DNA of 50,147 nucleotides from Candidatus Eremiobacter antarcticus (lineage in GTDB: Bacteria; Vulcanimicrobiota; Vulcanimicrobiia; Eremiobacterales; Eremiobacteraceae): contig QHBK01000015.1 in NCBI GenBank assembly GCA_003244105.1, positions 1 through 50,147 of the forward strand, read 5' to 3'. Each line of letters starts with the position of its first letter. Position 1 is the stretch's first letter. Made by a program: the position numbers and the translations under genes. The notes beneath the pieces are model-generated. The model did not search any database. It was given only the letters and a program-made list of their open reading frames with translations, and was not told where the DNA came from. Below, one piece after another: positions 1-50,147 of this stretch.

Positions 1-302
1 GTCATGGGATCCTGAAAGATCATGGAGATCTTGTTGCCGCGGATCTGACGCATCTGCGGTTCGCCGACCTGCAGCAGGTCCTCGCCGTCGAATTCGATGG
101 ATCCGGCATCGATGCGTCCGGGCGGCATGGCGATGAGCCGCATGATCGACAGCGCCGTGACGCTCTTGCCGGAGCCTGACTCCCCGACGATGCCAAGCGT
201 CTCGCCCGGCTCCAACGAGAACGAGAGCCCGTTCACAGCGCGCACGATGCCGTCTTCCGTCTTGAACGTGACTTCCAGACCGTTGACGGCGAGCAACGCC
301 AT
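1..302 (-). CDS. Oligopeptide/dipeptide ABC transporter ATP-binding protein (5' part only)
   Basis: The window edge cuts this gene; the first 100 codons are visible from an ATG at 302. The residues read as an ABC ATPase of the DppD/OppD type. A Walker A motif GESGSGKS lies at about residues 40-47, followed by an alpha-helical start typical of peptide importers (SVTALSIMRL) and a Q-loop (MIFQDPM) at the cut. It would energise peptide or nickel uptake at the cytoplasmic face of the inner membrane. It starts 7 bases after the secG stop and probably shares its transcript. The two peptide-binding lipoproteins at 39.9-43.2 kb could be partners, but that is only inference. Permease genes are not in the window. 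Confidence 0.88.
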   Translation of the reverse strand, partial: MALLAVNGLEVTFKTEDGIVRAVNGLSFSLEPGETLGIVGESGSGKSVTALSIMRLIAMPPGRIDAGSIEFDGEDLLQVGEPQMRQIRGNKISMIFQDPM

Positions 303-309
303 GGTGGGC

Positions 310-651
310 TTAGCGGGTGACCAGGAAATAGATGATGGCCAGGAAGATGAATCCGATCGCGACGACGCTCGTTAGTTTCGCGAGCTGCTGGTCCAGGCCG
401 AGCCGCCCGCGGTACCCGCTCTCCGCGCGTCCCCCGATGCTTCCGGACAACCCCTCGTTCTTGGTCGTCTGAACCGACATGAGCGCGATCAATCCTACCG
501 CGCTGACGATGAAGAGCGTCTGGACGACCCACACGAGCGCGGGATGCGCCGCCGCGGCGTTCTGCTGTGGGAACTGGAACACGGCGCTCGGCAGCGGCGC
601 GGGGGTGGGAGCCGTCGCAAGCAACGCTGCCACGGCAAGAGACGCGAGCAT
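310..651 (-). CDS. secG: Preprotein translocase subunit SecG
   Basis: This 113-residue protein has two hydrophobic segments (about residues 40-60 and 92-111) joined by a loop containing KNEGLSGSIGG, which matches the conserved loop of SecG. SecG is the small accessory subunit of the SecYEG channel in the inner membrane and stimulates SecA-driven export. The ATG at 651 is preferred because longer in-frame extensions run into unrelated sequence over the divergent promoter. The N-terminal 35 residues are Ala/Pro-rich and less conserved, so the exact start is not certain. The ABC ATPase gene follows after 7 bases. Confidence 0.85.
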   Translation of the reverse strand: MLASLAVAALLATAPTPAPLPSAVFQFPQQNAAAAHPALVWVVQTLFIVSAVGLIALMSVQTTKNEGLSGSIGGRAESGYRGRLGLDQQLAKLTSVVAIGFIFLAIIYFLVTR

Positions 652-708
652 GGACTCATCGGTTCGTGCGCGCGACAATGGGCCCCTTCGGTCCAGCGGC
701 CAAGCGGC

Positions 709-738
709 TTTACACATGCCGAGCTTGGGCGCTATAAT
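709..738 (+). promoter_or_regulatory. Sigma70-type promoter for the PAP2-like gene
   Basis: A perfect -10 box TATAAT (733-738) follows a -35-like TTTACA (709-714) with an 18-base spacer. Predicted initiation near 745 falls at or just before the possible GTG (745) and ATG (751) start codons, so the mRNA may be leaderless. No Shine-Dalgarno sequence is visible. Confidence 0.6.
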
Positions 739-750
739 GGCACCGTGCGC

Positions 751-1416
751 ATGCTGCGTCCTCATATGGACGACGCTCATTCGTCCATGAATGAAGGCCG
801 AAGCAATATCGTCGTCATTCGTGAGCATCGGGCGGTCGTCGAATTCGCCCGGACGTTGTCGACGATTTTCAACCCCTTCCTGTGCGCGACCGCGCTCTTC
901 GTGATCGTCTCGCACGCCTATTCCCGAAATGTGCGTCAGTTCTGGGAGCTCTCATTTGCGGGGCTGCTCTTCTTCACGATCGCTCCCGTGTTGTGCATCT
1001 TCTACTTGTATCTGAGCGGCCGGATCTCGGATTTCGACATGTCGGACCGGCTGGAGCGCCGGCGCGCGTTCATCGCCTTCGTGATCGTCTACCTGGTGGC
1101 GGCGCTGGTCTTGAGCGCGCTGCACGCGCCGGTGCAGCTGGTCGCAGTCACCTGGGGATACTGGGGAACATCGATCGCGACCATGGTCATCACGCGCTGG
1201 TGGAAGATCAGCACGCACGCATTCGGAATCACCGGTCCGTTCGCGGCCCTGTTCTTGCTCTTCGGCTTGCAGGCACTCCCCTATGCCGCCATCGTTCCAA
1301 TGGTCTGGTGGGCGCGCGTCTACTTACGTGCGCACTCGCTTGCGCAGGTGCTGGCCGGCGCTGCGGTGTCGGTCGCGTCGGTCCTCGTCTTCTTCAAACT
1401 GTTCCACTTGGTGTAG
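751..1416 (+). CDS. PAP2-like integral membrane protein (degenerate phosphatase motifs)
   Basis: A 221-residue protein with about five or six hydrophobic segments. The C-terminal block RVYLRAHSLAQVLAGA resembles motif 3 of type 2 phosphatidic acid phosphatases (SRvylgvHypsDvlaG), keeping the His but not the Asp. The motif 2 region reads STHAFG instead of PSGHA. Family members dephosphorylate lipid phosphates such as undecaprenyl pyrophosphate at the membrane surface; activity here is doubtful because the motifs are incomplete. Starts at 745 (GTG), 751, 766 and 787 (ATG) are all in frame; 751 is chosen because the promoter ends at 738. The 3' end overlaps the convergent murI-like gene by 23 bases. 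Confidence 0.6.
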   Translation: MLRPHMDDAHSSMNEGRSNIVVIREHRAVVEFARTLSTIFNPFLCATALFVIVSHAYSRNVRQFWELSFAGLLFFTIAPVLCIFYLYLSGRISDFDMSDRLERRRAFIAFVIVYLVAALVLSALHAPVQLVAVTWGYWGTSIATMVITRWWKISTHAFGITGPFAALFLLFGLQALPYAAIVPMVWWARVYLRAHSLAQVLAGAAVSVASVLVFFKLFHLV

Positions 1417-2227
1417 CTCGTCCGAGGACTGAAAGCGTCGCGGGGTCCACGTGACGCGCGGCTATGCCGGCAATACCCGTAAGGGCGAGCGCACGACGAC
1501 CGAAGAGCGCGGCATCACCGCTCGCCGCAAACTCGAGCCGGCCCGTGCCGGGCTGCGCGTCGGCGAGGATGCGTGCGGCCGCGGCCGCGCACGCAACGGC
1601 CGGGTCGCTGATCGTCACACCCGCGCGAAAGGATTCGCGAAACCAGCGTTCGAGATGAGGAAAGTGCGTGCAGCCCAATATCACGACGTCGCAGCCGGCG
1701 GCTGTCAGCGGCCGCACACTCGCGTCGACCGCCGCGCGGGCCTCCTGAGTCCGCCAAGCGCCGGCTTCAACCAAGGGCACGAGCGCAGGTGCGCCGACTT
1801 CGGTCACCTCCAAATCCGACCGCAACGCACGCAGGCGCCTTCCGAATATGCCGCTGTCGGCGGTGGCCGCAGTGGCCACGACCCCGATCCGGTCGTTTTT
1901 CGTGCAGCGCACCGCTGCTTCCGCGGCGCACTCAACTATGCCGAGCTGCGTCACGTCCGGGCACCGAAAATCCACCTGCTCGAATGCGGCGCACGTCGTC
2001 CCCGACGCCACGATGATGAGGGACGGCTCGTAGGGCAAAAGCCACGCGATGATCTGCCGCCCGAACTCGGCCACCTGCGGGAGCGGCCGATCCCCGTACG
2101 GCACGCGCGCCGTATCAGCGAAATACATGACGTCGGCGTCCGGCATGATCGAGCGCACCGCGGCGAGCACGCCCAGGCCGCCCAGCCCCGAATCGAGCAT
2201 GGCGATTCGACGGCGCAAGCGCATCAC
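1394..2227 (-). CDS. murI: Glutamate racemase-like protein with altered first catalytic motif
   Basis: A 277-residue Asp/Glu racemase superfamily protein. It has the MurI hallmarks DSGLGG (residues about 12-17), FADTARVPYGDRP, ATAATADSGIF and the second catalytic cysteine in LGCTHFPHLE. MurI makes D-glutamate for peptidoglycan. Oddly, the first catalytic motif, normally A-C-N-T, reads A-S-G-T-T-C, so the general acid/base Cys and the substrate-binding Asn are missing and a Cys sits three residues further on. It may still be a racemase using the shifted Cys, or a related one-cysteine enzyme. It overlaps the upstream amidase gene by 4 bases, so the two are translationally coupled in a cell-wall operon. 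Confidence 0.8.
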   Translation of the reverse strand: MMRLRRRIAMLDSGLGGLGVLAAVRSIMPDADVMYFADTARVPYGDRPLPQVAEFGRQIIAWLLPYEPSLIIVASGTTCAAFEQVDFRCPDVTQLGIVECAAEAAVRCTKNDRIGVVATAATADSGIFGRRLRALRSDLEVTEVGAPALVPLVEAGAWRTQEARAAVDASVRPLTAAGCDVVILGCTHFPHLERWFRESFRAGVTISDPAVACAAAAARILADAQPGTGRLEFAASGDAALFGRRALALTGIAGIAARHVDPATLSVLGRATPSGTV

Positions 2228-4299
2228 GGCGCTGGTGGCATCCCCGCGTAATCCCGAACCCCTCGCGCGATGGCATCGGCCAGTCTGTCGAGGAAGGATG
2301 ATTGCCCGAGCAGCGCGGCGTCGTGCGAATTGCTCAGGTAGGCCACTTCGACGAGGACGGCCGGCATCAATGGATGCCGGATGACGTAAAAGTTGCCGCG
2401 CAGTACACCCGCGTTTGCGAGCATGCCCATGGACAGCACTCCGTTTTGAACGGCTTGAGCCAACGCTTTGTCAGCGCCGCGCCAGTAATACGTCGACACG
2501 CCGTTTGGGGAAGCCGAAACCGAAGAGTTGACATGCACGCTGATAAAAAAGCGCGCGCCTGCGGCGTTTGCGATGTCGCAGCGCGACTGCAGCTCCTGTC
2601 GGTCGTTGCCGTTTGGATCGCCGACCTCATAGTCGCCTTCTCTTGTCAGGGCGATGCGCCAGCCGTCGCGTTTGAGATCGGATCTCAGGCGCTGCGAGAT
2701 CCCGAGCGTGATGTGGCTTTCGACTAGACCGACTTGGCGGTTCAAAGAACCCGGATCGTTGCCGCCGTGACCGGGGTCGATGACGATGAGGTTTTGCTGC
2801 GTGGGAGCGCGCGCGACCGGCGGCGTCGTATGCGGCGTTTGCTGGATGCCTGAAAGCGCGCCCACGCCGCTTGTCGGCGCATCGACGTCGGGAGGGCGGT
2901 TGTTGATCTCAATGCCCAGCTGGTTGGGCGAGCCCTCGACCCCTCCGATGCGCACATCGGTGGCTTGAGAAGGATCGATCGAAACCCGCACCACGTAGTT
3001 GGGCGAGATCAGATGCTGACTGACGCGCACGGACCGCACCGACGGGACGTTCACCTTCAGGTCGCGAGCTGGTCCGATCAGCACGGCCGCGGAGATGTCG
3101 ATCCAGATGCGATTATCGGGATCACCCAAGCGGTGCCATTCAAACGTCACCGGCCCGGTCAGCGTCAACGTGATGCGGCTTCCGTCAGGGATGTCGTTCA
3201 CCATGACGTCCGATATTTTTTGGACGGCGGGGCCGAACTGCGATGGGGCGCCCGCGGGTGGTGCGCTCGCGCCTGGCGCGCCGCTTGGACCCGATGACGG
3301 CGCGTTGTCAGTCGTCTCCGGCAACGGCTCTGCGGTCGGCACTCCCGCAGGCATCGTCACCGATGGCGCGGCGGTCGGACTTGGCGACGGCGCCGGCGTG
3401 CGGGTTGGAGTTGCACTGGCTTGGGCCTCTGCCGCAGGCGGAGGCGCGACGACACGAAGCGACTGCGACGTGGCATACGCATCGAGCTTTAGATCGCGCT
3501 CGTCCTTGGCCAGCACGAGATCCACGGAGGTGCCTTGCGGCAAGCGGTGGGAGGCGAACTTCACCCCAACTTTGACGTCGATCGAAACGGATGTGGTGGG
3601 GTAGCCGGGAGGACCGCTTTCACGCACGCTCGCCGTCGTCGCGTCACGTCCGCCAAGCGCGACCGTGCGGGTTGCTACGCTAGAAAAGCCTGGAAAGACG
3701 ATGCTGAGCGTGCGGCGGTGTGCATCGCCTGCGATCGCGGCGCGCCACTGCAAGGGCGCCGAACCGTCGATTTGGATGACGGTGCGGCGTTGGCCCGCCC
3801 TCCTCTGCACGGACACGATCTGGGGAACGAAGGCATGGCCGCCGGGAAACTGATGATCGCGCAACCCGAGCGCCTGTGCAACTGCCAAGAGCGGCACGTA
3901 TAGCTGGTTGGTGTAGTAGAACGGTCCAAGCCCGATGGTGGTGGCGCGGCCGTCGACCGACATGACGTCGCCGCCGACGGTGAAAGTCACTAACTTGGCA
4001 TCGGCGCGGGTGAGCGCGATGAAGCGAGTTCCCGGCTGCCATGCCATTCGAGCGCCGGTGGCAGCCAACAGCGCCGCGAGCCCGGCGTCATCAGCACGGA
4101 CGACGAGTTGCCCGTTCGCAAGGCCGGCAGACTCGAAGCGAACCTCTCGGCCGGACACGAGCACCCGGACGGCCGCCGAAGTCACCGACGCTGCGGCGGC
4201 CTTCGCCGCAATCGGCGGCAACAGCGCCAGGTTGAAAAGAACGAGCGCCGCCACGGCACCGCTCACAAGTGTGCGGGGCGCTGCGCGGGGGAGGCTCAC
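2224..4299 (-). CDS. N-acetylmuramoyl-L-alanine amidase with stalk and AMIN domains
   Basis: A secreted 691-residue peptidoglycan hydrolase. A signal peptide occupies about residues 1-37. A copper-amine-oxidase N-terminal-like (stalk) domain follows to about 145 (motif YVPLLAVAQALGL). A first AMIN-like region spans about 155-270, a Pro/Thr/Ala-rich linker about 285-355, a second AMIN-like region about 360-470, and a C-terminal Amidase_3 domain about 505-685. The zinc site is intact: His in IDPGHGG, Glu in VESHI, His in SVHVN, and the catalytic Glu in LVEVAYLSN. It cleaves the amide between MurNAc and the stem peptide, typically in cell separation. It overlaps the lipoprotein gene upstream and the murI-like gene downstream by 4 bases each. 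Confidence 0.93.
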   Translation of the reverse strand: MSLPRAAPRTLVSGAVAALVLFNLALLPPIAAKAAAASVTSAAVRVLVSGREVRFESAGLANGQLVVRADDAGLAALLAATGARMAWQPGTRFIALTRADAKLVTFTVGGDVMSVDGRATTIGLGPFYYTNQLYVPLLAVAQALGLRDHQFPGGHAFVPQIVSVQRRAGQRRTVIQIDGSAPLQWRAAIAGDAHRRTLSIVFPGFSSVATRTVALGGRDATTASVRESGPPGYPTTSVSIDVKVGVKFASHRLPQGTSVDLVLAKDERDLKLDAYATSQSLRVVAPPPAAEAQASATPTRTPAPSPSPTAAPSVTMPAGVPTAEPLPETTDNAPSSGPSGAPGASAPPAGAPSQFGPAVQKISDVMVNDIPDGSRITLTLTGPVTFEWHRLGDPDNRIWIDISAAVLIGPARDLKVNVPSVRSVRVSQHLISPNYVVRVSIDPSQATDVRIGGVEGSPNQLGIEINNRPPDVDAPTSGVGALSGIQQTPHTTPPVARAPTQQNLIVIDPGHGGNDPGSLNRQVGLVESHITLGISQRLRSDLKRDGWRIALTREGDYEVGDPNGNDRQELQSRCDIANAAGARFFISVHVNSSVSASPNGVSTYYWRGADKALAQAVQNGVLSMGMLANAGVLRGNFYVIRHPLMPAVLVEVAYLSNSHDAALLGQSSFLDRLADAIARGVRDYAGMPPAP

Positions 4300-4787
4300 T
4301 GCGCGAACGTGTCTCTCGTCAGCGGCTCGTCAAGCTCGAAGTGGCCGCCCGGCAGGGCCGCCGCCTTTTGTCCGCCGACGAGCACCTGCACGGCGGTGAT
4401 GTCGGGAAACGAGGTCAGCGTGTACGTCAGCGACTTGAACATGGCGGCCTCATCGGTGGCGCCGCCTTGAAAGGACTTTGTGGCGGTGCCGGTCAGGTTC
4501 ACGATCGCGGTCTTGCCTTGGCGAGACAGCGACGCTTGCGTACCTTCCGGAAAAAGCACGACCGAATCCCGTCCCACGGTCGGCCCAACGAGCAGCTGGT
4601 TTAGTGCGTACTTCTGCGCGGCGCTTCCCTGCAGCTTGGGATCGATGCTGAACTGCACGGGCATGAGCTTGTCGCTGCCGGCCTGACAATAATAGACGGT
4701 GATCTGATGCGGCTGAGAAACCGAGGGGTGGCGTGTGCAGCCCGCCGCCATGAATGCGACGAAGACGATGGCTGCCGAGGCGCGCAT
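4296..4787 (-). CDS. GerMN-domain lipoprotein
   Basis: A 163-residue protein with a short hydrophobic signal ending in MAAGC, a lipobox-like site with Cys17 as the likely lipidated residue. The rest matches a single GerMN (sporulation/germination) domain, including ALNQLLVGP and a beta-rich core VNLTGTATKSF. GerMN proteins are thought to bind or organise peptidoglycan; no enzymatic activity is known. In Bacillus subtilis gerM lies next to the glutamate racemase gene racE. The linkage here to an amidase and a murI-like gene, with 4-base overlaps, supports a cell-wall role. Nothing else in the window suggests sporulation. Confidence 0.85.
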   Translation of the reverse strand: MRASAAIVFVAFMAAGCTRHPSVSQPHQITVYYCQAGSDKLMPVQFSIDPKLQGSAAQKYALNQLLVGPTVGRDSVVLFPEGTQASLSRQGKTAIVNLTGTATKSFQGGATDEAAMFKSLTYTLTSFPDITAVQVLVGGQKAAALPGGHFELDEPLTRDTFAQ

Positions 4788-4843
4788 CCAGCGTAACCTC
4801 GAGCGGATGAGGTCTCCCTCCCTTTCCGGTCAGCCGAAAGATT

Positions 4844-5196
4844 TGGTGGAGGCGACCGGAGTTGAACCGGTGTCCGAAAAGACTCCCACGAAAGCATCTA
4901 CAGGCTTATCTCAGGCTTTGGATTCGCGGCCTCGTACTCCCCTGAGCGGGATTACCGCTGCCGCTAGCCTCGATCTATTTCCCGAACGCATCGAAGCGCC
5001 TACGCCGGTATCCGTACTTGGTGACACTTGCGGGCCCGTGACGGAGCCGTTGCCCCGCAAGCGTGACTAGCCTAGATTAGGCAGCCAGTGCGTATTCGCT
5101 GTTTGCGTTTATACGTTGTCCGATCGTTTTAGGAGGGCTCGGAACTCCGCCTGCTTCTCTCGCCAGAGCACATCCCGTCGAAACCGTGACGCCCCC
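4844..5196 (-). ncRNA. ssrA: tmRNA (transfer-messenger RNA)
   Basis: This 353-nucleotide RNA reads on the minus strand from 5196 to 4844. The seven acceptor bases GGGGGCG at the 5' end pair with the 3' end, including the G3-U pair required by alanyl-tRNA synthetase. The 3' end carries a T-arm with GGTTCAAC and an encoded CCA (4846-4844). The tRNA-like 5' half contains the typical GTTTCGACGGG. The tag frame (5106-5077) encodes ANSEYALAA, giving AANSEYALAA with the charged alanine. It rescues stalled ribosomes and marks their products for proteolysis. This is a one-piece tmRNA. Confidence 0.97.
5077..5106 (-). other. tmRNA proteolysis-tag reading frame
   Basis: Resume codon GCA at 5106, then codons for N-S-E-Y-A-L-A-A and a TAA stop at 5079-5077. 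The C-terminal ALAA is the usual ClpXP/ClpAP degradation signal. The tag is close to that of E. coli (AANDENYALAA). Confidence 0.93.
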
Positions 5197-5232
5197 GCGA
5201 AAAAGGTGACCTCGAAAGGCACCCTTCATTTT

Positions 5233-5261
5233 ATTGTACCATCGGGTGAACGTCTTTACAA
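5233..5261 (-). promoter_or_regulatory. Promoter of ssrA
   Basis: On the minus strand a -35-like TTGTAA (5261-5256) and a -10 box TACAAT (5238-5233) are separated by 17 bases. Initiation would fall near 5226, about 30 bases before the mature tmRNA end at 5196, consistent with 5' processing by RNase P. Confidence 0.6.
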
Positions 5262-5281
5262 GGACAAACGTTCCCTCGTGC

Positions 5282-5327
5282 GTTGGCGGAGGGCCAACAC
5301 CCACCCGGCTCGGCTCAACCGGGTTTT
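5282..5327. terminator. Two adjacent hairpins between the holin-like gene and ssrA
   Basis: One stem pairs GTTGGC (5282-5287) with GCCAAC (5293-5298). A second pairs ACCCGG (5303-5308) with CCGGGT (5319-5324) and is followed on the plus strand by TTT. They lie directly after the stop of the minus-strand holin-like gene. On that strand no long U-tract follows, so a terminator role is only likely. Confidence 0.35.
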
Positions 5328-5328
5328 G

Positions 5329-5700
5329 CTAGCGGCGCGCTCTCCCGCGCGCCCCATGGGCGTCGTGGAACACAAGCGAGATGATCCATGAGATAATCGA
5401 CATCACGATGGCGCCCCAGAACGCGGCACCGAAGCCAGGCACGTGATATCCCGGCACGTACTTGAGGCCGAAATAAAAGATCACGGCGTTGATCACGAGC
5501 GTGAACAGCCCCAGGCTGATGACTTCGAGCGGGCAGCTGACCACGATCAAGATAGGGCGGACGATCGCGTTCGCGATGCCCAGAACGAGCCCGCCGATCA
5601 GCGACGCAGTGATGTTATCCGCATGGATGCCCATGAAATTGACGTACGCGAGAGCCATGAGGGCGACCGCATTGACCAGCACGCGGATGATGAATCCCAT
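5329..5700 (-). CDS. Phage-holin-superfamily-IV-type small membrane protein
   Basis: A 123-residue protein with four predicted membrane segments and the pattern IGGLVLGIANAIVRPILIV followed by PLEVISLGLFTLVINAVIFY, characteristic of the 'phage holin family' (PF04020-like) proteins common on bacterial chromosomes. Despite the name, most are not in prophages and their function is unknown; a role in the inner membrane is all that can be said. There is no phage gene nearby. It lies 72 bases after uvrC on the same strand and ends with a short Arg-rich tail. Confidence 0.8.
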   Translation of the reverse strand: MGFIIRVLVNAVALMALAYVNFMGIHADNITASLIGGLVLGIANAIVRPILIVVSCPLEVISLGLFTLVINAVIFYFGLKYVPGYHVPGFGAAFWGAIVMSIISWIISLVFHDAHGARGRARR

Positions 5701-5772
5701 GGGCCCGATAGTGCGGCACCGAGCCGCGGCCGACCTTCTAATAAGCCTGAAGCGGCATGCGCTGCGCAGATG

Positions 5773-7671
5773 TCATGATGCGTCGCTGCGAGCGTCGGCA
5801 ACATCGGCAGCGTCGCGCATCATGGCCGCGCGGATGACGAGCGCAAGGTCATGGCTGATGCCGGGCACAGTCTGCAGCTCGTCGACGCTTGCTTGACGCA
5901 CGCCCGCCACTGAACCGAAGGTTCGGAGGAGCGCCTTGCGCCGTGCGGAGCCGATGCCCGGCAGGCCGTCGAGCGCGGAGGTCACCGCCTGCTTGGCGCG
6001 CAGCCCTCGGTGATACGCTACGGCGAAGCGGTGAGCCTCGTCGCGGACCCGCTGGACGAGGTGAAGCGCCGGCGAGTTGCGCGGCAGCAAGATCGGCGCG
6101 CTTTCTTTTGGCACGTACAGTTCTTCGAACTGCTTGGCAAGCGCAGCCACCGGAAGCGCGATCAAGTCGAGCTCTTGCAGCACTTCGCTCGCGACGTTCA
6201 ACTGGGCGCGGCCGCCGTCGATCAACAGCAAGTTCGGGCGCTTCGCGAATTTCTTCTCCCTGCCCATGTTCACGCCGCCGGCCTCCGGCATCAAATAGCG
6301 CAGCCGGCGGCGCAGCATCTGACGCATGTTAGCGAAGTCGTCGTTTTTCTCGTCGCCTTGGATCTTGAAGCGGCGATACTCGTTCTTCGCCGCCTTTCCG
6401 TCTTCGAAAACGATCATAGAGCCGACCACATTCGTGCCCTGCACGTGCGAGATATCATAACATTCTATCCGCTGGGGAATCGCGGGCAGACTCAGCGCCG
6501 CCGCCAGCTCCCCCAGGGCGGCGGTTGCACGTTCCTGGGCCACGCCGGTCTGCGTCAGATGATCTGCGAGATGCTGCTCGGCGTTGCGGCGCACCTTGCG
6601 CATATATTCGGCGCGTTGGCCGCGCTCGGGCACCAGGATGCGCACGCGGTTGCCGCGCACGGCCGACAGCGCGCGCGCGACGTCGGCCATGTCTGGGATG
6701 CGCACCTCGAGCATGATCTCTTTGGGAATGCCCGGCGACTGAGCGTAGAACTGCTTGATGAACTCTGAGAGGACTTCGTGGGGCGCACGCCCCTCGGTGC
6801 CTTCGACGATGAAGTGCTCCTGGCCCAACAGCTTGCCGCCGCGCACGAAGAACACTTCCATGCTGGATGCACCTTGCCCGTGCGCGCCCGCGATGAGGTC
6901 CATGTCCACCTGGCTCTTCCACACGACTTCCTGGCGCGCCATCACGCGCTCCAAATCGTTGATGCGGTCGCGCAGGCGAGCTGCATGCTCGAACGCGAGC
7001 TGCTCGGATGCGAACTCCATCTCGCGCTTGAGCTTGTCGACCAGCACTTCGTGCTTGCCTTCCAGGAAGAGCAGCACGTCGCGCACGGTCGCGTCGTAGT
7101 CGGGCTTCGATTGCAGAAACGCGCACGGGGCCATGCAGCGCTTGATGTGGTATTGCAGGCACGGGCGGCGATAGACGACACCGATCTCCTCTTTGCACGT
7201 GCGCAAGGGGAAGACTTTGCGGATGATATCGATGGCTTCGCGCAGGCCGCCGGCGTTGCTGAAGGGACCGAAATATCTTCCGCCGTCGCGCGCGACCTTG
7301 CGCGTGAAGATGACGCGCGGGAACTGCTCCTCGAGGGTGACCTTGAGGAACGGGTACTTCTTGTCGTCTTTGAGCCGGATGTTGAAGGGAGGCTTGTGCT
7401 GTTTGATGAGGTTGCACTCCAACAGGAGCGCTTCTGCCTCGCTCTTGACGATGATGGTGCGGATCTCGGCGACCCGCTCGAGCATCGCGTCGCCGCGCGC
7501 GCTTCGCGGGCGCCCCGGTTGGAAGTACGAGCGCGCTCGCGAGCGCAGCTCGACCGCCTTGCCGACATAGAGCACCGTGCCGTCGGCGTCGAGCATCTCG
7601 TAGATGCCGGGCTCGCTCGGCAGGCGGTCCAGCTGCTCTTGCAGCTTCTCGGGCAGCTCCAAAATCGCCAT
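5773..7671 (-). CDS. uvrC: UvrABC excinuclease subunit C
   Basis: A 632-residue UvrC, close to the usual 600. The N-terminal GIY-YIG nuclease (about residues 15-95) has GIYEML and VLYVGKA and makes the 3' incision. Conserved blocks KYPFLKVTLEEQFPRV, YFGPF and a cysteine-containing PCLQYHIKRCMAPC follow. A UVR motif for UvrB contact lies near 200-240, and the RNase H-like 5' nuclease includes ECYDISHVQGTNVVGSMIVF and LLLIDGGRAQL. Two C-terminal helix-hairpin-helix motifs end the protein (LDGLPGIGSARRKALL and LQTVPGISHDLA). It acts in nucleotide excision repair. The start ATG at 7671 lacks a clear Shine-Dalgarno sequence. Confidence 0.97.
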   Translation of the reverse strand: MAILELPEKLQEQLDRLPSEPGIYEMLDADGTVLYVGKAVELRSRARSYFQPGRPRSARGDAMLERVAEIRTIIVKSEAEALLLECNLIKQHKPPFNIRLKDDKKYPFLKVTLEEQFPRVIFTRKVARDGGRYFGPFSNAGGLREAIDIIRKVFPLRTCKEEIGVVYRRPCLQYHIKRCMAPCAFLQSKPDYDATVRDVLLFLEGKHEVLVDKLKREMEFASEQLAFEHAARLRDRINDLERVMARQEVVWKSQVDMDLIAGAHGQGASSMEVFFVRGGKLLGQEHFIVEGTEGRAPHEVLSEFIKQFYAQSPGIPKEIMLEVRIPDMADVARALSAVRGNRVRILVPERGQRAEYMRKVRRNAEQHLADHLTQTGVAQERATAALGELAAALSLPAIPQRIECYDISHVQGTNVVGSMIVFEDGKAAKNEYRRFKIQGDEKNDDFANMRQMLRRRLRYLMPEAGGVNMGREKKFAKRPNLLLIDGGRAQLNVASEVLQELDLIALPVAALAKQFEELYVPKESAPILLPRNSPALHLVQRVRDEAHRFAVAYHRGLRAKQAVTSALDGLPGIGSARRKALLRTFGSVAGVRQASVDELQTVPGISHDLALVIRAAMMRDAADVADARSDAS

Positions 7672-7733
7672 ACTATATGAACTTTTGCAGGCCGGCGGTC
7701 GCCTGACCTCTCAGGCGGCTGCGGTGTTCGCCG

Positions 7734-8381
7734 TCACGGAAGGCCTTGTTCGTCCGCCGCGGCGGGCGCCGCGCGCTCGCCACGGAAATGCGACCATATC
7801 CAAAAAGCCGCCGCGACGACCAGCAGTCCGATCAAGATCAAGGAGAACGGCCGGACGTAGTTCGCGAGCGTCTCCCAGTTCTTGCCCAGGACGAATCCGA
7901 TCTCGGAGAAGATGACGGCCCATATCACCGAGCCGAGCACGCTATAAATGAAGAACGGCGCGAACGCCATGTGGGTAACGCCCGCCGGAAACGACCCGAG
8001 CGCGCGCACGCCGGGCAGCAATTTACAGATGATGACCGCGCGCGGACCGTAGCGGGCGAACCAACGGTCGGCGCGGTCGATCTCCCGCGCGCGCACGAAC
8101 AAGAAACGGCCGAACTTCACGAGGAACGGCCGGCCGCCGTGATACCCGATGAGGTAAGCGATGACGGCGCCGGCAATGTCGCCGGCCGCCCCCACGGCGA
8201 TGACCAGCGGCAGCGAGAAGACATGCGTGGACGCGAGATAGCCTGCGAATGACAGCATCAATTCGCTGGGCAACGGAATGCCGACCGCTTGCGCCATCAT
8301 GCCGGTGAACAAGCCGGTGTAGCCCAAGTGGGAGATCACGCCCAAAATCCACGCCGTCGCCGCTTCTATCAAATGATGCAT
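7734..8381 (-). CDS. DedA family membrane protein
   Basis: A 215-residue protein with about five hydrophobic segments and the DedA/VTT signatures: AVGIPLPSELML near residue 35, GDIAGAVIAYLIGYHGGRP, and the Arg-containing CKLLPGVRALGSFPAG. DedA proteins are inner-membrane flippases or transporters; family members recycle undecaprenyl phosphate or phosphatidylethanolamine or affect proton-motive force. The substrate cannot be told from sequence. It begins 5 bases after the stop of the Clp-N gene and is probably cotranscribed with it. Confidence 0.92.
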   Translation of the reverse strand: MHHLIEAATAWILGVISHLGYTGLFTGMMAQAVGIPLPSELMLSFAGYLASTHVFSLPLVIAVGAAGDIAGAVIAYLIGYHGGRPFLVKFGRFLFVRAREIDRADRWFARYGPRAVIICKLLPGVRALGSFPAGVTHMAFAPFFIYSVLGSVIWAVIFSEIGFVLGKNWETLANYVRPFSLILIGLLVVAAAFWIWSHFRGERAAPAAADEQGLP

Positions 8382-8386
8382 GTGGC

Positions 8387-8785
8387 TTAAAGGCGGGTCA
8401 ACGGCGATTCGCGCAGCCGCTTGAGGACGCGAGCTGCCACTCCATCCCCGTCAGCGATGATGGCCTGCAGCAGGTCGAGAGGCTGGACGGATGCCGAGCG
8501 TTTCGCCGCAGCTGCCAAGCTGAACACGCGCTGGGCGCGCGGCGTGACGATGATCCCTTCCCAGGGATGCCCGGAAGGCGGCTCCATCACCTCGCGCAGG
8601 GCGCGTTTCACCTCCCACGGCTTAAGACCGGCTTGATCGAAATACTCGGAGATGTCGGCAGGCGGCGCGATCGACATCGCAAGCAAAAGGTGTTCCGTCC
8701 CCAAGTAATAGTGGCTGGCGTTGCGGCACTCTTGTTCCGCCAGCGTGATGACAGCGCGGGCCGCCGCGCTGAACTCGGAAAACAT
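8387..8785 (-). CDS. Stand-alone Clp N-terminal-domain protein
   Basis: A 132-residue protein made up of one Clp-N (double repeat) domain: FSEFSAAARAVITLAEQECR then YLGTEHLLLAM in the first half, and ITPRAQRVF-like VTPRAQRVFSLA with LDLLQAII in the second. This domain normally begins the ClpA/ClpC unfoldases and binds adaptors or substrates. No AAA+ ATPase follows; the protein stops and dedA starts 5 bases later. Actinobacterial ClpC1-domain-only proteins are a known parallel. It could act as a substrate decoy or adaptor for ClpC, which is inference. Confidence 0.85.
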   Translation of the reverse strand: MFSEFSAAARAVITLAEQECRNASHYYLGTEHLLLAMSIAPPADISEYFDQAGLKPWEVKRALREVMEPPSGHPWEGIIVTPRAQRVFSLAAAAKRSASVQPLDLLQAIIADGDGVAARVLKRLRESPLTRL

Positions 8786-8826
8786 ATCGTCTCACTTCTT
8801 CTGGACGGCGGCCTGCGACCGGAGAA

Positions 8827-8901
<75 letters not shown>

Positions 8902-9120
8902 CACGCGCGCATCGAGCCTCTGTCGTCGACGCGCCCCCGGCGCGGACCCATTCGCTCCTGCCGTTTTTTCACATGCTGCGACCGCAGCCTTCCCGGCCGC
9001 ACGGCCGTCGGGTACGGGAAAACGCCGCCGGCGGCCCGAAGGATGGGCTTCGCGATAATCAAGTCAGCTTTTTTTCAGACTGATGTTCTTGAGACGGTCT
9101 AAACTTCCGAAAGCGGTGTG

Positions 9121-9783
9121 ATGCGCTACCTCATCGTCGGGTGCGGCCGGGTCGGTTCGACTCTCGCCTTGCGGCTCGCGCGTGCGGGCCATGACGTCAC
9201 GGTGGTCGACGAGAGCTCCACCGCCTTCCGGCGCGTCGGGCGCGATTTTCCCGGGAAGCTCGTCTTGGGCACGGGCATCGACGTCGACGTCTTGCGCCGC
9301 GCCGGCGCTGACTCGGCCGACGGCTTCGCGGCCGTCACCCAAGGCGACAACCGCAACATCATGGCTGCGCTGATCGCGCAGCAGCACTTCAAGATCAAGC
9401 GCGTCGTCGCGCGGATCTACGACCCTGAGCGCTCGTACATGTACCGGGACTTCGGCATCTCGACCGTCTGTCCGACGACGGTCGGCGCGCGCCTGATCGC
9501 CAACGCATTGGTCGAAGAGCACTATCAATCGCTGCTGTTCGACCGGGCGGATGTCGAGATCGTGGAGCACACGGTCAACGCGGAGTCTGCCGGCCGCAAG
9601 GTGCAAGAACTCACGGTGCCTGACAAGACGCAGGTCACGCTCGTGGTCCGCGCCCAGCGCAGCATCATCCCGACGCCGGACCTGCGCCTCGAGGCGGGCG
9701 ATCAGATCGTCGCCATCGTGCGCAGCGAAGTGGTGGAAGAGTACCGCCGCCTGTTCAACGCTCCGCTTGCGAAGGCGGTGTAG
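9121..9783 (+). CDS. trkA: TrkA-type K+ uptake regulatory protein (first copy)
   Basis: A 220-residue RCK protein. The RCK-N Rossmann domain (about 1-125) begins with YLIVGCGRVGSTLA and has Asp31 (VVDES) for NAD(H) binding. An RCK-C (TrkA-C) domain follows from about residue 140 (VEIVEHTVNAESAGRKVQEL). Such proteins sit on the cytoplasmic face of TrkH/KtrB potassium channels and gate them with nucleotides. The ATG at 9121 is preferred over a GTG at 9118. The second TrkA gene starts directly after its stop codon. No TrkH gene is in the window. Confidence 0.9.
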   Translation: MRYLIVGCGRVGSTLALRLARAGHDVTVVDESSTAFRRVGRDFPGKLVLGTGIDVDVLRRAGADSADGFAAVTQGDNRNIMAALIAQQHFKIKRVVARIYDPERSYMYRDFGISTVCPTTVGARLIANALVEEHYQSLLFDRADVEIVEHTVNAESAGRKVQELTVPDKTQVTLVVRAQRSIIPTPDLRLEAGDQIVAIVRSEVVEEYRRLFNAPLAKAV

Positions 9784-10449
9784 GTGTTCATCGTCGTCGT
9801 TGGGGGCGGAAAGCTTGGGACGTACGTAGCCAAGGCACTGCTGGAACAGACGCACGAAGTGGTGGTCATCGAAAAAGACGAGCGCAAGGCGGCGCGCTTA
9901 TGCCAGTTCCTCAACTCGGAGATCGCGCGGGTCGGTGACGGCTGCGATCCGATGGTGCTCGAGGAGGCAGGCGTCGGTCGCGCGGACGTCGTCATCGCGG
10001 ACACCGGCGACGACGAAGACAATCTCGTCATCTGCTTGGTGACCAAGAAGAAGTTCTCGCGGCCGCGCACGATCGCGCGCGTCAACAACCCCAAGAACAA
10101 ACAGATCTTCGAAGAACTGGGCATCGACTCGGTCGTGAGCGGCACCGAGATCGTGCTGAGCATCGTCCAGCAAGAGGTCAACGTCCGGGAGATCGCGCCC
10201 CTGATGAGCTTTCGCGGCGGCAACCTCGAGCTCGTTCGGCTGTCGCTTCCCGCCTCATCACCGGCGAACGACAAGCGCCTTTCCGATCTGCACCTCCCGC
10301 GCCATTGCGTAATCGTTGCGCTGGAACGGGAAGGCGACGTGATCGTGCCTGACGGCGAGACGACCGTGAGAGCGGGCGATGCCGTGCTCATCGTCATGCA
10401 ACCGGGCGCGACCAAGGAGCTGCGCAACCAGCTGGTCGGCGCGAACTAA
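9784..10449 (+). CDS. trkA: TrkA-type K+ uptake regulatory protein (second copy)
   Basis: A 221-residue RCK protein paralogous to the upstream gene, with VVVGGGKLGTYVAKAL at its start, the acidic VVIEKDE, an RCK-N core including NLVICLVTKKKF and ARVNNPKN, and a C-terminal TrkA-C domain from about residue 135. The GTG start at 9784 abuts the stop codon of the first copy, implying translational coupling. Pairs of single-RCK genes like this often form hetero-octameric rings in place of one tandem-RCK TrkA. That arrangement here is inference. Confidence 0.9.
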   Translation: MFIVVVGGGKLGTYVAKALLEQTHEVVVIEKDERKAARLCQFLNSEIARVGDGCDPMVLEEAGVGRADVVIADTGDDEDNLVICLVTKKKFSRPRTIARVNNPKNKQIFEELGIDSVVSGTEIVLSIVQQEVNVREIAPLMSFRGGNLELVRLSLPASSPANDKRLSDLHLPRHCVIVALEREGDVIVPDGETTVRAGDAVLIVMQPGATKELRNQLVGAN

Positions 10450-10458
10450 AGCGACTCT

Positions 10459-11769
10459 TTAGCCGAACCCGCGCGTGAAGTTGCCGACGCGCACCCCCGC
10501 AAAATTCGCCCTGAGCCACGCAAGCCACCGGCGCATCCCATACGAGCGCTTTGTGGGGCGGCCCACGGCCTGGAAATACATCTGCGGATCGATGTTGAGC
10601 GTGCGCGTCTGCACCATTGAAATCGGATACGCGCTCAACAGGTCTGCTAGAGCATCCATCTCATCGGTGGTATCGGTCACTCCCGGATGCGTGAGCAAGT
10701 TCAGGGAAATCGCGGCGCCCCGGCGGCCCGCCGTCTCGAGGCTTTGCAACACGTCGGCGAACGCATAGCCGCGCGGACGGTAATAGGCGGCATACACTTC
10801 CGGGCGCGCCGAGTTCAAGCTCACTCTGATCGACTGGAGTCCTGCGTCGAGCAGCCGCGCGAGCAGATCCGGGCGGCTGCCGTTCGTATTGCAATGGATG
10901 ATGCCGCGTTGCGTGTGTTTGCGGACGGCTCGGATGGCCCGCTCGATGAGCGGCGCCGCCAAGAGCGGTTCCCCTTCGCAGCCTTGGCCGAACGATATCA
11001 TGCCGTCGGGAACACGCTGCAAATGCGCGATTGCGACGGCCACGATGTCGGCCTCAAGCGGAGCTCTCGAAAACCGTTCCTGAGCGCTGGGCACGTTTGC
11101 GCCCGGCTCTTGCGCGGAGATGCAGCCGAGGCAGCGGGCGTTGCAGGCGGGCGACACCGGCAGCGCCGCTTCTCCCTGGCGCAAGAAGACGTTCTGCGCC
11201 GTGAAGCAGCCGTATTCCGTGGCGCAACGTTTCAACTGCGCGATCACCGCGTTGGCCGGGAACTCGGCCTCAAGCGCAGCGATGCCGCGGCGCACGCGCC
11301 CGGTATCATGGCTTGCCTGCGACCACGCCGGCGCCGCGTCCGTGCGCTCCGCCGCGGTGACCAAGCCGCTGGCGCTCCACGCGACTGCGGCGTAACCGTA
11401 CAGCGGCAGGACCGGCGCGCCGGCCCGCGTTTCGTAGGCCGGCAGCAACGTCCGCGTATATCCGAGAGGCAGCACGGCGGCGACGGCATCGATGGGTTCT
11501 TGCGGCGGCAACGTCAACGGCGATGCGTTGCCTCGGGCCCAGCGCAACGGCGAGCGGCCAGGCAACTGCAATAAAAGCGTGCCCGGCGGCAGCGGGATGA
11601 AGTCGCGCAGTTGCGCCTGCTCTATGAGGCCGCCGTCCACGGCCGCGGCCATGCTCGGGCTATCCAGCACCGCGCCGTCGCGGGTGGCAAAAAGAGCGCG
11701 AAGCTCTTCAGCGGGGCGCGCGGTGTGCGGCGAGCGCCGCCTCCCCGCCTCAGCGAGCCGCATCGGCAC
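10459..11769 (-). CDS. Radical SAM protein of unknown function
   Basis: A 436-residue protein with a radical SAM core from about residue 205. The cluster motif reads C-N-A-R-C-L-G-C (CX3CX2C), followed by FGQGCEGEPLL and IHCNTNGSRPDLL as strand-edge motifs and SIRVSLNSARPEVY. The N-terminal 200 residues match no family I can name; they contain CATEYGCF shortly before the core. The GTG start at 11769 is chosen because AGAGG lies 6 bases upstream inside dapF; the gene overlaps dapF by 20 bases. The coupling suggests co-regulation with lysine/peptidoglycan precursor synthesis, but the substrate is unknown. An ATG at 11763 is the alternative start. Confidence 0.8.
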   Translation of the reverse strand: MPMRLAEAGRRRSPHTARPAEELRALFATRDGAVLDSPSMAAAVDGGLIEQAQLRDFIPLPPGTLLLQLPGRSPLRWARGNASPLTLPPQEPIDAVAAVLPLGYTRTLLPAYETRAGAPVLPLYGYAAVAWSASGLVTAAERTDAAPAWSQASHDTGRVRRGIAALEAEFPANAVIAQLKRCATEYGCFTAQNVFLRQGEAALPVSPACNARCLGCISAQEPGANVPSAQERFSRAPLEADIVAVAIAHLQRVPDGMISFGQGCEGEPLLAAPLIERAIRAVRKHTQRGIIHCNTNGSRPDLLARLLDAGLQSIRVSLNSARPEVYAAYYRPRGYAFADVLQSLETAGRRGAAISLNLLTHPGVTDTTDEMDALADLLSAYPISMVQTRTLNIDPQMYFQAVGRPTKRSYGMRRWLAWLRANFAGVRVGNFTRGFG

Positions 11770-12622
11770 CGATCGCCTCTACTCCATCTCTCAGGTCCAG
11801 CGGCAAATCCACTCGCGCCTGGAACGTGAGGTGCGCATCACCGGTCAGCTCTGCAGGTTGACCGGGCCCCGTCCAGGCGACGCTGACGGCGCCGCCTCTG
11901 GTTTCCACTCGCAAGGGGGAGGGCGCGCGCCTGAGCGTCATGGCGCACGCGGCTGCTGCGCACGCGCCGCTGCCGCATGCCCACGTCTCTCCGACGCCTC
12001 GTTCGTGTACGCGCATCTCGACGCGTCCATCGGTGACCCGGGCGAGTTCGACGTTCGGACTCGAGGCATTCAGCTTCCAAGAGTCTATCAGGTCCAGCGC
12101 TGCGGACAAGGAGAGCAGTTGCGGTGAGCGATCCACTAAGCACACAAGATGCCGGTTTCCCATGGAAACCAGAGAGGCGATCGCTTTGCAACCGTCAAGC
12201 TTCAGCGGCCGAGCTCGCCGCCCGTCCGGAAAGTCCAAGAAGCCCGGAACGCCGAGCGTCGCGCGCACCCGCACATCCGTCCCCGCGGCGAGGACCGACG
12301 TGCGCACGCTTCCGGACGCCGTCTCAACCACGGCGTCGGTCACCGCAGGATCCGCCTCCCACATATAACGCGCGACGCAGCGCACGCCGTTGCCGCACAT
12401 CTCGGCTTCCGAACCGTCAGCGTTGAAGACCTGCATTCGCACGTCTGCTTCGGTGGCCAGTGGATCGGAGAGCACCAGCAGTCCATCTGCGCCGACGCTG
12501 AAACGGCGCGAGCACAAAAGCTTGGCAAGCTGAGCGTACGGCAACCTTTGATCGCGCCGAGCGTCGTACAGAATGAAGTCGTTTCCCGCCGCCTGGCACT
12601 TGGTGACGGATATCACCGGCAT
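11750..12622 (-). CDS. dapF: Diaminopimelate epimerase
   Basis: A 290-residue DapF. Both catalytic cysteines are present, in AEMCGNGVRC (about residue 74-82) and TWACGSGACA (about 214-223). Substrate-binding residues occur in GNDFILYD and ADGLLVL, with SMGNRHLVC and SPNVELARV between. It interconverts LL- and meso-diaminopimelate in the cytoplasm for lysine and peptidoglycan synthesis. It starts 15 bases after hfq, on the same strand, and its 3' end overlaps the radical SAM gene. Confidence 0.97.
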   Translation of the reverse strand: MPVISVTKCQAAGNDFILYDARRDQRLPYAQLAKLLCSRRFSVGADGLLVLSDPLATEADVRMQVFNADGSEAEMCGNGVRCVARYMWEADPAVTDAVVETASGSVRTSVLAAGTDVRVRATLGVPGFLDFPDGRRARPLKLDGCKAIASLVSMGNRHLVCLVDRSPQLLSLSAALDLIDSWKLNASSPNVELARVTDGRVEMRVHERGVGETWACGSGACAAAACAMTLRRAPSPLRVETRGGAVSVAWTGPGQPAELTGDAHLTFQARVDLPLDLRDGVEAIGADAAR

Positions 12623-12637
12623 GGCGACGGTTGCGGC

Positions 12638-12949
12638 TTAGGTCGCCGCGGGCGTTCGGTTCGAGCCGGCGGCGGCAGCGGCCGGCTCACCGTCGACGGC
12701 TGAAGCGCGGGGCGCGGGGGCAAGATCGGCGCCTGAGAACTGCACCGGCGTCTGCGGCGATACGGTCGAAACCGCGTGCTTGTACACCAGGTGCGGCTTG
12801 TTGTCATACTCGAGGATGATCGTGAAATTATCAAAACCGCGCACGTGGCCGCGCAGCTGGAAGCCGTTGCGCAAGTAGATCGTGACCGGCGCATTTTCAC
12901 GTTTGACAGCTTGCAAGTATGCGTCTTGCAGCGGCAGATTATTTTTCAC
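12638..12949 (-). CDS. hfq: RNA chaperone Hfq
   Basis: A 103-residue Hfq. The Sm1 region (LQDAYLQAVKRENAPVTIYL, then GFQLRGHVRGFDNFTIIL) and the Sm2 motif VYKHAVSTVSP are intact. A roughly 35-residue Ala/Pro-rich C-terminal tail follows. Hfq hexamers bind U-rich sRNAs and A-rich mRNA elements. The start is a GTG at 12949, with GGAG 9 bases upstream. The gene follows miaA by 63 bases; the order mutL-miaA-hfq is the same as in E. coli. Confidence 0.96.
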   Translation of the reverse strand: MKNNLPLQDAYLQAVKRENAPVTIYLRNGFQLRGHVRGFDNFTIILEYDNKPHLVYKHAVSTVSPQTPVQFSGADLAPAPRASAVDGEPAAAAAGSNRTPAAT

Positions 12950-13012
12950 GTCCGGTGTCTCCGAAAAGGACGCATGTGGTACCGCTGGATACCGCTTCGA
13001 GGGCGCACGTCT

Positions 13013-13951
13013 TCATGCCGCCGCTGCTAATTCCCTTGCCATGTGCGTCAGCGCATTGGCCGCCGCGACCGCATCGTCCGCCGAGACGATCGTCGCGGAG
13101 CGCATGTGACGGAACCACGTCTCTTGACGCTTGGCATAACGCGCCGTGCGGCGCTGTGCGGCAGCGATCGCCTCGTGCCAGGTCGCGAGGCCATCTTCAT
13201 ATGAGAGCGCTTCCGCGTACCCGATGCCCGACAATGCCGGCGCATGCGGTGCATGCCGCCGGATAACGCGCGCCTCGTCGAGCAGCCCGTTCTCGAACAT
13301 GGCGCGCACCCGAACGTCGATGCGCTGCCTCAAAGCTTCGCGCCCAAGCGTGAGCACCGCGATCCGAAATGCCGCCGCTTTGGGAAGAGTCCGGGCTGCG
13401 GTGTCAGCCGCGCCTCGGTTCCGCGTCAGAGCGAGTTCGAGCCCCCGCAGCGTTCGGTAGGAGTCGCCGTGCGGCACACGGGCGCGCGCTGTTGCATCAA
13501 GCGCCGACAGCCATTCCCAGAGCGCCTCCGGCGAGTGTATCTCCGCTTCTCGGCGCAAACGCTCGCGCAGCCACGCTTCCGGCGGCGGCCGGTCGAGCAG
13601 CCTGTCTCCCGTCAACGCTTCGATGTAAAATCCGCTGCCGCCGACCACGAGCGGCAGCCGGCCGCGCCGCCACACGTCGTTGACGGCGGCCGCGGCATCG
13701 CGCGCGTAGAGAGCAGCGTTGTACGTCTCGACCGGATCGACAATCGCATAGCCGTGATGAGGCACGCGTCGCAATGCGCTGCGGGAAGGCATGCCCGTGC
13801 CGATCTCCATGCCGCGGTAGATCTGGCGCGAGTCTGCGTTGATGATCTCAGCGCCGATGGCCTCGGCCACTGTTAGGGCAAGCTCCGACTTGCCCGACGC
13901 AGTAGGTCCGCACAGCACGAGAGCTCGCGCCTGCGTCGAGCGGGATGTCAC
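13013..13951 (-). CDS. miaA: tRNA dimethylallyltransferase
   Basis: A 312-residue MiaA. It has the P-loop GPTASGKSELAL near residue 11, the DSRQIYRGMEIGTGMPS block that places A37 of the tRNA, VPHHGYAIVDP, and GGSGFYIEALTGD. The C-terminal region carries the Arg-rich RRTARYAKRQETWFR. It adds a dimethylallyl group to A37 of tRNAs reading UNN codons; MiaB, also encoded in this cluster, then methylthiolates the same base. A GTG start at 13951, 7 bases after the mutL stop, fits the family length. Longer in-frame starts would lie deep within mutL. Confidence 0.95.
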   Translation of the reverse strand: MTSRSTQARALVLCGPTASGKSELALTVAEAIGAEIINADSRQIYRGMEIGTGMPSRSALRRVPHHGYAIVDPVETYNAALYARDAAAAVNDVWRRGRLPLVVGGSGFYIEALTGDRLLDRPPPEAWLRERLRREAEIHSPEALWEWLSALDATARARVPHGDSYRTLRGLELALTRNRGAADTAARTLPKAAAFRIAVLTLGREALRQRIDVRVRAMFENGLLDEARVIRRHAPHAPALSGIGYAEALSYEDGLATWHEAIAAAQRRTARYAKRQETWFRHMRSATIVSADDAVAAANALTHMARELAAAA

Positions 13952-13958
13952 CCGGGGC

Positions 13959-15653
13959 TCACGTGCGCCGAAATGCCTTCGCGAGATGCTCCGCATCGAG
14001 CCGCAAGACGGTCGGCCGGCCATGTGGACATGTATGGGGCTCTTCGCAGTCCTTGAGCCGCTCGTACAGGCTGAGTTGCTCTTGCAGCGCCAACGGCTCG
14101 TGCGCGCGCACGACGGAGTGACATGCGACCGTCGCAAGGATCCGGCGCCGATGCGACTCTGCGTCGGCGGTGCCATCTTCTCGCCCAAGCGTGTCCAACA
14201 TGGCGTTGAGGTCAAAACGACGGCGGCCGAAGTTTTCGGGAATAGCGCTGATCCGATACACTCCATCCCCGAAGGCTTCCATCTCGATGCCGGCCCGCGC
14301 GAGATCCCGCTCGCAGCGGTGCAGCGTCTCGATCTGACCAGGCGTCAATTCGTAGACCAAGGGGAACAGCAGCGGCGTCGCCGGTGACGGTCGCTCGGAC
14401 TGTTGCAGCAAGAACTCGAACGCGATGCGCTCGTGGGCGGCATGCTGGTCGACGATCACAAGTTCGTCGCCGTGAGAGATCACGATGAAGGTCTGATCGA
14501 TCTGGCCCAGTGGTCGCAGTGCAACCATGGCGCCATTGAGTCCCCCAGCCGGTGCGCCGCCGCGCGCTTCGGCGGCGGTGCCGGTCAGCAAGGACAGTTC
14601 GGGGGCGGGGTCGACAACCGATGCCGCCGGCTGCGCATCGCTGGGAGGGGGCTGTGAGGCACTTGAAGGCGCAACCGCGCTTCTCACCGCTCGGCGCGCG
14701 GCATCGAACAGCGGTTGGCTGTCGCGGAATCGCACCTGAGCCTTCGCGGGGTGGACGTTCACGTCGACATCATCATCTGGCACCGTCACCATGAGCACGC
14801 CATACGGATAGCGCCCGGTCATCATCATCGAGGTATAGCCCGCAGACCAGGCCGCGGTCAGCTCTGCGCTGTACACGAGCCGGCGGTTGACGAAGACGAT
14901 TTGTCCCTGGCGGTTCGAGCGGTCGAAGCCGACCTTCGACGTCAGGCCGTCGATGCGGACTGGTCCAGTGGCTGACTCCACCGCGACCAGCGCCCCGCGG
15001 CTTCCGCGCCCGAAAACCAACTCCGCGCGGTCGTGCGCATGACCGGCGGCCGGCAATGACCACATGTCGCGGCCATCTTGACGAAACGAAAACCCCACCC
15101 GTGGCCAACCCAGTGCGATGTGCGCGAGCAAGGAAGCGATGCGGGCCGATTCTGCTTTCTGGCTCTTCAGAAATTCGCGTCGCACCGGCGTGGCCGCGAA
15201 CAGCTCTTCAACGCTCACGCTGGTCCCAGGCGGCGAAGCAGTCCGGGTCACGCCGCTCAGCGACCCATCGCGAGCTTCGATCGTCGCGCCGAATTGTTGG
15301 CCGGCGGTGCGCGAGGTCAGGCGCACCGTCCGCGCGGCGGCTGCGATGCTCGCGAGCCCTTCGCCTCTGAAGCCCAGCGTCGGAACGCAGCGAAGGTCTT
15401 CAGCGGAGCGCAGCTTGCTCGTGGCGTGGCGCCGCAACGCCAGCGGCAGATCGCTGCTGTCGATTCCCGAGCCGTCGTCGCGAACGGTGATCTGCGAACA
15501 GCCCGCATCGCCGACCTCCACGGATATCCACGATGCACCCGCGTCTAAGCTGTTCTCGACCAGCTCCTTCACCACTGACGCGGGCCGCTCGATGACCTCG
15601 CCGGCCGCGATCCTTCCGACGGTCGTCTGATCGAGGATGCGGATGCGGTTCAC
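13959..15653 (-). CDS. mutL: DNA mismatch repair protein MutL (endonuclease type)
   Basis: A 564-residue MutL. The GHKL ATPase domain (about 1-330) carries VENSLDAGA, DDGSGI and GFRGEGLASIAAA, with a Ser/Pro-rich linker about 335-385. The C-terminal dimerisation domain has the nuclease motif DQHAAHERIAFE, which fits DQHA(X)2E(X)4E, plus ACHSVVRAHE and CPHGRP. This indicates a strand-nicking MutL as in bacteria lacking MutH. Its ATG overlaps the mutS stop by 4 bases and miaA follows after 7 bases. Confidence 0.97.
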   Translation of the reverse strand: MNRIRILDQTTVGRIAAGEVIERPASVVKELVENSLDAGASWISVEVGDAGCSQITVRDDGSGIDSSDLPLALRRHATSKLRSAEDLRCVPTLGFRGEGLASIAAAARTVRLTSRTAGQQFGATIEARDGSLSGVTRTASPPGTSVSVEELFAATPVRREFLKSQKAESARIASLLAHIALGWPRVGFSFRQDGRDMWSLPAAGHAHDRAELVFGRGSRGALVAVESATGPVRIDGLTSKVGFDRSNRQGQIVFVNRRLVYSAELTAAWSAGYTSMMMTGRYPYGVLMVTVPDDDVDVNVHPAKAQVRFRDSQPLFDAARRAVRSAVAPSSASQPPPSDAQPAASVVDPAPELSLLTGTAAEARGGAPAGGLNGAMVALRPLGQIDQTFIVISHGDELVIVDQHAAHERIAFEFLLQQSERPSPATPLLFPLVYELTPGQIETLHRCERDLARAGIEMEAFGDGVYRISAIPENFGRRRFDLNAMLDTLGREDGTADAESHRRRILATVACHSVVRAHEPLALQEQLSLYERLKDCEEPHTCPHGRPTVLRLDAEHLAKAFRRT

Positions 15654-18166
15654 GGCATCTCCATATGCAGCTGGCGCTCCGCCTCGGCGGATCTGCCCGC
15701 ACGAGCCGGCGAGCGAGCACCTCTCATCTCCACGCCCGGGCGGGCCTCCAGCTCGGCGGCGATCGCCTTCGCGCGATCCACGATCGGGCGAGGCAGTCCC
15801 GCCATAGTAGCGACGGCAATGCCGTACGAGCGGCTGCTCGAACCGGGGACGACGCGGTGCGAGAAGACCGGTCCGGCCGGCTCTTCCGCGACAGCCACGT
15901 GCAGATTCAACACGCGCGCGTATGCGTCTGACAGTTTCACGAGCTCGTGGAAGTGCGTCGCGAAGAGCACGATGGGAAGAGCGGTGTCGAGCTCCAACAG
16001 GTACTCGCTGATCGACTGCGCGATGGAAAGGCCGTCGATCGTCCCCGTGCCTCGTCCGACCTCGTCGATCAACAGCAAGCTGTGCCGCGTGCAGTGACGG
16101 AGGATCAGCGCCATTTCGGACATCTCGACATAAAAAGTGGAGCGTCCGGCCGCGATGTCGTCGCCCGCGCCGATGCGAGTGTACAGACGGTCGATGAGCC
16201 CGAGCTTCGCACGAGCGGCCGGAACGAACGAGCCCATCTGCGCCATAACGCAGATGAGCGCCGTCTGGCGCAGATATGTGGATTTGCCGCCCATGTTGGG
16301 GCCGGTGATCAGCAAAAAGCGCTGGGTGTCATCGACGCTGCACTCATTCGGCACGAAATCCGCCACACCGTACGCTTCGACGATCGCGTGACGGCCGGCC
16401 GTCACGTCGAGCATACTCTCAGCGGTCATCGTCGGGCGCACGTAGCGGCGCTCCGCGGCGACCTGGGCGAGCGAGCAATACACGTCCAGCTGAGCCACGC
16501 TCTCAGCAGCCGCCTGCAACGGGTCGCGGAACGAATCAAGCTGATCGACCAGAGCTTCAAACAGCCGGCGCTCCAACGCCACCTGGCAAGCGCGAGCGGT
16601 CAACAGCTTGGCTTCAAGTTCCTTGAGGCGCGCGTCGGTGAAACGCTCGGCGTTCACCAAGCTCTGCCGGCGGATGAAATCCGCCGGCACCGCGTGCGCC
16701 TGCGAGCGCGTCACCTCATAATAGTAGCCGAACGCCTGCGTATAGCGGATCTTGAGACCCTTGAGTCCCGACTGTGCGCGCACATCGCCTTCCAATGCGA
16801 TCAAATGGTCTCTGGCCGCGCTGCGCAACGAACTGAGCTGGCACAGTTCTTCGTCGTATTCGACCCGGAACACGCCGCCGTCGGTCAGGGTCGCTGCAGG
16901 CTCGTCGACAAGCGCTCGGGTCAACAAGGAGACGACGTCCGCACAGGCGCCGCCGGCCGCGATCGCTTGGGCGAACGGCGAGAGCAGCGATGCAGGCTCG
17001 TCTCGCAGATCCGCTGCGACCGCAAGCGCCGCGCGAAGCGAAGCGGCAAGGCCGGCAAGATCACGTGGCCCCGCCCGCCGCGCTGCAATCTTCTGCATGA
17101 GCCGCTGGATGTCGCCGATGCGTCGCAAGCCACGCTGGAGCTGCGCTCGCAACGCGATGCGGTCGAAGAGAGCTTCGACCCGGTCGTGGCGATCGCAGAT
17201 GCGTTCGATGTCCAGCAGCGGCGCGCACAACCACTGTGCCAACAGCCGGCTCCCCATCGCCGTCTCCGTTTTAGCCAGGACGTTGAGCAGGGACGCGGAC
17301 CTGCTCTCGGAGGAACCGCTCAAGAGGTCCAAGTGGCGGCGCGTGGACCGGTCGATCGCCATGGTCTTGCGCGTCTCATGAACGGTCGTGTGCCGGAGCA
17401 CGCCTGCAGCATCGATGCGCACATAATGCAGGTAGCGCTCCAAGAGCGCCATCGCTTCGTGGCCGGCCGGACGTTGCGCCAGCGCCATCTCCCGAAGCAC
17501 CGAGGCGTAGGCTGCTTGCCCGTTGCCGGACTGGACGCCCTCGCCCATCGAGTCGAACGGATCGCGCACGGTCGTCTTGCAGGACTCGCTGACCATGCTT
17601 TTATAGCGCGCTTCGTCCTCCTCCGTTGCGAGCACCATCTCCGAGGGCGCCAAGCGATCGAGCTCGGCGGCCAGCGCGTCGTCATCATCGACGACGCTCA
17701 CGGTTGCCTGCGACGTCGAGATGTCGCACGCGGCCACGGCGGTGAAGCCGGCGGCCGTGGCGATGGCGCACACGTAATTGTTGCGCTCGGGAGTCAAGAA
17801 CTGTTCCTCGAGAAGCGTGCCCGGCGTCAACACGCGCACGATCTCCCTCCGCACCAAGCGGTTGGGGACGGGCTCTTCCATCTGCTCGGCGATCGCGACG
17901 ATTCGTCGCTGCCGCAGCAGCCGCCCGAGGTAATGGTCGACGCTGTGATGGGGCACTCCGGACATCGCGACCCGCTTGCCTTTGCCGGCCTCCTTCGAGG
18001 TGCATACGATCGTGAGGGCTTGCGCGAGCTCTACCGCATCATCACCGTAGGCTTCGTAGAAATCGCCAACGCGCGAAAGCAACAGCGCCTCGGGATACGG
18101 CTGTTTCAAGGACAGATATTGGGCGATCAGCGGGGATGTGCCGACAGCTTCGGTCGCTTCAGCCAC
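15650..18166 (-). CDS. mutS: DNA mismatch repair protein MutS
   Basis: An 838-residue MutS that recognises mismatches and recruits MutL. The N-terminal block SPLIAQYLSLKQPYPEALLL leads to GDFYEAYGDDA, containing the Phe-Tyr-Glu that wedges at mismatches. The C-terminal ATPase has Walker A GPNMGGKSTYLRQ (about residue 622), the DEVGRGTGTIDGLSIAQ Walker B/signature region (about 698) and FATHFHEL. The GTG start at 18166 gives a normal N-terminus. The frame stays open upstream to an ATG at 18268 inside miaB, but those residues are unlike MutS. A C-terminal Ala/Arg-rich tail is variable. Confidence 0.96.
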   Translation of the reverse strand: MAEATEAVGTSPLIAQYLSLKQPYPEALLLSRVGDFYEAYGDDAVELAQALTIVCTSKEAGKGKRVAMSGVPHHSVDHYLGRLLRQRRIVAIAEQMEEPVPNRLVRREIVRVLTPGTLLEEQFLTPERNNYVCAIATAAGFTAVAACDISTSQATVSVVDDDDALAAELDRLAPSEMVLATEEDEARYKSMVSESCKTTVRDPFDSMGEGVQSGNGQAAYASVLREMALAQRPAGHEAMALLERYLHYVRIDAAGVLRHTTVHETRKTMAIDRSTRRHLDLLSGSSESRSASLLNVLAKTETAMGSRLLAQWLCAPLLDIERICDRHDRVEALFDRIALRAQLQRGLRRIGDIQRLMQKIAARRAGPRDLAGLAASLRAALAVAADLRDEPASLLSPFAQAIAAGGACADVVSLLTRALVDEPAATLTDGGVFRVEYDEELCQLSSLRSAARDHLIALEGDVRAQSGLKGLKIRYTQAFGYYYEVTRSQAHAVPADFIRRQSLVNAERFTDARLKELEAKLLTARACQVALERRLFEALVDQLDSFRDPLQAAAESVAQLDVYCSLAQVAAERRYVRPTMTAESMLDVTAGRHAIVEAYGVADFVPNECSVDDTQRFLLITGPNMGGKSTYLRQTALICVMAQMGSFVPAARAKLGLIDRLYTRIGAGDDIAAGRSTFYVEMSEMALILRHCTRHSLLLIDEVGRGTGTIDGLSIAQSISEYLLELDTALPIVLFATHFHELVKLSDAYARVLNLHVAVAEEPAGPVFSHRVVPGSSSRSYGIAVATMAGLPRPIVDRAKAIAAELEARPGVEMRGARSPARAGRSAEAERQLHMEMP

Positions 18167-18240
18167 GGCGGCGGTGCGAGCCGTGTTCTCCCGCCGCCGG
18201 TCTTCGTGCGGCGCGCTAGGGCCGCGCCTTTGGGGAATGG

Positions 18241-19557
18241 CTAAGCCACCCGGCCCGCAAGGCCCCAATTATAGGCCTGCTCGACGGCGATGTCGACGCA
18301 GGGACGATGCTCGCTGCGGGCGTCGCGTGGCCAGACGACGGTGACATTGTGGCCGGTTTTTCCGGCCATGCGCGAGGCGTCTTTCTTGGATGGGCCCGAG
18401 ACGATCACGGGCACGGTCTCGCCGATGAAGGATTGGTGAAAATCGTTGGTCCGCTGCATCTGCGCCGTGTTGAGCACCTGCAGCCTGCGGATCTTCTCTT
18501 GAGGCGGCACTTGAGCCGCCATCGTCGCAGCGGGCGTGCCGGAGCGTGGGGAGTATGCGAAGATGAAAGCCGCTTCGAACGTGCCGCGCTCGACCAGTTC
18601 CAAGGTCTGCGCGAAATCGGCCTCGCTCTCGCCCGGAAACCCGACGATGAGGTCGGTGGTCAAGGCCCATCTCGGCAACCGCTCGCGGAAGTACGCGATC
18701 TTCTCCAAATATTCTTCGATCGTGTACAGACGTGCCATCGCGGCCAGCACGCGGTTGCTCGCGCATTGCACCGGCAGATGCAGGCGGGGTTGCACGTTGG
18801 GCAGCTGCGCCAGCGCATCCACCACGTCGCCATCGAAATCTTTTGGGTGCGAGGTCAAGAAAGTCAGCCGCTCGAGACCGTCGATCGCGCTGAGCCGCCG
18901 CAGCAGACCGGCGAAGTTTAGACCCGTCGGCCCGTGGATGTAGGAGTTCACGTTTTGTCCGAGCAGCGTGATCTCTTTCGCGCCGCAGCGGATCTCCCGG
19001 CGGATGTGCGCTTCGATCTCCTCGGGATCGAGACTCTCGAGCGGGCCGCGCGTGTACGGCACGATGCAGTACGTGCAGAACTTCTCGCAGCCTCGCGTGA
19101 TGCTCACGAGCGCGCGCAGGTGCGCGAACTGCGCCGCGCCGTCATGCCCCGGGTCATCTTCCGCTGACGCAGCGCGCATTTCGGTCTGCGGCGGCGGCGC
19201 GTCCGTCGGCACACCCCACTGGGCGAGCAATTGCTTGAAGCGTCTGTACTCGCGCGGCCCGAGCAGCGCGTCGACGTGCGGAGCCTTTTTCTGCATCACC
19301 TGGCGGTCTTTTTCGGCCAAGCAGCCGGCCACGAGCAGCTTGCTGCCCGGGCGCTTGATGTTCTTGAGCTGGCCGAGCCGGCCGTACACGCGCGTCTCCG
19401 CTTTTTCTCGTATGGCGCAGGTGTTGACGATCAGGATGTCCGCCTCGCCAGGCTCCTCCGTGAAGGTGCAGCCGAGACTCCACGCTTGATATGCGAGACC
19501 GTTGGAATCCGCGACGTTCATCTGACAGCCGAACGTTTGCAGATAGACCGAAGACAT
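18241..19557 (-). CDS. miaB: tRNA-2-methylthio-N6-dimethylallyladenosine synthase
   Basis: A 438-residue methylthiotransferase. The N-terminal UPF0004 domain holds three cluster cysteines, in QTFGCQMN, VNTCAIREKA and VAGCLAEKD. The radical SAM core carries CEKFCTYC (CX3CX2C) with SITRG before it and IVPYTRGPLES after it. A C-terminal TRAM domain spans about 375-438. It converts i6A37 to ms2i6A37 in tRNA, acting after MiaA. The ATG at 19557 is preceded by GAGAAG. The gene lies between the PEGA-protein gene and mutS, about 75 bases ahead of the chosen mutS start. Confidence 0.95.
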   Translation of the reverse strand: MSSVYLQTFGCQMNVADSNGLAYQAWSLGCTFTEEPGEADILIVNTCAIREKAETRVYGRLGQLKNIKRPGSKLLVAGCLAEKDRQVMQKKAPHVDALLGPREYRRFKQLLAQWGVPTDAPPPQTEMRAASAEDDPGHDGAAQFAHLRALVSITRGCEKFCTYCIVPYTRGPLESLDPEEIEAHIRREIRCGAKEITLLGQNVNSYIHGPTGLNFAGLLRRLSAIDGLERLTFLTSHPKDFDGDVVDALAQLPNVQPRLHLPVQCASNRVLAAMARLYTIEEYLEKIAYFRERLPRWALTTDLIVGFPGESEADFAQTLELVERGTFEAAFIFAYSPRSGTPAATMAAQVPPQEKIRRLQVLNTAQMQRTNDFHQSFIGETVPVIVSGPSKKDASRMAGKTGHNVTVVWPRDARSEHRPCVDIAVEQAYNWGLAGRVA

Positions 19558-19591
19558 GAATCGCACTTCTCGCAAGGCCCGAGCCACCCTG

Positions 19592-20386
19592 TCAGCGGGC
19601 GTCCGCTTTGACGGTGCCGCTGATGCGATGCAGCAAGGTCAGCGGCAAGTACACCTTTTTCCCGACCATAGCGGGGGCGACAGCGAGCGATCCCGGCTTG
19701 CCGTTGTAGAGGTAGCCCCGCGAGCCGATGGTGCACTGCAACTCCACGCCGCGGTAATGGACCGTGATCTCGTCCCCGTTGATGCTGTAGCTGTCCGCCG
19801 GCACAAAGTCGCCGAGCGAGGCCAACGTGTCCTCATCGGCTGTAGCCGCAGCGGCGCCTGCCGCCGGACCCGAACCGCGCGACAGCTCGACGACAGTGGT
19901 GAGTTGGGGATAGACGCGCACGATGCGCATCGAGCGCGCGCCGTCTTTGCCGACCATCATCAAGACGTGATCGCCGGCCGGCGTCGAGAGCGGCTCTCCC
20001 GCCGCTGAAAGCGCCGCCCCGTCGAGGAAGAGCTTCACAGAGGCGGGCGCTCGCACGCGCACCACGCCGCTCGTCTTGGAGCGCGCAGTACGCCCCGCCG
20101 AGGCGTTTTGGCCGAGCACCACGCTGACGGTCGCGATACGCCCGGCTCCGACGTCCGCGGTGGCGGTCTGCGGCAGCCAGCCTCCGCGCGTGAGCGTCAG
20201 GTAATGCCTGCCGCTTCGCAGGCCGTCGACGTAGAGAGGCGTCTCGCCGATGTAGCTGCCATCCATCCAAACGGCGGCGCCGGAAGGCAACGTCGTGATG
20301 TAGATGCCGCCGTGCGCTTGAGTCTCGGCGCCGCCTGAAAGCGCCAGCGCAGAGATCACAGCTGCGAGCAAAGCCGCCAGTGTCAT
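19592..20386 (-). CDS. Secreted PEGA-domain protein with copper-amine-oxidase-like stalk domain
   Basis: A 264-residue exported protein. A signal peptide (MTLAALLAAVISALALSGG) is followed by a PEGA domain (about 28-95: ITTLPSGAAVWMDGSYIGETP then VDGLRSGRHYLTLTRGGW). A second beta-rich region is about 105-165. The C-terminal 70 residues (VPADSYSINGDEITVHYRGV and KVYLPLTLLHRISG) look like the stalk domain also seen in the amidase at 2.2-4.3 kb. PEGA domains are carbohydrate/cell-wall associated modules with no enzymatic role. The ATG at 20386 is set by the signal peptide. miaB follows 34 bases downstream. Confidence 0.75.
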   Translation of the reverse strand: MTLAALLAAVISALALSGGAETQAHGGIYITTLPSGAAVWMDGSYIGETPLYVDGLRSGRHYLTLTRGGWLPQTATADVGAGRIATVSVVLGQNASAGRTARSKTSGVVRVRAPASVKLFLDGAALSAAGEPLSTPAGDHVLMMVGKDGARSMRIVRVYPQLTTVVELSRGSGPAAGAAAATADEDTLASLGDFVPADSYSINGDEITVHYRGVELQCTIGSRGYLYNGKPGSLAVAPAMVGKKVYLPLTLLHRISGTVKADAR

Positions 20387-20495
20387 GCGCCCGTTCTTCT
20401 CGCGCACGGCGGCTGCAGCCCTCCGCCTAACTCGTCGCGGCCTCCGCTTGAAAACCGGCGAGCTTGCGCATGTGCAAGGTGCGCGCGAAGTTGGG

Positions 20496-21899
20496 ATGAA
20501 GCGTCTCCAGCCTGTGACTGCACCAATCCCTATCGTGGCGATCGTCGGACGGCCGAACGTCGGAAAGTCCGCTCTCTTCAACCGTCTCGTCGGAAAGCGG
20601 ATCGCGATCGTCGAACCGACCTCGGGGGTGACGCGCGACCGCCTTTACGGAACCGCCGAATGGTCCGGGCGCTCGTTCATGCTGGTCGACACCGGCGGCA
20701 TCGAAACCGGCGTCGACGACGACGTAACCGCTCTGACCCGCGCCCAAGCGCGGATCGCGATAGAGGAAGCGCAGCTCATCCTCTTCGTGGTCGATGCGCA
20801 AACCGGGGTGATGCCGAGCGACACGGACGTCGCACGCCTGCTTCGGCCGCGCAGCGACAAGGTGCTGTTGGTGGCCAACAAGGTCGAATCGCCGATGACG
20901 GCCGCGAACATCTACGAGTTCTGCTCGTTGGGGTTCGGAGTGCCGCTCGAGGTCTCATCGATCCACGGCCTGCAAAGCGGCGACTTGCTGGATGCGATCG
21001 TCGCCCGGCTGCCCAGTGTCGAACCTTCCGGCGAGGAAGAGGAAGCCGGTCACATCCGCTTGGCAATCGTCGGTCAGCCCAACGTCGGCAAATCTTCCCT
21101 CGTCAACGCTCTGGTGGGCAACGAGCGCGCGGTCGTGGCATCCTCGCCCGGCACGACCAGAGATGCGACCGATACGGACGTGCATGTCAAAGGCAGACAA
21201 TTCACCATCATCGATACGGCCGGGATCCGGCGTCATGCGAACCGGGGAACCGCTCTGGAACATTACAGCACCATGCGAGCGATTGCGGCCATCAGCCGCA
21301 GCGACGTGGCGCTGGTGGCCATCGACGTCCTGACCGGCGTCAAAGCTCAGGACAAACGTATCGCTGGGCTGGCAGTGGACGAGGGCAAGGGCCTGGTATT
21401 ATTCATGAACAAGACCGACCTCGTCAACAGCGAATCGTTCGATCGCCAAGAAGCGACTGCCATCATTCTCAAGGAGTTCGCCTTCGCGCCGTATGCCGCG
21501 GTGATGTTCGGCTCAGCGCTCACCAAGAAGGGGCTGCATCGCATCTGGCGGACCGTCGCTCTCGTGGCAGATGAACGCCGCAAACATGTCTCCACCGCAA
21601 AACTGAACCAGGTGGTGCGCGATGCGTTTCGCTCCCGGCCGCCCGCACCGTTTCGCGGCCATGCGTTGAAGTGCTATTACGTGACGCAAGCAGACGTGGC
21701 GCCGCCGTTGTTCGTCTTCTTCGTCAATGACCCGCGTTTGATCCATTTTTCGTACGAACGCTACCTGGAGAATGCGCTGCGCGGGGCCTTCGGATTCGCA
21801 GGCGCCCCCATCCGGCTGTCGTTCAAGCCGCGGGTGCAGCAAGACAAGACCGACGCCGAAACGCTGATCGCGGCCGCCGCGCGCGAGGGCACCGCCTGA
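20496..21899 (+). CDS. der: GTPase Der (EngA)
   Basis: A 467-residue double GTPase for 50S ribosome assembly. The first G domain has VGRPNVGKSALFNRL near residue 18, DTGG and NKVE. The second has VGQPNVGKSSLVNAL near residue 193, DTAGIRR and NKTDL. A KH-like C-terminal domain begins near residue 370. ATG 20496 fits the family start, since upstream residues are unlike Der. Its stop overlaps the plsY start (TGATG). It is divergent from the PEGA gene, with 109 bases between the two starts for promoters. Confidence 0.97.
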   Translation: MKRLQPVTAPIPIVAIVGRPNVGKSALFNRLVGKRIAIVEPTSGVTRDRLYGTAEWSGRSFMLVDTGGIETGVDDDVTALTRAQARIAIEEAQLILFVVDAQTGVMPSDTDVARLLRPRSDKVLLVANKVESPMTAANIYEFCSLGFGVPLEVSSIHGLQSGDLLDAIVARLPSVEPSGEEEEAGHIRLAIVGQPNVGKSSLVNALVGNERAVVASSPGTTRDATDTDVHVKGRQFTIIDTAGIRRHANRGTALEHYSTMRAIAAISRSDVALVAIDVLTGVKAQDKRIAGLAVDEGKGLVLFMNKTDLVNSESFDRQEATAIILKEFAFAPYAAVMFGSALTKKGLHRIWRTVALVADERRKHVSTAKLNQVVRDAFRSRPPAPFRGHALKCYYVTQADVAPPLFVFFVNDPRLIHFSYERYLENALRGAFGFAGAPIRLSFKPRVQQDKTDAETLIAAAAREGTA

Positions 21900-22510
21900 T
21901 GGCCTTGTGGTTGGGGTTGATCGGCGCCTACTTGGTGGGATCGATCCCCTTCGGCATCATCGTCGGGCGCGGTCTGTTCGGCGTCGACCCGCGCGACGTG
22001 GGCAGCGGCAACATCGGCGCTGCCAACGCGCTGCGGGCGCTGGGAAAGACCGGAGCGCTGCTGGTGCTGATCGGCGACATCGTCAAGGGCCTCGTGCCGA
22101 CCGCCGTGGCGGCGCACTTCCTTCCGTATGGGCACTGGGGTATCGCGGCCGCGGGCCTCGCGACCATCATCGGGCACAACTGGTCGGTCTTCTTGAGGAT
22201 GCATGGGGGGAAAGGCGTGGCGACGGGGTTGGGCGTACTCGTCGTCTTGTCGTGGCAGGCGACCGCCGTTTTTGCAGCGGTCTGGCTCGTCACCGTCGCG
22301 CTCACGCGATACTCGTCCCTCGGTTCGCTTTTGGCCAGCGCCGCCGTTCCCATCGCATTGATGGTGTGGCGCGCGCCGAAAGCCTATGCGCTTTACGGGC
22401 TCATCGCGTTCGGCCTCGTGCTCTGGCGGCATGCGCCCAACGTCAGACGATTATTGGCAGGCACCGAACTGCAGGTCGGCGCCGCCAAGGAGCAACGCGC
22501 ACAACGATGA
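21899..22510 (+). CDS. plsY: Glycerol-3-phosphate acyltransferase PlsY
   Basis: A 203-residue membrane enzyme with about five transmembrane segments and the three PlsY motifs: GSIPFGIIVGR, GSGNIGAANALRALG and HGGKGVATGLGVL. It transfers an acyl group from acyl-phosphate to glycerol-3-phosphate, the first step of phospholipid synthesis. The start overlaps the der stop by one base, and its stop overlaps the efp start (ATGA) by four, so der-plsY-efp form one operon. Linkage of der and plsY is common in many phyla. Confidence 0.97.
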   Translation: MALWLGLIGAYLVGSIPFGIIVGRGLFGVDPRDVGSGNIGAANALRALGKTGALLVLIGDIVKGLVPTAVAAHFLPYGHWGIAAAGLATIIGHNWSVFLRMHGGKGVATGLGVLVVLSWQATAVFAAVWLVTVALTRYSSLGSLLASAAVPIALMVWRAPKAYALYGLIAFGLVLWRHAPNVRRLLAGTELQVGAAKEQRAQR

Positions 22511-23067
22511 TCTCTTCGAACGACTTTCGTACCGGCATCACCATCGTCGTCGACGGACAGCTCTGGACGGTGGTGGATTTCCAGCACGTCAAACCGGGCA
22601 AGGGATCGGCATTCGTCCGCACCAGGCTGAAGCACGTGATCCGCGGCAACGTGCTGGAAAAGACGTTTCGTGCCGGCGAGATGCTGGAGCGCGCCATCAT
22701 CGAAACGCGCGAGATGCAATTCCTCTACGGCAGCGGCGATGAATACCACTTCATGGACAACTCGACGTACGAGCAGCTGCATCTCGGCCACGACATGCTC
22801 GGCGACAATGTGGATCTCTTGAAAGAGGGCACCAACATCAACGTCCAGTTCTACGATGGCAACGTGATCGGCGCGGAACTGCCCAACCATATCGATCTCG
22901 AGGTGATCGAGACGGATCCGGGCTTCCGCGGCGACACGGCCACCAACGTCCAGAAGCCGGCGAAGCTCGAGACCGGCGGCACCATCAACGTTCCGCTGTT
23001 CATCAATCCAGGAGACAAAGTCCGCGTCGACACGCGCGAGCGCAAATACGTCGCGCGCATCCAGTGA
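22507..23067 (+). CDS. efp: Elongation factor P
   Basis: A 186-residue EF-P with three beta-barrel domains. The tip loop reads HVKPGKGSAFVRTRLK, with Lys at the position (about 32) that is modified in many bacteria. The C-terminal signature ETDPGFRGDTATN is conserved. EF-P rescues ribosomes paused at polyproline stretches, which this genome encodes in quantity (Pro-rich tails in the pilins, linkers in the amidases). ATG 22507 is inside the plsY end. Lysine-type modification enzymes are not in the window. Confidence 0.97.
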   Translation: MISSNDFRTGITIVVDGQLWTVVDFQHVKPGKGSAFVRTRLKHVIRGNVLEKTFRAGEMLERAIIETREMQFLYGSGDEYHFMDNSTYEQLHLGHDMLGDNVDLLKEGTNINVQFYDGNVIGAELPNHIDLEVIETDPGFRGDTATNVQKPAKLETGGTINVPLFINPGDKVRVDTRERKYVARIQ

Positions 23068-23071
23068 GATG

Positions 23072-23359
23072 CTATCTGAGGCTCTTGCGCTTCATCCAGC
23101 GCCGCGCAAGCGCGCCCTTGTACGTGTGAGAACGGCGCTTGAGCGCCAGTTCGCAGCGCAGGGCTTCGCTTTTCGAGAAGAAGCGTCGTTGATACACCAG
23201 GCGCACGGGCAAGCGCCCACGCAGGCTCTTGGACCCTTTGCCCTCGTTGTGAATTTTGATCCTCGCCTCGGGCGCGCGTGCATATCCGCAGTAAAAGGAT
23301 CCGTCATTCGCGCGTGCGAGATAGACGAAGTGCCAGCTCGCTTGCGCCGGCCGGTTCAC
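23072..23359 (-). CDS. GIY-YIG nuclease family protein (UPF0213-like)
   Basis: A 95-residue single-domain protein. FVYLARANDGSFYCGYA provides the GIY and YIG half-motifs, followed by ARIKIHNEGKGSKSLRGRLPVRLVY and a catalytic-type Glu in SEALRCELALKR. These match the UPF0213 group of small GIY-YIG proteins, whose nuclease role is unproven. It is convergent with efp, 4 bases between stops. On the other strand the same region is open but has no such match. Confidence 0.85.
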   Translation of the reverse strand: MNRPAQASWHFVYLARANDGSFYCGYARAPEARIKIHNEGKGSKSLRGRLPVRLVYQRRFFSKSEALRCELALKRRSHTYKGALARRWMKRKSLR

Positions 23360-23409
23360 GCGATCGGTCGTCTCATCGGACGAGTGTCATGCGCTTAGTG
23401 CGGGCTTGA

Positions 23410-24234
23410 ATGAGCTGGCTTGAGATCGTCGCGTTCGTGCTGCTCGGCTTCGCGACCGGCACGTACGGAACGCTTGTCGGCGTCGGTGGCGGTCTCATCA
23501 TCGTGCCCGTCCTGCTGTTCCTGCACGTCGCTCCGAAAGAGGCAGCCGGCACATCCATGGCGGTCGTGCTTGCCAACGCAGCCTCAGGCGCCTGGTCGTA
23601 CCACAGGCAGCGCATCATCGACCTGCGCGCGGGGTTGATCTTCGCGCTCGCCGGGCTGCCGGGCGCCATACTCGGCGGGTACGCGGATCAATTCGTACCG
23701 CGGCGGGGGTTTGGCTTGGGCTTCGGACTCTTTTTGGCGCTGATGAGCTTGAGGCTTTTCTTGAGCAGGCGGACGAATGTGGGCGAGAGCACTCCACCCG
23801 AACCGGCGCCAACGCAAACGGCAAGCACCCAACCGGCACGGTCTACGCCATCCAAGATCGCGACACCGTCTGCTGCGTGGTTGGCGGCGTGTCTGGGCTT
23901 CGTCGTCGGCTTTTTGGCCAGCATGCTCGGCATAGGCGGCGGGATCGCATACGTTCCCGGCATGGTCTACCTCTTCCATTACCTGCCGCATGCTGCGACA
24001 GCGACGTCAACGTTCATCATCGCCTTGACTGCCATCTTCGCGACGGCATCGCATGCGTATTACGGCGACGTGTTATGGGGACCGGCCGTGGCCATCGCTG
24101 TGGGCGCGGTCGCGGGCGCGCAACTGGGCGCCCGCCTCGCGCGCAACGTCGCTTCAGAAGGGCTCATGCGGCTGTTCGGCGTGGCGGTTCTCGGCACGTC
24201 GATCTGGCTCATCTACAGCAACGCCGCAAAATAA
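23410..24234 (+). CDS. TauE/SafE family anion exporter
   Basis: A 274-residue membrane protein with about eight transmembrane segments in two repeated halves. Each half has a glycine-rich GxGGG signature: LVGVGGGLIIVPVLLF and MLGIGGGIAYVPGMVY. A Thr/Pro-rich cytoplasmic linker of about 30 residues (about 130-160) joins them. The family exports sulfite or sulfoacetate or imports related anions. No sulfur-metabolism gene is adjacent, so the substrate is open. Confidence 0.9.
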   Translation: MSWLEIVAFVLLGFATGTYGTLVGVGGGLIIVPVLLFLHVAPKEAAGTSMAVVLANAASGAWSYHRQRIIDLRAGLIFALAGLPGAILGGYADQFVPRRGFGLGFGLFLALMSLRLFLSRRTNVGESTPPEPAPTQTASTQPARSTPSKIATPSAAWLAACLGFVVGFLASMLGIGGGIAYVPGMVYLFHYLPHAATATSTFIIALTAIFATASHAYYGDVLWGPAVAIAVGAVAGAQLGARLARNVASEGLMRLFGVAVLGTSIWLIYSNAAK

Positions 24235-24246
24235 ACGGGGAACGCA

Positions 24247-24810
24247 TCAAGCGCCTTGCCAGCGCGCGAAGAGTTGATTGGGCACACCCAAAGCGTCGAG
24301 CGCCTTGCCGACGGTGTGGTTGATGATGTCATCGACGGTCTTCGGCAGCGAGTAGAACCCCGGAATAGGCGGCAAGATGACGGCCCCCATCTCAGCCAGC
24401 TGCGTGAGCGTGCGCAGATGGCCCACATGCAGCGGCGTCTCGCGCACCACCATGACGAGCTTGCGCCGCTCTTTCAAACAGACGTCGGCGGAACGCACCA
24501 AGAGGTTATCATTGATGGAGTAGGCGACGGCGGAGGCGGTTTTGATCGAGCAGGGCACGACGATCATCCCGTCGGTGCGAAACGAACCACTGGATAGCGG
24601 TGCTGCCAAGTTCGCTGGATCGTGCACGTGATCCGCAAGCTGCTCGACGTCGGCCGGCGTCATGTTCGTCTCGAGCGAAAGCGTTTGACGCGCCTGGGCG
24701 CTCATGACCAGATGGATGCTGGCGCCTTCGACGCGGCTCAGCGCCTGCAGGGTGCGAACGCCGTATATGGTGCCGCTGGCGCCCGTGATCCCCACGATAT
24801 AAGTCGCCAT
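24247..24810 (-). CDS. ubiX: Flavin prenyltransferase UbiX
   Basis: A 187-residue UbiX/Pad1. It begins YIVGITGASGTIYGV, with CSIKTASAVAYSINDNLLVRSADV, then LKERRKLVMVVRETPL and PPIPGFYSLPKTVDDIINHTVGK, all family blocks. It attaches a dimethylallyl group to FMN to make the prenyl-FMN cofactor of UbiD decarboxylases. No ubiD gene is in the window. It sits 5 bases after the SprT-like gene, on the same strand. Confidence 0.95.
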   Translation of the reverse strand: MATYIVGITGASGTIYGVRTLQALSRVEGASIHLVMSAQARQTLSLETNMTPADVEQLADHVHDPANLAAPLSSGSFRTDGMIVVPCSIKTASAVAYSINDNLLVRSADVCLKERRKLVMVVRETPLHVGHLRTLTQLAEMGAVILPPIPGFYSLPKTVDDIINHTVGKALDALGVPNQLFARWQGA

Positions 24811-24815
24811 GGTGT

Positions 24816-25334
24816 CTAGCTCGACAGCTCCTGGACGATCATCTCCACGCGTGCGCTGAAGCGGCGTGGCGAACAACGAGCGCATGAGACGCGGAATCCC
24901 GGACGGCGTCGGCGCAGGAGCTCCATCTTGCAGCGTGGGCAGCACAGCAGGTAGCGGCGACGGCTGCGACGCCCGGCGACCGGCAGCTGATGATAGATGC
25001 TGGGCAAGCCCACCTCGCTCATTTTTTGCTTAAAGGCCGCGCCGTGGCCGCTCGGCAAGCCCGTCTGATGCAGCCAGGCGTGGACCATCTCGTGGAGCAG
25101 CGTCGCCTCCAGATGGTGGGGATGCAGCGAAAGCAGCGGTGTGGAGAGTTCGATGAGCGGCGGCCGGTAGGAGATGCGGCCAGCGACCGACGTCATACGG
25201 GTGTTGTAGACGATGCGATAGCCGCCCACGATGCCGCTGAAATGTCGAGCGTTCAACTGCGCGAAGAGCAATTGCAGATCGGCCGGCGACGGAAGCACCG
25301 ATGCTTCGCGGCGGTGGACCAGCATGATGGCCAC
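24816..25334 (-). CDS. SprT-like zinc metalloprotease-fold protein
   Basis: A 172-residue protein. The HEMVH motif (HExxH) follows TLLHE near residue 85, with the third zinc ligand probably in GHGAAFKQKM. A zinc ribbon C-P-R-C...C-A-R-C is near the C-terminus. SprT-domain proteins resemble eukaryotic Spartan, which cleaves DNA-protein crosslinks. The GTG at 25334 is chosen because GTGAGGA lies 5 bases upstream; an ATG at 25325 would be 14 bases from it. It is divergent from the DppA-like gene. Confidence 0.88.
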   Translation of the reverse strand: MAIMLVHRREASVLPSPADLQLLFAQLNARHFSGIVGGYRIVYNTRMTSVAGRISYRPPLIELSTPLLSLHPHHLEATLLHEMVHAWLHQTGLPSGHGAAFKQKMSEVGLPSIYHQLPVAGRRSRRRYLLCCPRCKMELLRRRRPGFRVSCARCSPRRFSARVEMIVQELSS

Positions 25335-25416
25335 GGTCGTCCTCACTCTTCGCGTGCGTGCCGCGCGTACCTCTCGGACAGAGGTGCGCGGTGCGTTGCG
25401 CGTAAATCGCTTGAGC

Positions 25417-26253
25417 ATGAAGTTGTACATCTCGGCGGACATGGAAGGTGTCGCCGGCATCACGGCGAGCGAACAGACGGATCCGAACGGTCAACCCGAA
25501 TATCCGCAATCGTGCAAGCTCATGACGGGCGAAGTCGCTGCGGCCTGCCAGGGCGCGTTCGCCGCGGGCGTCAGCGACATCGTCGTCAACGATTCGCATT
25601 GGAACATGCGCAACATCATCCACGAAGAACTGCCGCCGCAGGTGCGCTTGATCCGCGGCAGTCTGAAGCCGCTGTCGATGAACCAGGGACTCGACCCGTC
25701 GTTTCAGGCGGCGGCGTTCATCGGATACCACGCTCCCGTCGGCGTCGCCGACGCGATCCTCGATCATACCTATTCGGGCGAATCCGTCTACGACGTTCGC
25801 ATCAACGGGGAGCTGTGCAGCGAGGCTCGCATCAATGCCGCCATGGCCGGCGAGTTCGGCGTGCCGGTGATCTTCATCTCAGGCGATCAAAACGCTTGCG
25901 CTGACGCGAAGTCGTTTCTTCCGGGCATCGAAGCGGTGGAGGTGAAGCAGGCGATGGGCCGCTACTCCGCCGCCTCGCTGTCACCACAAGAGGCGCGAGC
26001 CGCCATCAAGAACGGCATCGAGCGCGCTGTGCGTGGCCTGCAAAGCGAAGGCGCCCGTGCGCGGCCGTTCTCTTTTAAAACCCCAATCCGCTTGGAGCTG
26101 ACGTTCAGTTCCACAGCGAGGGCTGACGTCGCGTCATTGCTCCCCGGCAGCGAACGCCCACAAGCGCGCACCATCTCGTTCGCGCACGAGGATTACACCA
26201 CGGTGTTCAAGGCGTTTCGCGCTCTGCTGGTCTTGGGCGGCTCGATCTCGTAA
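25417..26253 (+). CDS. D-aminopeptidase DppA-like (peptidase M55)
   Basis: A 278-residue M55 peptidase. It starts MKLYISADMEGVAGI, giving Asp8 and Glu10, and has His61, His105 and Glu132, matching the di-zinc ligands of Bacillus DppA (8, 10, 60, 104, 133). His117 (LDHT) fits the catalytic position. DppA degrades D-Ala-D-Ala and related D-peptides, so it probably recycles cell-wall peptides. It lies alone on the plus strand with a strong bidirectional hairpin downstream at 26409-26440. Confidence 0.92.
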   Translation: MKLYISADMEGVAGITASEQTDPNGQPEYPQSCKLMTGEVAAACQGAFAAGVSDIVVNDSHWNMRNIIHEELPPQVRLIRGSLKPLSMNQGLDPSFQAAAFIGYHAPVGVADAILDHTYSGESVYDVRINGELCSEARINAAMAGEFGVPVIFISGDQNACADAKSFLPGIEAVEVKQAMGRYSAASLSPQEARAAIKNGIERAVRGLQSEGARARPFSFKTPIRLELTFSSTARADVASLLPGSERPQARTISFAHEDYTTVFKAFRALLVLGGSIS

Positions 26254-26408
26254 ATCCGCGGATCGGTGCTGTGAGCGGGCGCACTGGTTGCATGCGAGTG
26301 GCCTGCTGCTGTAACGGCACTGCGCGCGGCACCGTCTTACTCACGTGCCGGGCGCCGTCCATCGGTCCACCAACCTTGCGGTCGCGCGGCAGGATTTTTT
26401 CAAGAACG

Positions 26409-26440
26409 ATGGCCCGGTGATGAGCACCGGGTCATTTGTT
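26409..26440. terminator. Bidirectional hairpin terminator between dppA-like and UPF0158 genes
   Basis: An 11-bp stem (26409-26419 with 26425-26435, one G-U pair) closes a 5-base loop ATGAG. TTGTTATT follows on the plus strand. It sits 155 bases after the dppA stop and just beyond the convergent UPF0158 stop, so it may end both. The 26254-26408 stretch shows no gene or recognisable element. Confidence 0.6.
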
Positions 26441-27392
26441 ATTGGCTCGGCGAGCCGACGGCATTCGACTGCTCCTCCGGAGCCGGTTCTTGACCTTCCA
26501 GCGGGGTGGGTTCGACCGCCTCTTCCGCCGCGGCGCCTGAAGGCATGCCGCCCTCGTCTTCCATCACCTTCTCGGCCTCAACAACGGTGCTGGCAACCTC
26601 TGTGCCCGCCGCGCCCTGCCCGCTGTCGCCGGCTGCCGCCGGCGTTTCTAACGGCGCGTGCGGATGCCAATCGTAATCGGACGGATTGATGCTGTACTGC
26701 GCGGGGTTCAAGCCCAGTTTTTGCAGCCAATCCAACGCGAGCAAGTAATGACGTTTGGTGCGGTATGAAAGCCACCGGCGGCGCAGATTATCGTCCTCGT
26801 CGACAGCCTCGCGGAAGCGGCGAAAGGCGCCCTTGCCCGAGATCGCCGAGCGCAGTCTGCCCGCGACGTTCATGTCTTCGACCAGGCCGATGAAATCCGA
26901 CATGATGCTGTATCTCACGTCGGTCGTGACGGGGGCGATCTTGTGCATTTCTTCGTTCGCCTGAGCCTGCGAAATGCGCGCCGTTTCCTGATCGCCCAGG
27001 TTGTGCATGAAGTGCTCGACGGCGCCCGTCTTGATGTTGAAGAAAGCGACGCTGTCGACATCACCGCCTGTGAGCGCCGTGCCGAGCTCCTCGAGCAATG
27101 CGTTTCTCTTGACCGGTCCCGTCCGAACCATCCGGATCGGCTGGCGAGCCGCCGCGGGACTCGCCGTTTCCATTCCAAGCGCCCGCCGCAGATCATGCGG
27201 ATCAAAGGACGGCAATCCCAAGTTGCTGAGGCGCACGTGGTGGCCCGCGAGTTCGGTGAACAGGTCCTCGAGCTTCTTGCGCGCTTGCGGATCGTTCACG
27301 GCGTCAGCCGGCGCCACGCCGCCCAAGTCGGCGAGCGGCCGGCGCACCCATTCGGCTGTCACGTATGCGTTGTTCGTCGCTGAGTCGGCCAT
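26439..27392 (-). CDS. UPF0158 family protein with N-terminal MbcA/ParS-like segment
   Basis: A 317-residue soluble protein. The middle (about 100-240) has the UPF0158 pattern, including DVRYSIMSDFIGLVEDM, GRLRSAISGKGAFRRFREAV and RRWLSYRTKRHYLLALDWL. The N-terminus (EWVRRPLADLGGVAPADAV, then an ARKKLEDLF helix) resembles the toxin-binding helical domain of MbcA/ParS/Xre antitoxins. The last 75 residues are Glu/Ala/Pro-rich and disordered. The function of UPF0158 is unknown. It follows the LeuA-like gene by 48 bases on the same strand. Confidence 0.75.
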   Translation of the reverse strand: MADSATNNAYVTAEWVRRPLADLGGVAPADAVNDPQARKKLEDLFTELAGHHVRLSNLGLPSFDPHDLRRALGMETASPAAARQPIRMVRTGPVKRNALLEELGTALTGGDVDSVAFFNIKTGAVEHFMHNLGDQETARISQAQANEEMHKIAPVTTDVRYSIMSDFIGLVEDMNVAGRLRSAISGKGAFRRFREAVDEDDNLRRRWLSYRTKRHYLLALDWLQKLGLNPAQYSINPSDYDWHPHAPLETPAAAGDSGQGAAGTEVASTVVEAEKVMEDEGGMPSGAAAEEAVEPTPLEGQEPAPEEQSNAVGSPSQ

Positions 27393-27440
27393 CGTCTCTG
27401 CACTCTTCTCGTTGGTCGTAGCGGTTGCGGTAGGTACTAA

Positions 27441-28841
27441 TTACACCGCCGCGGGTTGTTTCTTGCCGAGTCCTTCGGCGATTTGCAGCACGTCATCCTC
27501 GCTCAAACCCAGCCGGCCGATGCTCTCATAATAGTCCTGCACGATTCCGGCGACATGGCCGCTGCGGGCGCGCTCCTCTCTGACGCGTTTGACCTCTTCG
27601 AGCACTCGCTTGGTTAAGTCACTATCCGGTTCCACGCCGGCCTTGCGAAGGCGCGCTTCGTGCTTGCGCAGCGTGGCGTCGACGACCGACAGACCGCTAT
27701 GCTTGCCGAAGATGAACCGCATGTGGCCGCCGACGAGCCCTGCGGGAACCGCCTCGTACATGCGAGGATCGATGAGCATCGCATGGGTGTGAATGCCGGA
27801 CTCGTGGGAGAACACATTAGCCCCGATGATAGGCTCGTGAGCCTGTACGGGATATCCAGAGACCGACTCCATGAAGCGCGCCAGCTCCCATAACTTGTCA
27901 TACCGGAAGCCCGGAATTTCCACGCCATATAACACGCGCAAAGCCGTCAGGACCTGGTGCAAGGGAACGTTGCCCGCGCGCTCCCCATAGCCGTTCGCCG
28001 TCACAGTGAACGCCTTGAAGCCGCACGCCAGCGACGTGATGCAATTGATCGTGGCGAGCCCATAGTCGTTGTGGAAGTGGTTGAGCAGCGTCACGTCAGC
28101 CGGCAAGCTTTCGACGATTCGCGAGCAGAACCAGCGCGTGGCTTCAGGCGTCAGGCAGCCGACGGTGTCGGGCCATGACGGTCGGGTCCCTCCGGCCGCA
28201 AGTCCGGCTCGGAACAGTTCGATGAAGTACTCTACGTCGCCGCGGCTGCCGTCCTCGCCGCCGAACTCCACGGAGCGCACGCCGTTTTGGCAAGCGTAGC
28301 GGATCGCGTCGCACTGCATACGGATGTTGGCTTGACGGTAAAAGGACAGCGGCTGGTCCAGCCATTCCGAGTCGGGGCGGCCTTCGCGCGCGAGCAGCGT
28401 CTTGCCGATCTTGTACTTCATGTGCAGATCGCTGCCGGACGTGAAGATGAAGAACGTGACATCGCTCGGCGCCACATCGATCGCCGCAAGCGCCTGCAGT
28501 GTCGCGTCGATGTCTTTGGAGTTGCTGCGGCACATCACGACGACATCGAGGTCACGGCGTATAGCGCCGTCGCGTTTGCCCTGCATGATCAGCTGCAGCG
28601 ACCGGCGCTCGTCTTCGGAGACCGCCGGAAATCCAACGTCCATGATGTGCACGCCGATGTCCGACAATCGCTTGCAGATCTCGTATTTCTGCTCGGGCGT
28701 GTAGGCGATGCCGCACATCTGCTCGCCGTCGCGCAAGGATGTGTCGTAGATCTGCAGGCTCGAAGGGTCGGGGAAGGTGACCGCACGCGTGAATTCGCGG
28801 GGATCGCGGATGAGCTGCTCGATAGGCTCTCGGAATTCCAC
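27441..28841 (-). CDS. Homocitrate/2-isopropylmalate synthase family enzyme
   Basis: A 466-residue HMGL-like TIM-barrel enzyme. YDTSLRDGEQ is the catalytic loop, LLNHFHNDYGLATIN holds the metal His/His/Asp, and NGYGERAGNVPL is the GERxGN-type signature. It condenses acetyl-CoA with a 2-oxo acid; homocitrate, citramalate or isopropylmalate could be the product. The C-terminal 100 residues lack the full LeuA allosteric domain. GTG start at 28841 with a strong AAGGAG 5-6 bases upstream. No leucine, lysine or nitrogenase genes adjoin, so the specific reaction is undetermined. Confidence 0.9.
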   Translation of the reverse strand: MEFREPIEQLIRDPREFTRAVTFPDPSSLQIYDTSLRDGEQMCGIAYTPEQKYEICKRLSDIGVHIMDVGFPAVSEDERRSLQLIMQGKRDGAIRRDLDVVVMCRSNSKDIDATLQALAAIDVAPSDVTFFIFTSGSDLHMKYKIGKTLLAREGRPDSEWLDQPLSFYRQANIRMQCDAIRYACQNGVRSVEFGGEDGSRGDVEYFIELFRAGLAAGGTRPSWPDTVGCLTPEATRWFCSRIVESLPADVTLLNHFHNDYGLATINCITSLACGFKAFTVTANGYGERAGNVPLHQVLTALRVLYGVEIPGFRYDKLWELARFMESVSGYPVQAHEPIIGANVFSHESGIHTHAMLIDPRMYEAVPAGLVGGHMRFIFGKHSGLSVVDATLRKHEARLRKAGVEPDSDLTKRVLEEVKRVREERARSGHVAGIVQDYYESIGRLGLSEDDVLQIAEGLGKKQPAAV

Positions 28842-28891
28842 GCCCTCTCCTTTCCGAGTCGGCTTTCGCGCCCGCCGGCGCTCGCCTTGGG

Positions 28892-29377
28892 CTAGGGCTC
28901 GACGACGATGACGCCCCGCATGCCGGCGCTATAGTCGAAGAAGCAACCGTACAGATAGGTGCCCGGCTTTTTGGCGATGAGCGCCGCAGAGCGGTGGCCC
29001 GGAGCGATGTCACCGGTGCTCCACTGTGCGTCGCCGATGCTTCCCGAATACTTGAGCGCCGCGTCAGTGAAGCGCGGGTTCGCCGGAAACTCTCTCGCGG
29101 CAGTCGCGATGAGCGTGGCTGTGTGGTGACCGGCATCGTCGTTTGCGAAAACGATCGGATCGCCTACGTGGACCCGCACAGAGCCGGGCGAGACGCCGAC
29201 ATAGTCTCCGGCCGGCCCGTGCACGATTTTTGAAAAATGCACGAGGTTGAGCGTCACCACCGACGGGCCGGCCGCAGCGGCAGAGTTACCCGACACGAGG
29301 ATCGCCCAGGCCAGGGCGGAGGCGACTGCGGCTGCCGCAAGCCTCCGGCCGACGGTTTTGGTCGACATGCGTTTCAT
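28892..29377 (-). CDS. Plastocyanin-like cupredoxin with altered copper site
   Basis: A 161-residue exported protein. A signal peptide spans about 1-36 (ASALAWAILVSGNSAAAAG) and a cupredoxin fold follows. The first copper His is present in ANDDAGHHTATLI. The C-terminal ligand loop reads YGCFFDYSAGM: Cys and Met are kept at plastocyanin spacing, but the second His is Asp. Copper binding or redox tuning would be altered. The ATG at 29377 has TGAGGAAG upstream; a TTG at 29389 is an alternative. It is divergent from the HD-GYP gene. Confidence 0.82.
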   Translation of the reverse strand: MKRMSTKTVGRRLAAAAVASALAWAILVSGNSAAAAGPSVVTLNLVHFSKIVHGPAGDYVGVSPGSVRVHVGDPIVFANDDAGHHTATLIATAAREFPANPRFTDAALKYSGSIGDAQWSTGDIAPGHRSAALIAKKPGTYLYGCFFDYSAGMRGVIVVEP

Positions 29378-29500
29378 TAGCTTCCTCAAAGGCGCTGAGC
29401 TGCGCCAAGGATCCGGACGCGAGCAGTGGCCTCTGCTAAAGGTAACGTCCGATTCTCAGCGGCTGTCTCGCTCACCCGCACCCGGTTGTGCGAGCTCTGT

Positions 29501-29573
29501 CGGGACCGGCCGGCCGAGGGTGACGAGCGCTACAACACCGCTCGGTCCCGCGGCGGCGTAACGCCTGAGCCGC
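29501..29573 (+). other. Structured intergenic element upstream of the HD-GYP gene
   Basis: CGGGACCG (29501-29508) can pair with CGGTCCCG (29543-29550), enclosing an inner GAGCG/CGCTC hairpin (29525-29529 with 29539-29543, sharing one base). Next to it a hairpin pairs GCGGC+GGCG (29550-29558) with CGCC+GCCGC (29562-29573), with a 3-base bulge. It matches no riboswitch family I recognise. It could be a structured leader of the plus-strand gene or just GC-rich self-complementarity. Confidence 0.25.
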
Positions 29574-29597
29574 GCGGCAGGTCTAACATGACGGTAC

Positions 29598-30992
29598 TTG
29601 TCAGCCTTTGAGGTCTATTCTCCATTGAAGCGGCAGCACTGGAAGAGCAGTTCAAGCGGGGGTCACCGCGCAAGCTCGGCATTCGCGAGCCCCGCCTCCG
29701 GCTGGCCGCGCGCACGAAAGCTGGCGGCTTGGTTCGTGCCCGCCGCGGTGCCGCTTGCCCTGGGGTGGGCCGTCGTACATGCGCCTCGGCCGGCCGGCAC
29801 GCTCGCGGCGCTGCTCGCGGCAGCCTTCGTGTTGGAGTTCGTCGCCCCTGATGCCATCCGGGTTGGTCGACGGATCCTCGGACCGGGCCTATGCGTGAGC
29901 CTCGCGGCCTTCTTGTTGGTGGGACCCGCGGGCGCGGTGCTGGCGGGCTGTGCGCGGGGCATCGGGAGAGCCGTGAGCCGCTCGCAACCTATCGACGCCA
30001 GCGCGAGAACCATGGAATGGTCGGTCCTCGCGCCGCTGGCAGCGGCGTTGGCCGCGGCGGCGGTAGGACGGTTGCATTTCGCGGCCGGCTCCGTGCCGCT
30101 GCACGTGGACGGCAGCACCGCGGCCGCAGCGTGTATCTTCCTCTTATCTTATGCCGCGTTGCAGTGGTGGCTTGGCGAAACGCGTGCGGCTGCGGACTGG
30201 GCCCCAGGCGACGCCGCACGCGGCTTCTCACCGTGGTTTGCCGTGCAGTATGCGCTCACGGGATGCGTAGGATTCGCGCTTGCGCAGGAACTGTCGCTCG
30301 GCAATCTTTTCGTGCTGCCGTTTCTCGTATTCCCCATCGCTTTGGTGCGCCTGGGAACCGGCCGGGCTGGTTTGGGCGCACAACGGTACATCGCAGCGCT
30401 GGAACGTGAAAACGATGCCTTGCTCAATCAGACGGGCCAATTCGACCGCGCGAACGGTGATCTGATCGAGGCGCTCGGTATCGCAGTGGACGAGCAAGAG
30501 GGCGCGGAGCGAGGACGCACGCGCCGCATCGCGGACATCGCCACGCGCATCGGGGCCGCGTTGGGCGTCAGCGGATGGAAACTCGAGCTTTTGCGCCGGG
30601 GCGCTTTGCTGCACGACGTGGGCGTCCTGGCGGTCCCTGCCGGCAAGCGCACGCAGGCCCACTGTGAGATGGGCGCGCGCTTGGTGGCGGGCTGGAGGCA
30701 CGGCCGCACGATCTCGCAGATCATCGAGCAGCACCACGAGCGCCTGGACGGCACGGGATATCCGCGTGGGCTGCACGCCGATGAGATCATCCTAGAAGCG
30801 CGCATCGTCGCCGTCGCGGAGGCCTTCGTATCTTTAACGTCCGCGCCGGGACGCGCCGGCGGCCTGGAGGCCATTGCTGACATCGAGGGCAGAGAAGCCG
30901 GCGAGTTCGATCCGCTCGTCGTCAAGGCGCTTTCCCAAGCCGTCGAGTTGCGGACCGCAGAGGTCCTACCTATGGTTCGCCGGCAGCGCTGA
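29598..30992 (+). CDS. Membrane protein with degenerate HD-GYP domain
   Basis: A protein of up to 464 residues. About six to seven hydrophobic segments (about 40-255) are followed by a short coiled coil (ALERENDALLNQTGQFDRAN) and a C-terminal HD-GYP-like domain. That domain has LLHDVG and EQHHERLDGTGYPRGL, so it keeps the HD and HHExxDGxGYP signatures. The usual HDxGK lysine is replaced (HDVGV), the HD-to-HHE spacing is shortened, and ADxxDALT reads AEAFVSLT. HD-GYP enzymes hydrolyse cyclic di-GMP; this one may be inactive or a sensor. The TTG start at 29598 is weakly supported. Confidence 0.72.
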   Translation: MSAFEVYSPLKRQHWKSSSSGGHRASSAFASPASGWPRARKLAAWFVPAAVPLALGWAVVHAPRPAGTLAALLAAAFVLEFVAPDAIRVGRRILGPGLCVSLAAFLLVGPAGAVLAGCARGIGRAVSRSQPIDASARTMEWSVLAPLAAALAAAAVGRLHFAAGSVPLHVDGSTAAAACIFLLSYAALQWWLGETRAAADWAPGDAARGFSPWFAVQYALTGCVGFALAQELSLGNLFVLPFLVFPIALVRLGTGRAGLGAQRYIAALERENDALLNQTGQFDRANGDLIEALGIAVDEQEGAERGRTRRIADIATRIGAALGVSGWKLELLRRGALLHDVGVLAVPAGKRTQAHCEMGARLVAGWRHGRTISQIIEQHHERLDGTGYPRGLHADEIILEARIVAVAEAFVSLTSAPGRAGGLEAIADIEGREAGEFDPLVVKALSQAVELRTAEVLPMVRRQR

Positions 30993-30996
30993 CGGC

Positions 30997-31335
30997 CTAT
31001 CCGGGCAGGAGCAACGGACGGCTCTCTATTAGCTGCTGCGGCCGGCAAGTATCCATTCGGTCATGCAACTGCCGGGCGAATTCAGCCAATGCCGCTTCAT
31101 CGAGCGCACAGGGCGCATTGTCAGGGTCGCACAGCCGCCGCACGGACCGCTCGAGCATCGTCTTGGCGCCACGAAGGTTGCCCTTGCTCAAGTGGTGCAT
31201 GGCGGCTGCGAGCTGGATGAGGCCTTGCAATCCGCTGTCTTTCTCTTGTATCCAGCGGACTTCCAGTATCTCATGGGCGGCAAAGAACTGACCGCGGTTC
31301 CAACACTCGGCGAACGCCGCGATGTCGCGCGGCAC
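30997..31335 (-). CDS. DUF309 domain protein
   Basis: A 112-residue protein with the DUF309 signature WNRGQFFAAHEILEVRWIQE and GLIQLAAAMHHLSKGNLRGA. The family is an all-helical, probably dimeric fold of unknown function. The GTG start at 31335 has AAGGGG 9 bases upstream; GTG 31353 or TTG 31398 would lengthen it into the end of hemL. It follows hemL on the same strand, with the stop of hemL at 31374, and is convergent with the HD-GYP gene. Confidence 0.8.
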   Translation of the reverse strand: MPRDIAAFAECWNRGQFFAAHEILEVRWIQEKDSGLQGLIQLAAAMHHLSKGNLRGAKTMLERSVRRLCDPDNAPCALDEAALAEFARQLHDRMDTCRPQQLIESRPLLLPG

Positions 31336-31373
31336 GCCGTCGGACCCCTTGCTCACTTGAAAGCTGCGGACCG

Positions 31374-32693
31374 TCAGACCTTGTCTTTGGCGCGGCAAGC
31401 CGCTTTGAGCGCAGCAGCGGCGGCTGCAACCGTCGCGTCTATGTCCTCATCGCCGTGCGAAGCGGTCAGGAACATCAATTCCATCTGCGAAGGCGGCAGC
31501 AGCACGCCCCGCTCGAGCATGGCTTGGTAATAGGCGGCGTAGGAACGCGGGTCCGCCTGACTGGACTCTCGCATGTTCGCATGGGGCGGCCCCAGACGGA
31601 AACGAAGGTCCACCATGGAGCCGTACTGCACGACTGTCGCTCCGCATCCCAGCGCCGTCGCTGCCGAGCGCAAGCCCGCTGCCAAGCGAGTCGCGCGCGC
31701 ATCCAGGGCGGCGTAGAAACCGGTCTCTGACTCGATCGCATCGAGCAGCGCGTGGGCGGCTGCCACCGACAGCGGATTGCCGGAAAAGGTGCCGCCCTGG
31801 AAAACGGTGCCGTCGGGCGCGAGCTTGGCCATGATGTCTCCGCGCCCACCGAACGCTGCCAGGGGCAAGCCTCCGCCGAGCGCTTTGCCCAGGCATGTGA
31901 GATCCGGACGGACACCGAGAAGCGCCTGCGCTCCGCCCGCACCGAGCCGTATGCCCGTGATGACCTCGTCGAAGATCAACACCGCGCCGAACGAGCGGCA
32001 GAGGTCGCGCACTCCCTCCAAGAAGCCGGCCACCGGCAGGCACAACCCCATGTTGGCGGCGACCGGCTCCACGATGATGGCAGCGACCTCGTTTCGCCGC
32101 GCCCGCAGCGTGCGATCGACGGCGAAGATGTCGTTGTACGGCAGCACGAGCACGTCGTGGATCACACCGCTGCTGACGCCCGACGCGATCGTCGCGGCCG
32201 ACAGCGATGACGCGCCGGCAGAGAAGATCATGTCGTCGCTGTGTCCGTGATAGCAGCCCTCGAAGCGGATGATCTTCTCGCGCCGCGTGAACGCTCGTGC
32301 GAGCCGCACGGCGCTCATGCACGCCTCGGTGCCCGTGGAGACGAACCGCACGCTTTCCATGGAAGGGAATGCTGCCACCAAGCGCTGCGCCAAGCGCACT
32401 TCTTCAGGGTGGGTCGCACCGAAGACCGTGCCCGCGGCCGCGGCCTTGCTAACGGCTCGGGCGACGCGCTTGTCGCCGTGCGCGAGCAACACCGGTCCGT
32501 ACCCACAGATGTAATCGATGTACTCGCGCCCGTCCTCGTCGCGCACGCGCGAGCCATGGCCTTCGACCAGCGCGGGAGTAGGAGCTCCAACTGGCAGCCC
32601 GGCGCGCACCGGCGAGTCTACGCCACCGGCTAGCCAACGTTGGGAACGGTGGGTTTCACGCGCGGGCGTTGGGGCGTGCGTCGTGGGGCTCAT
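31374..32693 (-). CDS. hemL: Glutamate-1-semialdehyde 2,1-aminomutase
   Basis: A 439-residue PLP enzyme of aminotransferase fold class I. STGTEACMSAVRLARAFT, FEGCYHGHSD, IFDEVITGIR and CLGKALGGGLPLAAFGG are GSAM signatures, with the PLP lysine near residue 270. It converts glutamate-1-semialdehyde to 5-aminolevulinate in the C5 haem pathway. Its use implies GltX/HemA-type 5-ALA synthesis; hemA is not in the window. The ATG at 32693 begins about 90 bases upstream of the pilus-operon terminator. Confidence 0.96.
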   Translation of the reverse strand: MSPTTHAPTPARETHRSQRWLAGGVDSPVRAGLPVGAPTPALVEGHGSRVRDEDGREYIDYICGYGPVLLAHGDKRVARAVSKAAAAGTVFGATHPEEVRLAQRLVAAFPSMESVRFVSTGTEACMSAVRLARAFTRREKIIRFEGCYHGHSDDMIFSAGASSLSAATIASGVSSGVIHDVLVLPYNDIFAVDRTLRARRNEVAAIIVEPVAANMGLCLPVAGFLEGVRDLCRSFGAVLIFDEVITGIRLGAGGAQALLGVRPDLTCLGKALGGGLPLAAFGGRGDIMAKLAPDGTVFQGGTFSGNPLSVAAAHALLDAIESETGFYAALDARATRLAAGLRSAATALGCGATVVQYGSMVDLRFRLGPPHANMRESSQADPRSYAAYYQAMLERGVLLPPSQMELMFLTASHGDEDIDATVAAAAAALKAACRAKDKV

Positions 32694-32784
32694 CCGTACG
32701 AACCTCGGCCGCTTTTGCGGAGGCTTTTAGAGGCGGGGCCGGTTCACTTGGCGGGCACGGCATCGGTCGCCTTGGCGGGGCACA

Positions 32785-32813
32785 ACAAAAGGGACGGCTG
32801 CTGCCGTCCCTTT
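32785..32813 (-). terminator. Terminator of the first pseudopilin operon
   Basis: An 11-bp perfect stem (AAAGGGACGGC 32788-32798, GCCGTCCCTTT 32803-32813) closes loop TGCT. Read on the minus strand it ends in TTTTGTT, a U-tract. It lies 24 bases beyond the stop of the PilX-like gene. Confidence 0.85.
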
Positions 32814-32836
32814 CCCGCGAGCCACGGTTATTTCAG

Positions 32837-34444
32837 TTAGCGGCCGAGATCGAGCCACGCGATGATGTCGTACTTGTTCGTGATCGGGAAGTACGGCGGC
32901 GGATTGGAGGCCAAACGCGCATCGTACTGATAGACGCGGCTGAACCCGCTGACCTGGCTGCCTCCGCTCGAGACCCCCATGTTGCCGTTGACGTTTTGAA
33001 TCAAACCGCCGAAGAACGTGAAGTTTCCCTGTGGAACTCCGTTCCAGTCCTGATTCTTGAACGTGCCGTCGGTACACGGGGGGCACTCGCCGTCGTAGCC
33101 CGTCATGATGCTGCCGTCGAACTCGTATCCCGTGGTCGTGCTTGAGTTCACGGTGATGTCGTTCGCCCAGATGCCAAGTTCATCGCCCGACGACGCGCTC
33201 TTGTCCAAATATTTGATGCCCGGCGCGGCGCCGCCCAGCGTTATCGTGTGGGAGTGGTCAGACACGTAGTCAGGCACGGAAATCGTGTACGCGCCATGTA
33301 TCGTGCCGGTGTTCAACGTCACGTTGCCGTCCGCGAAAATTGCTCCATTGCCGACCGAGGTGCCGGCCGCCGGCTGACCCGACAGCACGCCCGTATAGAC
33401 GTCGGAGCAACTGGCTGCGCAGCCGGTTGTCTGAACGACGGTCGTCGTGTTCGCGCTGAAATCAATGACGATCTTGTAGCTATGGTCAATGGGATTGCCC
33501 GCGCCCTTAGGCGTGACCGTGAAAACCTCGTTATTGCCAGAATACGCGCCGCACACCCCGGAGCACGGAGTAATGTTGGCGTCACCCTCGATATAGAGGC
33601 CGGTCGTAAGCGGCGCGTTCGGACCGGCGTTCGCGTCATGACCGTTGACGAAGATACCGTTGTGCGGCGTGTTGGGCAGAGTTGCCACGTGGGTGGAATC
33701 GCCATAGAAGGCCTCGCTGGCCACCTGCAAATTGCTCTGAAAGCCGGGCAACGCCATCGGATTTGAGCCGATCGTGAACGACTTCTTGCCTTTGCTCGTG
33801 ACATCGGCCCAGATCGGAGTGGCGACAGCAGTCTTGGCGACGCCCTCATACCAGGTCGGCGTCGTCACCGTCGTCACGGAACTTTTGAAGATAGGCGGCG
33901 AACTGGTCTGGTACCAAACGTTCATGGAGCCGCCATTATAGACAGGGCCGTCGAAAATCTCGCCGGTCGTATAGTAGACGTTGCCGGAGTTACCGGCGGT
34001 GAACTGCTCGAAGTACGAGTAGGGAAAGCTTTTCGCCAAGGCTTCCACGGTGCGCGTCTGGCCTGAGGAGGTCTCCGTACCGGTCGAGACGATGTCGTAG
34101 TAGACTAAACCGTTGGTCGTGGTCCACGCCTTTGTGACCGTCACGTCGTAGTGCTCAGTAGACGGAGCTGCATACGAATAGCTGATGTCCGGTGGGATCT
34201 GCTGTCCCGCCCCCGTCGCGCTTTCTTCGATGTTGAGCACCATGTTCTCGACGCCCGCATACGCGGTATTCAGCGCTTTGGCGCTGTTGCTATGCGAACC
34301 GACCGATCCAAGTTCGGCTATCATCTGCCCCATGAGCGCACCGATGAGTACGAGGAACACCATAGTCATCAGCAGCGCGGTGATCAGCGCTATGCCTCGC
34401 TCCCTGCGGGGAGAATGCCTGTGGTTGGAAATGCGTGATTTCAT
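32837..34444 (-). CDS. Large PilX/GspK-like pseudopilin, copy 1
   Basis: A 535-residue prepilin-like protein. A basic leader ends RERG|IALITALLMTMVFLVLIG: the cleavage Gly is present, but residue +5 is Thr instead of Glu, as in GspK/PilX. A long beta-rich extracellular region includes EIFDGPVYNGGSMNV and VASEAFYGDS and resembles DUF4900-type pilus proteins. It ends in YDARLASNPPPY...YDIIAWLDLGR. Paired cysteines (C-S-G-V-C, C-A-A-S-C, C-P-P-C) suggest disulfides. It is likely to cap a pilus or pseudopilus as adhesin or tip. The start overlaps the PilW-like gene by 4 bases; a terminator follows. It is a paralogue of the gene at 36083-37711. Confidence 0.78.
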   Translation of the reverse strand: MKSRISNHRHSPRRERGIALITALLMTMVFLVLIGALMGQMIAELGSVGSHSNSAKALNTAYAGVENMVLNIEESATGAGQQIPPDISYSYAAPSTEHYDVTVTKAWTTTNGLVYYDIVSTGTETSSGQTRTVEALAKSFPYSYFEQFTAGNSGNVYYTTGEIFDGPVYNGGSMNVWYQTSSPPIFKSSVTTVTTPTWYEGVAKTAVATPIWADVTSKGKKSFTIGSNPMALPGFQSNLQVASEAFYGDSTHVATLPNTPHNGIFVNGHDANAGPNAPLTTGLYIEGDANITPCSGVCGAYSGNNEVFTVTPKGAGNPIDHSYKIVIDFSANTTTVVQTTGCAASCSDVYTGVLSGQPAAGTSVGNGAIFADGNVTLNTGTIHGAYTISVPDYVSDHSHTITLGGAAPGIKYLDKSASSGDELGIWANDITVNSSTTTGYEFDGSIMTGYDGECPPCTDGTFKNQDWNGVPQGNFTFFGGLIQNVNGNMGVSSGGSQVSGFSRVYQYDARLASNPPPYFPITNKYDIIAWLDLGR

Positions 34445-35076
34445 TGCGGTGTGAACCCCATGGCGACTTGCGTGGAGAGGTCGTAGGTCCCATGCTTGCC
34501 TTTCGACGGGGTCGTCGAAAGGTCGATCTGGAACAAAATGTTTTGAGCGCTGAGCGGCGTCACGCCGAAAGCAGTGACGTTGCGGGCGAGGATGTCGGTC
34601 TTGACAACCCCGAGAGCACAGCCCGTGCTGTCAACTTTGCGCGTGATAGTGTCTGCAGCGGCGTCGTAGGCGAGCGTCACGTCGTCGTAACACGGTACGG
34701 GCGCGCCCTTCGCGTTGGTGGGTATCGGCTTTGGAGCCGCTGCCATCCCACCCTTGCCCTTGTGCACGCGCCAAAACTCAATGGTGGTGACAGTCGGCCC
34801 CGGAGGGACCGATGGAGCGGCGGGCACGATCACCATCGGATAGTCGGGCCCCGTGAAGTCCGTCTCGTTCGGCATGGCCTGTCGGAACTCGTTCGAGACC
34901 TTGGCCATTGCGATGCGTGCGTTCTGTTCGGCGGTCAAGTTCGCGTTCGTCAGGTCGTTGTGCTTGAAGACCATGGCGAACTCGACGACCGCCAGCGACA
35001 TGATGAATCCCATGACCACCATCGAGATGAGCAGCTCGATGACCGAGATGCCGTTCTGGTTCTTCGCGCGCATCAT
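34441..35076 (-). CDS. PilW/GspJ-like prepilin, copy 1
   Basis: A 211-residue type IV prepilin. The leader MMRAKNQNG is cut before ISVIELLISMVVMGFIMSLAV, with Glu at +5. The mature part has a hydrophobic N-terminal helix and a beta domain with VTTIEFWRVHKGKG and a PCYDDVTLAYDA...STGCA Cys pair. It would be inserted in the inner membrane and processed by a prepilin peptidase not in the window. Start at 35076 overlaps the stop of the PilV-like gene (ATGA). A second ATG at 35073 is possible. It overlaps the large PilX-like gene by 4 bases, so the three are translationally coupled. Confidence 0.82.
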   Translation of the reverse strand: MMRAKNQNGISVIELLISMVVMGFIMSLAVVEFAMVFKHNDLTNANLTAEQNARIAMAKVSNEFRQAMPNETDFTGPDYPMVIVPAAPSVPPGPTVTTIEFWRVHKGKGGMAAAPKPIPTNAKGAPVPCYDDVTLAYDAAADTITRKVDSTGCALGVVKTDILARNVTAFGVTPLSAQNILFQIDLSTTPSKGKHGTYDLSTQVAMGFTPQ

Positions 35077-35771
35077 TGGATCACCGTGGGTTGAGGCGTC
35101 GGCGTGGGCGCGGGCGTCGCGGTTGGAACCGGGGTAGCGGTTCCGGATGGCTTTGGCGTCGGCACCGGAGTAGGCGGCATCGATGGCTTGGGCGTCGGTG
35201 TCGGCGTGGGCGTCGGTGTCGGTGATCCCGGCGGCATCACGCCGCTCGTGTTGGGGTTCGGGTCGTTGCGGCTGAACTGATGCATGGCGAAGATCTGCCG
35301 CTTGCCGGTGCCGGCGCCCGTTTGGGCGGATATCCACACGGTAAGGTCGGCGGCGTTCGCATCCGCTTGCTGATCGGCCCGCCACATATACTGGAACTTG
35401 CCCGTCTTCGCCAGATTGCTGAAGGGTCCGGCGGCGCAGGTCGGCACGTTGTGCCAGGTCGGAGTCGTCAAGCTGTCGTTATAGGGCGGAAACGCGTTGC
35501 CGCAGGGATCCGTCAGTCCGATCGGAGCGGTGGTCCACACACCGCCAACCTGCTCGGACCAAAAGCTTGAGTCCGTGCGCATGTTGTCGATGAAGTAGTT
35601 CGCCATGGAGATGGTGACACCGCGATTTGTGGCTTGCCGTTCAGCCTGCGTCGACGCAATCATGTCGCCGGAGACGAACAGAAATGCAATCGTCAAGATG
35701 ACGGTCGCGATGAGAACTTCGATGAGCGATGTGCCTCGCTGCTGTTTGGGCTTGTGCGATGCTGTGCGCAT
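35073..35771 (-). CDS. PilV/GspI-like prepilin with Pro-rich tail, copy 1
   Basis: A 232-residue prepilin. The leader MRTASHKPKQQRG is cut before TSLIEVLIATVILTIAFLF, with Glu at +5. The globular part carries DPCGNAFPPYNDSL and WHNVPTCAAG, a conserved Cys pair with its paralogue at 38337. The last 55 residues are a Thr/Pro/Lys repeat (about 175-232), unusual for a pseudopilin. First gene of the first triad. It resembles GspI/PilV by order and size. The ATG at 35771 is near GAGAGAG. Confidence 0.82.
   Translation of the reverse strand: MRTASHKPKQQRGTSLIEVLIATVILTIAFLFVSGDMIASTQAERQATNRGVTISMANYFIDNMRTDSSFWSEQVGGVWTTAPIGLTDPCGNAFPPYNDSLTTPTWHNVPTCAAGPFSNLAKTGKFQYMWRADQQADANAADLTVWISAQTGAGTGKRQIFAMHQFSRNDPNPNTSGVMPPGSPTPTPTPTPTPKPSMPPTPVPTPKPSGTATPVPTATPAPTPTPQPTVIQ
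35185..35224 (+). repeat. GGCGTCGGTGTC-type tandem repeat inside the pilin gene
   Basis: Short tandem units (GGCGTCGGTGTC, GGCGTGGGCGTC) occur here on the plus strand, coding on the other strand for the (Thr-Pro)n tail of the PilV-like protein. Such repeats can change length by slippage, altering the tail. Confidence 0.6.
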
Positions 35772-36037
35772 TCCTGATCAACTCTCTCTTAAAGAAACTT
35801 CGGGTGGTTCGCTTACATGATACGACTGCGATGGCGGCGCGCTTCTTACGGGATTTGGACTCCGAAACGGCTTTGCCGAGCATCTGTGACGCGGCCCACG
35901 GCCCCGACGCGAAGCACGTCGCGGCGCGCGCAGGGATGGAAAGCGTCATTTGCTCATCCGGCCTATCATCCCACAAACCGTGGTATTACTATGTGACGTG
36001 CGCCATACGCGCGCGAACGCGGCTGCGACAGCGTAAG
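35772..36037. other. Leader region of the first pseudopilin operon; no gene seen
   Basis: This stretch separates the two pseudopilin triads. It holds the upstream region of the PilV-like gene, with GAGAGAG close to the start and no gene with recognisable protein features on either strand. A possible -10 TATCAT (near 35818) is weak. No riboswitch consensus was recognised; see the rejected list for c-di-GMP. Confidence 0.4.
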
Positions 36038-36063
36038 AAAAAACCGTCGCTCGGACGGTTTTT
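36038..36063. terminator. Terminator of the second pseudopilin operon
   Basis: AAAAAACCGTC pairs with GACGGTTTTT around loop GCTCG, leaving T- and A-tracts on both strands. It lies 20 bases beyond the stop of the second PilX-like gene (36083) and ends the upstream operon. Confidence 0.85.
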
Positions 36064-36082
36064 AAGAAGTTAGAAGTACGAA

Positions 36083-37711
36083 CTACGAGCCCAAGTCGTC
36101 CCACGCGATGAGATTATAGGCGCCGGTCGTCGGGTTGAACGGCGGCGGGTTAGCTTGCAGGCGCGGGTCGTAGATGATGTTGCGGCTGAAGCCGGTGTGG
36201 GTCCCGGGCGTGCCCACGATCAGGCCGAGCGCCCCACGTGAGTTCTCGATGACGCCGCCGTTGACCGTCAGTTTGCCCTGATCGCGCGTCCCGCAGGTCG
36301 CCGGCTTGCAGTAGATATTGCGGAAGTTCCCGTGTTTCCAGTTCTCGCCGGGATACCCGGCGATGATGCTCGCGTCGATCGTGATGTCGCTGGCAAGCGT
36401 GTCCACGATCACATCGTTGCCCCACAGGGCGACTTCGTCCCGGATCGGGTCCGCATATTTGAGGTTGCCGAGCACCACGATGTTGTTGTTCTGCGTCCAG
36501 CCTGCGTAGTCGGGCGTGGCGAACGTGTACGAGCCTTGCAGCGTCACGTCGGGCGTCTTTGCTTTGCCGAACTGGATGCCGCCGACCGCGAACACCGCGC
36601 CGTTGCCCAAGTTCGGGTTGCCGGGCGCCGGCGCGCCCGAAGGCACACCCGAATAGGTCTTGCTCACGCCGTTGTACGTCACTTTCGTGCTGCCCGGGCT
36701 GCCGAAGGTGATCGCGAGATCGTACGAGCCGCCCGACCAAGGACCGCTGATCGACATGTTCTCCGTATTGCCCGAACTGGAACTCGTGACCGTCGCCGTG
36801 CCGCCGGCCGCATTGATGAAGATGCCGGTCGTCACCGACGTGCCAGAATTGGAGACCGCATCCTTGGCAGGGACGTCGGACGGAGCGTCGATGTAGACGC
36901 CCGGCGCGACCGACGGAAAGCCGCTGGCGAAGGTGTTCGAGGCATCCCCTTGCCAGGCTTCGCTCGCGACGATGATGTTCGAGGATGGCTGCGGCAGTGC
37001 CAGCGGCACCGGGTTGATCGCGAATGCGTTTTGACCGCCCGCCGCGATCATGTCCCAGTCGCGCGCATCCGGCTGCGTCTTGCCCTCATCTTCGTCGTTC
37101 CAAATCGGCTCGTAACCGGTCTGCACTCCTTGCTTGAAGATCGGGCCGACGGTGTCATTGAAATCGATATGCATGGGGCCGCCTGAGTATACGGGCCCGT
37201 CGTAGACTTGGTCGGGGCGGTACCACACCGGTTTGCCGAATTGGTTCACTTCGTAGTTCGAGAAGCTGGCGTAGCGTGCGTACGGCTGAGCGCGCGCGAT
37301 CGCGCTGACGACCCGGTGCTGCTTTTCGATACCATTGTCAACGCTGCCGGTCGAGGTGATCAGGTAGTACGTCAGGCTGCCGGTGATCCATGTCCGAGCG
37401 ATGGTGGCTGTATAGCTCGTGTTGCTGGGCGCGCCGTTGGCCTCGGGGTAATCATACTCCAAGGGAGTATTCGGCGGCGGGAGATTCGCCACGGCGTTCG
37501 TCTGTATCGCCGCGACCATGCCGTGAACGCCGGCGTCCGCTGCCGTCAGCGCGCGGTTTGACACGCCATGGGCGTGAACGCTGTTCACTTCCATCGCGAG
37601 CTGCGAGACGAGGCCGCCTGCGAAGATCAGCAGCACCAGCATGAGGCCGATAACGGTGATCAGCGCGACGCCCCGCTCGGCGCCGGCGCGATCGATGCGT
37701 TCCTTTGTCAC
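36083..37711 (-). CDS. Large PilX/GspK-like pseudopilin, copy 2
   Basis: A 542-residue paralogue of the protein at 32837. The leader ends GAERG|VALITVIGLMLVLLIFAGG, again lacking Glu at +5. The extracellular part shares VYDGPVYSGGPMHI, IIVASEAWQGDA, GNGAVFAVGG and FSRNIIYDPRLQANPPPF with the other copy, and ends in YNLIAWDDLGS. A Cys pair occurs in CKPATCG. It starts with GTG at 37711, overlapping the PilW-like stop (GTGA). Longer in-frame extensions are Arg-rich artefacts from within the upstream gene. Likely tip or adhesin subunit. Confidence 0.78.
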   Translation of the reverse strand: MTKERIDRAGAERGVALITVIGLMLVLLIFAGGLVSQLAMEVNSVHAHGVSNRALTAADAGVHGMVAAIQTNAVANLPPPNTPLEYDYPEANGAPSNTSYTATIARTWITGSLTYYLITSTGSVDNGIEKQHRVVSAIARAQPYARYASFSNYEVNQFGKPVWYRPDQVYDGPVYSGGPMHIDFNDTVGPIFKQGVQTGYEPIWNDEDEGKTQPDARDWDMIAAGGQNAFAINPVPLALPQPSSNIIVASEAWQGDASNTFASGFPSVAPGVYIDAPSDVPAKDAVSNSGTSVTTGIFINAAGGTATVTSSSSGNTENMSISGPWSGGSYDLAITFGSPGSTKVTYNGVSKTYSGVPSGAPAPGNPNLGNGAVFAVGGIQFGKAKTPDVTLQGSYTFATPDYAGWTQNNNIVVLGNLKYADPIRDEVALWGNDVIVDTLASDITIDASIIAGYPGENWKHGNFRNIYCKPATCGTRDQGKLTVNGGVIENSRGALGLIVGTPGTHTGFSRNIIYDPRLQANPPPFNPTTGAYNLIAWDDLGS

Positions 37712-38340
37712 TCTGTTCCTAGACCCCCGATGTAGACGACGCTGTCCAAGGTGAAAGTGCAAGCGCCGTTGCGGCAGTGCGACGATGGCGCGGCGACGGT
37801 GATGTCCACGGAGTATCGCGTTCCGTCGCCATTGGAGGTGACGGCGAACTGTGTCACGCCTGTCCCCAAGACCGTTCGCACCGGAGCGCCGCCGCCTGCG
37901 ACCGGCCGGACCAGTTTCTCGAGCACGCCCGGAGAGAGCGGATCGATCTGTACGGTGACGATGTCGAACGGTGGGCAGGGCGCAAGGTTGTTCGGCGCGG
38001 CGCACAAGGGTATGGGAACGCCGAGGCTGCCTTGGCGTACCCGATAGAACTGAGCCACCGGGCCGGTGGAACTGACGGCCGGCTGCGTGACCGTGGGCGG
38101 AGGGCCAGACGGAAAATCGGTGAGATCCGGAAAGGCGGCGCGCATCTCATTGCTCACGCCGGTCAGCATGATGCGAGCTCCCCCTTCCGCATCTGTATTG
38201 GCTCGCGTGTGGAGCGTGTGGCTCACCACTCCGCTGAACTCGAGTCCGATGGCGGTCAGTATCAACCCGAAGATGCCCACGACGACCAGCATCTCGATGA
38301 GCGTGAAGCCGCGAGCCGGCAGCGTGCGTCGGCCCTTCAT
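37708..38340 (-). CDS. PilW/GspJ-like prepilin, copy 2
   Basis: A 210-residue prepilin. The leader MKGRRTLPARG is cut before FTLIEMLVVVGIFGLILTAI, with Glu at +5. The mature part contains VAQFYRVRQGSLGVP followed by a Cys pair (PLCAAPN...APCPP) and ends with SHCRNGACTFTLDSVVYIG. It corresponds to the protein at 34441. ATG 38340 overlaps the PilV-like stop (ATGA) by 4 bases. Confidence 0.84.
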   Translation of the reverse strand: MKGRRTLPARGFTLIEMLVVVGIFGLILTAIGLEFSGVVSHTLHTRANTDAEGGARIMLTGVSNEMRAAFPDLTDFPSGPPPTVTQPAVSSTGPVAQFYRVRQGSLGVPIPLCAAPNNLAPCPPFDIVTVQIDPLSPGVLEKLVRPVAGGGAPVRTVLGTGVTQFAVTSNGDGTRYSVDITVAAPSSHCRNGACTFTLDSVVYIGGLGTE

Positions 38341-39026
38341 TCGAACGTGCCCGATGGTTTGGGCGATGGCTTCGGCTTCTTGGTTCCCGTGGGGCTTGGG
38401 CTCGGCCGTGGTGTCGGCGAACCGGGCGGGCTCGGTGATGTGCTCGGGCACGGCTGAGTGCAGGGCGGCGGTGTAGGCGTTGGCGGCAGGATGCCGGCCG
38501 GACTTGCGGGCGTCGAGATGTTGCCGCGCGTGCTGTGCAGCTCGTAGATGTCTTGGCGTCCGCCTTCGTTGACCAACACCCAGGTCGTGAGTTCGGCTAC
38601 CCTCGGGTCAGGCGGAGAACCTTGTTGCTGAGCCTTCCATTTGAATTGGAAGGCGCTTACGCCGATCAAATCCGGGAACGCGCCTGCGTTCACGCCGTTG
38701 GGCAGACATGCTGGAGCTTGGTGCCAGCCTCCTTGAGCGGTGATAGAATCGGTGTAAGGCGGCCACGGGTTGCCGCAGGGATCGGTCGTTCCGGGGCCCG
38801 TGTTCCAGTCGCTCCAAAATATGGGGTCTTGGCGCATGACGCCCAGAAGGTAATTCGCGGCGGAGATGCTTTCGGTCCGCGTGGCCGCGACGTTCTCGGC
38901 CTGAGACGACTGTATCAGGTCGCCGGTCAGGAAGAGAAAGATCATCAACAAGAGCGTTACCGCGATCAAGATCTCGATCAAGGTCGTGCCGCGGCGTGTG
39001 GAAAGGCGAAATCGCCCGTTCATCAT
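38337..39026 (-). CDS. PilV/GspI-like prepilin with Pro-rich tail, copy 2
   Basis: A 229-residue prepilin. The leader ends STRRG|TTLIEILIAVTLLLMIFLF, with Glu at +5. The globular part has DPCGNPWPPYTDSI and WHQAPACLPNG, matching DPCGNAFPPYNDSL and WHNVPTCAAG in copy 1. The C-terminal 55 residues are Pro/Ser/Thr/Lys-rich (about 175-229) with two added Cys (PPPCTQPCP). ATG 39026 is set by GGGAG 5 bases upstream; 39023 is also possible. Confidence 0.84.
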   Translation of the reverse strand: MMNGRFRLSTRRGTTLIEILIAVTLLLMIFLFLTGDLIQSSQAENVAATRTESISAANYLLGVMRQDPIFWSDWNTGPGTTDPCGNPWPPYTDSITAQGGWHQAPACLPNGVNAGAFPDLIGVSAFQFKWKAQQQGSPPDPRVAELTTWVLVNEGGRQDIYELHSTRGNISTPASPAGILPPTPTPPPCTQPCPSTSPSPPGSPTPRPSPSPTGTKKPKPSPKPSGTFE

Positions 39027-39040
39027 AAAAGCTCCCGGCG

Positions 39041-39069
39041 ACAATAAAGATGGCCGTCTTACTTTGCAA
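39041..39069 (-). promoter_or_regulatory. Candidate promoter of the second pseudopilin operon
   Basis: TTGCAA (39069-39064) and TATTGT (39046-39041) on the minus strand are spaced by 17 bases, with the GGGAG ribosome site just downstream. Both boxes match consensus at only four of six positions. Confidence 0.3.
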
Positions 39070-39275
39070 GGGCTGACGCCCGCGTGAGCCCAGTCACATC
39101 AGCTATTGGACCCTTCCCGCGCGTCTTTGTCACAGGTCATATGACAGGGACGCGAAGGCCGCGAAGCCCTACACCATTGCAGCCTCGCATGTCGAACGCG
39201 AACGTCGAAGCACTATGATAAAGGATTCGGCGAACGGCGGCATCGGCCGCACGCACCGCTTTGCCTGGGGGCCAT

Positions 39276-39833
39276 ATGCTCGAAAAACACGCCTTGTTTA
39301 GGGACTTTCGGGCCTTCGAGCTGCCGGACGGCGAGATCCGCAGCCTGTATCTGCATTGGTCCGCGGGCCCCTACGACCAGACTTCATCAGCGTACCATTT
39401 CGTCGTCGGTTACGAGAGAGGACAGCTATTCGCGCGGCAGACCCACGATGTCAGGGAGAACATGCGGAGCTTAAGCGAGGATCTTCCCTATGCGGCTCAT
39501 ACCAGAGGGCGGAACTCGTATGCGATCGGGGTCAGCGCGCTGTCCATGCTGGACGCCACTCCGCAGAACTTCGGGCCCGCGCCGCTCACGGATGAGCTCG
39601 TCGACGCGCTGTGCGCAATGTGCGCGTTTCTGGCGCGGCGGTATCACATCATCATCGACGCCGAGCACGTCATGACCCACGCTGAGGCGGCGATCATCGA
39701 CAGCTATTTCGGTCTCTTGCCGGAGGAACGCTGGGACCTGGCGCGCTTGCGGCCGGTCCCGGTGCCGATCACGGCCTCAGAGGCGAAGGCAAGCGGCGAA
39801 GCGCTGCGAGCGCGCATCCGCAGCTATCTTTAG
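39276..39833 (+). CDS. PGRP/Amidase_2-type peptidoglycan amidase-like protein
   Basis: A 185-residue cytoplasmic-looking protein with no signal peptide. It has the Amidase_2/PGRP zinc pattern: LYLHWSAG (His about residue 28), YHFVV, PYAAHTRGRNSYAIGVS (His and the typical GxN..IGVS) and VMTHAE (His). These enzymes cut MurNAc-L-Ala. The family length of 150-180 residues fits. ATG 39276 has GGGG about 6 bases upstream; TTG 39261 is an alternative. Lack of a leader suggests a role in recycling or lysis, which is inference. Confidence 0.75.
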   Translation: MLEKHALFRDFRAFELPDGEIRSLYLHWSAGPYDQTSSAYHFVVGYERGQLFARQTHDVRENMRSLSEDLPYAAHTRGRNSYAIGVSALSMLDATPQNFGPAPLTDELVDALCAMCAFLARRYHIIIDAEHVMTHAEAAIIDSYFGLLPEERWDLARLRPVPVPITASEAKASGEALRARIRSYL

Positions 39834-39861
39834 GAACGCGCTATGCCGGGTGCGTCGCGCC

Positions 39862-41508
39862 CTATTCCATCGACCATTCATAGGAGTTCCAGTTCGCCGA
39901 CTCGGCCGGCGAAGGCCTGAAGCCCTGGAACTCTTTCGGATAGATGTCGATGCGCCGCTCCGAGAACATGAACATGGTCGGAGCCTGCTCGCCGAGCTCT
40001 CTTGAGATGATGCGATAATCTGCGATGCGGCGCTCGCGCTCGATGTGCAACAGCGCGTCGACTTCGGCCGCGTCCAAGGCGCGGTCGCACCAGAACAGAT
40101 CGTTTTGACCTATCGGCGGAAATTGATTGCAGCGGTACAACGAAGAATTATCCGGATCGATGCCGGCCACCCAGCCGAAATACGCCAACTGGTACTTGCC
40201 TGAGTTGATGATGCCGCCGTTCTGCGCGGACGCGAAGAAGATTGTCGCGGGATACGGCTTTTGCGTCAGGGCGATGCCGACGGCTTTGAGTTCCTGCTGC
40301 ATGAGAGCGCCGAGCGCTTGTGCTATCTGTTGGCCGCCGATGTACGAGAGCTGAAGCTCCAGGCGCTTGCCGTTCTTCGTGCGGATTCCGTCCGGCCCGA
40401 TTTTCCAGCCTGCTTGATCCAGCAGCGCAGCCGCTTTGGCGGGATCGTACGGGAAATATGGCGGCCGATGGTCGTTTGCCCAACTGAACACCGACTGGTC
40501 GGTGTCGCTGAACTGAAAAGCATCGTGCGTCGCGTCGTGGGCGATGCGCTCGCGGTCGGTGGCCGAGATGATGGCGCGGCGGACGTTCACATCGCTTAGG
40601 ACGGGGTCTTTGGTGTTGAAGTCCACGTGGCCGAACACGTTTTCGGGGGTCAGCGTCAGTTGGTACTCCTTCAGACCTTTCAACTGCGCGAGCTTGCCGG
40701 GGTCGGCGCGAAACCAGGCGTCGATCTCGTGGGTCTGCAGCTGTGTGACGATCGTGTTGCTGTCGCCGACGACGCGGAAGACGATCTTGTCGAGCTTAGG
40801 CCGCCCGCGCCAGTACAGCGGGTTCGCCGCGAGGGTGATATGATCGCCATGCTTCCACTCGACGAACTTGAACGGCCCCGATCCAATCGGGTGATTGTTC
40901 CAGGCAGCGTGGTTGAGGTCGTGGTTGCCCTGCAGCAGATGTGCGGGCAGAATCGAATAGCCGCCCTGCAATCCCATGAAGTAGGCGATGATGGGCGCGA
41001 AGACATTCTTCATGTGGACGACGACCGTGGCGTCATCCGGCGCGACGACATCCTTGATCTGATCGTAGCCCGTGCGCACTTGCACGTTGTTGGCGGGGTT
41101 CATGATCTGCTGGAACGTGAACACGACGTCCTTGGCGGTTAAAGGGACGCCATCTTGCCACTTCACGCCCTTGCGGATATGGTAGATGATGGTCTTCCCA
41201 TCTTTTGATATGCCGCCGTTCTCGAGGGTCGGCACTTCGGTCGCGATCTCGGGCACGAAATTGTCGTGGTCATCGACGTTGAACAAGAACGAGTACATGA
41301 AATAAGCCAAATCGATGGTGACGATCTGCGTCGAGAGCAGCAAGCTCAGATTGTCGGGCTCGGCGATCTCGGCGTAGCGCAGGACGTGTGGTATCACGCC
41401 CTTGGTCCGCTGTTGCGCCCCCGTCCCCACGCCGGTGGAGACCTTCGTGCATCCCGAGCCTATGAGGACGGCGCAGAGCAGCGCCGCGCCTAACGCCGTT
41501 CGCTTCAT
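39862..41508 (-). CDS. Oligopeptide ABC transporter substrate-binding lipoprotein, second of pair
   Basis: A 548-residue SBP_bac_5 protein. The signal ends LIGSGC, a lipobox. It has the family pattern YHIRKGVKWQDGVPLTAKDVVFT, SGPFKFVEWKHGD, NPLYWRGRPKLDKI and a C-terminal SANWNSYEWSM. It binds oligopeptides or related solutes outside the inner membrane. It overlaps the preceding, paralogous gene by 4 bases (ATGA). No permease or ATPase is adjacent; the partial ATPase at the start of the window is far away. Confidence 0.92.
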   Translation of the reverse strand: MKRTALGAALLCAVLIGSGCTKVSTGVGTGAQQRTKGVIPHVLRYAEIAEPDNLSLLLSTQIVTIDLAYFMYSFLFNVDDHDNFVPEIATEVPTLENGGISKDGKTIIYHIRKGVKWQDGVPLTAKDVVFTFQQIMNPANNVQVRTGYDQIKDVVAPDDATVVVHMKNVFAPIIAYFMGLQGGYSILPAHLLQGNHDLNHAAWNNHPIGSGPFKFVEWKHGDHITLAANPLYWRGRPKLDKIVFRVVGDSNTIVTQLQTHEIDAWFRADPGKLAQLKGLKEYQLTLTPENVFGHVDFNTKDPVLSDVNVRRAIISATDRERIAHDATHDAFQFSDTDQSVFSWANDHRPPYFPYDPAKAAALLDQAGWKIGPDGIRTKNGKRLELQLSYIGGQQIAQALGALMQQELKAVGIALTQKPYPATIFFASAQNGGIINSGKYQLAYFGWVAGIDPDNSSLYRCNQFPPIGQNDLFWCDRALDAAEVDALLHIERERRIADYRIISRELGEQAPTMFMFSERRIDIYPKEFQGFRPSPAESANWNSYEWSME

Positions 41509-43157
41509 CGCATCGACCACTCCCAGGTGTTCCAGTTGCTGGTCGTCGCCGGGGCCGGCACAAAGCCAATGAGGTTGGGCGACGTGACGTAGATCTGCCG
41601 CGCGAAGTACAACAAAACGGTCACCGATTGAGAGGCGATCTCTTCCTGGGTGATGGCATAAGACTTCTTGCGGACGTTTTGGTCGTAGCTGAGCAGGCCC
41701 GCCTTTTCCGCTTCGTGCAGCCTCCGATCGCACCAGTACAGATTGTTCTGGCCAACCGGAGGAAACTGGTCGCAGGCATACAGCGAGTACTCATCGCCCG
41801 GGTCGACGCCGGCCACCCAGGAGAAAAATCCGGCGTCATACTTGCCGGTCTGCAAGATCCCCCCATCCTGGAAACCGGCAAAAAAGATGTTGGCCGGGTA
41901 GTTCTTGACCTTGGCTGCGATGCCGACGTCTTTGAGCTCTTGCTGGATCAGCGACTCGACCGCTTCGCCGGTGGCGCCGCCTGCGACCGACGAGAGATTG
42001 AAGGTCAGCTTCTGTCCGTTCTTGGTGCGCACTCCGGAAGGGCCCATAGTCCATCCGGCGGCATCCAGCAACGCGCGCGCCTTTTGCGGGTCGTAGTCAA
42101 AGCGCATCACGTTCGGATTGTAAGCCCATGAGAACTCACCTTGATTGGTCGCAGCCACGATGTTGACGCCATGTGAGATGTTGTCGACGATCCTGTGCTT
42201 ATCGATGGCATAGTTGATGGCGCGCCGAACGCGCACGTCGTTGAACAAAGGATTTTTTTGATTCAAATCGATGTGCGCGAAGAGATTGGAAGGTTCCAGC
42301 TGTACGCGGTAGCCCTTGAGTTTTTTGATCTCCGGATAGAGGTTGGACGGGGCCCGGAACCACGCGTCCACCTCATGCGTCTGCAGCTGCACGAGAATGG
42401 TCGTATCCTTCGGGATGATCTTGTAGATGATGTGCTTCAGCTTGGGCGGCCCGCGCCAATATAATGGGTTGGCTTCGAGTTCTATGCGGTCGCCGTGCAC
42501 CCAACGGACGAACTTGAACGGCCCGGTCCCGATCGGGTGCGTGTTGAACGGCACGTGGTTGATGTCGGGATATTTCTCGAGCAGATGCGCCGGCAGGATC
42601 GGGTACTGGCCGCTCTCGGAAAAAAACTGAGCGATGGCCGGCGCATAGATGCTCTTGAGATGAAAGCGTACTTCGTAGTCGCCGACCGGCTCCACGCGGG
42701 CGATGTGATCCCAGCCGTTGCGCGTCTGCAGATTGTTCCGCGGGTTCAGGATAGCTTTGGTCGTGAAGACCACATCGCGCGATGTGAAGGGCGCGCCGTC
42801 CTGCCATTTGACGCCCTTGCGCAGGTGATACGTGATCGTGAGGCCATCTTTGCTGATGCCCCCGTTGGCCAGCGTGGGCACCACCGTTGCCAGTTCGGGC
42901 ACCCAGCGCTCCTTGTCGTCGAGGTTGAAGAACAACCCGTAGATGAACATGTCGAGGTCGGTTCCGACCGCCTCGAGACGCAACAATGGATTGAGATTGC
43001 TGACCTCTTGGATGTCGGCGTAGCGCAACGTGCCGGGAATGCCGAACGATGACTGAGGGGTCGTCTGCAGACCGACTTTCGTGCACGAAGCCGAAGCGAA
43101 GGCGAACAGCACGACGAGCGCCCACCGCAGAAACTCAGTGAGCGCTTTGCGTTGCAT
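41505..43157 (-). CDS. Oligopeptide ABC transporter substrate-binding lipoprotein, first of pair
   Basis: A 550-residue SBP_bac_5 protein, a paralogue of the next gene. The signal reads ALVVLFAFASASC, with lipobox ASAS|C. It has YHLRKGVKWQDGAPFTSRDVVFT, GTGPFKFVRWVHGD, NPLYWRGPPKLKHI and ends NWNTWEWSM. Both copies have RYADIQE/RYAEIAE near the N-terminus and the same C-terminal WSM signature. It begins 44 bases after the cupredoxin gene. A tandem duplication with later divergence is the simplest explanation. Confidence 0.92.
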   Translation of the reverse strand: MQRKALTEFLRWALVVLFAFASASCTKVGLQTTPQSSFGIPGTLRYADIQEVSNLNPLLRLEAVGTDLDMFIYGLFFNLDDKERWVPELATVVPTLANGGISKDGLTITYHLRKGVKWQDGAPFTSRDVVFTTKAILNPRNNLQTRNGWDHIARVEPVGDYEVRFHLKSIYAPAIAQFFSESGQYPILPAHLLEKYPDINHVPFNTHPIGTGPFKFVRWVHGDRIELEANPLYWRGPPKLKHIIYKIIPKDTTILVQLQTHEVDAWFRAPSNLYPEIKKLKGYRVQLEPSNLFAHIDLNQKNPLFNDVRVRRAINYAIDKHRIVDNISHGVNIVAATNQGEFSWAYNPNVMRFDYDPQKARALLDAAGWTMGPSGVRTKNGQKLTFNLSSVAGGATGEAVESLIQQELKDVGIAAKVKNYPANIFFAGFQDGGILQTGKYDAGFFSWVAGVDPGDEYSLYACDQFPPVGQNNLYWCDRRLHEAEKAGLLSYDQNVRKKSYAITQEEIASQSVTVLLYFARQIYVTSPNLIGFVPAPATTSNWNTWEWSMR

Positions 43158-43201
43158 CGTGGTGACCGAGCGAACGGATGTCTTTGAAAAGCGCAGGGCG
43201 C

Positions 43202-43564
43202 TCAAAAACCGGTCGGACCGTTCACGATGACGGTCAGCGTGCCGGCCATGTTCGGTTGGATGAGGCTGTGATACGCGAACGTTCCGGGAATGGCCGCGAC
43301 CCAGGTCCAGCGCCCGCCGTTGGGAGCGATCGGTCCGGAGTCAAACGCGCCCACCGCGGTCGCGGTGTGCGGCTGGGAATCTTGGTTGATCCAGGTCACG
43401 AGCGTGCCTTCCAGGACGGTGACGTTGCCTGGGCTAAACGACGTGCTGTTGATGACGATGGTCACTTGGCCGGTGTGCGTCTTGGGACCGCATGAGACGC
43501 AGAGGGTGACGACGGCGATAAGCACAGAGAAGCAGGTCATCATAAACCTGCGGCGATGCTTCAT
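43202..43564 (-). CDS. Cupredoxin-fold lipoprotein lacking Cys and His copper ligands
   Basis: A 120-residue protein with signal ending LCVSC, a lipobox-like site. The fold is that of blue copper proteins: VTIVINSTSFSPGNVTV, then WINQDSQPHTATAV with the first His, then PGTFAYHSLIQPNM. The normal Y-x-C-x-x-H-x-x-M loop has Ser for Cys and Gln for His, so only the first His and Met remain. It starts at ATG 43564 with AAGGA 10 bases upstream. Probably not a type 1 copper protein; function unknown. It leads the operon of the two SBPs. Confidence 0.75.
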   Translation of the reverse strand: MKHRRRFMMTCFSVLIAVVTLCVSCGPKTHTGQVTIVINSTSFSPGNVTVLEGTLVTWINQDSQPHTATAVGAFDSGPIAPNGGRWTWVAAIPGTFAYHSLIQPNMAGTLTVIVNGPTGF

Positions 43565-43582
43565 GGCGCCGATTTCCTTTCG

Positions 43583-45502
43583 ATGACGTTCATTCCCTTG
43601 CACGCAAAAACCGCTGCGATCGCGTGCGCGCTCATCACCGCAGGCGGCATCGTTGCGGCACTGCCGCGCGCCTCTTTCCCTCTTCGAGGGCGCGTCGTCT
43701 CGCAGACACAAGCAGCCCCGCTGAACCTTCGCATCAGGTATCCAGCTGACGGAGCGCGGCTGCCGTACCTGACGAAATCGTTCGTCTTCGGCCAGGCGCC
43801 CCCCGGCGCTTTCGTGAGCGTCAACGGCGCGCCGGCGACGGTTGCGCCAAGCGGCGGGTGGATCGCCTTCGTGCCGTTTTCGCCGGGCCGCTTTGCGCTG
43901 CATGTCACCGCTTCAGTGCGCGGCGTTGTCTCGAGCGCAGACACTTCCGTCACCGTGGCCCCGTCGCCGCACAGTCTGCCGCCGACACCGGCGCGCGTCG
44001 ACGCTGATGTTGCCCCAGCGCCTCAGGCGGATCTCGTTGTGGAACCGGGCGATGATGTCCGATTGAACGTCAAAGCGAGCGCATCCAGCCGCGTCAGCGC
44101 GACGTTGCCGGGCATCGCCGCTGCAGTTGCCCTCTTGGAGACGACGGCGACGAGCTTGAGCCCGAACGATCAAGCGCGCGTGCTCGGCGGCGCGCGAGCG
44201 GGCGGAGACACGATAGCAGGCATCTACGAAGGGGAAGTGCGCGTTCCGGCGTCGGCCGCCAACACAACGGCGAAAGTGACGTATACCATCGTGGCGACGG
44301 ACGGCTCAACCGCCGCAGCGACGTCGAAGGGCGTTGTTTCCGTGCAACCGGTGTCTGCGAGACGGGTCGGAGTGATCGTCCTGGCCGACCGTACCCGTGA
44401 CCTCGATGCGCGTCCGTATGGAATCGTCGAATCATCCCCGGACGGCGGTTGGCTCTTCTTTCCGCCGGCGGGCACGCCGTTCGGCGTGACCGGAAGCGAC
44501 GGCGATTACTACCGCGTCGCTCTTGGATCCAATCAACAAGGTTGGATCAACAAACGATCGCTCGTCTTGCAATCCGCTGGCAGACCGATGCCCAGCGCTG
44601 ACGTGCAAGACGTCGGAATCCGCGACGAGCCGCGCGCGACCACCGTACGCATCCACCTGACCGCGCGCGTTCCCTACCGCATCGACGAGTCGCCGAACGG
44701 GCCCAGCCTGCGCGTGCGGCTGTACGACGCGACCGCGGGCACCGACTACATCGCGTACGGGCACGATAAAGCGCCGATCCGATCCGTTCGCTGGGATCAG
44801 TTGCCGGGCGGCATCGCCGCCCTTGACATCGATCTGCGCCAACGCACGCTATGGGGCTACCACGCTGACTGGGACGGCGACGATCTCCGTCTGACGATCA
44901 AAAAGCCGCCCCACATGGCGAGGGCGCCCACGCCGGCCGTGCGCGGGCTGCTCGTCGTCGTTGATCCCGGCCACTCGCCCGACACGGGGGCAATCGGACC
45001 GCTCGGCACGCAAGAGCGCGATGTCAACCTCGCGATCGCGAAACGGTTGGCCGTTCATCTGCAATCGCTAGGGGCGCGCACCGTCCTGACGCGCTACGCA
45101 AATGTGCCCGTCGGCTTGTACGAGCGCACGGGCCTCGCGTCCAAGCTCAACGCTGACGTCTTGATCAGCGTCCACAACAACGCGCTGCCGGACGGCTCTG
45201 ATCCCTTCAATCACCACGGCTTTTCCGTGTACTACTATCAGCCGCACAGCCTCGAGCTTGCGCGATTCATCCACGCTTCGTACGCGCGGCGCACGCATCT
45301 CGTCGACTACGGCCTCTACTACGACAACCTGGCGCTCGCGCGGCCCACCGAGGAACCGGCCGTCTTGACCGAGTCGGCCTTCATCATGTGGCCGCCGGAA
45401 GAGATGCTGCTGCGCGATGCGGCGTTCCAAGATCGCTTGGGTTCCACTATCGCCGCCGGCATCGAGAGCTGGGCCGAGGCCATGCGCGCCAAGGAGCGTT
45501 AG
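43583..45502 (+). CDS. Secreted N-acetylmuramoyl-L-alanine amidase with long N-terminal region
   Basis: A 639-residue exported Amidase_3 protein. A hydrophobic signal (AAIACALITAGGIVAALP) is followed by a region with a beta-sandwich-like repeat (RIRYPADGARLPYLTKSFVFGQ) and an SH3-like segment (about 290-340: GDYYRVALGSNQQGWINKRSL). The catalytic domain is about 445-635, with VVVDPGHSPDTGAIG (His), Glu in GTQERDVNLA, His in SVHNNA and the catalytic Glu in LTESAFIMW. It cuts MurNAc-L-Ala bonds. The ATG at 43583 has no clear Shine-Dalgarno and lies 18 bases from the divergent cupredoxin start. Confidence 0.85.
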   Translation: MTFIPLHAKTAAIACALITAGGIVAALPRASFPLRGRVVSQTQAAPLNLRIRYPADGARLPYLTKSFVFGQAPPGAFVSVNGAPATVAPSGGWIAFVPFSPGRFALHVTASVRGVVSSADTSVTVAPSPHSLPPTPARVDADVAPAPQADLVVEPGDDVRLNVKASASSRVSATLPGIAAAVALLETTATSLSPNDQARVLGGARAGGDTIAGIYEGEVRVPASAANTTAKVTYTIVATDGSTAAATSKGVVSVQPVSARRVGVIVLADRTRDLDARPYGIVESSPDGGWLFFPPAGTPFGVTGSDGDYYRVALGSNQQGWINKRSLVLQSAGRPMPSADVQDVGIRDEPRATTVRIHLTARVPYRIDESPNGPSLRVRLYDATAGTDYIAYGHDKAPIRSVRWDQLPGGIAALDIDLRQRTLWGYHADWDGDDLRLTIKKPPHMARAPTPAVRGLLVVVDPGHSPDTGAIGPLGTQERDVNLAIAKRLAVHLQSLGARTVLTRYANVPVGLYERTGLASKLNADVLISVHNNALPDGSDPFNHHGFSVYYYQPHSLELARFIHASYARRTHLVDYGLYYDNLALARPTEEPAVLTESAFIMWPPEEMLLRDAAFQDRLGSTIAAGIESWAEAMRAKER

Positions 45503-45510
45503 AAGAAGCG

Positions 45511-46986
45511 TTAGGGCGAAAGGATGCCTTCCGCGTAGAGCAGCTGCTGCTGCGCGGTCTTGTAGGCGTAGAGAGCGTTCACTTGATCCGATTGCGCCCT
45601 CGTGAGCTGATTTTGCGCGTTGAGCAGCAGCGGCAAGGTCGTCACCCCTGCGCGGTATTGAGCGTTCGTGACGCTCAGCACGACGCGCGCCTGATCGAGT
45701 TCGGCGTTCGCCGCGGTAAGGCCGGCTGAGGCTGTCGAGACCCCGAGATACGCCTGCTGCACGTTGAGCCTCACATTGAGCTGCGCCGTTTGCAGATTCG
45801 CTTGGGCGGTGTTGGCTTGAGCCTCGGTCAAGGCCGTCTGAGCGCGGATCAATCCGCCGTCGAAAATGGGAAACGACAGCGCCAGTCCGACCGAGTAGCT
45901 GTTGCCGAAATTCCCGCCCGACGGTGAGGTGCTCGCGACGCCGTCGCTGGCGGTGCCCGCCAAGACGGGAAAGCGGCCGAGGCGCGCAGCGCGCACGTTC
46001 TCCTGCGCGGCTTGCAGATTCGCGTTGGCCGCGAGCAGGTCTGCGCGTTGGCTCAAGCTGGTCTGCAGGATCTGATCGAGAGGCGGCTGGCTATGGGAGA
46101 CCGATGTGTCGTCGGTAAGCGTCACGTTCGCTTGAGCGGGCACGCCGATTGTCGCGAGCAAGGCGGCCAGATTGGAGGCTTCGCCGTTGAGCGCTTGCGC
46201 CACCGCCAACTGAGCTTGCGCGACCGGCAGCTGCGCCGTCAGGACATCCGCACGCGCCGCCACGCCGGCGCGAAACTGCGCCCGGACCAGCCGCTCTTGC
46301 ACCTGGGCGACGCTCAACGATTGCCGCGCCGCTTGCAGCTGGTGGCGTGACTGCAGCGCCGCGTAGTACTGCTGCGCGACGCTGAGGATGACCGTCTGGA
46401 TGTCGCGCACGAGCGAAAGGCGCGCGGCATCGGTGCTGAAGCGCGCCGAAGCGACTTGAGCGGCCACCCGTCCACCGTCGATGATCAGCTGGCGCAGATT
46501 GACGTTCGCGTTGTTGGAGGTGACGAGCGCGGAGCTGGTCGACGCTCCTGCCGTCCCGCCCGTTCCGTTCGTTCCTCGAAACACCGCCTTCGAGCGATCC
46601 GAGGATGCTTGTGCGGAGACATTCGGCAGCTGCGCGCTGCGCGCGATGTCGACGCCTGCCGTGGCCTGCTCGATGGCGGCGCGCGAAACCGCGAGCTGCG
46701 GCGAGGATGCAAGCGCGATCTTCTCCGCGTCGCTCAACGAGAGCGTTGCCGGCGCCGATGGGAAGGCGGCGGGCGGCGGGGTCTCGGTCGTGACCGAGCC
46801 TGCAGCAGCGGAAGCGACGGGCGTCGGAGTGGCGGTCGCTGGAACTATGGTAACAACCGGTGTCGGAGCAGCGCTCGCTTCCGGCGTGGGCGATGCGTCG
46901 GCGGCGCGCGCCGGTTCGGCGGCCAACCCCAACGCTAGGGCGCAGAATGTCGCCGCTGCGGCGGCCATGATGTGGTTTGCGTTCAT
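45511..46986 (-). CDS. TolC-family outer membrane efflux protein
   Basis: A 491-residue OEP/TolC protein. A signal peptide (about 1-25) is followed by a Pro/Thr/Ala-rich stretch (about 28-75), then LSLSDAEKIALASSPQL and long helical regions such as QVQERLVRAQFRAGVAARADVL and NTAQANLQTAQLNVRLNVQQAY, the two OEP repeats. It forms the outer-membrane/periplasmic channel of tripartite efflux or type I secretion. ATG 46986 has AGAGAGG just upstream. It lies 102 bases after the adaptor gene, but an intrinsic terminator intervenes. Confidence 0.92.
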   Translation of the reverse strand: MNANHIMAAAAATFCALALGLAAEPARAADASPTPEASAAPTPVVTIVPATATPTPVASAAAGSVTTETPPPAAFPSAPATLSLSDAEKIALASSPQLAVSRAAIEQATAGVDIARSAQLPNVSAQASSDRSKAVFRGTNGTGGTAGASTSSALVTSNNANVNLRQLIIDGGRVAAQVASARFSTDAARLSLVRDIQTVILSVAQQYYAALQSRHQLQAARQSLSVAQVQERLVRAQFRAGVAARADVLTAQLPVAQAQLAVAQALNGEASNLAALLATIGVPAQANVTLTDDTSVSHSQPPLDQILQTSLSQRADLLAANANLQAAQENVRAARLGRFPVLAGTASDGVASTSPSGGNFGNSYSVGLALSFPIFDGGLIRAQTALTEAQANTAQANLQTAQLNVRLNVQQAYLGVSTASAGLTAANAELDQARVVLSVTNAQYRAGVTTLPLLLNAQNQLTRAQSDQVNALYAYKTAQQQLLYAEGILSP

Positions 46987-47035
46987 ACCCTCTCTTCTTC
47001 CGACTATTCGATGTTCATGAGAAACCAGAGAAGCC

Positions 47036-47074
47036 CAAAAATAAAGTCGCGACCGTCGTCGTGACGACCGCGAC
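47036..47074 (-). terminator. Intrinsic terminator between adaptor and tolC-like genes
   Basis: Twelve base pairs (47063-47074 with 47046-47057, two G-U wobbles), loop of 5 and a following U-tract TTTATTTTT on the minus strand. It lies 15 bases after the adaptor stop and about 50 bases before the tolC-like start, so it may end the first gene or attenuate the second. Confidence 0.85.
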
Positions 47075-47088
47075 CGGACCACTTACCG

Positions 47089-48423
47089 CTACGTTCGCGA
47101 GGAAGATGGCGCTTGGCCCCCGGTTGAACCCACGCTGACCGGTGATCCGTCGCGCAACTGGTCAGGACGCTGCAGGATGATGGACGTCCCCGGGCTGATG
47201 CCCGGTCCGCTCACTTGCGCATCGTTGTCGGTTTGCAAACCGCGCTGCACCGCGACGGACTTCGCCTTTCCGCTGCACTTGCAGCCGGGCGATGCCTTGG
47301 CGAGCACGTACACGGCATCGCCTGTGTCGCCGGTGAAGATCGCCGCCCGGGGCACGATGACGACGTTGCGCCGCTCGGCTTTCACGAAAGCGCCGTTCGC
47401 GACCATGCCTGCGCGCAGCTGCAGATCGTTGTTGGGCAGCACGACGCGCGCCAGATACGAGAGAGTTCCTTGCGTGGTCGCCCCGTTGACGGTGGCTACT
47501 GCCCCATGCCAGACCCGTCCGGGCTGTGAGTCCACCGTGATGTTGACCTGCGTGCCCGCATGTATATAAGGAAGGCTTTCTTCTGGAACGCCGATGTTGA
47601 CATAAATGGGGTTCAGTTGCGAGACCTGCAGGAGCGCTGTGCCGGGACCCGCGAGCGTGCCGGTATCGACGCTGCGCTGGGTGACCACGCCGTCGAACGG
47701 CGCAGCGATGACGGTCTGAGCGATCTGCGCGCTGATGAACCGGACCGCACCCGACGATTGCGCCACAGCGGCCTGCAAGCTTCGGATTTCCGACTGAGCA
47801 GAGGTTTGGGCATTGCCGGTCATAGCCGCCTGCTGGGCTGCGACCTCAGCGCTGCGCAGTTGGGCCTGTGCGGCCGCGGCTGCCTGCTGCGACTGATCGA
47901 CGGCCGACTGTGAGACGTATCCTTGCGCGAGCAACTGCTGATTCCGCCGCAAGTTCGTCTGCGCCGTTTGATACGCAACCCGTGCGGATTCCAAGTTGGC
48001 GTTCGCAGTGGCCGAAGCGCCCATGTTCCCGCTCTGCGTCTGCGCCAGCCGCGCTTGCGCCGCAGCCAAGCTCGCCTCATTTTGCTCCAGCTGCGCTCGC
48101 AGCGTCGAGTCGTCGATACGGATGAGCACCTGGCCGGCGCGGACACGGTCGCCGACGTTTGCGTTCACCGCCAGCACTGCGCCCGTGATCGCCGAAGACA
48201 GGTTGGCCTGTTGCTTGGCGGCGGTGGTCCCCGTCAGCGTCAGCCGCTCCGCGATGGTGCCCCGATGGGCGACCGCGACGGTGACGGGCAGCGCCTGCGG
48301 CTCCGCAGCGCGCGAGGCAGTGGCCGACTTCTTGGCGCAGGCCGATGCGGAAATCGCCGCGCACAGCAACGCGCAGGCGATGATGCGCCGAAACGCAAGC
48401 GGGGATGTGGTTTTAGAATGCAC
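47089..48423 (-). CDS. RND-type periplasmic adaptor (membrane fusion) lipoprotein
   Basis: A 444-residue HlyD/RND adaptor. The signal ends ISASAC (lipobox). LTGTTAAKQQANLSSAITGAVLAV begins the beta-barrel, ANVGDRVRAGQVLIRIDDSTL the lipoyl half, then a helical hairpin about 85-235 rich in Gln/Ala, and AAPFDGVVTQRSVDTGTLAGPGTAL the second half. It connects an inner-membrane pump to TolC. GTG 48423 gives a short signal; TTG 48450 would add 9 residues. No RND or ABC pump gene lies beside it. Confidence 0.93.
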   Translation of the reverse strand: MHSKTTSPLAFRRIIACALLCAAISASACAKKSATASRAAEPQALPVTVAVAHRGTIAERLTLTGTTAAKQQANLSSAITGAVLAVNANVGDRVRAGQVLIRIDDSTLRAQLEQNEASLAAAQARLAQTQSGNMGASATANANLESARVAYQTAQTNLRRNQQLLAQGYVSQSAVDQSQQAAAAAQAQLRSAEVAAQQAAMTGNAQTSAQSEIRSLQAAVAQSSGAVRFISAQIAQTVIAAPFDGVVTQRSVDTGTLAGPGTALLQVSQLNPIYVNIGVPEESLPYIHAGTQVNITVDSQPGRVWHGAVATVNGATTQGTLSYLARVVLPNNDLQLRAGMVANGAFVKAERRNVVIVPRAAIFTGDTGDAVYVLAKASPGCKCSGKAKSVAVQRGLQTDNDAQVSGPGISPGTSIILQRPDQLRDGSPVSVGSTGGQAPSSSRT

Positions 48424-48497
48424 GAAAATGCTACTCTTGCAGGCCTTCAAATGTTTCTCGATGGTATCGCGATGACGCGTTCGGGTCCGGGCGCCGC

Positions 48498-49043
48498 ATG
48501 AGCAAGCGCTTCTCGGGCGTGGTCGCTGGTCTCATCGTGCTTGTGCTTTTCACAATCGCCGGCCTCCTGCTGTGGACCGACGTGAACGTTTTCCGTGAGA
48601 CTTCGACACACAGCCCCATCGAAAAGAAAGCCCCTGACGTCTCCCTTATCAGCATGAGCGGAAAGCCGGTCCGGCTCTCCTCGTTCGAGGGGCGGCCGCT
48701 TTGGCTCAACTTCTTCGCCACCTGGTGCACTCCGTGCAAAGCCGAGATGCCCGACGTCGAAAAGCAATACCGGCGCCTGCATAAGCGCGGCCTCGTCGTG
48801 CTCGGCATCGATCAGCAAGAAACCGCCGCGCTGGTGGCGGACTTCTCGCGCCGCTTCGATCTGTCGTTCCCACGCGTCATCGATGCGGGTAAGGCTGCCG
48901 AAGCGTACGGGGTGCACGCCATACCGACGTCGGTGTTCATAGACCGAGCCGGCATCGTGCGAGCGGTGCACATCGGGGCGCTCTCGTCAGCGCAGATGGA
49001 CGCCGAACTGGCGAAGATCATGGGGACGACGGGGTCGTCCTAA
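48498..49043 (+). CDS. TlpA/ResA-like membrane-anchored thioredoxin
   Basis: A 181-residue protein with an N-terminal membrane segment (VVAGLIVLVLFTIAGLLLW) and a periplasmic thioredoxin fold. The active site is FFATWCTPCKAEMP (WCxxC) near residue 77, and the cis-Pro loop is AIPTSVFID. These reduce disulfides in apocytochromes or other exported proteins. It is divergent from the adaptor gene, with 74 bases between the starts. Linkage to cytochrome c maturation is not seen in the window. Confidence 0.92.
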   Translation: MSKRFSGVVAGLIVLVLFTIAGLLLWTDVNVFRETSTHSPIEKKAPDVSLISMSGKPVRLSSFEGRPLWLNFFATWCTPCKAEMPDVEKQYRRLHKRGLVVLGIDQQETAALVADFSRRFDLSFPRVIDAGKAAEAYGVHAIPTSVFIDRAGIVRAVHIGALSSAQMDAELAKIMGTTGSS

Positions 49044-49069
49044 AAGCTGCGCGCAGGGCGGCTGCCCAG

Positions 49070-49094
49070 AACGGCTCTACACAAACGGCTCTAC
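49070..49094. repeat. Short direct repeat at the thyX 3' end
   Basis: AACGGCTCTAC occurs at 49070-49080 and again at 49084-49094, 3 bases apart. The second copy carries the thyX stop codon. It is probably a small local duplication. Confidence 0.4.
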
Positions 49095-49891
49095 TGAGTT
49101 ATGGGGGTCTCGCCGTTGCTGCGTCCCCCGCCCGGCTCTTTGCCGTGCGCAGCGATCCATTCGGCGGCTTTGCGCGCACCATCCATCTGCGCCTTGACGA
49201 CCGCGACATAACGAGGGCACTCCGGGCCGTTGGGCTCGTTGCAGTAACCACGCACGCAGGTGGCGCCTGCATCTTTGAACAGGATGGGATCTTGCTTTTT
49301 GAGGATGCGCAAAACCTGAAAAGCCATCTCGCGGATCTCCCACTGCGCCATGTTGCACGTGCGCAACGTGAGAAACTCGTACCAAGCGCGCGCGTTGCCC
49401 GACACCACCATCTGACTGGCTGCCGCGTTGGGCAAGACAAAGCGCGCGTCTTCGCCTGCGATGCCGGCGTTGAGCAGCGCGCGATACGTCTCGCCGATCT
49501 GCGCCATCAGTTCGTCGAAGCGAGCAGACAGCTCAGGCAAAGACGAGAGCCTGCGCGGCTTCACGTAGGCGAAATCTGAACCTTTGAACGCGAGATAGCG
49601 TTGGCTCTGTTGGTCGAATTGCAGGTGCCGGTGACGCACGAGCTGATGGGTCGCCGCTCGCGAGATGCCGGTCACACCGAACACGTAGATGTTGTGTTCG
49701 AGCGTGGAATGATGTCCCGCCGACCGCACACGATCGACCGTCTGTACCATATCGTCCGGTTTTGCGTGCCAACGCTGCATGATCGCATCGGGTGCATTCG
49801 CCGAGTAACAGGTGCGCGCGGCCGTCGCGGTCATCTCGGTCGGATGCGGCGACTTTTCCAGCAGAACGACGTGCACGGATGTTTCAGGCAT
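49091..49891 (-). CDS. thyX: Flavin-dependent thymidylate synthase
   Basis: A 266-residue ThyX. The signature RHR(X)7S is present as RHRHLQFDQQS, followed by QRYL. HHSTLEHNIYVFGVTGISRA and NARAWYEFLTLRTC are family blocks. ThyX makes dTMP from dUMP with NADPH and FAD and replaces ThyA in many bacteria. The C-terminal region has a Cys-containing GATCVRGYCNEPNGPECPRY, perhaps a metal- or cluster-binding extension. ATG 49891. Confidence 0.95.
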   Translation of the reverse strand: MPETSVHVVLLEKSPHPTEMTATAARTCYSANAPDAIMQRWHAKPDDMVQTVDRVRSAGHHSTLEHNIYVFGVTGISRAATHQLVRHRHLQFDQQSQRYLAFKGSDFAYVKPRRLSSLPELSARFDELMAQIGETYRALLNAGIAGEDARFVLPNAAASQMVVSGNARAWYEFLTLRTCNMAQWEIREMAFQVLRILKKQDPILFKDAGATCVRGYCNEPNGPECPRYVAVVKAQMDGARKAAEWIAAHGKEPGGGRSNGETPITQ

Positions 49892-50137
49892 GGTTGAATA
49901 TCACGAGATCACCAGCATGGCCAGTCGGTTTTCCGCCTTCGAGCTCGGGTGTCCGTCCAGAAACCCCCAACGCGGCAGCCCTTTCAAGCGCGAGGCCGAA
50001 CCGGCTGTTTGGAGCTTTTCTAGAAGGGTAAGCCAAGCGCGTTGCGAACGTATGGTCGTTTGCCCGACGCGAGACGGCTTCCTCGATAAAAGGCAATGCT
50101 CGATGAGCACGTTCCATTTGTTCAAGGAGGAAATGGT

Positions 50138-50147
50138 TTGAAGCAAT
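50138..50147 (+). CDS. Start of an unidentified gene at the window edge
   Basis: A strong ribosome site AGGAGG (50125-50130) lies 7 bases before a TTG at 50138, followed by AAG CAA. An ATG at 50133 is closer but its frame stops after two codons. Only three codons are visible, so no identity can be given. The 49892-50124 stretch shows no recognisable gene. Confidence 0.35.

Follow-up and report, generated by a model that had tools for sequence, protein, structure and literature searches.

The closest described counterparts of the locus presented here belong to type IV pili and to type II secretion systems. In Thermus thermophilus, the GspK-like pilin ComZ contains an inserted solenoid and binds its GspI-like neighbor PilA2; it was argued to sit at the pilus tip and was proposed as the tip DNA receptor of the Thermus competence pili (PMC6561018). 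Three minor-pilin/PilY1 clusters, each containing four minor pilins and a separate PilY1 adhesin, are believed to provide Myxococcus xanthus with different pilus tips; translational coupling is found in these clusters, their copies are less than 36% identical, and they are not described as tandem (PMC13190605). A cultivated Eremiobacterota species (Vulcanimicrobium) moves by type IV pili (PMC9758169). Here we analyzed a tandem pair of three-gene minor-pilin operons in a soil bacterium of this barely cultivated phylum, which most likely build the tip of retractable type IV pili.

The window, a stretch of 50,147 nucleotides, corresponds to contig C15 in a genome of 2.64 Mb. Two minus-strand operons, 39026-36083 and 35771-32837, both carry genes ordered V, W, X. 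The first encodes V1 (38337..39026), a PilV/GspI-like minor pilin of 229 aa with a Pro-rich C-terminal tail, assigned from the ORF, family models and the V1/V2 alignment; W1 (37708..38340), a GspJ-like minor pilin of 210 aa, assigned via the predicted W2 fold; and X1 (36083..37711), a putative ComZ-like large minor pilin of 542 aa with a GTG start and Thr at +5, its fold assigned by homology to X2. The second encodes V2 (35073..35771), a PilV/GspI-like minor pilin of 232 aa, also with a Pro-rich tail, and, both assigned from predicted folds, the GspJ-like W2 (34441..35076; 211 aa) and the ComZ-like X2 (32837..34444; 535 aa). All V/W and W/X junctions are 4-base overlaps (ATGA or GTGA). Behind each operon lies an intrinsic terminator on the minus strand, a hairpin with a T-rich tail, at 36039..36063 (-11.5 kcal/mol, z -3.0) and 32787..32814 (-24.6 kcal/mol, z -4.9); a consensus terminator scan picked up neither, apparently because the T-run pairs with an A-run. 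The tandem is flanked by oligopeptide-binding-protein-like genes on one side and a class III aminotransferase/DUF309 pair on the other, and searches of the genome with PF00437 and PF00263 placed no ATPase or secretin gene on this contig. The preliminary description had claimed two adjacent operons of equal order and overlaps, each with its own terminator, and core machinery genes outside the window; all of this was confirmed.

At position +5, mature V and W have Glu (G/TTLIE, G/TSLIE, G/FTLIE, G/ISVIE) and X has Thr (G/VALIT, G/IALIT; leader pattern G/xALxT), with Glu in none of the 19 family X proteins. V of each trio, the partner pilin adjoining X, matched the PilV model (best E 9e-8, that of V2) or the XpsI/GspI model, in every case below the curated cut-off. 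Pfam found N_methyl alone in V and W, a weak PilX_N in 5/19 X proteins, and DUF4900 below threshold. The GspK model matched the N-terminus of 15/19 X proteins, also below its curated cut-off, and the match was confined to about the first 65 of 307 positions, the remainder of X being solenoid. The Pro/Thr/Ser-rich tails of V1 and V2 (window 38337-38500 and 35073-35260) are unusual for a minor pilin; they are shared by some relatives and absent in others (L066, L067).

Structure prediction gave a W2 model (pLDDT 73) whose 17 best Foldseek matches in the PDB were all GspJ (XcpW/EpsJ) or GspJ-containing complexes (E 0.004-0.1), making W GspJ-like by predicted fold. In the X2 model (pLDDT 83.8, pTM 0.78), a helix (18-75) is followed by a pilin sheet to ~141, a beta-solenoid at ~142-506 and a closing strand at 521-532, so that in this one predicted model ~360 residues of short solenoid strands are inserted in the pilin sheet. 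The sole PDB match with E below 1e-3 was ComZ (6qvi; E 3.9e-7, probability 1.00), the next having E 0.9. Global superposition on ComZ was poor (TM 0.25, rmsd 14), so the match rests on local structure and topology; different bending of domains or of the solenoid could account for the low TM. PDB sequence searches with single X sequences and with a 19-sequence profile gave nothing real, and a 32-sequence X profile ranked ComZ first among PDB sequences (E 0.003), with a colinear alignment in the pilin domain. As modeled, X is ComZ-like, a pilin plus an inserted beta-solenoid. The GspI-J-K-type assignment made earlier therefore holds, through the PilV and XpsI models for V, the predicted W2 fold and the X N-terminus; the label of X as a PilX/GspK-like protein without Glu+5 stands for its N-terminus and the missing Glu, the remainder being a predicted ComZ-like beta-solenoid.

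Like Thermus pilA1-pilA2-pilA3-comZ, the locus encodes a large K-like minor pilin with a predicted beta-solenoid beside a GspI-like minor pilin. It differs in that X is almost unrecognizable as ComZ in sequence (the profile E of 0.003) and strongly acidic, and in that the genes form a clean unit of three, one of them GspJ-like, which is tandemly duplicated. The GspI-GspJ-GspK tip of type II secretion shares the I-J-K gene order and roles, the GspJ fold of W and an X without Glu+5, whereas GspK has no beta-solenoid and the trios are linked to type IV pilus genes. As in M. xanthus, one genome holds several paralogous, translationally coupled minor-pilin sets, but here X itself seems to incorporate the adhesive part, and the trios have no adjoining PilY1-like gene. 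This precedent for several tips, together with pilus motility in a cultivated Eremiobacterota species, favors two alternative solenoid-capped tips, and we consider it likely that the locus encodes two paralogous tip complexes, of I-J-K and ComZ type, serving as alternative tips of a type IV pilus.

The core pilus locus of the genome lies on C19 (pilC, pilins, pilD, a Crp-family gene, pilM, pilN, pilO and a secretin) and pilB on C3; several ATPases are present. A search with PF05567 (PilY1) matched 0/14 genomes of the order, control genomes being equally silent. The link between trios and pili comes from gene neighborhoods and from predicted operators. In the relatives G003, G004 and G005, a single trio at the equivalent site adjoins a PilT-type ATPase, and an Omnitrophota record, whose translations were inspected, has PilC-like, V- and W-like genes, an X relative, and then PilM-, PilN- and PilO-like genes.

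The genome was scanned for TGTGA-N6-TCACA with at most one mismatch, the reversed pattern serving as control. It has 32 such sites versus 10 for the control, among them sites upstream of V1, pilB, pilT-pilC and a gene with a PilZ-like product. The candidate CRP-type operator of V1 (TGTGACTGGGCTCACG; 39083..39098, minus strand) lies 57-72 bp upstream of the gene. The second operon has weak CRP-like sites only, such as TATGGCGCACGTCACA upstream of V2 (35992..36007, minus strand), which matches at 8/10 positions and is unconvincing alone (region p ~0.04); the two operons may therefore differ in control. Upstream sites at 9 or 10 of 10 positions were found for 11/20 trio starts. As the trio motif had been noticed before testing, the pilB upstream regions served as a test on another gene: a site was present in 8/8 relatives tested (seven at 9 of 10 positions, one at 8 of 10), ~92-118 bp from the start in six, the start codon being unreliably placed in the other two. 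Binomial estimates for these sites are very small, but they treat relatives as independent and take the rate from one genome. No conserved CRP-like site was seen at pilT of the relatives, though the window genome has one. In L109 (G000:C7:74654), a CRP-like site is separated by 41 bp from a gene that begins like one for a PilZ-domain protein.

The Crp-family gene between pilD and pilM (L040:11550-12302) is kept in four genera, its product being 77-80% identical in the three others. It has an RETVxR recognition helix, as in E. coli CRP, and this protein is a likely candidate reader of the sites upstream of pilB and the trios. Through the predicted operator common to trios and pilB, and the presence of a Crp-family gene in the core locus, the trios are tied to the regulon of the pilus.

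A more specific version of the preferred explanation, compatible with it, would make both X proteins ComZ-like DNA receptors at competence tips, the copies being redundant or tuned to different DNA. ComZ is indeed the only significant fold match, ComEC is present in 13/14 genomes of the order, including the one studied here, and cAMP-CRP is reported to control competence in other bacteria (PMC4595672). However, X1 and X2 are very acidic past helix 1 (pI 4.6 and 4.5), PilT beside a trio fits motility equally, and in the cultivated relative Vulcanimicrobium the pili serve phototactic movement (PMC9758169). We therefore hold a DNA-receptor role for both copies to be possible but rather doubtful.

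The trios could instead cap a type II secretion pseudopilus and not a surface pilus, as the W fold matches GspJ, the X N-terminus matches the GspK model, and elsewhere in the genome C2 carries a second secretin and C13 a GspK-like gene. This is improbable, as X bears a predicted ComZ-like solenoid, and ComZ, although itself GspK-like, acts in a competence pilus (PMC6561018). No gsp operon surrounds the trios; in relatives they adjoin genes for PilT-type ATPases or, in Omnitrophota, PilC and PilM-N-O-like genes, and trios and pilB have a predicted operator in common. The secretion-filament tips that the preliminary description had kept as an option are disfavored on these grounds, and a tip of type IV pili remains our preferred reading.

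Copies 1 and 2 are 47% (V), 32% (W) and 40% (X) identical in end-to-end alignments, and X1 matches X2 over its whole length (BLASTP E 7e-77). After removal of the leader and the first 40 mature residues, and for V also of the Pro-rich tail, paralogue scores exceeded those of shuffles with z of 37 (V), 20 (W) and 67 (X). Homology thus extends past the shared prepilin leader, which rules out copies unrelated outside it. We also considered divergence concentrated in the solenoid, the pattern that would most clearly have pointed to ligand specialization. This was unsupported: X1/X2 divergence is spread along the protein, the solenoids being no more diverged than the pilin parts, and sequence alone is therefore silent on differing ligands.

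The age of the duplication was examined in 14 genomes of the order, all of one family and representing nine genera. The V tree, the W tree and the X tree all set a copy-1 clade (window, G001, G010) apart from a copy-2 clade (window, G001, G009, G010), with support of 100/100 for X, 100/99 for W, and 96/93 (copy 1) and 90/98 (copy 2) for V; the duplication therefore predates the split of at least four genera. Copy-1 orthologues occur in three genera, with an X fragment in a fourth, and copy-2 orthologues in four. At the matching site, the tandem is whole in G010 and interrupted by contig ends in G001 and G009, and terminators of differing sequence lie between X1 and V2 in G010 and G009 as well. 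Alignments, shuffle scores and trees agree with the tandem duplication and divergence proposed at the outset, and the trio pair recurs in related genomes, where it had been suggested to look.

Doublings resembling that of the window arose separately at C6 and in G006. A second double V-W-X trio (L041:6811-13755; G000:C6, ~230.8-237.8 kb) lies directly behind a PilZ-MshEN-PilB ATPase gene, bringing the trios in this genome to up to four. These are not recent copies of the C15 trios, as their X proteins (392 and 441 aa) have no clear similarity to the window X beyond the N-terminal helix 1. G006 has a separate tandem trio pair, with a solitary extra V between the two trios (L056:9284-10042) that suggests repeated duplication. 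In a wider phylum sample, X-like matches were found in 37/149 genomes, often within a V-W-X unit where inspected. Tandem or clustered X-like genes were seen in other families of this sample (L081-L083; G145:C34, G146:C162, G024:C22), and X relatives by sequence also occur in Armatimonadetes and Omnitrophota records. The scan of genome contigs used a 6-sequence alignment, the 19-sequence alignment being too diverse.

That one of the copies is decaying or has fallen out of use, with no separate function, is very improbable, even if X1 orthologues are less identical to one another within their clade than X2 orthologues, as both copies are intact with equal overlaps and +5 residues, their orthologues persist across genera, and comparable doublings arose separately at C6 and in G006.

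Under the favored explanation of alternative pilus tips, pilus assembly would begin in the inner membrane with the I-like V, J-like W and K-like X of one trio. Its missing Glu+5 and bulky predicted beta-solenoid would place X uppermost, the position proposed for ComZ in Thermus. Machinery encoded elsewhere (the pilus core on C19, pilB on C3) would then insert the major pilin beneath this complex, and the solenoid would be displayed at the tip, where it may bind a surface, a polymer or DNA. The copies would have been kept as separate transcription units after the old tandem duplication, so that the cell could make pili with either tip, and it can probably fit two different tips. Both pilB and the trios are probably under joint control of a CRP-type regulator encoded in the pilus locus. 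As a more tentative generalization, ComZ-type solenoid caps might be the general pilus-tip adhesins of these bacteria and dispense with a separate PilY1, two or more of them being swapped under a dedicated CRP-type regulator encoded in the pilus locus.

Among solved structures, only ComZ resembles this solenoid-capped pilin, and going by the predicted model the same architecture is now seen in Eremiobacterota, in a tandem pair long kept apart. If both tips are used, the pair would provide a natural experiment on how a single pilus machine picks its tip, and the predicted CRP-type operator common with pilB offers a concrete starting point for learning when pili are made in these largely uncultivated bacteria.
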